A stretch of 32,762 nt of DNA. Origin: a virus. Under the pieces are notes generated by a model, which saw only the letters and a list, made by a program, of their open reading frames with translations, made no database searches and had not been told where the DNA came from. This document shows, piece by piece, positions 1-32,762 of the stretch (position 1 is the first letter of the stretch; every line of letters starts with the position of its first letter). Made by a program: the position numbers and the translations under genes. The DNA lies in IMG/VR virus record IMGVR_UViG_3300006128_000031, positions 1 to 32,762 of that record; one strand, given 5' to 3'.

Positions 1-8
1 CATGTCAT
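1..8 (-). CDS. 5' end of a leftward gene cut by the window edge
   Basis: An ATG read on the minus strand at 8-6 overlaps the TGA of the preceding gene in the ATGA arrangement used at almost every junction of this operon. Only the first two and a half codons are inside the window, so nothing can be said about the product. Confidence 0.3.
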
Positions 9-172
9 GGAGGAGGTTGAACCATTTCTTTATTTTCATTTTTTATGACCTCTTCCTTCCAAGCCTTGAATAAACTCTTGACCAGTTCTTTAAGAGTTTT
101 GTTTTCATCCGCAACCTCTCGCGCAAACCGTTCAAGGGTTTCGCGCTCCCATGTTTTGAAGTCTGTCTTCAA
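5..172 (-). CDS. small helical phage protein, TTG start
   Basis: A 55-residue frame opens with TTG that overlaps the TGA of the upstream gene (TTGA). The sequence begins MKTDFKTWERETLERF and continues as a charged amphipathic helix (LKELVKSLFKAWKEE) with a Pro-rich end. It resembles a very common family of short phage proteins of unknown function with an N-terminal 'W..etL..lA.e...en..L' pattern. The overlap at both ends and the codon pattern support translation even though the start is not ATG. Function is unknown. Confidence 0.6.
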   Translation of the reverse strand: MKTDFKTWERETLERFAREVADENKTLKELVKSLFKAWKEEVIKNENKEMVQPPP

Positions 173-357
173 GCTTCTAACTCCCTGACGTGCTCATCCA
201 TCTCTTTAAAAAACTTTCCCCGCATCTCTTTGTTTTTAATTAACGCCCCGACAAACTTGGCGTGGCTTTGTTCTTTCTCATAGAAGCGCAGTGCGAATGC
301 TGTTGCGAGAATCGCCCATGTCAGTAGGAACATATCGGCAAAGGTCATCTCAATCAT
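169..357 (-). CDS. small membrane protein, one N-terminal TM segment
   Basis: This 62-residue protein has a hydrophobic stretch at about residues 7-23 (MFLLTWAILATAFALRF) followed by a charged, mostly helical tail, so it is predicted to be a single-pass inner-membrane protein with a cytoplasmic helix. The start is preceded by GGAGAAGAACAC and overlaps the stop of the upstream gene (ATGA). Size and topology would fit a holin-like or spanin-like accessory protein, but its place among early genes gives no support for lysis. No family is recognised. Confidence 0.6.
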   Translation of the reverse strand: MIEMTFADMFLLTWAILATAFALRFYEKEQSHAKFVGALIKNKEMRGKFFKEMDEHVRELEA

Positions 358-527
358 GTGTTCTTCTCCTTTTCAACTGGCCCATTAAACAGCGCCATGC
401 CCAGCGTTCCAAGCATGACCGCCTTCAACTCTTCGCGCTCCTCTTCTGGATATTCACTGGCGACCTCATCCATGATTTTCATAATGCTGGCGGCCACTTC
501 TTTTGCTGGAATTGGTTTTGCGCTCAT
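354..527 (-). CDS. small hypothetical protein (57 aa)
   Basis: The frame starts at 527, begins MSAKPIPAKEVAASIMKI and ends in EKEKNT. It overlaps its neighbours by ATGA at both ends. The predicted fold is one or two acidic helices (EEEREELKAVMLGTLGMAL). The C-terminal KEKNT is shared with the next two genes upstream because the same 18-bp DNA element forms the gene end, the ribosome-binding site and the next start. Function unknown. Confidence 0.65.
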   Translation of the reverse strand: MSAKPIPAKEVAASIMKIMDEVASEYPEEEREELKAVMLGTLGMALFNGPVEKEKNT

Positions 528-739
528 GTGTTCTTCTCCTTGAGTTTGGCTTCGATGGCTTTGGCAATCTCAATGTTGTCTTTGTTGTAACCTCTAAATT
601 GCAAAACAGTCCAAATTTCCTCATCCGTCAGACCAACCCATTCACGCTGGGGCAATTCGGTAATTAAAGATTCAACCCCGCCATTCAGTTCAACCGCAAC
701 CCTTACAGTTTTGTCTGAGAACGAAATTCTTATAGTCAT
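524..739 (-). CDS. small phage protein with REWVGLT motif
   Basis: A 71-residue protein beginning MTIRISFSDKTVRVAV. It contains REWVGLTDEEIW (about residues 32-43), a motif frequent in short hypothetical phage proteins of beta- and gammaproteobacteria, and ends LKEKNT. The neighbouring 736-1005 gene has the related REWVSLT, so the two may be diverged paralogues. ATGA overlaps at both ends place it in the leftward operon. Function unknown. Confidence 0.7.
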   Translation of the reverse strand: MTIRISFSDKTVRVAVELNGGVESLITELPQREWVGLTDEEIWTVLQFRGYNKDNIEIAKAIEAKLKEKNT

Positions 740-1005
740 GTGTTCTTCTCCTTCAAGGCTTCATTGATGTGCGTATAAAAAACCCAATTCAATGAGTCGC
801 CCGACTTAATAGCTTCTTCTTGTACGCCTTCCCAAAGAAGTTTTACCTGAGTCTGTGTCAAGCTAACCCATTCACGCTTAGGCTTTATCTCTTGCAGAAT
901 CTGCTTTCCCAAGTTGGACTGTCTCTCCACCTCGTTAAAGGCTTCGTCTTCCTCCGGCGTCCAGTCAACGCTGAGTCTGTCAAATACCAGTTCTACTTTC
1001 TTCAT
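736..1005 (-). CDS. small phage protein with REWVSLT motif
   Basis: An 89-residue acidic protein, MKKVELVFDRLSVDWTPEEDEAF at the N-terminus, with KREWVSLTQTQVKLLWEG in the middle and LKEKNT at the end. The middle motif and the end match the adjacent 524-739 gene, which suggests tandem duplication or repeated capture of the same cassette. It overlaps both neighbours by ATGA. Function unknown. Confidence 0.7.
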   Translation of the reverse strand: MKKVELVFDRLSVDWTPEEDEAFNEVERQSNLGKQILQEIKPKREWVSLTQTQVKLLWEGVQEEAIKSGDSLNWVFYTHINEALKEKNT

Positions 1006-1091
1006 AGCGGTGCTTCCTCAAAGTTATCAGGATTGAATTTAGGTTCCCCCGGTTTGTTGGGCAGGGGTTTAGTTGGGAACGGCCAAGTCAT
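1002..1091 (-). CDS. mini-protein, Pro-rich (29 aa)
   Basis: A 29-codon frame starting at 1091, beginning MTWPFPTKPLPNKPGEPKF and ending FEEAPL. It has a good ribosome-binding site (AGAGGTG) and fits exactly between its neighbours with ATGA overlaps on both sides, which is why it is called despite its size. It looks like an unstructured peptide. Function unknown. Confidence 0.5.
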   Translation of the reverse strand: MTWPFPTKPLPNKPGEPKFNPDNFEEAPL

Positions 1092-1297
1092 GCTTCACCT
1101 CTTGCTCGGATTTTTAAACTTATTATTCCAGTCATATATCCAGGATGCTCATCACATACCTTTGCACACGCCTCACGCTCATGCTGTGCTACCAATTTGG
1201 CAAACTTTACGGGGTCTAATTCGCCAGCAACATAGTCACCATTGTTTTCAATAACCAAGGCTTGGTCATATAGTTTTGCAATTTGTTCGTCAGTCAT
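1088..1297 (-). CDS. phage protein with EREACAKVCDE motif
   Basis: A 69-residue protein with MTDEQIAKLYDQAL at the start and EREACAKVCDE in the second half. This arrangement is a very common short phage protein in which the Cys-rich helix follows an 'FAKLVAQHE' helix. No biochemical role is established for the family. ATGA overlaps at both ends. Confidence 0.7.
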   Translation of the reverse strand: MTDEQIAKLYDQALVIENNGDYVAGELDPVKFAKLVAQHEREACAKVCDEHPGYMTGIISLKIRARGEA

Positions 1298-1488
1298 TCA
1301 ACTACCCTCCCGCTGTAACGCAACACCTTGGCTTCAAACACCACAGGCTTCTCAGGCGGGGGCGGTGTCATGGATTCGCTTGGTGGAACCCATCCATGCT
1401 TGCGCCACAAGGATTGCACATCGCTACCGCTCTTCCACACAAAATCCTTGGGCGGATAACTAATTTTTGAATAGGGTACTGTGTTCAT
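1294..1488 (-). CDS. small hypothetical protein (64 aa)
   Basis: The frame begins MNTVPYSKISYPPKDFVW and has a Pro-rich middle (PPSESMTPPPPEKP). It overlaps the stop of the upstream nuclease-like gene and the start of the downstream gene. It is Pro- and aromatic-rich and probably not globular. No family recognised. Confidence 0.5.
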   Translation of the reverse strand: MNTVPYSKISYPPKDFVWKSGSDVQSLWRKHGWVPPSESMTPPPPEKPVVFEAKVLRYSGRVVE

Positions 1489-1844
1489 CTTTCCTCCGAA
1501 TATTTATACCATCTCACAATAAACTCTTTAAGTTGTTTAAACGTTGAACACAGCGTTTTAAATTTTCCATCAGCGCTGATGATTTCAACCTTCTCAACTA
1601 GTGTCAAATCGTCCGTGTTTCCGGTGATAACGAGAACGGTGAAGTAAGGAACCTTTGCCAATTGCTTCAAAAGAATTTCTTGGCCCAAGCCCATGTACTC
1701 ACCGTCTCGCTTCCACTCCCCGACTAGGAAGCAACCACGGTGCTCCATAATCATGTCAACATTCGAGGGCAACATCTTGGTGTTGGGTATCACCCCGATG
1801 AATTCCTTGAAGTTGACATGAGTCGCCTTGGGATTACGCATCAT
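1485..1844 (-). CDS. putative PD-(D/E)XK-like phage nuclease
   Basis: A 119-residue protein. The core SNVDMIMEHRGCFLVGEWKR (about residues 27-46) fits the D-(X)n-(D/E)XK pattern of the restriction-endonuclease-like fold, with D30 as the acidic residue and E43-W-K45 as the E-X-K half-motif, followed by a GQEILLKQLA helix typical of short phage resolvase-like nucleases. It would cut or trim DNA during recombination or replication. It lies in the operon with ERF, RecB-like and SSB-like genes. It contains a GTTTAAAC copy. The family call rests on motif shape only. Confidence 0.5.
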   Translation of the reverse strand: MMRNPKATHVNFKEFIGVIPNTKMLPSNVDMIMEHRGCFLVGEWKRDGEYMGLGQEILLKQLAKVPYFTVLVITGNTDDLTLVEKVEIISADGKFKTLCSTFKQLKEFIVRWYKYSEER

Positions 1845-2029
1845 GGCTGTTCTCGCTTGATAGCGGCAATCCCTTCCTCTTCGTCATGCTCATCCCTTAC
1901 CTTCATAAAGTAATCGGCAATCTTGAACGATTCATTTACGCTGTCCGCATAGCTTCCTCCCCGCATGAGGAGTCCGCTCATTGCAAACATGGCGGTAAGG
2001 TCCCGCATGTTCTTGTCGTTGTCAGTCAT
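1841..2029 (-). CDS. small phage protein, 'MRDLTAMFAMSGLL' type
   Basis: The chosen start at 2029 (MTDNDKNMRDLTAMFAM) has ACGGAG about 8 bases upstream; an in-frame ATG at 2050 lacks one. The protein of 62 residues contains an Ala/Met-rich helix and then SVNESFKIADYFMKVRDEH. It resembles a frequent short phage family of the form 'mr.la...a..GlLa........a..a...AD.mL..r'. Function unknown. Confidence 0.65.
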   Translation of the reverse strand: MTDNDKNMRDLTAMFAMSGLLMRGGSYADSVNESFKIADYFMKVRDEHDEEEGIAAIKREQP

Positions 2030-2090
2030 AAAACTCCGTATAGATTGCATAGATGATGACGAGCACCATGAATATTCCTATGAGCCACAT
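2022..2090 (-). CDS. candidate single-TM mini-protein (22 aa)
   Basis: A 22-codon frame starting inside the end of the upstream gene reads MWLIGIFMVLVIIYAIYTEF and ends YD. It is almost entirely one membrane helix with an acidic tail, and its stop overlaps the next start region. No clear ribosome-binding site is visible, so it would need translational coupling. A similar solitary-TM mini-protein at 12112-12201 makes the call more plausible. It could still be chance. Confidence 0.35.
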   Translation of the reverse strand: MWLIGIFMVLVIIYAIYTEFYD

Positions 2091-2392
2091 CGCATGAAGA
2101 TATCAATTTGTTCACACACCAAATCCGAAAATGATTTTCCTGATGGGAACATCATCTTCGCGCCTTCGGTTTGAGAAACAATTTTCTTTGCCTCAAGCAA
2201 CCCAGCATCAAAGCCCTTGTTGTAATCGTTCTCATCCATTCGCATATTGATTCCCTCTCTGGCAATTTGAGAGGCGGCAACTTTATGCTTGCGAGAGAAT
2301 TTATCCAACCGAGTTTTGTCCTCCGGCTTCATGTAAATCATGACAGGCACGACTGTTTTAAAACGGGACTTCTTCTCTTGAGTCATATTCAT
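2078..2392 (-). CDS. putative ribbon-helix-helix-like protein
   Basis: A 104-residue protein. Residues about 13-50 (VVPVMIYMKPEDKTRLDKF then HKVAASQIAREGINMRM) look like a beta-strand followed by two helices, as in Arc/MetJ/CopG DNA-binding proteins, followed by a C-terminal helical extension. It overlaps the upstream gene by 35 bases. An alternative start at 2386 (MTQEKK) is possible. The RHH assignment is by pattern only; it may be a transcription regulator of the early genes. Confidence 0.5.
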   Translation of the reverse strand: MNMTQEKKSRFKTVVPVMIYMKPEDKTRLDKFSRKHKVAASQIAREGINMRMDENDYNKGFDAGLLEAKKIVSQTEGAKMMFPSGKSFSDLVCEQIDIFMRCGS

Positions 2393-2756
2393 TTACCATT
2401 TTGTCGAATTGAATCTTTGCGTCTTGCTTTGTTGCCAGTTCAGCTCGACTCGCAATGCCGCAATAGTTGTAGATAAACTGCGCGGCCAATGCTTCCTTGG
2501 CTTCAGGCGTTCCATCGATTTGTAACCAATCGTAGAAGTCCTTGGACCTGCAAAGCATTCCCGCACGTTTAACTCTGTCGTACTGCGGGAGAATGATTTC
2601 CTCCCTGTCAGTACGTTGTAGCTTGCATGTATACAGCGCAGACACATAATCCCTCAGCAACTGAATAGGAATATCGTCCGGCTGTATGCGCAGAGTCAGG
2701 ATGTATCCGGTTGCGTCTTGTTTAAGCGCAACCTTTTGACATTCAAATTCCACCAT
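2358..2756 (-). CDS. hypothetical protein with SSB-like acidic tip (EEVPF)
   Basis: A 132-residue protein starting MVEFECQKVALKQDATGYIL and ending SREEVPF. The end resembles the acidic-hydrophobic tip (D-D-I-P-F type) by which bacterial SSB recruits repair proteins. Position beside ERF, a DUF736-like protein and nucleases suggests a replication or recombination accessory protein. The N-terminal half looks beta-rich, the remainder helical. No domain family recognised. It overlaps both neighbours (14 bases with the upstream gene). Confidence 0.6.
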   Translation of the reverse strand: MVEFECQKVALKQDATGYILTLRIQPDDIPIQLLRDYVSALYTCKLQRTDREEIILPQYDRVKRAGMLCRSKDFYDWLQIDGTPEAKEALAAQFIYNYCGIASRAELATKQDAKIQFDKMVNEYDSREEVPF

Positions 2757-3063
2757 GTTTTTGTAAACGGTGTTCGAGATAAGCGATAACGTAAAGGCCA
2801 GCCTTCACTTCGCTCTCGAGACTACTCATTGCCAAATCGCAATCAGAAAGACGAGCCTCAAGTTCTTCGATGCGGCGCTTGTATTTATCTTCAGCACGTT
2901 TAAACGCTGACTCTTCCGATGAAGGTTTCACGGGTTGTTTCACGGATTGATTCGTGTGAAGATTCTTCGAACCCTTCGGGCGTCCCGCCTTGCGTTTGAC
3001 AGGGGGAGCTTCGGCGGCAGTCTCGGGGTTAAATTCAACCAATTTAAATTCAATTTCGCTCAT
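2743..3063 (-). CDS. AT-hook-like coiled-coil protein
   Basis: A 106-residue protein with KRKAGRPKGSKN at residues 24-35, which contains the GRP core of an AT-hook and should bind the minor groove of A/T-rich DNA. It is followed by a low-complexity linker and a coiled coil (about 53-100, EDKYKRRIEELEARLSD). The GTTTAAAC copy at 2898 lies in it. Probably a DNA-associated structural or regulatory protein; the exact role is unknown. Confidence 0.6.
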   Translation of the reverse strand: MSEIEFKLVEFNPETAAEAPPVKRKAGRPKGSKNLHTNQSVKQPVKPSSEESAFKRAEDKYKRRIEELEARLSDCDLAMSSLESEVKAGLYVIAYLEHRLQKHGGI

Positions 3064-3073
3064 ATCGTTCTCC

Positions 3074-3337
3074 TTAAAAATCTACGTCTTCGTCTACATG
3101 GGTCTCTTGCTTGGGCGCATCCTTTTGGTAAGGGACACTTGCGGCAAGAGAGAGGAAAGTATTTCCGTTGGATGATGTCTTCTTCCAGCCACCAAGGGAA
3201 ACCTTAATCAATCCATCCTCCTGTTTAAACAGTCGGGTGTCGATGGTGATATCGCCTTGGTAGTCCGGAGCCTTGGGAGACTTCTTAACCTTGTTGGAAA
3301 ATAAAACGCCGCTGTTGGGCTTCTGTTCGTATGCCAT
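3074..3337 (-). CDS. DUF736-like protein, putative ssDNA-binding accessory
   Basis: An 87-residue protein. The stretch NSGVLFSNKVKKSPKAPDYQ with GDITID and the later LGGWKKTSSNGNTFLSLAA match the pattern of short phage DUF736-type beta-barrel proteins (N-G-x-L-F...D..G.......W.k....G..y.sl). The C-terminus VDEDVDF is acidic and ends in Phe, like SSB tails. It sits directly downstream of the ERF gene (2-base gap), which suggests it coats or delivers single strands for annealing. ssDNA binding is inferred. Confidence 0.6.
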   Translation of the reverse strand: MAYEQKPNSGVLFSNKVKKSPKAPDYQGDITIDTRLFKQEDGLIKVSLGGWKKTSSNGNTFLSLAASVPYQKDAPKQETHVDEDVDF

Positions 3338-3339
3338 TA

Positions 3340-3966
3340 TTACTCCTCAAATTTGGCTTTGTATTTACTGAATCCTGTTTGCAGTCGCAGGTATTCGGTT
3401 TGGTTATCCCGCTTCATCTCTTCGATTGCGGGGAGGTTTGCAGTCCAAAAGGACTTCAACTTGACCAGTGAATCGCATATCTCCGCAAACTCGAGCATCG
3501 TGTCCACCAATACGGTTTGACCTTCCGGTGTATTGATGGGCTCGGGCTTGGGTTTCTCAACCTTCGTCACTGTAATTTGTCGCTTGCCTTCTTGCGGTGT
3601 CGCGTCCACTTCGTCATGCTCCGATAGCTCAAGTGCTATAAGCCACATGTAACGGCGCATGTATGTATGCGTTGCACCCAATGATTGAATGGGTTGGCCT
3701 TTCGAATTCTCTGCCATCACCAGCGGTGAAGTGAATTTGACAAAGCCGCCATTGGGTTCGGTGTCATAGATATCCAAATGCACCACGCCATCATGGATGT
3801 TAAACACCCCACACAGACCTACCGCGTCCATCATTTCATGGACCCTTGGCAAAAAGTCGCCAAGTTCAAAGTATTCAAACCCCGCAAATTTATTCTTGCC
3901 AGACTTCTTCAGGTTGGCCTTGGACAGTTCCATACGAACCGCTTGTAGCTTTCTGTAAACGCTCAT
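3340..3966 (-). CDS. erf: ERF-family single-strand annealing protein
   Basis: A 208-residue protein. The N-terminal half follows the ERF superfamily: KFAGFEYFELGDFLPRVHEM (about 26-45) and the signature QSLGATHTYMRRYMWLIALE (94-113), ending with the acidic HDEVDA. ERF proteins, as in P22 Erf, anneal complementary strands for RecA-independent recombination and genome circularisation or repair. The C-terminal third (residues about 130-208) is a variable linker and helical tail. It overlaps the upstream HTH gene by ATGA and cooperates plausibly with the adjacent RecB-like nuclease and SSB-like proteins. Confidence 0.85.
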   Translation of the reverse strand: MSVYRKLQAVRMELSKANLKKSGKNKFAGFEYFELGDFLPRVHEMMDAVGLCGVFNIHDGVVHLDIYDTEPNGGFVKFTSPLVMAENSKGQPIQSLGATHTYMRRYMWLIALELSEHDEVDATPQEGKRQITVTKVEKPKPEPINTPEGQTVLVDTMLEFAEICDSLVKLKSFWTANLPAIEEMKRDNQTEYLRLQTGFSKYKAKFEE

Positions 3967-4187
3967 TTCTTACTCCTTATGCTTACCTTGTTAACCTTGG
4001 TTACTACTGGCAACTCAACAACGTCAAAGACATCTAAGTCCACCAGTATCGAAACTGCCTTTGGTACTCTCACCGTACCGTTACACCACCTTTCTATTGA
4101 CCTACTACTGCAATCCAAGATGTCAGCAAACTGTTGCTTGGATATGTTTTTCTTTTTCAGATAATCATTCAGTTCCTGATAAGTCAT
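3963..4187 (-). CDS. small HTH (XRE/Cro-like) regulator
   Basis: The 74-residue product begins MTYQELNDYLKKKNISKQQF; the start at 4187 is chosen because AGGAG lies about 8 bases upstream, whereas the longer frame to 4307 has no signal and reads through the end of the nuclease gene. Helix-turn-helix residues are about 16-40 (KQQFADILDCSSRSIERWCN) followed by G-T-V-R-V-P, as in lambda-repressor-like domains. It lies between the ERF and nuclease genes and could regulate this leftward operon. Confidence 0.7.
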   Translation of the reverse strand: MTYQELNDYLKKKNISKQQFADILDCSSRSIERWCNGTVRVPKAVSILVDLDVFDVVELPVVTKVNKVSIRSKK

Positions 4188-5052
4188 CGACCTGCTCCTG
4201 TTTAAACTGTGAACACCAGCTCGCAACACCACAGAAGTTGCCAGTGCAACGAATGGCTTCGGCTTTGCGGGTTTCCACAATACCTTTAATTGATTCAGCC
4301 ATCGCATCTGCCTCTTCCTTCACTTCGAAAAGTTTGATTGCTCTTTTACTCTGCGGATTCTTCATGACCGCATACTTGGTCTCGCGCACCCAGCGGTCCT
4401 CATCGGTGCAAAGCGGTAGCTCTTCCATCCAATCCGCTTGGACCTTCGATTCTTGATGCATGTTGATACGCTCAAGAATAAACTTCTCAGTCTGCTCCAA
4501 ATCCCATAGCGGAATGTCCACCATCTGGATAGGTGCTTGCGGATAGTCCGGCTTCATGGCCGCTTCTCTGCGGTTCCAGTCGCGAATCAAAGCGCAAATC
4601 TTAAGCGAACGTACGCGCTTGCCCTTGACCTTGTTCACCATGTATGCGTAGATGTTTTGTTGTTGTTGCCAATCCATCTTGTCCGCACGTAGAGCCCAAG
4701 CGGATGTGAATTTGTAGTCAGTAATGTCAACATCATCACCGTCAATGTGTTGCAAATCAATCGCTCCGGATAGCTTGACGCCACCCACCTCGATGAACAA
4801 TCGCTCCTCATTGATGTGGCCTTCGACTTCAGAACGCTCTGCCACCACATGCAGGGCAGAACCCAGCAGGGACCAGAGCATATCCGCAACATCTTGTTCC
4901 ATCTCATGGTAATGCTTCGCTCGCAGTCGTTGCACCCGAGGGGGAGAGATGATTTCTGTAACAGAATAATCAGCCTTTCCCTTGCTATAGTACTCACGTG
5001 TCGCTAGACTCAGGAGAGTCGCAGGGACGTTGTGTTTGTTGGTTACTTTCAT
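4165..5052 (-). CDS. RecB/Cas4-like PD-(D/E)XK exonuclease with Fe-S cysteines
   Basis: The start at 5052 has AAGGAGG seven bases upstream; 295 residues. Motifs of the RecB-like nuclease fold are visible: GSALH (64-68), GAIDL with D99, TDYK with D112 and K114, and QQQNIYAYM (130-138, the Q...Y motif). Four cysteines, C215 and then C269, C274 and C280 near the end, are arranged like the 4Fe-4S site of AddB/Cas4 nucleases. It probably resects DNA ends to feed the ERF annealing protein. First gene of the leftward operon; a promoter candidate lies just upstream. Confidence 0.8.
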   Translation of the reverse strand: MKVTNKHNVPATLLSLATREYYSKGKADYSVTEIISPPRVQRLRAKHYHEMEQDVADMLWSLLGSALHVVAERSEVEGHINEERLFIEVGGVKLSGAIDLQHIDGDDVDITDYKFTSAWALRADKMDWQQQQNIYAYMVNKVKGKRVRSLKICALIRDWNRREAAMKPDYPQAPIQMVDIPLWDLEQTEKFILERINMHQESKVQADWMEELPLCTDEDRWVRETKYAVMKNPQSKRAIKLFEVKEEADAMAESIKGIVETRKAEAIRCTGNFCGVASWCSQFKQEQVDDLSGTE

Positions 5053-5075
5053 AAACCTCCTTGTTAAGAGCTTCC

Positions 5076-5104
5076 ATGATAGCACTACTTTTTACACCAT
5101 GCAA
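5076..5104 (-). promoter_or_regulatory. candidate promoter of the leftward recombination operon
   Basis: On the minus strand TTGCAT (5104-5099), a 17-base spacer and TATCAT (5081-5076) lie 24 bases upstream of the nuclease start. The -10 box matches 5 of 6 consensus bases, the -35 only 3 of 6. The -35 overlaps the ATG of the divergent RusA gene. Confidence 0.45.
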
Positions 5105-5458
5105 ACACTATTGTTAAATATTTTTGGTGAGCCATGTTCCAAGGCCAACAGCCGCAAGATTGTGAAGTTCGGCAACCGAATGGCGTCCATCAAATCGGAC
5201 AAGGCACGGGCCTATGCCGAGTCGTTTAAACAACAGTGCAACGTACCGCCCTTGCTGAAGTTCATGGGTGACGATGTCAGGGTGACCATCCGAATCTGGT
5301 ATGCATCGCGGCGTCCCGACTTAGACGAGAGCCTGATACTGGACCTGCTTCAAGATGTTGCTTACGTCAACGACCGTCAGGTTAAGGAGAAGCACATCTA
5401 CTGGATGGGTGTGGACAAAGAGAATCCACGTTGCGAGATTGAAGTTTCTGCGTTATGA
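5099..5458 (+). CDS. rusA: RusA-family Holliday junction resolvase
   Basis: The 119-residue protein starts MQTLLLNIFGEPCSKANSRK. The RusA core RRPDLDESLILDLLQDVAYV then NDRQV (residues 71-95) supplies the conserved acidic residues (D74, D76, D82, D92) that bind metal and cut four-way junctions symmetrically. Length matches the family (about 120). The in-frame start at 5030 is rejected because it would run through the opposite gene's leader. No strong ribosome-binding site precedes 5099. It is divergent from the recombination operon and followed by a GTTTAAAC copy and a terminator. Confidence 0.85.
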   Translation: MQTLLLNIFGEPCSKANSRKIVKFGNRMASIKSDKARAYAESFKQQCNVPPLLKFMGDDVRVTIRIWYASRRPDLDESLILDLLQDVAYVNDRQVKEKHIYWMGVDKENPRCEIEVSAL

Positions 5459-5488
5459 TTGTTTAAACAACCTCGCAGTTGTCACCTT

Positions 5489-5514
5489 GGCTCACTTTGG
5501 TGGGCCTTTTTTTT
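5489..5514 (+). terminator. Rho-independent terminator after rusA
   Basis: GGCTCAC, loop TTTG, GTGGGCC (6 Watson-Crick pairs and one G-U) followed by eight T residues. Confidence 0.8.
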
Positions 5515-5630
5515 GTATACTCAAAGCGTTGGTGGTGCATCGGGTTAGCGCCGATGTATGCGTCATATAAGTTCCTAAATAAGTGAAACACTGCTTCATG
5601 TGAGCCACCAACACCCCTAAAAAAAATTTG

Positions 5631-5657
5631 TTGACATGCTGAAAAGTGTGTTACATT
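5631..5657 (+). promoter_or_regulatory. candidate promoter of the structured RNA
   Basis: TTGACA at 5631-5636, then TACATT at 5652-5657 with a short 15-base spacer, preceded by an A/T-rich tract. A start would fall near 5664, just before the first hairpin of the RNA. The spacer is suboptimal, so the call is tentative. Confidence 0.4.
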
Positions 5658-5659
5658 CC

Positions 5660-5820
5660 CAACCGTCTTGAGTGGCATCAAGGCGTTGACTGTCATTGTG
5701 TATACCCCGCAGAATTTTGTGTGGTCTTGTCGTACGGCAAGCGAGTCTTTTGATGACAGTCAATCGCCTTGCTGTTGCTCTCGCCAAGAGCCAAGACCAC
5801 AGAGAGTTTTGCGGGGTTTT
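5660..5820 (+). ncRNA. candidate structured phage RNA with three-way junction and pseudoknot
   Basis: A non-coding stretch folds by eye into an elaborate structure. P1 is a 25-position helix, 5705-5729 with 5792-5816: CCCCGCA/TGCGGGG at the base, GTGGTCTTG/CAAGACCAC at the top, and a middle that pairs in 8 of 9 positions with G-U pairs. Inside are hairpin P2 (GCAAGCGA 5737-5744 with 5764-5772, one bulge) and hairpin P3 (GCTCT/AGAGC, 5777-5791). The P2 loop (5753-5763) is perfectly complementary over 11 bases to the 5' leader (5686-5696), allowing a pseudoknot. A small hairpin CTTGA/TCAAG is at 5667-5682. Four to five T residues follow P1, so P1 may also act as terminator. No known RNA family was recognised. 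Regulation, packaging or host-directed roles are all possible. Confidence 0.65.
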
Positions 5821-5840
5821 TGCTTTTGGGGGACGAGATG

Positions 5841-5876
5841 GAAAGCTTGAATCCTCTCCCGAGCATTGAAGCTTTC
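5841..5876 (+). other. hairpin in the gap upstream of the HNH-primase operon
   Basis: GAAAGCTT-G-AAT (5841-5852) pairs with ATT-G-AAGCTTTC (5865-5876): 11 of 12 pairs around a 12-base loop, followed by a pyrimidine-rich run. It may be a back-up terminator for the upstream RNA or a leader element. The rest of 5821-6001 holds no gene that can be supported. Confidence 0.5.
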
Positions 5877-5929
5877 TTTCTCTTCCTTCTTTTGGTCTTT
5901 CCTGAATTGACAGGGTGCTTCCCCTAGCT

Positions 5930-5945
5930 GGGGGGGTAGGGGGGG
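5930..5945 (+). other. G-quadruplex-forming motif (G7-TA-G7)
   Basis: Two runs of seven G separated by TA can supply four G3 tracts with loops of 1, 2 and 1. It lies on the non-template strand about 100 bases upstream of the HNH-primase operon and just after a CCCC-TAGCT-GGGG hairpin. Confidence 0.55.
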
Positions 5946-6001
5946 TTTGTAGTTTTCTTCCTTGTCTTTCTTTCGGGGACCAATTAAAAATATATATAAG
6001 G

Positions 6002-6030
6002 TTGACATAAGAGTTTTAGAGCTTCAAAAT
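6002..6030 (+). promoter_or_regulatory. candidate promoter of the HNH-primase operon
   Basis: TTGACA (6002-6007), a 17-base spacer and CAAAAT (6025-6030). The predicted start leaves a leader of only about 12 bases containing AAGAGGTG before the ATG at 6049. Confidence 0.6.
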
Positions 6031-6048
6031 CTTTTAAAGAGGTGAACA

Positions 6049-6270
6049 ATGCGAGACTACAAACACGAGTACCAGCTTCAACTGAAGCGCGGTGATGACA
6101 AGGGACAAATAGAACGGCAACGCGCAAGGCGTATGCTGGACAAGGACGGTGTCGATAGAGCTGGAAAGAACATCGACCACATCAAGCCCATCAAATCAGG
6201 CGGTCTCTCGACCAAGGGCAACCTGAGACTTCGCTCCCCCAAGGCCAACAAGTCCGACAACAAAAAATGA
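6049..6270 (+). CDS. small HNH-like endonuclease domain protein
   Basis: A 73-residue, strongly basic protein. The segment NIDHIKPIKSGGLSTKGNLR (41-60) then SPKANKSDNKK fits a compact HNH fold: D-H at 43-44, and G-N-L and N-K-S-D corresponding to the later N and H/N positions. The N-terminal part is helical and Arg/Lys-rich (QRARRML). It has a good ribosome-binding site (AGAGGTG) and overlaps the primase-helicase start (ATGA). It may nick DNA during replication or packaging. The final HNH ligand is not obvious, so activity is uncertain. Confidence 0.65.
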   Translation: MRDYKHEYQLQLKRGDDKGQIERQRARRMLDKDGVDRAGKNIDHIKPIKSGGLSTKGNLRLRSPKANKSDNKK

Positions 6271-7958
6271 ATGTCGAGGATTTCATTGCATCGCTCAACG
6301 TGGCGGTGCATAAAAGAGTTCCCTGCCCTCTTTGTTCTGACGAGAGGAAAAAAAAGAATGCCAAAGACTTCGACATCCGCAGGACTGACGATGCTTGGCA
6401 ATACTTCTGCCATCACTGCGCCGCCTCTGGCGCTGTTACGTTTAAACAACCCAAGTTTTACCCGGTAAAAAAAATGCAAGTTCAAGCCATCAATCCCCAG
6501 ACATACGACTTCCTCAAAGACCATCACTACGACTACCTAGCCAAGCGCGGTATCACCAAGACAACGGCTGACGTTTACCAGTTGTTCTCCGCCGAGAAGT
6601 ATTTCTCACGCATCGCCAAGAAGACCGACTCGATTGGCTTCCCCTACTACCAAGGCGGCAAGTTGGTTGGGGCCAAGTACCGCTCGATTGAAAGCAAAGA
6701 CTTCACACAAGAGCTTGGCGGCTCGCAGGTTTTCTTCGGCATCGACTTGGTGGACACCGCCCTTCCGGTTGTGATTGTGGAGGGTGAGATTGACGCGCTC
6801 ACGCTCACCGAATGCGGTATCAAAAATGTTTTAAGTGTTCCATCGGGCGCTCCGCTCAAGGTATCGGACGGAAAGATTGACGCAAGCGAGGACAAGAAGT
6901 TCTCCTTCGTCTGGGCGGCCAACGAGGTTTTAAACAAGGTCCCCTACGTGGTCATCGCGGTAGACACCGACTCTGCGGGACAAGCCTTGGCCGAGGAGCT
7001 TGCGAGGCGTATCGGCAAAGACAAATGCCGCATCGCCAAATCGGATTACAAGGACCTGAATGATGCCTTCATGGCGGAGGGTGCTGACAAGGTCAAAGAG
7101 ATTATCGATGCCGCCGAACCATATCCGGTTGCGGGATTAAGTTCAGCCCGTAAGTTTGAAGAACGTTTAAACGACCTATTCAACAAAGGGACCGGCAAGG
7201 GTGAGAGTACTGGGTACGCCAACGTGGATGAGATTTACACCATCGCTCAGGGCCAGCTTTCAATCGTCACCGGATATCCATCCAGCGGTAAGAGTAACTT
7301 TGTGGACCAGTTGATGGTTAACCTTGCCAAGAAGCATGATTGGAAGTTTGCCATTTGCTCTTTTGAAAACGCTCCCGAGATTCACATCTCGCGGTTGATG
7401 GAGATTTATTCCAAGAAGCGGTTCTTTGATGGGGATAACAAAATGACCCCAGAAGAAAAGACGCAAGCATTTAAATGGGTGGAGGAGCACTTCCTGTTTT
7501 TGGATTCGGAAGGTGCTGAGCCCGCATCGATTGATTCGATTATCGAGAGGGCCAAGGTTGCTGTCGCCCGAATCGGGATTCGCGGTCTGGTGGTTGACCC
7601 CTACAACTACATCGACAACAAAGGCAATCAGGCGGAGCACGAGTTCATATCGACCATGCTGACGCGAATACAGGCCTTTTGCAAGGCTTTCGGGGTCCAC
7701 ACATGGTTTGTTGCACACCCATCAAAAATAACGCGCTCTGGCGTTGAATTGCCGCGTCCTGATGGCATGGCTATCAGTGGTTCGATGGCGTGGTGGGCAA
7801 AGGCCGATTGCGGGGTGACCATCCATCGCGGTAAAGGCACAACGGTTGAAGTCGCTGTTTGGAAATGCCGCTATCGGTGGGTTGGTACTCAGGGCGAAAC
7901 GACTCTCGAGTTTGAACGAGGCACAGGGACCTACAAAGAATCGATGGATGACTTCTGA
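6267..7958 (+). CDS. T7 gp4-like bifunctional primase-helicase
   Basis: A 563-residue protein with all domains in order: zinc finger with C20-x2-C23 and C48-x2-C51; TOPRIM primase core with VEGEIDALTL (171-180) and DTDSAG (233-238); and a RecA/DnaB-type hexameric helicase with Walker A GYPSSGKSN (336-344) and Walker B LVVDPYNYI (441-449). It primes the lagging strand and unwinds DNA at the fork. The length matches T7 gp4 (566). It contains two GTTTAAAC copies, and a third abuts its stop codon. No DNA polymerase gene is in the window, so that partner must lie outside or come from the host. Confidence 0.92.
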   Translation: MNVEDFIASLNVAVHKRVPCPLCSDERKKKNAKDFDIRRTDDAWQYFCHHCAASGAVTFKQPKFYPVKKMQVQAINPQTYDFLKDHHYDYLAKRGITKTTADVYQLFSAEKYFSRIAKKTDSIGFPYYQGGKLVGAKYRSIESKDFTQELGGSQVFFGIDLVDTALPVVIVEGEIDALTLTECGIKNVLSVPSGAPLKVSDGKIDASEDKKFSFVWAANEVLNKVPYVVIAVDTDSAGQALAEELARRIGKDKCRIAKSDYKDLNDAFMAEGADKVKEIIDAAEPYPVAGLSSARKFEERLNDLFNKGTGKGESTGYANVDEIYTIAQGQLSIVTGYPSSGKSNFVDQLMVNLAKKHDWKFAICSFENAPEIHISRLMEIYSKKRFFDGDNKMTPEEKTQAFKWVEEHFLFLDSEGAEPASIDSIIERAKVAVARIGIRGLVVDPYNYIDNKGNQAEHEFISTMLTRIQAFCKAFGVHTWFVAHPSKITRSGVELPRPDGMAISGSMAWWAKADCGVTIHRGKGTTVEVAVWKCRYRWVGTQGETTLEFERGTGTYKESMDDF

Positions 7959-8015
7959 GTTTAAACGGTGAGCTTGTGATGAGCTCCTGTGGATAACTTT
8001 TTTTGGACGAAAAAA

Positions 8016-8035
8016 AACCCGCTCGATGGCGGGTT
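8016..8035. terminator. bidirectional terminator between convergent operons
   Basis: AACCCGC, loop TCGATG, GCGGGTT, flanked by an A run on the left and T-rich sequence on the right, so it can stop transcription from both sides. It separates the primase-helicase gene from the leftward operon ending at 8063. The 104-base gap also holds a GTTTAAAC copy and one AACTAGTGTCAA repeat. Confidence 0.85.
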
Positions 8036-8062
8036 CTTTTCTTTTCAACTAGTGTCAATCGC

Positions 8063-8278
8063 TTAGTGCTTTGTTTCGGTTGGGGGGGTCATGTCGTAGG
8101 CCTCAACAACCTTGTCGCTGATGAAGGCCAACAGTTCCAGCGGGTCAATCCTGTTTGACCTAGCGACCCCAATCGCCAAGGTCAGGAACATGACCAGCAC
8201 ATCATCGGCGGCCTCACCGAGCAAAGACTGAGAGAAGGTTTCAAACTTCTCAATCAGTTCGGTATCAATCGTTTTCAT
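8063..8278 (-). CDS. small hypothetical protein at the end of the MoxR-VWA operon
   Basis: A 71-residue, mainly helical acidic protein (MKTIDTELIEKFETFSQSLL) with a hydrophobic helix DDVLVMFLTLAIGVA. It overlaps the VWA gene stop by ATGA and has AAGGA upstream. It could be a small partner of the MoxR-VWA system; no family is recognised. Confidence 0.65.
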   Translation of the reverse strand: MKTIDTELIEKFETFSQSLLGEAADDVLVMFLTLAIGVARSNRIDPLELLAFISDKVVEAYDMTPPTETKH

Positions 8279-9069
8279 TTCAATCCTTTCAAGAGTTTAC
8301 TGAAGGCAACACTACCAAGGTCATCGACCGAATACACATTCTGTGCATTATCGAAGCATTGTTCAACATCGGTGCGACCGATACCAATCGCCACCAATTT
8401 GATTTTGTGCTTATCGGCCATTAACTGAATGTGGCGCATATTGTCAGGGTTATAACCAGAAGCATCGGTAATCAGAAACAAAACCTTACGAGTTTCGGGG
8501 CGCATCCGGAGCTCATCGACAGTGCAGAACAGGGCCGCATAATCGGGAGTGCCGCCGGTGACCATCATGCTCATGTAACCAAGCTTGGGGGCGGCTTTTA
8601 ACAGCGGCTCATTCCATTGTTTAAACGGTATAAACTTTGCCGTCTCGACAATCAGTTCTTTGATTTTCGCAGAACCCGATTCCTGTTTGCTGAAGTATTC
8701 GCCACCACCATTTTTGAATCCGGTCACGCAATACGAAGCCTTGGCATTATCCAAAAGCTTGCAGAGTTGAATCGTCACCGCCTGAGCAACAGGCATTTCA
8801 TTGTGCATCGAACCCGAGCAATCAACCAGAACCGAAACCGCAGAGGTCTCCGACTCTTCAAGAGTGCGGCGCGAAAAGATATTGGCCGAGCCAGTCGCGA
8901 ATCGGGTGAATGCCTTGCGGTCAATACGTCCCGACTCTTCATGGGTATTCCAACCAACCATATCCATCGACCGCAGAAGCCGAGATAATTCGGCGCGGAC
9001 AGAACCTAAACCCTGCGGGGTTTTATTAAACTTAGCCGCAAACATTTCCAAACCATGTTGTTTGTTCAT
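8275..9069 (-). CDS. VWA-domain protein (CobT C-terminal-like)
   Basis: A 264-residue protein; start MNKQHGLEMF at 9069 chosen (a TTG two codons earlier overlaps the upstream stop). The von Willebrand A fold shows a complete metal-ion-dependent adhesion site: DCSGSM (83-88), T174 in TGGTPD, and D202 in LITDAS. The residues before it (about 15-75) are rich in Arg, as in CobT-type proteins. VWA proteins act as substrate-binding partners of MoxR AAA+ ATPases. Directly downstream of the metallopeptidase gene and near the ATPase; together they look like a CobS/CobT system with CobT split in two. Confidence 0.85.
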   Translation of the reverse strand: MNKQHGLEMFAAKFNKTPQGLGSVRAELSRLLRSMDMVGWNTHEESGRIDRKAFTRFATGSANIFSRRTLEESETSAVSVLVDCSGSMHNEMPVAQAVTIQLCKLLDNAKASYCVTGFKNGGGEYFSKQESGSAKIKELIVETAKFIPFKQWNEPLLKAAPKLGYMSMMVTGGTPDYAALFCTVDELRMRPETRKVLFLITDASGYNPDNMRHIQLMADKHKIKLVAIGIGRTDVEQCFDNAQNVYSVDDLGSVAFSKLLKGLK

Positions 9070-9071
9070 AA

Positions 9072-10007
9072 TCAATCCCAGTTAAATTCATAATAGACAG
9101 GCTTACCAACGGCGGGAGTTTCTTTCTTATCGCCACCGCCCAGTTGCTTGGTGATGAAACCGTTGGGGTCAACGTCACGCTCACCGTCATCCCCATCGCC
9201 CCCCTTGGCGTCAGCGTTGGGCTCATCGCCTTGCTCATCCCCTTGCTCATCGCCCTGCGCCGGACCGCCATCACCGTCAGCGGGGTCATTCGACTCACCG
9301 CTGGGCTCAGGCGAGTTGCCCTGAGTGGTTTGTTCGGGATTATTCTGCTGTTCTTTATCAAGCTTATCCTTGGTCTTTTGCAATCGCTTGTTTAGCTCAA
9401 TTGCAATCTCAACGATTCGCTCAGTATTGTCAGCAACCTTGGCAAGATTAATCGCCCAATCAATGTCAGCACCGTAAGGCGAAGCAGAGATAATCGACTC
9501 GGCGGTAATCCCATAACCGTTTAAACGTCTACCCTCGATGGCAAGCATAAACGGTATGTTTTTGTAATCGTCCGGCTCAACATAACCTTTGGCGAGAATA
9601 TTGTTGACCAGAGATTCAAACAACAGTCGCGCATTGGGTGCGTGACCGGAGTTGATAACCTTCATCTCGATTCGCGGGTCTTCAAGACCGTTGATTAACT
9701 TGTGAACAAAATGACCGTGGGCATTGCGAGCATTATCCCAAGGCTCATTCTTGGTAAACCAAGCATGACCAAGCTCGTGCAAGGCATAACCAATCAGGTC
9801 ATTGAATCGCGACTTGGGTATGTCGGCATTCTCATCGATACTGGGGAAGATAATCTTGGCGTTCAGTCTGCCGTATTTATCATCGAAGATAATGCCAGCA
9901 GTCTCACCGGACCAGACAATCTCCAGCGTATCGAATTGATTGCCGGAAGATTTGAAGATTCTCTCAAGCGTAGAGCTAACACCACGCTGAACATCGATAC
10001 CTAACAT
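9072..10007 (-). CDS. CobT N-terminal-like zinc metallopeptidase with acidic linker
   Basis: A 311-residue protein; start MLGIDVQRGV at 10007 has GGGGGT upstream, while the longer frame reads back through the ATPase gene. HELGH (77-81) is a zinc-binding metallopeptidase motif and INGLEDPRIE (105-114) supplies the likely third ligand, as in CobT-type and phage VWA-associated peptidases. Residues about 215-290 are a low-complexity Asp/Gly/Pro/Gln region containing the tandem repeat GDEQ. It could process or unfold host or virion proteins with the adjacent ATPase and VWA protein. It does not contain a VWA domain itself. Confidence 0.8.
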   Translation of the reverse strand: MLGIDVQRGVSSTLERIFKSSGNQFDTLEIVWSGETAGIIFDDKYGRLNAKIIFPSIDENADIPKSRFNDLIGYALHELGHAWFTKNEPWDNARNAHGHFVHKLINGLEDPRIEMKVINSGHAPNARLLFESLVNNILAKGYVEPDDYKNIPFMLAIEGRRLNGYGITAESIISASPYGADIDWAINLAKVADNTERIVEIAIELNKRLQKTKDKLDKEQQNNPEQTTQGNSPEPSGESNDPADGDGGPAQGDEQGDEQGDEPNADAKGGDGDDGERDVDPNGFITKQLGGGDKKETPAVGKPVYYEFNWD

Positions 10008-10008
10008 A

Positions 10009-11475
10009 TTAAACCCCCACAAGATATTGTTTGATTTTCGCGGCATCGATAACCGCAATGTAAATACCCTGCAATTCGCTTTCGCATTCAGCGGGATACT
10101 TATTGATAACCGCATTCTCATAAGCGGTCTTAATGGGCAAGCCTTTCTTAATGGCGCGAGCCCAAGCGAATAACTGACGCAAGCTGGGAGGCTGAGTAAG
10201 CAAACCAGCGCGAGCCTTTTCGCGAGCAGTGTTGGCGAGTTTGACAATAAGCTCAGCCGCACCGAACGGCAAACCTGTGCGGGCCACAATCAAATCGGTT
10301 TCTTTCTTGGGAGGAAGATAATCGAATTGAAGGGTATAACTGAAGCGGTCAATAAAGGCCGAGTTCATTTCTCGAACACCAGTGAAGTTGCCGCTGGTAT
10401 TGCCATAACCGTTCGAGTTATCGGCGCAAAAGAAAACCACGTGCGAAGCGACTGGGATTCTCTGGCCTGTTTCCGAAACGGTCAGTGCGCGGTGCGGCGA
10501 ACGCTCACACAAAGAGTGCAGAACAGCAATCGACTGGGCGCGAGCAAAACCGATTTCATCGAGCAAGATAATCGCGCCAGCATATTGAATGGCCTGAGTA
10601 ATAATCCCAGCCTTCCACACAACAGAGCCAGCGTCAATCGAGTTGCCACCGATAAAGTCGGCACGTTCAAGCGCCTCGTCAAAGTTAATCCGGAACAAGC
10701 GCCGACCGAGTCGGGCCGCAATCTGAGAAGCGAATTCTGTTTTACCAGTACCGCGCTCACCAGCGAGCCAGCAGTTATCGGGAAGCTCATCGCTCAGGGC
10801 AACCAAGGCCTGATGGAGAATGACAGGGTTGAAGACATAATCATCAACCATTTTCGGGGCATTGACATCGCCCCAGTATTCAATATCCATGTCACCAAAA
10901 TCAACCGTCTCGCCATCGACAACGTATTTGCAAATGTCGCCGAATAATTCCTTGGCTTTCTTGAGAGTGGTTGCGGGAATAACAGCGGCAATCTCTTGAA
11001 TACGTTCGACAGGGGTAACCTGTTTAAACGCATCAAACTGAGAAGCAATCGCGGCGCGAATCTCGTTATTGACCTTGGTGTAATCAACACCAGTAATCGA
11101 TTGAAGCTTTGCCTCAATATCATCGGTCAGTTTCCGATGAGCCTCATTAACAAGCTGTCTGTCATTAACGATTTTTTTGAGAAGATTATCAACATCGGCG
11201 CGAATCGAATTGACATTTGCCTCAGCGGTAGTCGCGCTGATAACCGCGTCATTAATCTGGGCCACAATCATAGGGTCAGCGGTAGCACCAGCCTGAACCA
11301 TTTTAAGTGGTTGCATTTGCTTGCAAAGCTCGAGAGTCAAGCCGCCCTGATTAATGTAATGCTCGCAAGCATTAACCGCTTCAACCTGAGTGGGCTTGGC
11401 ATCAACGCCAATATAAACAAGAGCCGCATTAAGTTTAGCGGCAGGGATTAAGGAAAGCTGCATTCTGATATTCAT
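10009..11475 (-). CDS. MoxR/CobS-like AAA+ ATPase
   Basis: A 488-residue protein; start MNIRMQLSLI at 11475 follows TGCGAGGTTATT. The N-terminal 200 residues are helical, probably coiled-coil (about 85-145). The AAA+ core has Walker A GERGTGKTE (239-247), Walker B AIILLDEIG (301-309), a polar sensor strand VVFFCADN (346-353), an Arg-finger region FIDRF (374-378) and a sensor-2 helix PSLRQLFAW (430-438). MoxR/CobS ATPases remodel proteins or insert metals with VWA partners; in T4-like cyanophages related cobS genes are common. Here it heads the ATPase-peptidase-VWA set. Confidence 0.88.
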   Translation of the reverse strand: MNIRMQLSLIPAAKLNAALVYIGVDAKPTQVEAVNACEHYINQGGLTLELCKQMQPLKMVQAGATADPMIVAQINDAVISATTAEANVNSIRADVDNLLKKIVNDRQLVNEAHRKLTDDIEAKLQSITGVDYTKVNNEIRAAIASQFDAFKQVTPVERIQEIAAVIPATTLKKAKELFGDICKYVVDGETVDFGDMDIEYWGDVNAPKMVDDYVFNPVILHQALVALSDELPDNCWLAGERGTGKTEFASQIAARLGRRLFRINFDEALERADFIGGNSIDAGSVVWKAGIITQAIQYAGAIILLDEIGFARAQSIAVLHSLCERSPHRALTVSETGQRIPVASHVVFFCADNSNGYGNTSGNFTGVREMNSAFIDRFSYTLQFDYLPPKKETDLIVARTGLPFGAAELIVKLANTAREKARAGLLTQPPSLRQLFAWARAIKKGLPIKTAYENAVINKYPAECESELQGIYIAVIDAAKIKQYLVGV

Positions 11476-11488
11476 AATAACCTCGCAA

Positions 11489-12043
11489 TTAAAGGGTGAA
11501 TTGATTGTTATCGACAGGGCAAACAGGCAAACCGACATCCGCCCATTTCTTGGTGAGCCGGATAGTAAATCCGCAAGCGGGGCAATATGCTTTGAGCAAT
11601 CGAGTGCCTTGGGTTTTGTATTTATCCTCCGCGTTTAAACGAGCGTGAGGATAAGCGCCGAGAGATTCAGTGAGCGGCCCGAGATTCTCTTTGAATTGCT
11701 CACCCACAACCGTATGCGTGGGCTTGCCATCTAGGAAAAGCTTTTTGACCAGAGCGGGAAAGCGTCCCTTGTGACCGTCACCATCGGTAGCCGCGTGGGC
11801 CAACTCGTGGACCAGAATGCCCATCACCTCAATAGGATTATCCTGTTTGGGGGTGATGAATATCTCGTGGTGATTATCGGCAGACGCGGCGGGAGAGTGG
11901 TGCTCACCGATAACCGCACCGCGACCACCGCGACTTGGGAAGCCGCAGGTCACCCGAATCTTGTCGGGTAATGGATGCCCAACAGATTCAAACAAAGGCC
12001 GGAGAGATTCAACGGCCAGATTCAACCAGTCTTCACGTTTCAT
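11489..12043 (-). CDS. SprT-like zinc metalloprotease
   Basis: A 184-residue protein; start MKREDWLNLA at 12043 follows TGCGAGGTG. SprT signature VHELAHAATDGDGHKGRF (78-95) gives the HExxH zinc site with H91 as the third ligand. The C-terminal zinc-ribbon-like part has CPAC (154-157) and one further Cys (C175), so the ribbon looks incomplete. The eukaryotic relative Spartan cleaves DNA-protein crosslinks. It is the gene before the MoxR ATPase in the operon, giving two metalloproteases in one transcription unit. Confidence 0.85.
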   Translation of the reverse strand: MKREDWLNLAVESLRPLFESVGHPLPDKIRVTCGFPSRGGRGAVIGEHHSPAASADNHHEIFITPKQDNPIEVMGILVHELAHAATDGDGHKGRFPALVKKLFLDGKPTHTVVGEQFKENLGPLTESLGAYPHARLNAEDKYKTQGTRLLKAYCPACGFTIRLTKKWADVGLPVCPVDNNQFTL

Positions 12044-12076
12044 ATTACACCTCGCAGTTAATTCAAACAAAATCCG

Positions 12077-12105
12077 ATAATGCACTAGCGATAATGCATT
12101 ATCAA
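12077..12105 (-). promoter_or_regulatory. candidate internal promoter with overlapping palindromic operator
   Basis: On the minus strand TTGATA (12105-12100), a 17-base spacer and CATTAT (12082-12077). The 14-base perfect palindrome GATAATGCATTATC (12090-12103) covers part of the -35 and the spacer, and its half GATAATGCA is repeated at 12076-12084 over the -10. It would drive the SprT, ATPase, peptidase and VWA genes. Confidence 0.55.
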
Positions 12106-12111
12106 GTGTGT

Positions 12112-12201
12112 TTAAATGTTCCAGAGAACGTAGAAAAAGTAACCGAACATTAATATCACAAAGATAATCGCGCAGAACAGGTCATACAAAAATGATTTCA
12201 T
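12112..12201 (-). CDS. single-TM mini-protein (29 aa)
   Basis: A 29-codon frame beginning MKSFLYDLFCAIIFVILMF and ending VLWNI. It is one membrane helix rich in Phe, Ile and Leu. The start overlaps the stop of the upstream gene by ATGA, which strongly suggests coupled translation. Possible roles are membrane perturbation or modulation of a host membrane protein; none can be shown from sequence. Confidence 0.55.
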   Translation of the reverse strand: MKSFLYDLFCAIIFVILMFGYFFYVLWNI

Positions 12202-12380
12202 TTCTCATCCTTCACACAATCGATGTAAGCAATCACATCTCTACGGTACGTGAACGTTCGGCGTTCGCCAAAAAAGTCAAGCCTGTATCGCCCCCAATAT
12301 CCGGTTGGCACATTACTGTTTAACTGAAACTGTATGCCGCGATATTCAAACTTATCGCCGCCAAGCTTAATGATTTTCAT
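12198..12380 (-). CDS. small hypothetical protein (60 aa)
   Basis: Start MKIIKLGGDKFEYRGIQFQL at 12380 is preceded by GCGAGGGG. The protein is basic, rich in aromatic residues and beta-prone (YWGRYRLDFFGERRTF), ending CVKDEK. ATGA overlaps at both ends. No family recognised. Confidence 0.6.
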   Translation of the reverse strand: MKIIKLGGDKFEYRGIQFQLNSNVPTGYWGRYRLDFFGERRTFTYRRDVIAYIDCVKDEK

Positions 12381-12508
12381 AATCCCCTCGCTTTCAAAGC
12401 CAGACATTCTTTATAGGAACCAGTAAAGATAATGCGATAGCTGTTGCGCACGTCACAACCTTTACAGACGATAATGTTGCCAAAGGCATTCACTTGGGCG
12501 GTGTACAT
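12377..12508 (-). CDS. small hypothetical protein (43 aa) with CxxC
   Basis: A 43-residue frame starting MYTAQVNAFGNIIVCKGCDV. GGGAGG lies six bases upstream, the start abuts the stop of the DUF7417-like gene, and the end overlaps the next start (ATGA). The CKGC pair and a third Cys (KECLAL) hint at metal binding, but a full ligand set is lacking. Function unknown. Confidence 0.6.
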   Translation of the reverse strand: MYTAQVNAFGNIIVCKGCDVRNSYRIIFTGSYKECLALKARGL

Positions 12509-12685
12509 TCAAGCCTCCCAGATTAAACCGTCAGCAATTAACTGCTGAGCACAACGACCGTACCAGCCTTGAAGTTGCCAAGCCATGCCTGTATTAACCA
12601 GATATTGCCAAGCTTCCAGATATTGCTCCTGAGATTCATAATCGATGAAACCTTCAACGATTTGAATTGCCTTAATAGAATCCAT
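12509..12685 (-). CDS. DUF7417-like small phage protein
   Basis: A 58-residue protein starting MDSIKAIQIVEGFIDYE at 12685 after CTGCGAGGTGATT. The stretch EAWQYLVNTGMAWQLQGWYG (24-43) followed by R.A..LI..G is the hallmark of a widespread short phage family (I recall it as DUF7417) found in many cyanophages and jumbo phages. It is mainly helical and Trp-rich. The family function is unknown. It is the first confidently called gene of the leftward MoxR-VWA operon. Confidence 0.75.
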   Translation of the reverse strand: MDSIKAIQIVEGFIDYESQEQYLEAWQYLVNTGMAWQLQGWYGRCAQQLIADGLIWEA

Positions 12686-12703
12686 AATCACCTCGCAGAT
12701 AAT

Positions 12704-12745
12704 CGATGCAAACCGCATCGGACAGGGCTCTCATAAAACCCTGTC
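12704..12745 (-). promoter_or_regulatory. tandem leader hairpins before the DUF7417-like gene
   Basis: Two adjacent perfect hairpins in the minus-strand leader: GACAGGG/CCCTGTC (12739-12745 with 12721-12727, 11-base loop) and CGATGC/GCATCG (12704-12720, 5-base loop). They end just upstream of the shared ribosome-binding-site element TGCGAGGT. They could stabilise the mRNA or control translation. Confidence 0.5.
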
Positions 12746-12904
12746 AGTGTGGTCTGTTATCAGTGTCGCCACTGGGTCTCGCACTCGTCTGGAGAACCAA
12801 TCCAGAGTCAAAGCGGTCGGGCATTTACCATCTCGTTCCTGTTGCTTTATCTCATCCGAGAGCAGAGCAGTACTAGCCTTACACCCTGTCAGCGCCAACA
12901 ACAC
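12731..12904 (-). CDS. possible small lipoprotein
   Basis: A 57-codon frame with GTG start reads LLALTGCKAS near the beginning, which matches a lipobox (L-T-G-C), and continues as a charged segment to TDHTDRVL. Without a stop codon a little further upstream the frame would read VGASVLLALTGC, a normal lipoprotein signal peptide; with the GTG start the signal is very short and has no positive charge. It may be a real small lipoprotein with a non-standard start, a decayed gene, or chance. It lies just downstream of a promoter candidate. Confidence 0.3.
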   Translation of the reverse strand: MLLALTGCKASTALLSDEIKQQERDGKCPTALTLDWFSRRVRDPVATLITDHTDRVL

Positions 12905-13146
12905 ACTAGCACCAACACAAGCGATATGCTAGCACTACCAGCAAGGGTGTCAACAAAAAGTTTAAACAAAGTTGTCAATTGTGTTGCGTTTAAACAACAC
13001 ATTGTGTCGTTCACAGGGGACAAACGGTCGCAGGGTTGATGGCGTTATGCAGGTTGGTACAGTGAGCGGTACGCGAACAGCAGTTGCATGTTGATGCTGT
13101 TGTATATGTAAGGGTGAAACCAATTGACTATTGAAAGGGTCAAACA
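12905..13146. promoter_or_regulatory. divergent control region between leftward and late operons
   Basis: No gene can be supported in this stretch. It holds two GTTTAAAC copies 28 bases apart (12960 and 12988), a leftward promoter candidate, and an inverted repeat AACAGCA/TGCTGTT (13076-13101) ahead of the small terminase gene. No convincing rightward promoter was found, although GAAAGGG provides a ribosome-binding site for the start at 13147. Confidence 0.5.
12926..12953 (-). promoter_or_regulatory. candidate promoter of the leftward MoxR-VWA operon
   Basis: On the minus strand TTGACA (12953-12948), a 16-base spacer and TAGCAT (12931-12926). A GTTTAAAC copy is centred about 10 bases upstream of the -35. 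Confidence 0.5.
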
Positions 13147-13851
13147 ATGATTAAAGAGCCAAACGAAGCATTTGAAGAGCCTCAAGAGGGTTTAAACGAG
13201 CCGCATGATGATGCTGGTGTGGATAATGACGAACGCAATGGTAAGGCGGGGGATTCCTCGAATGAAATCAGCGAAGCGATGCGGATAGCTGTTGCAAAAG
13301 TAAGAGAAAAGAAAACAAAGAATGGAAAGGTATATGGTGTAAAGAATAGAGAGGATAAAAGGATTACTCCAAAGATGAGATTGTTCAGCTCTTTAGTGGC
13401 TCAGGGACATTCACCCAAGGAAGCCTACAAAAAAGCCTACGATGTAAGAACCACCAACGAGGCAGTGATTCAGGGTAATGCGAACAAACTGATGAAAGAT
13501 GGGCGGATAAGTGGATTAATGGAGTCTGTCTGGGACTCTGTAAAAGAAAACATAGTTGACGACCAAGTGGCCGCTAGACGCAAGATTATGGGAGACCTAC
13601 TCAAGCATGCGGATAATGAAACAAACAGGCTTGGTGACCGTTTAAAGGCTTTGGAGCTAATGGGTAAAGCAATCGGTATGTTCACCGATAGAGTTGAATC
13701 AAAGATTGAAGAGATTGATTCAGACAAACTTAAACGTGAGCTCGATGGTCATATACAGTCATTCAACACCGCCAAGATGAAAGCGTCATTGAAGATAATC
13801 AAGCGCTCGACTCCAACCGATAATGGCGATTCATCTGCGCAGGCCGTTTAA
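13147..13851 (+). CDS. terS: small terminase subunit
   Basis: A 234-residue protein. The first 60 residues are acidic and unstructured. Residues about 75-120 (KMRLFSSLVAQGHSPKEAYK then NANKLMKDGRISGLME) match the DNA-binding helices of phage small terminases, and LKALELMGKAIGMFTDRVES (about 175-195) is a typical C-terminal oligomerisation helix. It recognises the packaging site and loads the large terminase. The ribosome-binding site is GAAAGGG. Its stop codon TAA lies within a GTTTAAAC copy. The LexA-like gene separates it from terL, which is unusual. Confidence 0.8.
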   Translation: MIKEPNEAFEEPQEGLNEPHDDAGVDNDERNGKAGDSSNEISEAMRIAVAKVREKKTKNGKVYGVKNREDKRITPKMRLFSSLVAQGHSPKEAYKKAYDVRTTNEAVIQGNANKLMKDGRISGLMESVWDSVKENIVDDQVAARRKIMGDLLKHADNETNRLGDRLKALELMGKAIGMFTDRVESKIEEIDSDKLKRELDGHIQSFNTAKMKASLKIIKRSTPTDNGDSSAQAV

Positions 13852-14028
13852 ACGATTTGGCATTCGGGGTACGGCATAATCGATTGGGATTATCCAGACC
13901 CTGCCACCCCCCACCCGACCGATTCGGGCCCTCCTCTGGAGGAATGCCTAACGCTCTATTCCCCACATCCCATCACCTCCCCTACCCCTTACGAACGTTC
14001 TCACCCCCTCCCCCTCCTCATTTTTTTG
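13852..14028 (+). other. C-rich intergenic region between terS and the LexA-like gene
   Basis: About 180 bases without a supportable gene. The top strand is strongly C/T-rich with several C4-C6 runs, so the bottom strand could form G-quadruplexes. It contains hairpins ATAATC/GATTAT (near 13880) and CCTCC/GGAGG (near 13932), and one ACGAACGTTC box at 13991-14000. A packaging initiation site near the terminase genes is possible but not demonstrated. Confidence 0.4.
13991..14000. promoter_or_regulatory. GAACGTTC operator candidate 1
   Basis: ACGAACGTTC contains the perfect palindrome GAACGTTC. It lies about 30 bases upstream of the -35 box of the LexA-like gene's promoter, 77 bases centre-to-centre from the second box. 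Confidence 0.55.
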
Positions 14029-14057
14029 TTGACATCGTTTAAACATTTGTACAGAAT
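14029..14057 (+). promoter_or_regulatory. promoter of the LexA-like / large terminase genes
   Basis: TTGACA (14029-14034), a 17-base spacer and CAGAAT (14052-14057). The spacer contains GTTTAAAC (14037-14044). The start would fall near 14064, next to the palindromic operator. Confidence 0.65.
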
Positions 14058-14067
14058 CACCCCCCAT

Positions 14068-14079
14068 ACGAACGTTCGT
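14068..14079. promoter_or_regulatory. GAACGTTC operator candidate 2, 12-base palindrome
   Basis: ACGAACGTTCGT is a perfect 12-base palindrome positioned from about +4 of the predicted transcript and 22 bases before the ATG of the LexA-like gene. A bound protein would block initiation, which suggests autoregulation. The half-site GAAC/GTTC is the one used by many LexA proteins, but here with no spacer. Confidence 0.65.
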
Positions 14080-14101
14080 TTTAAAACATGGGGGGATATA
14101 T

Positions 14102-14359
14102 ATGTCAGAAAATAAAGAGTTGACGGAACGACAAAAGAATGTTTTGGAGTTCATTAAGGCTTACTTGCAGCTTAAAGGCTTTGCACCTTCTTATGTTGAT
14201 ATTGCGGGTGGTATTGGTTTGAAGAGTAAGTCAAACATTTGCAGGATTGTTCATGAGCTTCATGAGAAGGGTTACATCAAGGTGAGTCCTTATAAGTTCA
14301 GGAGCATTAAGATGGGTAAGCCTAAAGATAAGACGGTCAACAAGATGGTTAAGCTATGA
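14102..14359 (+). CDS. LexA-like winged HTH protein without peptidase domain
   Basis: An 85-residue protein. LTERQKNVLEFIKAYLQLKG (8-27) then FAPSYVDIAGGIGLKSKSNI (28-47) and VHELHEKGYIKVS match the complete N-terminal DNA-binding domain of LexA (LT.RQ..vL.fI..y....G..PS..eIa...G..S.s.v...l..L..kGyI). The autocleavage (S24 peptidase) domain is absent, so it should not be inactivated by RecA during the SOS response. It may regulate its own promoter and the oxygenase gene through GAACGTTC boxes, or interfere with host LexA sites. It overlaps terL by ATGA. Confidence 0.85.
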   Translation: MSENKELTERQKNVLEFIKAYLQLKGFAPSYVDIAGGIGLKSKSNICRIVHELHEKGYIKVSPYKFRSIKMGKPKDKTVNKMVKL

Positions 14360-15861
14360 CCTTGTTAACTGAGAAAGAACTTAAGGCTTATCGAAAGACT
14401 CTGGATTTCCTTCCGGATAAGCATCCGGACATTGAGAAGATTCATAAGCTTCTTAGGGCTGACAGGATAGAGAGGTGTAGAGAAAACTTTATACCTTTTG
14501 TAAACTCCATGTGGTCTTCTTTCATTGCTGGCTCTCATCATGAAATCATGGCGGATGCTTTTGAGAGGGTCGTTAAGGGAGAATTAAAGCGGCTTATCAT
14601 CAATATGCCTCCCCGGCATACGAAGAGTGAGTTTGCTTCTTATCTGTTTCCGGCTTGGTTCTTGGGTAAGTATCCTGAGAAGAAGATTATTCAAACGGCC
14701 CACACCGCTGAGCTTGCGGTTGGCTTTGGCCGTAAGGTGCGTAACTTGGTTAATACGCCCGACTACAAAGCCATCTTTACCACTCGGCTATCGACTGACT
14801 CAAAGGCTGCTGGCCGATGGAATACCAACAAGGGCGGGGACTACTTTGCTATTGGTGTTGGCGGCGCTGTGACTGGTAAGGGTGCGGATGTCTTAATCAT
14901 TGATGACCCGCATTCAGAACAAGAAGCCATGATGGGAAACCCTGCGGTATATGACCGAGTGTTTGAGTGGTACAACGCCGGTCCTCGTCAGCGCTTACAA
15001 CCGGGGGCAACCATTATTATTGTGATGACCCGCTGGTCTAAGAGAGACTTGACCGGTCAGATTATTAATAACTCCATTAAGCGCGATGGAGATGAGTGGG
15101 AGGTTATTCAGTTACCTGCTTTGTTTGAAAGCGGAACTCCTCTGTGGCCTGAGTTCTGGTCCAAGAAAGAACTGGACACCATCAAGGCGGAACTTCCCGT
15201 TGGGAAGTGGGAAGCTCAGTACCAACAGAATCCCACCTCAGAAGAGGGCGCAATTGTTAAGCGAGAAATGTGGCGTATATGGGAGAGCGAGCATCCTCCC
15301 GGCTGCGAGTACATCATTCAGTCTTGGGACACCGCATTTGAAAAGCACAACAGGGCCGACTACTCTGCTTGCACAACGTGGGGCGTCTTTAGGCATCCCA
15401 ACTCAAATGGGGATGAGGTTGCCAACATTATTCTTTTGGATGCATTCAAAGACCGCATGGAGTTTCCAGAGCTTAAGAGAAAAGCTTTTGAGATGTATAA
15501 GGAATGGAATCCAGACAGTTTGATTATTGAAAAGAAAGCGGCTGGGGCTCCTTTGATTTATGAAATGCGCCAACAAGGAATACCGCTCCAAGAGTACACA
15601 CCCAGCAAGGGAAATGATAAGATTGCCCGTGTAAACGCGATATCGGATTTATTTGCTTCTGGGATGGTGTGGTGTCCTGAGACCCGCTGGGCTGAAGAAC
15701 TGATGGAAGAGTTGGCCTCATTCCCCAATGGGGACCATGATGACTTGGTTGACTCAAGCTCTCAAGCCCTATTAAGATTCCGTCAAGGCGGATTCATTCG
15801 TTTAAACACCGATGAAGAAGATGAACCGCAATACTATCGCCGCAAGGTTGCCTATTATTAA
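14356..15861 (+). CDS. terL: large terminase subunit
   Basis: A 501-residue protein that powers DNA packaging and cuts the concatemer. ATPase domain: Walker A MPPRHTKSE (84-92), Walker B VLIIDDP (179-185), coupling motif MTRWS (224-228). Nuclease domain of RNase H fold: D325 in SWDTAF, E392 in LIIEKK, and the acidic HDDLVD (461-466). Length is typical. It overlaps the LexA-like gene (ATGA) and is followed 8 bases later by the portal gene. Confidence 0.93.
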   Translation: MTLLTEKELKAYRKTLDFLPDKHPDIEKIHKLLRADRIERCRENFIPFVNSMWSSFIAGSHHEIMADAFERVVKGELKRLIINMPPRHTKSEFASYLFPAWFLGKYPEKKIIQTAHTAELAVGFGRKVRNLVNTPDYKAIFTTRLSTDSKAAGRWNTNKGGDYFAIGVGGAVTGKGADVLIIDDPHSEQEAMMGNPAVYDRVFEWYNAGPRQRLQPGATIIIVMTRWSKRDLTGQIINNSIKRDGDEWEVIQLPALFESGTPLWPEFWSKKELDTIKAELPVGKWEAQYQQNPTSEEGAIVKREMWRIWESEHPPGCEYIIQSWDTAFEKHNRADYSACTTWGVFRHPNSNGDEVANIILLDAFKDRMEFPELKRKAFEMYKEWNPDSLIIEKKAAGAPLIYEMRQQGIPLQEYTPSKGNDKIARVNAISDLFASGMVWCPETRWAEELMEELASFPNGDHDDLVDSSSQALLRFRQGGFIRLNTDEEDEPQYYRRKVAYY

Positions 15862-15869
15862 GGACGGAT

Positions 15870-18365
15870 ATGCTTTCTAAATCATTGAGCCAAGCACCTT
15901 CTGGATTAGAAGGATTAGAAGAGGGTCCTGCAATTGAGATTGAAATTGAAGACCCCGAATCGGTTCACATCCATGCGGGCGATATGGAGATTAGCCTTGA
16001 GAAAGGTGAAGAGGATTTTGATGAGAATCTCGTAGAGCTATTAAGCGATAGTGAAATCGCCATGATTGTGGGCGACCTAATCTCGGACTACGAGGATGAT
16101 GTTTCCTCCCGCCGCGATTGGATGCAAGCCTATGTGGATGGCTTAGAGCTCCTTGGCTTGAAGATGGAAGACCGCACCGACCCTTGGCCGGGGGCTTGTG
16201 GTGTCTATCACCCCATCATGGCAGAAGCGCTGGTTAAGTTCCAAGCCGAAACCATCATGGAAATCTTTCCCGCCTCTGGTCCGGTAAAGACCGAAATCAT
16301 TGGCAAGGAAACCCCAGAGAAGAAAGATGCGGCCACCAACGTGGAAGCCGACATGAACCACCAACTGGTGGATGTCATGACCGAATTCCGCCCCGAGACC
16401 GAGCGCATGCTTTGGGGCTTGGGTTTGTCTGGTAATGCGTTTAAGAAGGTATACTACGACCCTCATCTCGAGCGGCAAATTTCTATATTTGTTCCCGCTG
16501 AAGATGTGGTGGTTCCTTGGGGTGCTTCCTCTTTGGACACCTCGCCTCGCGTGACCCACGTGATGCGCAAGACCGAAAACGAGCTTCGCCGTTTACAGGT
16601 CATGGGCTTTTATGCGGACATTGATTTGGGTGAACCCAATAATAGTCTCGATGAGGTAGAAAAGAAGATAGCGGAAAAGATGGGGTTCAAAGCCACCACC
16701 GATGACCGCTATAAGCTTTTGGAAATGCAAGTTGATTTGGACTTGCCCGGATTTGAAGATACAGACAAAAAAGGAAACCCAACCGGTATTGCTTTACCCT
16801 ATCTCATCACCATCGAGAAGGGCAGCAATAAATGTTTGGCAATTAGAAGGAATTGGAAACCTGATGACAAAAACAAAAAGAAACGACAACACTTCGTACA
16901 TTATGGATACATCCCCGGCTTCGGTTTTTATTACTTCGGTCTTATCCATCTCATTGGAGCATTTGCTAAATCCGGAACCTCCATCCTTCGACAACTCGTG
17001 GATGCGGGAAGTCTTGCAAACCTGCCCGGCGGATTCAAATCTCGAAACCTCCGAATAAAGGGGGACGACACCCCAATCGCTCCCGCAGAGTGGCGCGATG
17101 TTGATGTTACTTCGGGGACCATCAAAGACAACTTCTTGCCCCTTCCTTACAAAGAGCCCAGCCAAGTTCTGGCTACTTTGTTAGACAAGATTATTGATGA
17201 GGGTAAGCAGTTTGCCAGTACCGCCGACATTCAAGTTGCGGACATGTCTGCCAATTCGCCAGTGGGAACAACGCTGGCAATTTTGGAGCGCACCCTCAAA
17301 ACAATGACCGCGATTCAAGCGCGGGTGCATTACTCTCTGAAGCAAGAGCTTCGCCTGTTGCGAGACATCATTCGGGACTACACCCCCGACTCGTATGACT
17401 ACGACCCCATCGAGCAAGACCGCTTTGCCAAGAAGGCCGACTACGACATGGTGGATGTTATTCCCGTGTCAGACCCCAATGCGGCAACCATGTCCCAACG
17501 AGTGGTTCAGTATCAGGCGGTTCTCCAGTTAGCGCAGCAAGCGCCTCAGCTCTATAACTTGCCTTATCTCCATAGGCAGATGCTGGAAGTTCTTGGCATC
17601 AAGAACGCCAAGAAGTTGGTTCCTTTGGATGATGACCAAATGCCAATCGACCCAGTCTCTGAAAACATGAATGTGATTACGGGTAAACCCTTAAAGGCAT
17701 TCATGGACCAAGACCATGACGCCCATATCACGGTCCATACTTCTTTCCTTCAGGACCCCAATACCCAGAGCACAATGGCTCAGAACCCGCAGTTCCAGCA
17801 AATGCAAGCGGCGATGCAAGCGCACATTGCGGAACACTTGGGCTTCCATTACCGTCAAGAAATCCAAAAGCAACTCGGCACATCTTTGCCAGCGCCCAAT
17901 CAGCCGCTTCCTCCCAACTTGGAGTTCCAACTCTCTGGTCTTATTGCTCAGGCGGCTCAGCAGTTGCTGCAAGAAAACCAAGCCCAAGCGGCTCAACAAA
18001 AGGCTCAGCAGCAAGCGCAAGACCCATTGCTTCAATTGCAGCAGCAAGACTTGCAGCTCCAAGCTCAAGAGATTCAAAGAAAGTCTGCCAAAGACCAAGC
18101 CGATACACAGGCCAAGATGGCTCAAATACAGGTCGAGCGAGACCGCATTGCCGCTCAGCAGCAAACAGAATCCGCTCGTATGCAGTTGGACATGCAAAAG
18201 GCGGCAGCTCAGTTGGAGCATGAACAGAACCAAAGTCGTTTAAACCTTGGCGTTAAGGCTGCGCTTGAAAGCGACAAGATTAAACATGACCAAGATAAGA
18301 ATCGTTTAAACCTTGGTGTTCAAGCCTTGCTGCAAAACAAGGGTGGAAATAAAGGTGAAGAATGA
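15870..18365 (+). CDS. portal protein (P22-type, long)
   Basis: An 831-residue protein. The acidic N-terminus is followed by the portal core (RRDWMQAYVDGLELLGLKME, DPWPGACGVYHPIMAEALVK) as in P22-like and related long portals. Residues about 650-820 are a Gln/Ala-rich helical tail (QQQAQDPLLQLQQQDLQLQA) resembling the P22 portal barrel. The portal forms the dodecameric DNA entry ring that docks the terminase. Two GTTTAAAC copies lie 66 bases apart near the end and encode the repeated RLNLGV. It overlaps the next gene by ATGA. Confidence 0.88.
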   Translation: MLSKSLSQAPSGLEGLEEGPAIEIEIEDPESVHIHAGDMEISLEKGEEDFDENLVELLSDSEIAMIVGDLISDYEDDVSSRRDWMQAYVDGLELLGLKMEDRTDPWPGACGVYHPIMAEALVKFQAETIMEIFPASGPVKTEIIGKETPEKKDAATNVEADMNHQLVDVMTEFRPETERMLWGLGLSGNAFKKVYYDPHLERQISIFVPAEDVVVPWGASSLDTSPRVTHVMRKTENELRRLQVMGFYADIDLGEPNNSLDEVEKKIAEKMGFKATTDDRYKLLEMQVDLDLPGFEDTDKKGNPTGIALPYLITIEKGSNKCLAIRRNWKPDDKNKKKRQHFVHYGYIPGFGFYYFGLIHLIGAFAKSGTSILRQLVDAGSLANLPGGFKSRNLRIKGDDTPIAPAEWRDVDVTSGTIKDNFLPLPYKEPSQVLATLLDKIIDEGKQFASTADIQVADMSANSPVGTTLAILERTLKTMTAIQARVHYSLKQELRLLRDIIRDYTPDSYDYDPIEQDRFAKKADYDMVDVIPVSDPNAATMSQRVVQYQAVLQLAQQAPQLYNLPYLHRQMLEVLGIKNAKKLVPLDDDQMPIDPVSENMNVITGKPLKAFMDQDHDAHITVHTSFLQDPNTQSTMAQNPQFQQMQAAMQAHIAEHLGFHYRQEIQKQLGTSLPAPNQPLPPNLEFQLSGLIAQAAQQLLQENQAQAAQQKAQQQAQDPLLQLQQQDLQLQAQEIQRKSAKDQADTQAKMAQIQVERDRIAAQQQTESARMQLDMQKAAAQLEHEQNQSRLNLGVKAALESDKIKHDQDKNRLNLGVQALLQNKGGNKGEE

Positions 18366-18556
18366 TTGATAAATATTTAAATGTGCTTGTCAATAAGATT
18401 GATGAGCGCATTACCCAAATTCAGGAAACGTTGGGGGACGGACAAGCCACCGACTATTCTGAATACCGAGCGATGGTCGGAGAGATAAAAGGTCTTCTCA
18501 CCGCCCGTTTAAACACCAAAGACCTACTGAAAACATTTGAGGAATCGGATGACTGA
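18362..18556 (+). CDS. small portal-adjacent protein
   Basis: A 64-residue helical protein (MIDKYLNVLVNKIDERITQI) with a charged end. The position between portal and co-chaperonin and ATGA coupling suggest a head-assembly accessory. Similar short coiled proteins follow the portal gene in many podoviruses. GTTTAAAC at 18507 encodes the RLN of TARLNTKD. Function unknown. Confidence 0.7.
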   Translation: MIDKYLNVLVNKIDERITQIQETLGDGQATDYSEYRAMVGEIKGLLTARLNTKDLLKTFEESDD

Positions 18557-18944
18557 CTTAAGCCTAGCGGTGGATTTATCTGCCCTGATGCACAAAAACC
18601 AAGAGGAAAAAGCAAAACAACTCCCCCAACCAAGCGGTTATCACATACTTTGTGCGGTTCCCGATGTGGAAGAGGAGTACGAGAGTGGGATTATCAAAGC
18701 CGAAAGCACAATTCGTTACGATGAATTGCTGACAACGGTTCTGTTTGTGGTCGATTTAGGCCCAGACTGCTACGTGGACAAGAATAAGTTCCCATCTGGC
18801 GCGTGGTGCAAGAAGGGTGACTTCATTTTGGTCCGCCCAAACACAGGCTCACGGCTTGTTATTCACGGACGAGAATTCCGACTTATCAATGATGACTCTG
18901 TTGAGGGCATCGTAGATGACCCTCGCGGCATTAAACGCAAATAA
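18549..18944 (+). CDS. GroES-like co-chaperonin
   Basis: A 131-residue protein; start MTDLSLAVDL at 18549 follows TGAGGA. After a 32-residue extension the GroES fold is visible: GYHILCAVPDVEEEYESGII, VLFVVDLGPDCY, KKGDFILVRPNTGSRLVIHG and the final REFRLINDDSVEGIV. The segment EESGII corresponds to the mobile loop that contacts GroEL. Phage co-chaperonins such as T4 gp31 adapt host GroEL to fold the capsid protein, which fits its place in the head gene cluster. Confidence 0.8.
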   Translation: MTDLSLAVDLSALMHKNQEEKAKQLPQPSGYHILCAVPDVEEEYESGIIKAESTIRYDELLTTVLFVVDLGPDCYVDKNKFPSGAWCKKGDFILVRPNTGSRLVIHGREFRLINDDSVEGIVDDPRGIKRK

Positions 18945-18955
18945 GGAGCGTACAA

Positions 18956-19885
18956 ATGGCTATCGATAAACCCGGATTTAAATTTCCTGACGAAACCGAA
19001 GAGGAAAATAAGGCGGAAGACGAGAATCTAGAGATTGAAGTCTTTGATGACACGCCCGAAGAGGACAAAAACAAAGAACCATTGCCCGAAAAGGTGGTTC
19101 AAGAGCTCTATAACGATGAGTTGGAAGACTATTCCACCAAAGTTAAGAAAAAACTCATGCAAATGAAGCGGTTGGCTCACGATGAGCGCCGCGAAAAGGA
19201 AAAAGCGCTTCGTGAACAGCAAGAAGCCATCAATTTAGCCCGTAATCTTATTGAAGAAAACAAGCGGCTAAAGACTAACCTGCATGAAAACCAACAAAAT
19301 ACGCTGGCAACAGTATCAAAATCAGTTGAACTAGAAATTGATGCGGCCAAACGGTTTTATAAAGAGGCTTATGAGTCTGGAGACCCAGATAAACTCATTG
19401 AGGCGCAACAAAAACTAACTGAAACGGCCATGAAAGCCGAAAGAGTTAGAAATTTTAAGCCAGCCCCTTTACAAACTGAAACTAATCATGTTCAAATACC
19501 GGAACGTCAACAAGCTGACCCAACGGCAGTAAGATGGCAGAAACAAAATCCGTGGTTTGGTGATAATCAAAACACAGAACATCGGTTAATGACCAGTATG
19601 GCTCTCGCATTGCATGAGCAACTCAAAGAAGAGGGAGTTGTTATTGCATCGCAAGAGTACTATGACCGCATTAACCAAACTATGAGGAATAGATTCCCCG
19701 AGAAATTCGGTGAAGAAAGCGATGAGCCTGAAACTCGCCGCACAAGAAGCTCCGTAGTCGCCCCGGCAACTCGTAGCACAGCCTCCAAGAAGATTCGCTT
19801 GTCAACTAGACAGATGGCTATTGCGAAAAAGCTTGGATTAACTCCGGAGCAATATGCTTTGGAAGTAACAAAAATGGAGTCTTAA
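18956..19885 (+). CDS. capsid scaffolding protein
   Basis: A 309-residue highly charged protein. It has an acidic N-terminus (ETEEENKAEDENLEIEVFDD), a long coiled coil (about 60-160, KKKLMQMKRLAHDERREKEK), a linker, and a basic C-terminal end (STASKKIRLSTRQMAIAKKL) suited to bind the capsid lattice. Position just before the head proteins and major capsid protein, and composition, are typical of scaffolds. Call rests on context and composition. Confidence 0.75.
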   Translation: MAIDKPGFKFPDETEEENKAEDENLEIEVFDDTPEEDKNKEPLPEKVVQELYNDELEDYSTKVKKKLMQMKRLAHDERREKEKALREQQEAINLARNLIEENKRLKTNLHENQQNTLATVSKSVELEIDAAKRFYKEAYESGDPDKLIEAQQKLTETAMKAERVRNFKPAPLQTETNHVQIPERQQADPTAVRWQKQNPWFGDNQNTEHRLMTSMALALHEQLKEEGVVIASQEYYDRINQTMRNRFPEKFGEESDEPETRRTRSSVVAPATRSTASKKIRLSTRQMAIAKKLGLTPEQYALEVTKMES

Positions 19886-19886
19886 A

Positions 19887-20333
19887 ATGACCAACAGAAC
19901 ACCGAGAGAAATGGAAGTCCGTGAAGTCGAGGTACGCCGTAAGAAGTGGCGTCCACCAGATTTGCTGCCTGAACCAGACAAGCAAGCGGGTTTCGCATAC
20001 AGATGGATTCGCGTTGCGCTTTTAAACAACGCTGACCCCCGTAACATCTCCGCCAAATATCGCGAAGGTTGGGAGCCGGTGAAGTTGGAAGAACAACCGA
20101 AGTTTAAACTTCTAGCCGACCCGAATAGTCGATACCAAGACAACATCGAAATCGGCGGGTTATTGCTCTGCAAAGCTCCGGAAGAGATGGTTGATGAACA
20201 GAATGCTTATTATTCTGAGCTCAATCAGCAACAGATGGCGGCGGTGGACAATAGCTTAATGCGTCAAAGCGACCCTCGGATGCCCATCTTCAATGAGCGT
20301 AAATCTGCGGTGAGCTTTGGTAAAGGTTCTTAA
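19887..20333 (+). CDS. head-cluster protein of unknown function
   Basis: A 148-residue protein with YRWIRVALLNNADPRNIS, REGWEPVKLEE and EIGGLLLCKAPEEMVDEQNA. The same arrangement is common between scaffold and capsid genes of aquatic podoviruses, where it is conserved but uncharacterised. Two bases separate it from the scaffold gene. It may be a minor capsid or assembly protein. GTTTAAAC at 20102 encodes KFKL. Confidence 0.65.
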   Translation: MTNRTPREMEVREVEVRRKKWRPPDLLPEPDKQAGFAYRWIRVALLNNADPRNISAKYREGWEPVKLEEQPKFKLLADPNSRYQDNIEIGGLLLCKAPEEMVDEQNAYYSELNQQQMAAVDNSLMRQSDPRMPIFNERKSAVSFGKGS

Positions 20334-20349
20334 TTTTTAGGAGTTTTAA

Positions 20350-21216
20350 ATGGCTTATCCTATCGTTCCCGCCCCTTATGGGTTTGCGGCGATTAATGAG
20401 CTCGGTGGCTTGCCCTATGCTGGTAGCACCCGTTCTCTGCCAATCGCTTCTGGCTACAACACGAGCATGTTCTACGGCGATATCGTCCAGTTATCTGGCG
20501 GTACTGTTGTTACTACAGCTATGTCTGCCACCTCTACCCCCGGTACAGCTACCGCTGGCACTTTGGGTATCTTCGTTGGTTGCGAATATGTGAACTCGTC
20601 CGGTCAAACCGTGCGCGCTCAATATTGGCCCGCCAACACTGTGTCTAACAACGCAGTTGCTTACATTATTGATGACCCACGTGTTGTGTTCAAGGCAGTG
20701 ATGACCGTTCAAGGTACATCGTTGGCTAACACCGGCACTACCGTTGGTTACGCTAATGCTACTTTCATTGGTACTAACTTGTATGCCATCACTGGTAACA
20801 CAGGCAACACCAGCACCGGCGACTCGGCTATGGCTGTGTCTGGCGGCGTTATTAGCTCTGGCACTTCTGGCAATACTCGCGTTACTAGCGCTTTGCCTTT
20901 CCGTGTTGTTAGCTTGGTTCCTGACACCGCTGTGACCGTGGCCGCTACTGGTTCTACCTCTGGCTCTAGCACCACCGTGACCCTGACCGCTGCCAACACA
21001 GCGATTCAGCCCGGTATGCAATTGATTGCTCCAACAGGTACTGGTTCCGCTCAAGGTAACTACATCTCTGTGACTAACGTTAACGGTACTTCCGTTACCG
21101 TTTCCAGCGCCATTACTTTGGCATCTGGTACGTCAATTTCATTTGTTGGCTATCCTGAAGTGCGAGTCGTGTGGAACCAAGGTTTCCAAGGCTTGACCAA
21201 CAGCGCTGGCGTCTAA
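20350..21216 (+). CDS. virion structural / head decoration-like protein
   Basis: A 288-residue Thr/Ser/Gly/Ala-rich beta protein. It begins MAYPIVPAPYGFAAINELGG and has AGSTRSLPIASGYNTSMFYG, typical of structural proteins encoded next to the capsid gene in aquatic phages. Residues about 195-267 form a repeat-like beta module (IQPGMQLIAPTGTG...VNGTSVTVSSAITLASGTSI) related to one in the 28144 gene. Ends shortly before the major capsid gene. Decoration of the capsid surface is likely. Confidence 0.65.
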   Translation: MAYPIVPAPYGFAAINELGGLPYAGSTRSLPIASGYNTSMFYGDIVQLSGGTVVTTAMSATSTPGTATAGTLGIFVGCEYVNSSGQTVRAQYWPANTVSNNAVAYIIDDPRVVFKAVMTVQGTSLANTGTTVGYANATFIGTNLYAITGNTGNTSTGDSAMAVSGGVISSGTSGNTRVTSALPFRVVSLVPDTAVTVAATGSTSGSSTTVTLTAANTAIQPGMQLIAPTGTGSAQGNYISVTNVNGTSVTVSSAITLASGTSISFVGYPEVRVVWNQGFQGLTNSAGV

Positions 21217-21226
21217 GGAGTAAATC

Positions 21227-22129
21227 ATGGCTATTTCACGCGCACAACTACTTAAAGAACTGCTCCCCGGCTTGAACGCTTTGTTTGGCTTGGAATACTC
21301 GCGTTACGGCGAAGAGCATAAGGAAATCTACGAAACCGAAACTTCGGAACGTAGCTTCGAAGAAGAAACCAAATTATCTGGCTTCTCCGCAGCTCCTGTG
21401 AAGAATGAAGGTACTGCGATTGCTTATGACAACGCTCAAGAAGCTTGGACAGCTCGCTATAACCACGAAACCATCGCCCTTGGCTTCTCTCTGACAGAAG
21501 AAGCTATCGAAGATAACTTGTACGACTCTTTGTCTGCTCGTTATACCAAGGGTCTGGCTCGCGCTATGGCTTACACCAAGCAAGTTAAAGCAGCTTCAGT
21601 CTTGAACAACGCTTACAACAACGCCTACGCTGGCGGTGATGGCGTTTCTTTGCTGAACACTGCTCACCCCTTGGTGAATGGCGGTACTAACGCTAACACT
21701 CCCAGCACCCCTGCTGACTTGAATGAAACCGCATTGGAAAATGCTGTTATTCAAATCGCTGCATGGACTGATGAGCGTGGTCTGTTGATTGCTGCCAAGC
21801 CCCGCAAGTTGATTGTTCCTCCCGCATTGCAGTTCGTTGCAACTCGTTTGCTCGACACTGAACTGCGTGTTGGTACAAACAACAATGACGTTAACGCCAT
21901 CAAGAACAATGGTTCCGTGCCAGAAGGCTACGTAATCAACCACTTCTTGACCGCGACTAACGCATGGTTCTTGACCACCGATGTTCCTAACGGCATGAAG
22001 CACTTTGTGCGTACTCCCCTGCAAAACAGCATGGACGGTGACTTCGATACTGGTAACGTCCGTTACAAGTCTCGCGAACGTTATTCGTTCGGCTGGTCTG
22101 ACCCACTGGGCATGTACGGTTCTTATTGA
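21227..22129 (+). CDS. major capsid protein (HK97-like)
   Basis: A 300-residue protein beginning MAISRAQLLKELLPGLNALF, with FEEETKLSGFSAAPVKNEGT, then a helical stretch (RYTKGLARAMAYTKQVKAAS), and the end RYKSRERYSFGWSDPLGMYG. These match the Mu gpT-like/HK97-fold major head proteins. Strong codon bias compared with neighbouring genes and a terminator directly after it fit a highly expressed gene. No GTTTAAAC occurs in it. Confidence 0.85.
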   Translation: MAISRAQLLKELLPGLNALFGLEYSRYGEEHKEIYETETSERSFEEETKLSGFSAAPVKNEGTAIAYDNAQEAWTARYNHETIALGFSLTEEAIEDNLYDSLSARYTKGLARAMAYTKQVKAASVLNNAYNNAYAGGDGVSLLNTAHPLVNGGTNANTPSTPADLNETALENAVIQIAAWTDERGLLIAAKPRKLIVPPALQFVATRLLDTELRVGTNNNDVNAIKNNGSVPEGYVINHFLTATNAWFLTTDVPNGMKHFVRTPLQNSMDGDFDTGNVRYKSRERYSFGWSDPLGMYGSY

Positions 22130-22141
22130 ACTGCACAAAAT

Positions 22142-22170
22142 AAAAAGGGGAGCTTCGGCTCCCTTTTTTT
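22142..22170 (+). terminator. Rho-independent terminator after the major capsid gene
   Basis: GGGAGC, TTCG tetraloop, GCTCCC followed by seven T residues and preceded by an A run. Confidence 0.9.
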
Positions 22171-22179
22171 ATTTATCTA

Positions 22180-22207
22180 TTGACACATCGTTTAAATCAG
22201 TTACTAT
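22180..22207 (+). promoter_or_regulatory. promoter candidate for the downstream structural genes
   Basis: TTGACA (22180-22185), a 16-base spacer and TACTAT (22202-22207). The spacer starts CATCGTTTAAAT, one base short of GTTTAAAC, echoing TCGTTTAAAC in the spacer of the 14029 promoter. Confidence 0.55.
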
Positions 22208-22224
22208 TCGGTATCTAGGTATTA

Positions 22225-22269
22225 CCTTTACCAGACTGGCCTAGCAGATGATGCAACAATGGGTAAAGG
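22225..22269 (+). promoter_or_regulatory. long leader hairpin upstream of the 22292 gene
   Basis: CCTTTACC (22225-22232) pairs perfectly with GGTAAAGG (22262-22269) around a 29-base loop in the 5' leader of the transcript. It ends about 20 bases before the start codon, close to the ribosome-binding site AAGGAA. Confidence 0.4.
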
Positions 22270-22291
22270 AACTTTTGCATAAGGAATTATC

Positions 22292-22996
22292 ATGGCACGT
22301 AGTACATTTGAAGGCCCAATCCTGTCGGGCGATAATCGTTTTGGTCCCCTGCGCAACGTAGGTTATTCTCAATTGGTCCAAAACGCTGACGTTAATATTG
22401 CCAACTTGGTTGTTGGCACTTCCACCTACGGTGGTTCATCGGGTCAGTTCGTTGCTTCCAACGGCATCCCTAACGTCAACGGCACTGTGTTTGTGCCTTC
22501 GGCAACAGCCACCCCAACGGCTCAAACCATCCCCGCCGATACAGCCACCAACATCTATCGCGGTGTGGTGTTCTATTTGCCCACTAGCTCTGACTTGGAC
22601 GATATCTTTTTTGATATTCAAACAGCTTTTGCTGTGTCTGGTGGTACAGCCGCTTTGACTTCGGTTCAGTTCTTGGCAAGCAACAACTACACAGCAGCCG
22701 CTGGTAATGCCGCTTACTTCCAAACTGCTGCCATTACGTCCAATGCTGTTGGTCGCCAAGCACTGGCTACCTTTACTGCCACGCAGATTGGCAACCAAAC
22801 AGCCACCTCAACCGACATTTACCAAGGCGGCACTCAGCCTAACTTGTCGCAAGTCGTGGTGACCATTGCCTTGGTTGGTACAGCTTTGAACACAGCCACC
22901 TCAGTTACAGGTCAAGTTAACGTTACTTTGCGTTATACACAGCCTGATAACAACATCGGCACACTGACTACTTACCCCTACGGTAACTTTGATTAA
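22292..22996 (+). CDS. virion structural protein (MARSTFEGP type)
   Basis: A 234-residue Thr/Ala/Val-rich beta protein starting MARSTFEGPILSGDNRFGPL. Composition, strong expression signals (its own promoter and terminator) and location right after the major capsid gene indicate an abundant virion protein, perhaps decoration. It is bracketed by strong terminators, so it can be expressed separately. No enzyme motif. Confidence 0.65.
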   Translation: MARSTFEGPILSGDNRFGPLRNVGYSQLVQNADVNIANLVVGTSTYGGSSGQFVASNGIPNVNGTVFVPSATATPTAQTIPADTATNIYRGVVFYLPTSSDLDDIFFDIQTAFAVSGGTAALTSVQFLASNNYTAAAGNAAYFQTAAITSNAVGRQALATFTATQIGNQTATSTDIYQGGTQPNLSQVVVTIALVGTALNTATSVTGQVNVTLRYTQPDNNIGTLTTYPYGNFD

Positions 22997-23003
22997 TTAA
23001 TCT

Positions 23004-23024
23004 GGGGGGCTTCGGCCCCCTTTT
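23004..23024 (+). terminator. Rho-independent terminator
   Basis: GGGGGC, TTCG tetraloop, GCCCCC and TTTT. It overlaps the leader of the next gene, whose AAAAGGAG ribosome-binding site follows directly, so it may attenuate rather than fully stop transcription. Confidence 0.8.
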
Positions 23025-23039
23025 AAAAGGAGATTAATT

Positions 23040-23858
23040 ATGGCTGTCAGCACAACTTCGTTTTACGGCAATTCCTCGCCTACATCTATTACTCGCAAGG
23101 GAAAGCACGAGCCCTTTGAGTTGCAGGTTGCGCGGGGTGATATTGCTTGCCATGTCCCCGTCGAAATCTTTGGCTATAGTACCCAAGTGGCTTCCACTGC
23201 CCTTGGCCCTTTGTGGGAAGGTTTGACCCAATCCGGCGGTGCATATACGTACCCTTCGTCTGCGGTGCAGATGACTTTGGTGTCCAGCACCACCGATACC
23301 CAGACCGTGCTTGTCATGGGTTTGGACTCTGGTTATAACTTGCTGTATGAAAACATTGTGCTAAATGGCACGACTGGTGTGACTACAGTTAACTCGTACC
23401 TGCGTATTAATGGCTTGTATATCACCAACGGTGTAAACGCTGGCACGATTACTTGCAAAAACAGCACTGTTTTGTATGCGCAAATTAACCCCGGTATTGG
23501 GCAGACACAGGCATCTATTTTTACGGTTCCTAACGGCTATACGTTCTACTTGTCGTATGTCCAAGGCAATGCCAGTATTGGATTCACATCTAGCAATTAC
23601 ATGCTTTTTGCTGAGTACAATAAGTTCAACTTAGGTAACCCACAAGATAACATCAACGGGTATCCACTAGCGTATGGCGGTAACACAAGCGTGTTGTCGC
23701 AGTCACCATTCGTGCAAATCTTCAATATTCCTTACACTGTGCCAGTTCAGCACGAGGGGGGCACTGACATTCAGTTCCAATTGAAATCTAACTCCGGTGG
23801 TCCTTTTGTCGGCAGTATCTTTGCTGGCGGTTATTTGATTGCTAATTCGGTGAGCTAA
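23040..23858 (+). CDS. virion structural protein
   Basis: A 272-residue beta-rich protein beginning MAVSTTSFYGNSSPTSITRK and ending FVGSIFAGGYLIANSVS. It is rich in Thr, Ser, Gly and Asn, without catalytic motifs. Position in the head and structural block suggests a capsid or tail component. No precise family is recognised. Ribosome-binding site AAAAGGAGA. Confidence 0.6.
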   Translation: MAVSTTSFYGNSSPTSITRKGKHEPFELQVARGDIACHVPVEIFGYSTQVASTALGPLWEGLTQSGGAYTYPSSAVQMTLVSSTTDTQTVLVMGLDSGYNLLYENIVLNGTTGVTTVNSYLRINGLYITNGVNAGTITCKNSTVLYAQINPGIGQTQASIFTVPNGYTFYLSYVQGNASIGFTSSNYMLFAEYNKFNLGNPQDNINGYPLAYGGNTSVLSQSPFVQIFNIPYTVPVQHEGGTDIQFQLKSNSGGPFVGSIFAGGYLIANSVS

Positions 23859-23860
23859 TC

Positions 23861-24106
23861 ATGCCTAAAACAGCAGCATGGCAACGAGCGGAAGGCAAAA
23901 ACAAGAATGGTGGTTTAAACGCCAAGGGGCGCGCGTCCGCCAAAAAGCAAGGGATGAATCTGAAGCCCCCGCAACCAGAAGGCGGGTCACGCAGAGACTC
24001 ATTTTGCGCTCGCATGGAAGGCATGAAAAAGAAGCTAACTAGTGTCAAAACGGCCAACGACCCTAACAGCCGAATCAATAAAAGCCTTCGGGCGTGGAAA
24101 TGTTGA
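23861..24106 (+). CDS. DUF6321-like small basic protein
   Basis: An 81-residue protein with WQRAEGKNKNGGLNAKGRAS and later RRDSFCARMEGMKKKL, ending RINKSLRAWKC. The order W.R.eGKN..GGLNakGR...........P....RR.SFcARM..m is the signature of a small phage domain, recalled as DUF6321, found in many phages of aquatic and soil bacteria. Its basic charge suggests nucleic acid contact or packaging with the genome. GTTTAAAC at 23913 encodes GLN. Function unknown. Confidence 0.75.
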   Translation: MPKTAAWQRAEGKNKNGGLNAKGRASAKKQGMNLKPPQPEGGSRRDSFCARMEGMKKKLTSVKTANDPNSRINKSLRAWKC

Positions 24107-24107
24107 C

Positions 24108-24350
24108 ATGGATGCCAACATGATTTGGTCGGGCGCTTTATCCCTAGTATTGGGTATGGTTGCTTTTTTTCTTAAAGAGAAGTCTAATGACCTTAAGCGA
24201 ATTGAGATTCTCCTCAATCGTACACGCGAGGAAATCGCAAAGGGGTATGTAACAAATGACGAACTTAACAAAATTACTGACCATATTGACCAACGCTTTA
24301 ATAAGCTGGAAGCTAAAATTGACCAGCTTATTCAGCAAGGAAGCAAATGA
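24108..24350 (+). CDS. membrane protein with coiled-coil tail (holin or spanin-like)
   Basis: An 80-residue protein starting MDANMIWSGALSLVLGMVAF at 24108. One TM segment (about 5-22) is followed by a coiled coil (LKRIEILLNRTREEIAKGYV to LEAKIDQLIQ). This topology is shared by hemolysin XhlA-like proteins and some i-spanins, so a lysis role is possible. No endolysin gene is adjacent. It overlaps the next gene start (ATGA). Confidence 0.55.
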   Translation: MDANMIWSGALSLVLGMVAFFLKEKSNDLKRIEILLNRTREEIAKGYVTNDELNKITDHIDQRFNKLEAKIDQLIQQGSK

Positions 24351-25048
24351 TGCCAAGCAAGAGCAAGGCACAACATAATCTTATGGCGGCAGTTGCCCAT
24401 TCGGCAGCTTTCGCCAAAAAGGTGGGTATCCCACAGTCTGTGGGAAAAGACTTTAACGAGGCCGATAAAGGCCGTAAATTCTCAAGAGGTGGTGATATGA
24501 AGAAACATGAAAAGCACATGGCGACCGGTGGCACTCCTGACCCCCGCGCTGTTGCAGCATTGATGGCCGCTCGCCGTGCCGCTCCCCGTCAACCTGCTCC
24601 CATGCCCCCTATGGCTGGCGCTATGCCTCCTCCCGGCATGAAGCATGGTGGACTTTCCAAGGTTCATCACAAGCATTTGGCTGAACACCATCTGTCGATG
24701 GCTGAACACCACATGAAGATGCATTCACATGGTGGCAAGGTTAAGAAGATGGCTGCTGGTGGTCCCGCTATGGACCGCGAGATTGAAGCTGGTGAGCGTC
24801 ATCTGAAACACGGCGAACATGCCGTTCAAAAACGTGGTCACACACGTGATATTGAAGAAAAAATGAAGAATGATGGCTTGAATGATATTGGCACTTCCGG
24901 CATGAAGCGTGGTGGCAAAGTCCACAAATACGCTGCTGGTGGTCACATTAGTTCTGCTCACCATCGCGCTGATGGCATCGCCGAAAAAGGCCACACCAAA
25001 ACCAAAATCCACAAGATGGCTGGTGGCGGTAAAGCTAAATACTGCTAA
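24347..25048 (+). CDS. His- and Gly-rich basic phage protein
   Basis: A 233-residue protein. The N-terminus MPSKSKAQHNLMAAVAHSAA then KVGIPQSVGKDFNEADKGRK is a recurring short phage domain. The middle has HHKHLAEHHLSMAEHHMKMH and several MKxGG/AAGG motifs; the end has SSAHHRADGIAEKGHTKTKI, which is repeated in the 25260 gene (SSASKRADGIAAKGKTKGK). It is likely a virion or DNA-associated protein, perhaps metal-binding through the His clusters. Function unknown. Confidence 0.6.
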   Translation: MMPSKSKAQHNLMAAVAHSAAFAKKVGIPQSVGKDFNEADKGRKFSRGGDMKKHEKHMATGGTPDPRAVAALMAARRAAPRQPAPMPPMAGAMPPPGMKHGGLSKVHHKHLAEHHLSMAEHHMKMHSHGGKVKKMAAGGPAMDREIEAGERHLKHGEHAVQKRGHTRDIEEKMKNDGLNDIGTSGMKRGGKVHKYAAGGHISSAHHRADGIAEKGHTKTKIHKMAGGGKAKYC

Positions 25049-25059
25049 GGAGTTTAAAC

Positions 25060-25257
25060 ATGCAACATCACACTCCACACATGCACGAAAAAGAAGTGCA
25101 TCATGAGTTTAAACACAATGTGCATCATGTTGAAAAGCACTATGGTGGTGACGGTCACAAGCCCCATCACGAGCATTTCAAACATCATGCCGCTGGTCAC
25201 AAGTTGCACCATGAGCATGTAGAGCACATGTGCCACGGCGGAATGTCGCATAAATAA
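25060..25257 (+). CDS. extremely His-rich small protein (about 35% His)
   Basis: A 65-residue protein with 23 His residues (MQHHTPHMHEKEVHHEFKHN at the start). Such composition should bind transition metals such as Zn, Ni, Cu or Fe. AAGGAG precedes the start and GTTTAAAC sits exactly between that site and the ATG; a second copy lies 55 bases later in the gene. It lies in the structural region next to another His-rich gene, which suggests a virion component. No family recognised. Confidence 0.65.
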   Translation: MQHHTPHMHEKEVHHEFKHNVHHVEKHYGGDGHKPHHEHFKHHAAGHKLHHEHVEHMCHGGMSHK

Positions 25258-25259
25258 TC

Positions 25260-25646
25260 ATGGACTCCTCCATCAATCCGGAGCCGATGGATGATTTGCA
25301 AGGCCGAATTGCCCAAATGCGTGGGCAGTTTGGTGCTGCTTATCCAAATATGATGAGATGCATCCCACAAGGCGCACCTCAGAATATGCCTCAGGGCTAT
25401 CCACAAGGTATGTCTCCAATGAGGCCTCAGTACGGTCCTCAAGGAGCAAACCCGGAGATTCCACCCCGAGCCCCGCCTCAAATGGTTGGGCAAAGGATGC
25501 CTACACCATATAACACCTGCATGCCATCTCGCCCATTAAAAGCTGGTGGTATTGCCAAGATGGCAAAGGGTGGTTCAGTTAGCTCTGCGTCTAAACGCGC
25601 CGATGGTATAGCCGCCAAAGGCAAGACAAAGGGGAAATACCTATGA
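25260..25646 (+). CDS. Pro/Gln/Met-rich small protein with RADGIA tail
   Basis: A 128-residue protein. Residues about 35-85 are low complexity rich in Pro, Gln, Met and Gly (PQGAPQNMPQGYPQGMSPMR). The end AGGIAKMAKGGSVSSASKRA then DGIAAKGKTKGKYL repeats the terminal module of the 24347 gene. No ribosome-binding site is obvious; the gene begins two bases after the previous stop. Presumably structural; function unknown. Confidence 0.55.
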   Translation: MDSSINPEPMDDLQGRIAQMRGQFGAAYPNMMRCIPQGAPQNMPQGYPQGMSPMRPQYGPQGANPEIPPRAPPQMVGQRMPTPYNTCMPSRPLKAGGIAKMAKGGSVSSASKRADGIAAKGKTKGKYL

Positions 25647-25921
25647 TGGCAAGCCGTGGTATGGGGGACATCAGTCCCTCTAAGATGCCAAAAAAAAAGG
25701 TTATCCATCGCAAGGATGACCCGAATGCCGTGGAGATGTACGCCAAGGGCGGTCATGTCAACGCTGCTGGAAACTATACCAAGCCAAGTCTGCGCAAGCG
25801 TATCGTTTCCCAAGTGAAGGCGGCGGCCACTCAGGGAACCAAGGCAGGTCAGTGGTCGGCTCGCAAGGCTCAGCTTGTAGCTAAGAAGTACAAAGCGGCT
25901 GGCGGGGGATATAAAGATTGA
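25643..25921 (+). CDS. conserved small basic phage protein (AAGNYTKP type)
   Basis: A 92-residue protein. The C-terminal part NAAGNYTKPSLRKRIVSQVK and GQWSARKAQLVAKKYKAAGG is a widely distributed phage motif (NAAGNYTKP..RKR.........G...GQWSARKAQ.LAK.YK..GGGY.D). Strongly basic, likely nucleic acid-bound or internal virion protein. It overlaps the next gene, which starts with TTG in a TTGA overlap. Function unknown. Confidence 0.7.
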   Translation: MMASRGMGDISPSKMPKKKVIHRKDDPNAVEMYAKGGHVNAAGNYTKPSLRKRIVSQVKAAATQGTKAGQWSARKAQLVAKKYKAAGGGYKD

Positions 25922-26151
25922 GAGCTCCTCAGCAATCGCTTAAAGACTGGGGTGACCAGAAGTGGCGCACCAAGTCTGGCAAACCGTCAAGCAAGACGGG
26001 AGAAAGATATTTGCCAGAGAAGGCAATAAAGTCTTTAAGCCCTGCTGAATATGCGGCAACTACCAAGGCCAAGCGCAAGGGCAAGGCGGAAGGTAAACAG
26101 TTTGTAGCGCAACCCAAGAGGATTGCAAAGAAAACAGCGGGGTATCGGTAA
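25918..26151 (+). CDS. DUF5872-like small basic protein, TTG start
   Basis: A 77-residue protein, reading SLKDWGDQKWRTKSGKPSSK and TGERYLPEKAIKSLSPAEYA, ending in KRIAKKTAGYR. This is a conserved short phage domain, recalled as DUF5872, that usually follows the AAGNYTKP gene. The start codon is TTG and overlaps the preceding stop. It is about 25% Lys/Arg. Function unknown; likely DNA-associated. Confidence 0.7.
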   Translation: MRAPQQSLKDWGDQKWRTKSGKPSSKTGERYLPEKAIKSLSPAEYAATTKAKRKGKAEGKQFVAQPKRIAKKTAGYR

Positions 26152-26324
26152 TGGCTGAGAAGTGGATTCAAGGTGCAATCAAAAAGGCCGGTTCATTACG
26201 TGAAGCGTTGCACGTAAAAGAAGGGCATAATATACCTGCCAATAAGCTTGCGAAGGCTGCCAAAGCTCCCGGAAAGCTTGGTCAAAGGGCTCGCCTAGCA
26301 CAGACATTAAAGAGCTTTAAATGA
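26151..26324 (+). CDS. conserved small basic protein (KWIQGAIKK type)
   Basis: A 57-residue protein with KWIQGAIKKAGSLREALHVK and KLAKAAKAPGKLGQRARLAQ, ending TLKSFK. The family is ubiquitous in phages of many hosts, always short and basic, and often next to the two genes before it. It overlaps the previous stop (TAATG) and the next start (ATGA). Function unknown; it is a small helical protein. Confidence 0.75.
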   Translation: MAEKWIQGAIKKAGSLREALHVKEGHNIPANKLAKAAKAPGKLGQRARLAQTLKSFK

Positions 26325-27259
26325 CTGCATACACCAGTGGTACATCCTCATTCAATTTAGCGTTTAACGAAATCGTAGAAGAATGCTACGAGCGTTGCGG
26401 TATTGAGGTGCGCACTGGTTATCAATTACGCACAGCAAGGCGTAGTTTTAATTTGATGACCATAGATTGGGCAAACCGTGGCATCAATCTGTGGACAATT
26501 GAGCAAGGAATCATTCCATTGGTAACCGGTCAGGTGGCCTATCCTTTGCCGGTGGACACAATCGATTTGCTTGACCATGTGATTCGTCAGCAAGCAAATA
26601 CTACGGGCCAAATGGATATCAACATTACTCGCATTTCCGAAACAATGTATTCCACCATCCCCAACAAACTTGCTCAGGGTCGCCCTATTCAGGTTTGGGT
26701 GAACCGTCAATCTGGAAACATTAACCCAACCAACGCAACAATCCAAGGCAATGGAGCCGGTTCTACCAGCATTTCTGCCACCGATACCACCATTGTTTTG
26801 AGCGATACAAGCAGCCTACCCGCCGCAGGTTACATCAATGTGGGCAATGAAACAATTTACTATACCGCCGTGTCTGGCAACTCTCTGTTGCTATGCGCTC
26901 GCGGACAAAACGGAACCACGGCTGCTGCCGCTTTGACAAATACTCCTGTTTACTTAAACTATCTCCCCAACATCAATGTATGGCCTACCCCAGATGCGGG
27001 CGGTAACTACAGTTTTGTTTATTGGAGAATGCGAAGGATTCAAGATTCTGGTACAGGTGTCAACATAGAAGACATTCCTTTCCGTTTCATTCCTTGTTTG
27101 GTTGCTGGTCTTTCTTATTACATTGCTTTGAAGACTCCTCAAGGGATGGCAAAGTTAGACATTCTCAAACAACAATATGATGAAGCTTGGGATATGGCGG
27201 CATCTCAAGATAGGGAAAAGGCTTCTCTCCGGTTAGCCCCAAGACAAATGTTCTGGTAA
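26321..27259 (+). CDS. head-tail adaptor-like protein (P22 gp4-type, putative) with inserted beta module
   Basis: A 312-residue protein. FNEIVEECYERCGIEVRTGY, RTARRSFNLMTIDWANRGIN, LWTIEQ and the end KLDILKQQYDEAWDMAASQD are typical of head-tail connector proteins of aquatic podoviruses. Residues about 133-212 (TTIVLSDTSSLPAAGYINVG, NETIYYTAV..., CARGQNGTT) form a recognisable inserted beta module found in unrelated virion proteins. Adaptor role is inferred from position and family likeness. Confidence 0.6.
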   Translation: MTAYTSGTSSFNLAFNEIVEECYERCGIEVRTGYQLRTARRSFNLMTIDWANRGINLWTIEQGIIPLVTGQVAYPLPVDTIDLLDHVIRQQANTTGQMDINITRISETMYSTIPNKLAQGRPIQVWVNRQSGNINPTNATIQGNGAGSTSISATDTTIVLSDTSSLPAAGYINVGNETIYYTAVSGNSLLLCARGQNGTTAAAALTNTPVYLNYLPNINVWPTPDAGGNYSFVYWRMRRIQDSGTGVNIEDIPFRFIPCLVAGLSYYIALKTPQGMAKLDILKQQYDEAWDMAASQDREKASLRLAPRQMFW

Positions 27260-27687
27260 TGGCTACCCAGTACGCATCAGGTAAATATGCAATTGCTGAG
27301 TGTGACCGTTGCGGCCAACGGTACATGCTTAAGGAGTTGAAGAAGGAAATCATCAAGACAAAACTTTTTCAGATTAAAGTTTGTCCTGAATGTTGGGACC
27401 CTGACCAACCGCAATTGTCTTTAGGTCTTTACCCAGTGTATGACCCGCAGGCAGTTAGAGAGCCAAGGCCGGATGTCAGTTATTATGCGTCTGGCAGTAG
27501 CGGTGTTCAAACCAATGTAAGTGGCGGGAACACTGAGAGTGGCGTGGGTTATCCAGAGGGCGGTAGTCGAGTATTTGAATGGGGTTGGAATCCTGTTGGT
27601 GGTTCTAGTGGATTCGATTCATCATTAACACCAAATAGCTTGATATTCCGTTTTCAATTGGGTACAGTTACTATAAGCACAACCTAG
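27259..27687 (+). CDS. zinc-ribbon virion-region protein
   Basis: A 142-residue protein. CDRCG (15-19) and CPEC (42-45) form a four-cysteine zinc ribbon. It is followed by LYPVYDPQAVREPRPDVSYY and a Gly/Ser-rich tail. It overlaps the adaptor gene end (TAATG). The same gene follows the adaptor gene in many aquatic phages, so a role in connector or tail assembly is likely but unproven. Confidence 0.65.
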   Translation: MATQYASGKYAIAECDRCGQRYMLKELKKEIIKTKLFQIKVCPECWDPDQPQLSLGLYPVYDPQAVREPRPDVSYYASGSSGVQTNVSGGNTESGVGYPEGGSRVFEWGWNPVGGSSGFDSSLTPNSLIFRFQLGTVTISTT

Positions 27688-27695
27688 GAGTTGCT

Positions 27696-27872
27696 ATGGA
27701 AAAGAAAACAGTTAAAGCGATTGCGGACATGGAAATTCGCAAGCATGAAAAACATGACCATCCCGGTCAGAAGCCTACCAAGTTTGCCAAAGGCGGCGTA
27801 ACTGGTAAAGCCATGAAGGCCGTTGGTCGTAATTTGGCACGTGCTCACAACCAAAAACCCGGGAGCAAATGA
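27696..27872 (+). CDS. small basic protein with KGGVTGKAM motif
   Basis: A 58-residue protein with KFAKGGVTGKAMKAVGRNLA then RAHNQK, a recurring phage motif. The ribosome-binding site is AGGAG. The His/Lys-rich start (IRKHEKHDHP) recalls the 24347 gene. It overlaps the next start (ATGA). Function unknown; part of the small basic protein set. Confidence 0.65.
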   Translation: MEKKTVKAIADMEIRKHEKHDHPGQKPTKFAKGGVTGKAMKAVGRNLARAHNQKPGSK

Positions 27873-28147
27873 TGGCTAAATTCAGTCACAAGCAAATGGG
27901 CAAAGAGAACGGCCCTGCATCCGAGTATGCACAACCTCATACCATGAAGGGCAAGTCCATTGATGGTACTGAAGTCATGAAAGCTGGCGAATACGTTAGC
28001 AACAAAAGTGCTAAAACGGCAACCATCAAAGACCCTCTTATGAGCGGTGTTAGCTATGGTGTTGGCGAAACCAAAACGGATGGCATCAAAATCCGTGGTA
28101 CTGGTGCAGCTACTAAAGGCGTAATGGCTCGAGGACCGATGGCGTGA
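27869..28147 (+). CDS. small conserved phage protein ending in ARGPMA
   Basis: A 92-residue protein. KFSHKQMGKENGPASEYAQP at the start and KTDGIKIRGTGAATKGVMAR at the end; the latter is a common C-terminal motif (tdGIk.RG.gAA.kG...RGPMA) of small aquatic phage proteins. It overlaps the next gene by ATGA. Function unknown. Confidence 0.65.
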   Translation: MMAKFSHKQMGKENGPASEYAQPHTMKGKSIDGTEVMKAGEYVSNKSAKTATIKDPLMSGVSYGVGETKTDGIKIRGTGAATKGVMARGPMA

Positions 28148-29232
28148 ACTACTATCAGCTTGTTCAAGAGATTCAGAACTACACTGAAAACACTTTCAGT
28201 GCAGCAGACGTTAACACGTTCATTGAACAAGCAGAGCAACGGATTTATAACACCGTTCAGTTTCCTTCTTTACGAAAGAATGTAACCGGAACAGTCACTA
28301 CATCTAATCCATATCTATCTGCTCCAATTGATTATCTTTCATCTTATTCATTGGCTGCATATTCAACTGCAAGCACCACAGCGACAGGAAGCTCTGGTTC
28401 TAATTCTATTGTTGTAGCAAACTCAAGCGGAATCGCTGCTGGGCAGAATGTTACAGGAACCGGGATAGGCGCTGGCGCTGTTGTTTATAGTATTAGCGGA
28501 ACGACTGTAACCCTTAGCGTTGTTAATTATGCTTCGGTTTCTGGTACGGTTAACTTCCAAGGGCCATATCAATATCTATTAAACAAAGATGTTAACTTCA
28601 TTCGTGAAGCATTCCCATATCCCGGAGTGACTGGATTCCCAACTCATTATGCAATCTTTGGTCCTCAATATTCATTACCTAATGAACTTTCATTTATGAT
28701 GGGACCAACTCCAGACCAAAACTATTCTGTTGAGTTGCATTATTTCTTCTATCCAACATCCATCATTCCCGGCATTATTACTGGATTGAGTAACATTGCT
28801 GCGCCGGGTTCTGCGTATACCAATGGAACGTATTACAACCAAGCTTTGACCGGAGGAACCGGCTCTGGCGCGACTGCCACCATCATTGTGGCTGGCGGTT
28901 CTATTACTTCTGTTACGCTTCAATCCGGGGGTTATGGTTATGTGGTTGGTGATTCTTTATCTATTAGCATTGGCACTGGCAGTGGGTTTGCCATTAATGT
29001 TTCCAGCATAAATCAGAGCACTGGACGCACTTGGCTTGGTGATAACTATGACCCAGTACTTCTTTATTCATCATTGGTTGAGGCTTATACCTTCATGAAG
29101 GGTGAGCAAGATATAGTGGCTCTTTATAATCAAAAATATACAGAAGCCTTGGAGCAAGCAAAACGTTTGGGCGATGCTTTGGAACGCATGGATGCGTACA
29201 GGTCCGGCCAATATCGACAAGCAGTAACCTGA
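28144..29232 (+). CDS. phage adaptor-like structural protein with two inserted modules
   Basis: A 362-residue protein. The family core is the N-terminus MNYYQLVQEIQNYTENTFSA then FIEQAEQRIYNTVQFPSLRK, and the end DPVLLYSSLVEAYTFMKGEQ then ALEQAKRLGDAL; this is a common head-tail adaptor-like protein. Two inserts interrupt it: residues about 78-138 (SIVVANSSGIAAGQNVTGTG then SGTTVTLSVVNYASVSGTVN) and about 218-290 (YTNGTYYNQALTGGTGSGAT, GGYGYVVGDSLSI). Both are beta-rich modules seen in other virion proteins. Confidence 0.6.
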   Translation: MNYYQLVQEIQNYTENTFSAADVNTFIEQAEQRIYNTVQFPSLRKNVTGTVTTSNPYLSAPIDYLSSYSLAAYSTASTTATGSSGSNSIVVANSSGIAAGQNVTGTGIGAGAVVYSISGTTVTLSVVNYASVSGTVNFQGPYQYLLNKDVNFIREAFPYPGVTGFPTHYAIFGPQYSLPNELSFMMGPTPDQNYSVELHYFFYPTSIIPGIITGLSNIAAPGSAYTNGTYYNQALTGGTGSGATATIIVAGGSITSVTLQSGGYGYVVGDSLSISIGTGSGFAINVSSINQSTGRTWLGDNYDPVLLYSSLVEAYTFMKGEQDIVALYNQKYTEALEQAKRLGDALERMDAYRSGQYRQAVT

Positions 29233-29233
29233 T

Positions 29234-29653
29234 ATGTCAATCTACCAAGGCCTTACAACGAGCTTTAAATATCAAGTTATGCAGGGGCAGATTAATCTTG
29301 CCTCTAATAATATTTATATGGCTCTATATAATGGCAACGCTTCTTTAGGCCCATCAACCACTAATTACACCAGCGCCAATGAAATAACCGGGACTGGTTA
29401 TACGGCTGGTGGCCAGTTAATGACAGGCGTTACTGTTCAGTTTGATTCTCAGAACAACATTGTTTTTGTTAACTGGTCAAATGTTATTTGGACGCCAGCT
29501 ACATTCTCCGCAAGAGGTGCATTGATTTATGATGCCACGGCATCCAATGCTTCAATTGCCGTGCTGGATTTTGGTTCGGTCAAGTCCTGTTCCAATTCGT
29601 TCACGGTCACGATGCCAGCCAACACCTCAACCTACGCCCTCATCCGAGGATAG
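29234..29653 (+). CDS. virion structural protein
   Basis: A 139-residue beta protein starting MSIYQGLTTSFKYQVMQGQI. Asn/Thr/Ser-rich, with INLASNNIYMALYNGNASLG and FTVTMPANTSTYALIRG at the end. It resembles small tail or fibre-associated proteins of aquatic phages. It begins one base after the preceding stop. Its stop codon overlaps the -35 box of the next promoter candidate. Confidence 0.6.
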   Translation: MSIYQGLTTSFKYQVMQGQINLASNNIYMALYNGNASLGPSTTNYTSANEITGTGYTAGGQLMTGVTVQFDSQNNIVFVNWSNVIWTPATFSARGALIYDATASNASIAVLDFGSVKSCSNSFTVTMPANTSTYALIRG

Positions 29654-29690
29654 ACATCCCTTAAAAACCAAGACATAATACGAACGTTCT
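29651..29690 (+). promoter_or_regulatory. promoter with GAACGTTC operator before the oxygenase gene
   Basis: TAGACA (29651-29656), a 17-base spacer and CATAAT (29674-29679), both 5 of 6 consensus bases, followed immediately by ACGAACGTTCT (29680-29690) at the predicted start site. The arrangement matches the promoter of the LexA-like gene, so both may share a regulator. Confidence 0.65.
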
Positions 29691-29704
29691 TATAGGGAGA
29701 TGTT

Positions 29705-30334
29705 ATGTCTGATGGGCAACTGGCTACGGGGTTTTACTTCACATCTGCGGTTTATTCTATTGATAAGCCAGAGTTCTTGGATGTTCTAAATCCTGTTTGC
29801 GAAGAGTACTTGAGTAAGCAAAGAGCTCAAAATAAACATGAGCTCTATCCTCTTTACCAAACAGAGAGCATCAACTTTGACCCGCGTTTAAACGACTTTT
29901 GTAACTTTGTAGGCACAACTGGCTGGAACATTCTATTAAGCCAAGGCTATCAGATGGCGGGTCTTAGCGCTGTGTTCAATGAGATGTGGTGTCAGGAGCA
30001 CTACAAACATTCTGGAATGGATGAGCATATTCATGGCGGGTCAGCTCAGTTGGTTGGTTTTTATTTCCTTGACACACCTGAAAATTGTTCTATCCCAACT
30101 ATCCATGACCCAAGGGCAGGGAAGAAGCAAATCAATCTTCCGGAGGCTGATATGGCTTTGGTCACTCATGCCAGCAACGCAGTCACGTTTACACCAAAGC
30201 CCGGCCTCTTGCTGTTTGCGAGCTCATGGCTTCCTCACTCGTTTACACGACATGGTAATGATAAGCCTATAAAATTTATTCACTTCACCATTGCGGTTCA
30301 GCCTACGCTGGTTCCCCCCGTAGAGGTGATATGA
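29705..30334 (+). CDS. 2-oxoglutarate/Fe(II) oxygenase-like protein
   Basis: A 209-residue protein of the 2OG-FeII_Oxy_5 type. EHIHGGSAQLVGFYFLDTPE (107-126) places H108 and H110 at the first metal-ligand motif and LLFASSWLPHSFTRHG (169-184) supplies H178. The usual Arg for 2-oxoglutarate appears replaced by Lys in KPIKFIHF, and the first motif is H-x-H rather than H-x-D, so activity is uncertain. Such enzymes are common in cyanophages and may hydroxylate proteins or nucleic acids. Own promoter; overlaps the next gene (ATGA). GTTTAAAC at 29886 encodes RLN. Confidence 0.7.
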   Translation: MSDGQLATGFYFTSAVYSIDKPEFLDVLNPVCEEYLSKQRAQNKHELYPLYQTESINFDPRLNDFCNFVGTTGWNILLSQGYQMAGLSAVFNEMWCQEHYKHSGMDEHIHGGSAQLVGFYFLDTPENCSIPTIHDPRAGKKQINLPEADMALVTHASNAVTFTPKPGLLLFASSWLPHSFTRHGNDKPIKFIHFTIAVQPTLVPPVEVI

Positions 30335-30564
30335 AAAAGTACTTGATAAGATTCAACAAGTCCAGAGGGGAGCCGGGAAGAGGCTCACCAGAACATGCAT
30401 GGAGAGTCTTTGAAGGAAACAAGGAATACTTGTTTAAACACATTAGAATAAGTGTTCCCGTTTGGGATGAAACCGATGGTCTTGACTGGAACATAGCTTG
30501 CAAAGGGCGAATGACAATCGATAAAGAAACATCAACCGCAATCATTTGGAGTGAGCATACTTGA
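30331..30564 (+). CDS. conserved small phage protein following the oxygenase
   Basis: A 77-residue protein, MKKYLIRFNKSRGEPGRGSP then HAWRVFEGNKEYLFKHIRIS and a beta-rich end (GRMTIDKETSTAIIW). Similar short proteins occur in aquatic myoviruses and podoviruses. Translation is coupled to the oxygenase (ATGA overlap), so it may act with it. GTTTAAAC at 30432 encodes LFKH. Function unknown. Confidence 0.65.
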   Translation: MKKYLIRFNKSRGEPGRGSPEHAWRVFEGNKEYLFKHIRISVPVWDETDGLDWNIACKGRMTIDKETSTAIIWSEHT

Positions 30565-30617
30565 TAAAACAAGATGTTCATTGGATAATGTTAATGCTGG
30601 CTAACACTTACTCAACC

Positions 30618-30634
30618 GCGCTAATCCAAAGCGC
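30618..30634 (+). terminator. weak terminator-like hairpin
   Basis: GCGCT, 7-base loop, AGCGC followed by TTAATTTTT. The stem is only five pairs, so termination may be partial. It separates the oxygenase pair from the virion gene at 30655. Confidence 0.35.
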
Positions 30635-30654
30635 TTAATTTTTAAGGGGCTATT

Positions 30655-31176
30655 ATGGCTAATGAGATTTCAAACTTTGGGGACCACGCAGTAGCTACGC
30701 TCCAAGCAAATGCAAAAATTCCTGAAGGCATGGGGATTGAAGGCTGGTATCACGTTGAGTGCCGCGATAAAGACGGTAACTTGAAGTGGGAAGAAGAGTT
30801 CCCCAATCTGGTGGTTGCTGTTGGTAAACAGTTGATGCTGGACACCTTGCTCAAAGGCAGCGCTTATACCGTGACTGGTCCATTCCTTGGTTTGTTGAAC
30901 GCAAGCGTTACCCCCGCAGCTACCGACATCATGAGCACCATTGTGCCTTCTAAAGAGTTTACCGCTTATACAGTTGGTGGCTCTGCTGTTCGCGGTACGG
31001 CTTCTTTTGCCTCATCCACTTCAACAGGTACAACTCCTTCTAACGTAACATCTAGCACCGCCACTGCTATTACCTACACCATTACTGGTGCAGGCGGTAC
31101 GGTTTATGGTTGTTTCTTGGTTTTGGGTACTGGCGCTGTAAGCACCCAAAGCAATACAGGCGGTACTTTGTATTAA
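30655..31176 (+). CDS. virion protein, apparently shortened by an in-frame TAA
   Basis: A 173-residue protein (MANEISNFGDHAVATLQANA, then GIEGWYHVECRDKDGNLKWE, LVVAVGKQLMLDTLLKGSAY), a family of tail or structural proteins common in aquatic phages. The reading frame stops at TAA (31174) after GGTLY but continues open for 26 more codons to a second TAA (31255), with a sequence that looks like the natural end of the family. A single base change (TCA to TAA) would explain it. Ribosome-binding site AAGGGG. Confidence 0.65.
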   Translation: MANEISNFGDHAVATLQANAKIPEGMGIEGWYHVECRDKDGNLKWEEEFPNLVVAVGKQLMLDTLLKGSAYTVTGPFLGLLNASVTPAATDIMSTIVPSKEFTAYTVGGSAVRGTASFASSTSTGTTPSNVTSSTATAITYTITGAGGTVYGCFLVLGTGAVSTQSNTGGTLY

Positions 31177-31257
31177 GAAGGCAACTTCGGTACTGCCAAG
31201 ACCACAACCGCAGGTGATACAGTTAGCGTCACATACAGCACGACAGCTACTTCTTAA
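31177..31257 (+). other. in-frame continuation beyond the stop of the preceding gene
   Basis: The same frame reads EGNFGTAKTTTAGDTVSVTY then STTATS before a second TAA. The T/V/S-rich pattern and GDTVSVTY resemble the terminal strand of related virion proteins. It is either lost by a nonsense change or used by stop-codon read-through. Confidence 0.55.
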
Positions 31258-31265
31258 TCCCTTGT

Positions 31266-31919
31266 ATGTTTTGCACGTACGCTCATTACACTCCTGAGGG
31301 CGAACTTTTCTATGTTGGAAAAGGTAATGGCGTACGGCGTGCCAATAGATTTGTTGGCCGCAATAATCGTTGGAATAAGAAAGTAGCCAAGTACGGTAAT
31401 CCAAAGGTTGAGGTTCTTGCTCACTGGGCAGATGAAACTGAAGCCTTTGAACATGAGAAGTTTTTGATTGCTTGCTTCCGTGATTTGGGTTTTGACTTGT
31501 GCAATTTGACAGATGGTGGAGAAGGCTCATCGGGCTTGAAACTCTCTGAAGAGCACAAAAGAAAAATCGGTTTAAAGCTCAAAGGTAGAACCGGTCAAAC
31601 CCGTTCAGAGGAAACTCTCCAAAAACTTCGGCAATCGCATCTTGGACAGCCAGCATGGAACAAGGGCTTAAAAAATGCGTATACACATCCCGCTGAGTCT
31701 GTAGCTAAACGAGCTGCAAAAATGCAGGGGCATACGCACAATGCTAAGTTCAGATACATCGGCATAAGCAAAGACGGCCTACATAGAGTTGAATTTGTGG
31801 GTAACCCAGCAATAAAAAACGCAGGATTTGACCCAGCCCGTGTTCGCAATTGCGCCAAGGGTATGCGTAAAACGCACAAAAACTATATTTGGTCCCAAGA
31901 AGTTTTGGAGAAAAAATAA
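31266..31919 (+). CDS. GIY-YIG homing endonuclease with NUMOD3 repeats
   Basis: A 217-residue free-standing homing endonuclease. GIY-YIG domain: CTY (3-5), YVGKG (16-20), R24 and E64 in FEHEKFLIACF, then NLTDGGEG. Two NUMOD3-type DNA-binding segments follow (GLKLSEEHKRKIGLKLKGR and SEETLQKLRQSHLGQPAWNK), then a helical basic end. It cuts alleles lacking it and spreads by repair. It sits between the interrupted virion gene and the tail fibre gene; no clear ribosome-binding site precedes it, as expected for a late invader. Confidence 0.85.
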   Translation: MFCTYAHYTPEGELFYVGKGNGVRRANRFVGRNNRWNKKVAKYGNPKVEVLAHWADETEAFEHEKFLIACFRDLGFDLCNLTDGGEGSSGLKLSEEHKRKIGLKLKGRTGQTRSEETLQKLRQSHLGQPAWNKGLKNAYTHPAESVAKRAAKMQGHTHNAKFRYIGISKDGLHRVEFVGNPAIKNAGFDPARVRNCAKGMRKTHKNYIWSQEVLEKK

Positions 31920-32762
31920 TGGCATTAGTTCTTGCGGACCGCGTACAACAAACCGGGACGGCTAATACCACGGTCAGTTTTACCATTACGGGGAGCGTGA
32001 CTGGGTATCAGTCGTTCTCAGTTGTTGGGAACGGCAACACAACATACTATGCCGCCACAGATGCCACTGGTAACTGGGAGGTGGGTCTTGGCACGTACTC
32101 CACTACCGGCCCCACGCTAACCCGCACAACAATTCTATCGTCAAGTAACTCCGGCAGCGCCGTGACGTTCAGCGGTACGGTGACGATGTTCGTTACCTAC
32201 CCATCTGAGCAAGCAATTCTGGGGACACTGACTACCAACTACATTCCTTATGGGAATGGTACTGCGGCGTTAAGTTCTTCGGCCAACCTGACATTCAATG
32301 GCACAAACTTGACGCTGGGTACCGCTGGTACTGGGTCATTGTTCCAAGGTGACTTTAGCAATGCCACGTTCGCCAGCCGCACGGCGTTCCAAACGGGGAC
32401 GGTCAACGGTTCGACAGGTATCTATGCGCTGCCCAACGGCACAAGCACAGCGGCTTCTTGGCAAGCAACTAACAACAGCAACCCAACAAATGCCTCAAAG
32501 ATTCTGATTGCAACGAATGGCACGACTGATGTGCAGTTGGTATCTGGCATTAATGGTACTGGTACGTATTTGCCTCTGTCGATTTATAACGGCGGTGTGG
32601 GCACGTTTGTGTTTGGCACATCGGGGCAGTTTGGTATTGGTACGTTGGCATCTGTTTCTTACGGCACATCCGGTCAAGTCCTGACTTCTGGTGGCGCAAG
32701 TGCTGCTCCTACATGGACTGCACTTAGTGCTAGTGGCGCACAAGCCTTTATTACAAATTACA
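31919..32762 (+). CDS. tail fibre protein, N-terminal part (cut by window end)
   Basis: The ATG at 31919 overlaps the stop of the endonuclease gene (TAATG). The protein begins MALVLADRVQQTGTANTTVS and has VVGNGNTTYYAATDATGNWE, VGLGTYSTTGPTLTRTTIL, a widespread N-terminal domain of tail fibres, then a repetitive Gly/Thr/Ser-rich region. 281 complete codons are visible and the frame stays open at the right edge. It should carry receptor recognition at its missing C-terminus. Confidence 0.8.
   Translation, partial: MALVLADRVQQTGTANTTVSFTITGSVTGYQSFSVVGNGNTTYYAATDATGNWEVGLGTYSTTGPTLTRTTILSSSNSGSAVTFSGTVTMFVTYPSEQAILGTLTTNYIPYGNGTAALSSSANLTFNGTNLTLGTAGTGSLFQGDFSNATFASRTAFQTGTVNGSTGIYALPNGTSTAASWQATNNSNPTNASKILIATNGTTDVQLVSGINGTGTYLPLSIYNGGVGTFVFGTSGQFGIGTLASVSYGTSGQVLTSGGASAAPTWTALSASGAQAFITNY

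Follow-up and report, generated by a model that had tools for sequence, protein, structure and literature searches.

A covarying RNA with a leader pseudoknot and a terminator-like helix upstream of DNA-replication genes in freshwater phages

Transcription attenuators are terminator-based leader RNAs, of which riboswitch-controlled terminators are an example. The structured stretch examined here resembles them in its promoter-proximal position, its alternative helices, its intrinsic terminator with a U run and the operon downstream. At the level of sequence, a promoter-like motif upstream and an end resembling an intrinsic terminator are present, and an alternative helix preceding the terminator is predicted. 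Unlike in attenuators, both the junction and the pseudoknot partner lie inside the terminator stem; moreover, no conserved core resembling a ligand pocket was seen, and the sequence is highly variable. The antitermination RNA put of phage HK022 is a folded 5' RNA that heads a phage transcript and affects termination. The likeness to put is one of description, as a folded RNA at a transcript head that would affect termination, but put itself is not a terminator. A further phage RNA, the phi29-type packaging RNA, has a junction and loop pairing, and its shape is conserved above its sequence (PMC12670572).

A folded RNA between the RusA-like and primase-helicase genes

The window, i.e., the whole stretch of DNA analysed, was a virus record of 32,762 bases. 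The structured stretch sits between the gene for a RusA-like Holliday-junction resolvase (5099-5458, + strand; open reading frame listed from 5030) and a gene pair encoding a small HNH-like protein (6049-6270, +; PHROG 4590, E = 2.4e-13, with Pfam HNH below the cut-off) and a primase-helicase (6267-7958, +; PHROG 239, E = 3.2e-91). A terminator-like hairpin followed by T8 lies 3' of the RusA-like gene (5489-5514, +), and a promoter-like sequence, TTGACA-17-CAAAAT, lies directly 5' of the HNH-like gene (6002-6030, +). The open reading frames overlapping the structured stretch were judged by length, and all were small (60 aa on the + strand; 82 and 77 aa on the - strand).

The predicted fold of the + strand begins with a 5' hairpin, P0 (5660-5688). 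The 5' strand of a long helix, P1 (5705-5729), is followed by two inner hairpins, H1 (about 5734-5775), the upper part of which carries the 3' pseudoknot strand, and H2 (5777-5791). The 3' strand of P1 (5792-5816) is directly followed by T5 (5817-5821), and together they (5792-5821) resemble an intrinsic terminator, a layout common to the relatives. P1 is paired at 24 of its 25 positions, and the sole mismatch is G-G (5719/5802). The initial annotation had reported a helix of this size, two internal hairpins, a subsequent T run and an 11-base perfect complement between leader and loop, all of which were found again at the given positions, the last with the palindrome caveat given below. Its proposed comparison of the folding energy with shuffled sequence also came out in its favour: the + strand reached -75.9 kcal/mol, whereas shuffles averaged -48.9 (z = -6.55), and 0 of 200 were as low. 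Furthermore, the stretch had the lowest energy among about 1,630 windows of 170 nt on both strands. We regard the RNA fold as genuine.

The 5' pseudoknot strand TTGACTGTCAT (5686-5696, +) and the 3' pseudoknot strand ATGACAGTCAA (5753-5763, +) are perfectly complementary over 11 nt. The complementarity reaches back to 5679 on the 5' side and on to 5771 on the 3' side, giving 18 pairs and a single bulge between 5679-5696 and 5753-5771. When tested against shuffled leaders, the 11-nt complement alone gave p = 0.003. Each 11-mer contains an odd palindrome (TGACtGTCA and TGACaGTCA); hence, the match in the window, taken alone, could be one palindromic site in two copies. These palindromes, together with the adjoining RusA and primase-helicase genes, would suit a DNA-level element, in which an origin or operator region beside the primase gene has hairpins and repeats that act as DNA. 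The promoter, the terminator end and the strand-specific folding (z = -3.60 for the - strand in the same shuffle test) point instead to RNA, and the pseudoknots of the relatives are non-palindromic, so a DNA-level role was considered very unlikely.

A likeness to packaging RNA or 6S RNA had also been suggested by the initial annotation, and this part of its reading was not supported, whereas the structured RNA, with its junction and pseudoknot, was. Size, junction and pseudoknot, as well as a conservation rich in shape and poor in sequence, would fit a phi29-type packaging RNA or a 6S-like RNA. However, the Rfam scan of the window gave nothing at gathering scores, nor anything near those scores in the structured region. 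The stretch lies among replication genes and not packaging genes, with gene neighbours other than those of the packaging RNA, and it ends in a 3' terminator. The large terminase of the window phage is of the ordinary type (PHROG 38, E = 2.9e-108), and a phi29-type packaging ATPase was not found among the window ORFs searched. Unlike 6S RNA, P1 has a single mismatch and no central open bubble. Either identity was regarded as extremely improbable.

Relatives, covariation and the place of the window

A direct DNA search with the window against the phage collection gave zero matches, and blastn and nhmmer with the window RNA found no relatives among the fetched loci. Relatives were recovered solely through synteny plus a structural descriptor. 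The primase-helicase served as the anchor, and related contigs were obtained from IMG/VR together with two contigs catalogued with lake MAGs of betaproteobacteria; the fetched contigs included 123 unique primase-bearing records. The descriptor, a long helix with a terminal T run and no requirement for a pseudoknot, was applied to 1.4 Mb on both strands. Strong matches were obtained at about 45 loci, on the + strand and nearly all in the slot between RusA and primase. Apart from a few exceptions, the other strong matches were family members, either seen as their reverse complements or located on contigs that gave no RusA match. A pattern scan of all IMG/VR yielded six more copies in the same orientation, located 0.7-2.3 kb from relatives of the same exonuclease gene. 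Some primase-bearing contigs carried neither this RNA nor RF02932, the Betaproteobacteria-1 RNA of Rfam, which occupies the RusA-primase slot in 42 related loci. In six of these contigs (L192, L193, L194, L197, L200 and L204), the slot held another strongly folded stretch with a long helix and inner hairpins and without a U run.

The common architecture of the members comprises promoter hexamers, P0, P1, one or two inner hairpins, the pseudoknot and the U run. In the relatives, the loop of P0 usually carries the 5' pseudoknot strand, and P1 is usually interrupted by a single mismatch or by a small internal loop. The 3' pseudoknot strand, which is in the H1 loop in the window, directly precedes the 3' P1 arm and its U run in most relatives; in L072 and L080, it lies between the hairpins, and its position is therefore variable. 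All 39 non-redundant members carried a leader complement of 6 nt or more, although the corresponding Fisher value (p ~1e-18) is overstated because the members are related.

Covariation was evaluated in an alignment of 20 member sequences (A3) covering the pseudoknot helix and P1. Over both helices, 97.7% of the cells were paired, 15 pairs were double-changed and 72 cells carried double changes; 0 of 500 shuffles had a covariation score as high. In controls with the partners slid, the paired cells dropped to 37-60%. The pseudoknot helix had 94.3% of its cells paired and double changes in 4 of 7 pairs, one of which was seen as AU, CG, GC and UA, and P1 had 98.6% paired and double changes in 11 of 21 pairs. 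The unpaired rows include those of L076 and L170, which are one-column misalignments. The initial annotation had seen a structured RNA, containing a junction and a pseudoknot, upstream of the replication operon, and this stands, the genes being those for RusA, the HNH-like protein and the primase-helicase. Its proposed check for compensatory changes also came out in its favour, as relatives with the same genes carry them in both the long helix and the pseudoknot.

The descriptor scan gave the window a score of 29.0, one of the best in 124 matches, and the window has the slot, the + strand orientation, P1 with the T run, the inner hairpins, the leader complement and the promoter of the family. 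A covariance model built from 20 members (R1) did not list the window among its matches up to E = 1; R1 is based on one sequence-similar subgroup, and other divergent members were also low-scoring or unmatched. The window is thus treated as a divergent family member, assigned by architecture and position and unrecognised by the covariance model. The family, which is absent from Rfam, is apparently undescribed and occurs in dozens of freshwater phages just 5' of DNA-replication genes; a literature search found nothing on this RNA architecture. A strongly covarying RNA family would in this way be added to common freshwater phages, the hosts of which are probably betaproteobacterial.

Promoter, downstream RNA and a candidate transcription gate

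A promoter-like sequence consisting of TTGACA (5631-5636), a 15-nt spacer and TACATT (5652-5657) with a TGN extension lies upstream of the fold (5631-5657, +). A start near 5664 from this sequence would place the 5' end of the RNA at P0. The automatic promoter scan missed it because a 15-nt spacing was disallowed. Most of 44 members carried sigma70-like -35-like and -10-like hexamers 5' of the pseudoknot strand, and the distance from the end of the -10-like hexamer to this strand was 11-17 nt in most members. The mean promoter score of the members was 9.6, whereas that of shuffled sequences was 7.1.

A promoter and a strong terminator are exactly what an independent small RNA needs, which counts against a gate. 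Such an RNA would be stable and about 150-160 nt long, with its own promoter and terminator and with P0, the pseudoknot and P1 sealing its ends, a possibility we rate as somewhat doubtful. Rated no higher is the further proposal that its compact body works in trans, through its shape, on a protein of the host or the phage. The fixed promoter distance, the predicted 5' end at P0 and the strong terminator agree with the small RNA, as do the conserved shape and unconserved sequence, in which no conserved accessible target-pairing stretch was noticed. Moreover, in the window, the stretch is flanked by the RusA terminator on one side and by a promoter-like sequence of its neighbour on the other. 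Against the small RNA stands a second, promoterless structured RNA that starts 2-28 nt past the end of P1 in many relatives; if that RNA is expressed, read-through of P1 is needed. The independent small RNA nonetheless has to be taken seriously as a rival, especially in the window.

The second RNA, called type A, is about 250 nt long and conserved, and it lies just 3' of the P1 RNA in L006, L313, L074, L078, L076, L166, L170, L172, L176, L180, L190, L186 and others. Its + strand consensus contains 39 pairs, of which 13 are double-changed, and has an energy of -30.1 versus -20.1 for the minus strand. No match to type A was found in Rfam. Other conserved blocks seemingly replace type A in L012-like, L068/L171 and L047/L050-like loci. 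No promoter-like sequence preceded type A in 20 of 21 loci; the exception was L199, in which the large RNA is present without an upstream P1 RNA. In the window, a downstream large RNA was not recognisable. The repeated close adjacency of the two RNAs, and the A-rich 5' strands opposite the U run, might also indicate a composite non-coding RNA, with P1 as the 5' domain of the large RNA and the U run as a non-terminating A-U base of P1. P1 and its U run, however, resemble a strong terminator, and both RF02932 and the large RNA of L199 also occur without the P1 RNA, leaving the composite RNA improbable.

Folding was also predicted for nascent RNA stopped just past the 3' pseudoknot strand. The leader helix was predicted in 35 of 44 members, and an 18-pair duplex was predicted for the window. 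The complete RNA favours P1 (-75.6 versus -62.2 kcal/mol in the window). When the folding order, the terminator-like end and the promoterless RNA immediately 3' are considered together, the best single explanation is a cis-acting, promoter-proximal RNA that would control the continuation of transcription, with the leader pseudoknot competing with or clamping the intrinsic terminator. This gate is put forward tentatively, on sequence and modelled folding, at a little less than an even chance. RNA polymerase would start at the 5631-5657 promoter, and the transcript would open with P0. The leader could pair with the inner strand once the latter is made, before the 3' arm of P1 exists. As the 3' arm emerges, P1 would form beside the U run and transcription would end. 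The pseudoknot and P1 pairings share a region and form in sequence; hence, the pseudoknot could hold back, clamp or block the terminator and in this way determine the amount of polymerase going on. In the relatives, polymerase passing the gate would reach the promoterless large RNA and then the replication genes. The intervening genes with a ribosome-binding site are mostly on the + strand, which was counted in favour of the gate.

The two helices with their covariation, the position of the promoter and, in the relatives, the lack of a promoter before the large RNA are shown by the sequences. We infer that the RNA is transcribed, that P1 terminates transcription and that the pseudoknot opposes termination and does not help it, and the same applies to any signal sensed. 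It may be that both pairings, the pseudoknot and P1, are present together; the knot would then stabilise the terminator. A strict geometric exclusion of the two is not claimed, as the short linkers might just permit both. The lack of a recognisable large RNA downstream in the window and the promoter-like sequence of the HNH-like gene were counted against the gate, as was the missing R1 match. With this gene layout, the gate in the window may now end a short RNA. The gate offers a testable model in which terminator formation competes with a pseudoknot, and, if it is right, phages here gate early transcription by RNA shape alone.

RF02932 and other elements of the slot

RF02932 resembles the P1 RNA in its RusA-primase slot and, by inspection, in a pseudoknot-like arrangement. 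It differs in sequence and architecture, is without a terminal helix and U run, and appears to replace the large RNA and not the P1 RNA. Both RNAs stand in tandem in four loci. In L323 and L326, RF02932 comes directly 3' of the P1 RNA, whereas in L081 and L178, about 340-360 nt separate it from the P1 RNA upstream. Alternative use of the two RNAs for one job was dropped because of these tandem copies and because RF02932 occupies the position of the large RNA. Where RF02932 stands alone, a -10-like hexamer mostly lies 0-3 nt from its start, a result that refers to the clustering of positions, as the scores were close to those of shuffled sequences (7.8 versus 7.3). Behind the P1 RNA, its start had no -10-like hexamer in L081 and L178, and inspection by eye showed none in L326 either. 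In the primase tree, the P1-RNA and RF02932 conditions swap at least 8 times. RF02932 was not matched in the window by Rfam or by our own model R2, and the literature search found no paper on it. The placement of this orphan Rfam family in a phage replication locus beside the new RNA gives it a genomic setting. The loci might represent a phage cassette, in which a pseudoknot-gated terminator RNA is combined with a large RNA from unrelated families (type A, RF02932 and others) that is repeatedly exchanged; we regard the cassette as possible rather than probable. If true, phages would have a novel type of RNA system, regulatory or structural, and RF02932 would gain a phage context. In the deposited phage genome L326 (MW202545.1), two overlapping ORFs annotated as 'hypothetical protein' cover the P1 RNA and RF02932 (3428-3885).

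The initial annotation had passed over the promoter, the probable terminator role of P1, the large RNA of the relatives and a further element, RNA0 (5528-5612, +). RNA0 is a second conserved structured element in the window, located between the RusA terminator and the promoter, and it was delineated with covariance model R3. The window scored 92.9 bits and seven other loci (L313, L006, L191, L318, L316, L171 and L170) scored 70-85 bits. These eight matches lie in the corresponding intergenic region and are themselves the sequences used to build R3. RNA0 has a closing stem and two short helices with the loops G.TT.GC and TGC.T.AT, and 7 of its 14 pairs were double-changed. It had no match in Rfam.

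Just behind the P1 RNA, at about 5828-5880, the window reads GGGGGA..GAAAGCTT..TCTCCC..AAGCTTTC, which could form an H-type pseudoknot with the strand order found at the end of RF02932. An RF02932-type model had no match at 5828-5880; hence, this pseudoknot may be due to chance. An 8-bp palindrome, GTTTAAAC, occurs at 28 sites in the 32.7 kb of the window (1535-30432), whereas about 0.5 would be expected by base counting. It recurs roughly once per kb in many relatives and is missing from only 6 of the 128 loci counted, some of which are short.

Follow-up and report, generated by a model that had tools for sequence, protein, structure and literature searches.

What would a tailed phage do with an operon that encodes, side by side, an AAA+ ATPase, a VWA protein and two putative zinc peptidases? 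The question is posed by a stretch of 32,762 nucleotides, hereafter the window, from IMG/VR record IMGVR_UViG_3300006128_000031, a tailed phage that has genes for terminase, portal and head in the window. An original prediction made from the letters of the sequence described a leftward four-gene operon with associated mini-proteins, and the description is accurate: the open reading frames lie where it placed them, all on the minus strand, and family searches agree with its assignments. The SprT, AAA+, zincin and VWA genes follow one another with almost no spacing from 12043 to 8275 (Table 1).

Table 1. Coordinates of the operon and its neighbors in the window.
Feature	Coordinates	Strand	Evidence
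SprT-like zincin, HELAH...H, 184 aa, C-terminal Cys zinc ribbon	11489..12043	-	PHROG 6361, AF2 model, site and ribbon counts
CobS/MoxR-type AAA+ ATPase, 488 aa; GERGTGKT, LDEIGFAR, sensor N353, R377	10009..11475	-	Pfam, PHROG 249, PDB profiles
Zincin, 311 aa; HELGHAWF...LINGLEDPRIE, acidic low-complexity C-terminal tail	9072..10007	-	Profile match, AF2 model, ligand conservation
VWA protein, 264 aa, MIDAS motif DCSGS / T / D	8275..9069	-	Pfam CobT_C, PDB CobT, DxSxS counts
71-aa ORF, overlaps VWA stop codon, last operon gene	8063..8278	-	ORF list
Primase-helicase, convergent neighbor, downstream in surveyed lineage	6267..7958	+	PHROG 239 E 3e-91
Terminase small subunit, divergent neighbor, upstream in surveyed lineage	13147..13851	+	PHROG 51 E 2e-9

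The short ORF that closes the operon had no family match in Pfam or PHROG and no relative in the surveyed cassettes (tblastn, 1e-5); other mini-protein ORFs, of 69, 43 and 69 aa, lie within 12198-12718. Terminator-like sites number 15, against 5.9 in shuffles (sd 2.6), and one of them, at 8016-8035, falls between the convergent genes; a promoter scan returned 10 against 6.9 (sd 3.0), not clearly above chance. At 3340-5085, beyond the rightward primase-helicase gene, an Erf-like ssDNA-annealing protein and an exonuclease are encoded leftward, on the strand of the cassette. A near-DNA search of the phage collection found no match to the window, and a scan of genomes with the zincin profile, seeking a host or prophage, found none.

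Relatives were collected in three scans of viral contigs, each with one cassette gene and each limited to at most its best 80 loci, a sample that leans to close relatives. The scans returned at least 158 viral loci, which reduce to 77 distinct cassettes, 61 complete and 16 cut by contig ends. Among the matches listed, the order SprT, AAA+, zincin, VWA on one strand is found in all 61 complete distinct cassettes from IMG/VR, and zincin and VWA occupy separate frames in 65 of the 65 cassettes showing both. Spacers to the small terminase gene (about 0.7-3 kb) and to the primase gene (0.4-2.5 kb) vary while the cassette itself stays compact; the flanks therefore change and the cassette does not. 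The same genes in the same order, together with conserved active-site residues, show that the operon is not a chance arrangement. Co-occurrence of the four genes in other phages, on which the original prediction had staked itself, is thus what the complete cassettes display, and its central proposal, that the phage has a dedicated MoxR-VWA-peptidase module to which an SprT gene is linked, is supported by the rigid conservation observed. Because the SprT-bearing loci, which come from a sizeable set of uncultured viruses, all belong to one viral lineage, they represent one ancestral arrangement that was kept, not many independent assemblies, and the SprT linkage counts as one evolutionary gain, later retained. 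By large terminase, the nearest isolates are 023Pt_psg01, HTVC027P and DSL-LC04 (53-56% identity) and Pag-Yong1 (46%), none of which has an AAA+ or SprT match anywhere in its whole record. A gene for a GroES-like co-chaperonin was seen between the portal and head genes of the nearest terminase isolates (L167, L168, L169 and L170).

The ATPase is readily placed in the CobS/MoxR group. It matches Pfam AAA_5 (5e-16) and CbbQ_C (4e-8), PHROG 249 (4e-41), and, by profile, PDB structures of Midasin (8e-42), CobS (5e-28) and NorQ (1e-19); an AAA_5 core, Walker A and B motifs, sensor asparagine, arginine finger and CbbQ/NorQ-type C-terminus are all present. Residues K245, D306, E307 and N353 are kept in 88 of 88 sequences and R377 in all 87 that are readable at that position. 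At two loci (L023 and L105) the AAA+ gene falls in two frames, by frameshift, assembly error or real overlap. The VWA protein matches Pfam CobT_C (8e-10), PHROG 1576 (4e-19) and the solved CobT 9uka_G (E 1e-17), and profile comparison aligns it with the C-terminal half of the fused viral CobT (E 1e-35). Its MIDAS motif is well preserved, with DxSxS in 78/78, the last aspartate in 77/77 readable sequences and the threonine in 72/78. Six loci (L147, L015, L019, L149, L021 and L160) have asparagine for the threonine, as NPDY or NPDF, and keep DxSxS and the last aspartate.

The HELGH protein is more elusive, with no Pfam match and weak matches to PHROGs 459 and 1576. The latter is a single 729-position profile that covers the HELGH part as well as the VWA part, which indicates that the two are one protein elsewhere. 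A search by tblastn of GenBank phages gave no match, so kinship is shown through profiles: hhalign places the zincin on the N-terminal half of the fused viral CobT (probability 99%, E 2.8e-18), pairing HELGH with HEAGH and LEDPRIE with LEDxxxE. A search of PDB sequences with the zincin profile returned nothing significant. The AlphaFold (AF2) model is mostly confident over residues 1-220, and the top structures on re-alignment were nearly all zinc peptidases (Ste24 at Z 6.6, abylysin, selecase, SPRTN, BlaR1), weak matches at Z 5-7; with Foldseek alone, neither this model nor that of SprT had a match with E below 0.001. Cellular CobT was not among the fold matches listed, which is evidence neither way.

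Conservation of the predicted zinc ligands, a further point on which the original prediction had staked itself, is nearly complete. Among 87 sequences, H77 and E78 occur in 87 and H81 and E109 in 86, the gluzincin-type combination of HExxH and a distal glutamate thus being present in 86 of 87. The sole exception, L021, has an intact frame and has lost H81 (to F) and E109 (to Q) at the same time, a pattern that fits the binding of one zinc by both; a locus lacking the zinc site also implies that catalysis is not indispensable everywhere. Five loci (L090, L106, L129, L161 and L162) read HEGLGH, an HExxH with one extra residue, and retain LEDPRIE. Dipeptidyl peptidase III has a similar site, HELLGH. 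Motif, correlated loss and fold matches, the last of them weak, support the label of peptidase for the CobT-N-like domain as a predicted activity.

The gene that heads the operon was recognized through PHROG 6361 (2e-41). No Pfam family scored above threshold; PF10263 gave no hit to the window protein, and its relatives reach 15-17 bits where the cut-off is 25.6. Its AlphaFold (AF2) model re-aligns better with SPRTN 6mdw (Z 9.0) than with any other zincin in the PDB re-alignment, HELAH...H is accompanied by C154, C157 and C175, and relatives in GenBank phages are annotated as SprT-like. Of 84 loci, 6 no longer have the HE of HExxH (L096, and L176, L184, L185, L186 and L191 of the fused-gene subclade described below), with differing replacements; three changes on the fused-subclade tree plus L096 make at least four events. 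The three ribbon cysteines persist in all 84 loci, apart from a single residue in L060; loss and intact loci show about equal conservation of the N- and C-terminal parts. A catalytic site lost at least four times beside a retained zinc ribbon suggests that SprT is probably in part an adaptor with a non-catalytic role. Where the SprT catalytic site is lost, the zincin of the same locus keeps its own site; the protease site of the machine itself is therefore the more constrained. Linkage of a second protease, as predicted, is confirmed, but the notion that it degrades a target does not hold generally, its site having been lost several times, and the gene also stands beside the fused form of zincin-VWA.

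That fused form emerged when fused viral CobT-like proteins served as queries for a scan, which revealed a sister subclade of twelve loci in the same lineage, arranged SprT, AAA+, fused zincin-VWA; its large terminases are mostly 73-75% identical to that of the window and its primase-helicases about 60%. Since SprT is also present there, its association is not tied to the split. On a tree of the AAA+ proteins, the split group and the group with fused protein plus SprT each form one side of a branch, so that a single change suffices for the split and another for the SprT association; this is a quick tree with several long branches and no inferred root. A sequencing frameshift as source of the split was ruled out by its recurrence in all 65 distinct cassettes. 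In one locus of the fused subclade, L185, zincin and VWA lie in two overlapping frames, which may be a frameshift, an assembly error or a real overlap. The prediction that CobT is split into separate genes therefore stands, although as a single change on the AAA+ tree and with a precedent in the haloarchaeal virus HHTV-2 (PMC8651126).

Known phage systems supply the nearest parallels. Viral CobS-CobT pairs of T4-like cyanophages, Zobellviridae, Rhizobium phages and haloarchaeal viruses likewise place a CobS-type AAA+ gene beside a gene for an HExxH...EDxxxE-VWA protein; here, by contrast, every close relative has zincin and VWA as two genes, and SprT heads the operon. None of the GenBank pairs examined has SprT beside it, nor does SprT adjoin the fused pairs that lie outside the lineage (those of Zobellviridae, Roseobacter, Microcystis and Rhizobium phages, and S-WAM1). 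In phage N4 (Schitoviridae), gp24/gp25 similarly comprise an AAA+ and a metallopeptidase-VWA protein, but of the DUF2201 family, fused, and without an SprT annotation in the region that was read. N4 gp25, with HELWH and DTSGS, matches DUF2201_N at 3e-87 and DUF2201 at 1e-46. It was published as a vWFA protein of function not known (PMC2784036); at L281:3165-4307 it shows a full DUF2201_N metallopeptidase domain before the VWA-like domain. That N4 has another such pair suggests that the combination of AAA+ with metallopeptidase-VWA is a recurrent phage tool. Viral CobST pairs, the split CobT of HHTV-2 and N4 gp24/gp25 are thus precedents, to which the present lineage adds a split within a SprT-led operon. 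Our literature search found no paper on SprT with cobS in phages, or on CobT with metallopeptidase and VWA.

We lean, with somewhat better than even confidence, toward a phage AAA+ remodeling protease, a MoxR-VWA-zincin machine with SprT as partner, whose likeliest job would be stripping or cutting protein bound to viral DNA. As in its family, the CobS/MoxR-type ATPase would form a pulling ring; the MIDAS metal of the VWA protein, by comparison with Midasin, NorD and CobT, would grip the ring or the substrate; and the zincin, on account of its conserved zinc site, which by itself is no proof of proteolysis, would cleave the remodeled protein. SprT would be a partner in which the zinc ribbon and N-terminal region are most constrained and the protease site is common but dispensable, its ribbon directing the complex, possibly to DNA-bound protein. 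MoxR-type ATPases with VWA partners remodel targets (PMC13036017, PMC7159879, PMC8837202), and the Midasin, NorQD and RavA-ViaA chaperones also combine a MoxR-clade AAA+ with a MIDAS VWA partner. Several viral CobST pairs lie amid replication and recombination genes, and SprT genes in other phages amid genes for DNA polymerase, helicase, SSB and exonuclease. We know of no zincin or SprT associated with the Midasin, NorQD or RavA-ViaA systems. The proposed task, around replication and packaging, would resemble that of Cdc48 with Wss1, a SprT-like protease that partners with this AAA+ protein (PMC4559962). The likeness of SPRTN/Wss1 with p97/Cdc48, an SprT-like zincin linked to an AAA+ ATPase, is an analogy only, as the AAA+ here is of MoxR/CobS type and the SprT site is sometimes lost. 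Resting on gene neighborhoods and analogy, the target is perhaps DNA-bound.

Published work points elsewhere, proposing for viral cobST generally (PMC8651126) that viral CobS and CobT hijack host CobN and raise cobalamin production, and a peptidase annotation of viral CobT has been called mistaken. Homology does link the cassette to aerobic cobaltochelatase CobN-CobS-CobT: the AAA+ and VWA proteins match NCBIfam CobS (PD_CobS, 3e-17) and CobT (5e-6), the zincin shares homology with the N-terminus of CobT by way of the fused viral proteins, and these in turn match Pfam CobT (PF06213) over their HExxH-bearing N-terminal region (8e-11 and 2e-15). The NCBIfam scores, however, at 63 against a cut-off of 558.6 bits for CobS and 25.6 against 759 for CobT, fall far below what is set for equivalogs. 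In the solved CobT 9uka_G, GDSMAL pairs with the HExxH segment and EQARVE with EDxxxE, the ligands being absent, and HExxH occurs in 0 of 75 cellular CobTs from alphaproteobacterial genomes (sampled among the close relatives of a single query); viral CobT-N-like proteins keep HExxH and EDxxxE and so lack the chelatase type of N-terminus. Neither CobN nor the large subunit of ribonucleotide reductase was found in the window plus six longer contigs, which are possibly incomplete, and SprT has no role in the scheme. We consider a helper of cobaltochelatase improbable. As judged from conserved residues, the data argue against the published view and for a peptidase-like N-terminal part of viral CobT. 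With a zinc protease site kept here and absent from the true B12 enzyme, the cobaltochelatase label for these viral genes is probably wrong, and the machine is probably not a cobaltochelatase; this conflict is the most valuable result of the analysis. Confusion between two enzymes named CobT apparently explains why a VWA/CobT-like protein of Escherichia phage Cyrano (OV696614.1, 44475-45224) bears the annotation dimethylbenzimidazole phosphoribosyltransferase.

Two further readings keep the remodeling machine but change its target. The AAA+-VWA pair could be a virion-assembly chaperone, acting on a capsid, portal or tail protein that it remodels or trims, while the zincin serves as maturation protease; the cassette adjoins terminase genes, and a viral MoxR-VWA pair for tail assembly in an archaeal virus is cited in PMC7159879. 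We think this unlikely, because the cassette is on the strand opposite the structural genes and coupled to SprT, and because the nearest terminase isolates, which lack AAA+ and SprT, assemble nonetheless. Degradation of a host defense or regulatory protein early in infection would accord with the common strand of the cassette and the recombination genes at 3340-5085, and with the MoxR-VWA pairs and peptidase effectors of prokaryotic conflict systems (PMC7159879). That reading appears improbable: PADLOC gave no match beyond generic AAA scores, and the cassette is kept in every readable relative in the lineage, though relatives were sought with cassette genes. Host-directed genes are usually variable between relatives. 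The same PADLOC scores leave a defense system unsupported.

The remodeling protease that we favor admits a broader form, which we offer tentatively: viral CobST generally might be an AAA+ metalloprotease, not a cobaltochelatase, and cellular CobT might carry its protease domain in decayed form, this lineage having recruited SprT, sometimes as a pseudo-enzyme ribbon adaptor, for the removal of proteins from viral DNA, as a phage counterpart of Cdc48-Wss1. The pattern of SprT losses offers a way to ask what SprT does without proteolysis. The literature presents viral cobST as vitamin-B12 genes; should the protease site prove active, phages would be seen to carry their own AAA+ metalloprotease, and both those annotations and the B12 ecology drawn from them would need revision.
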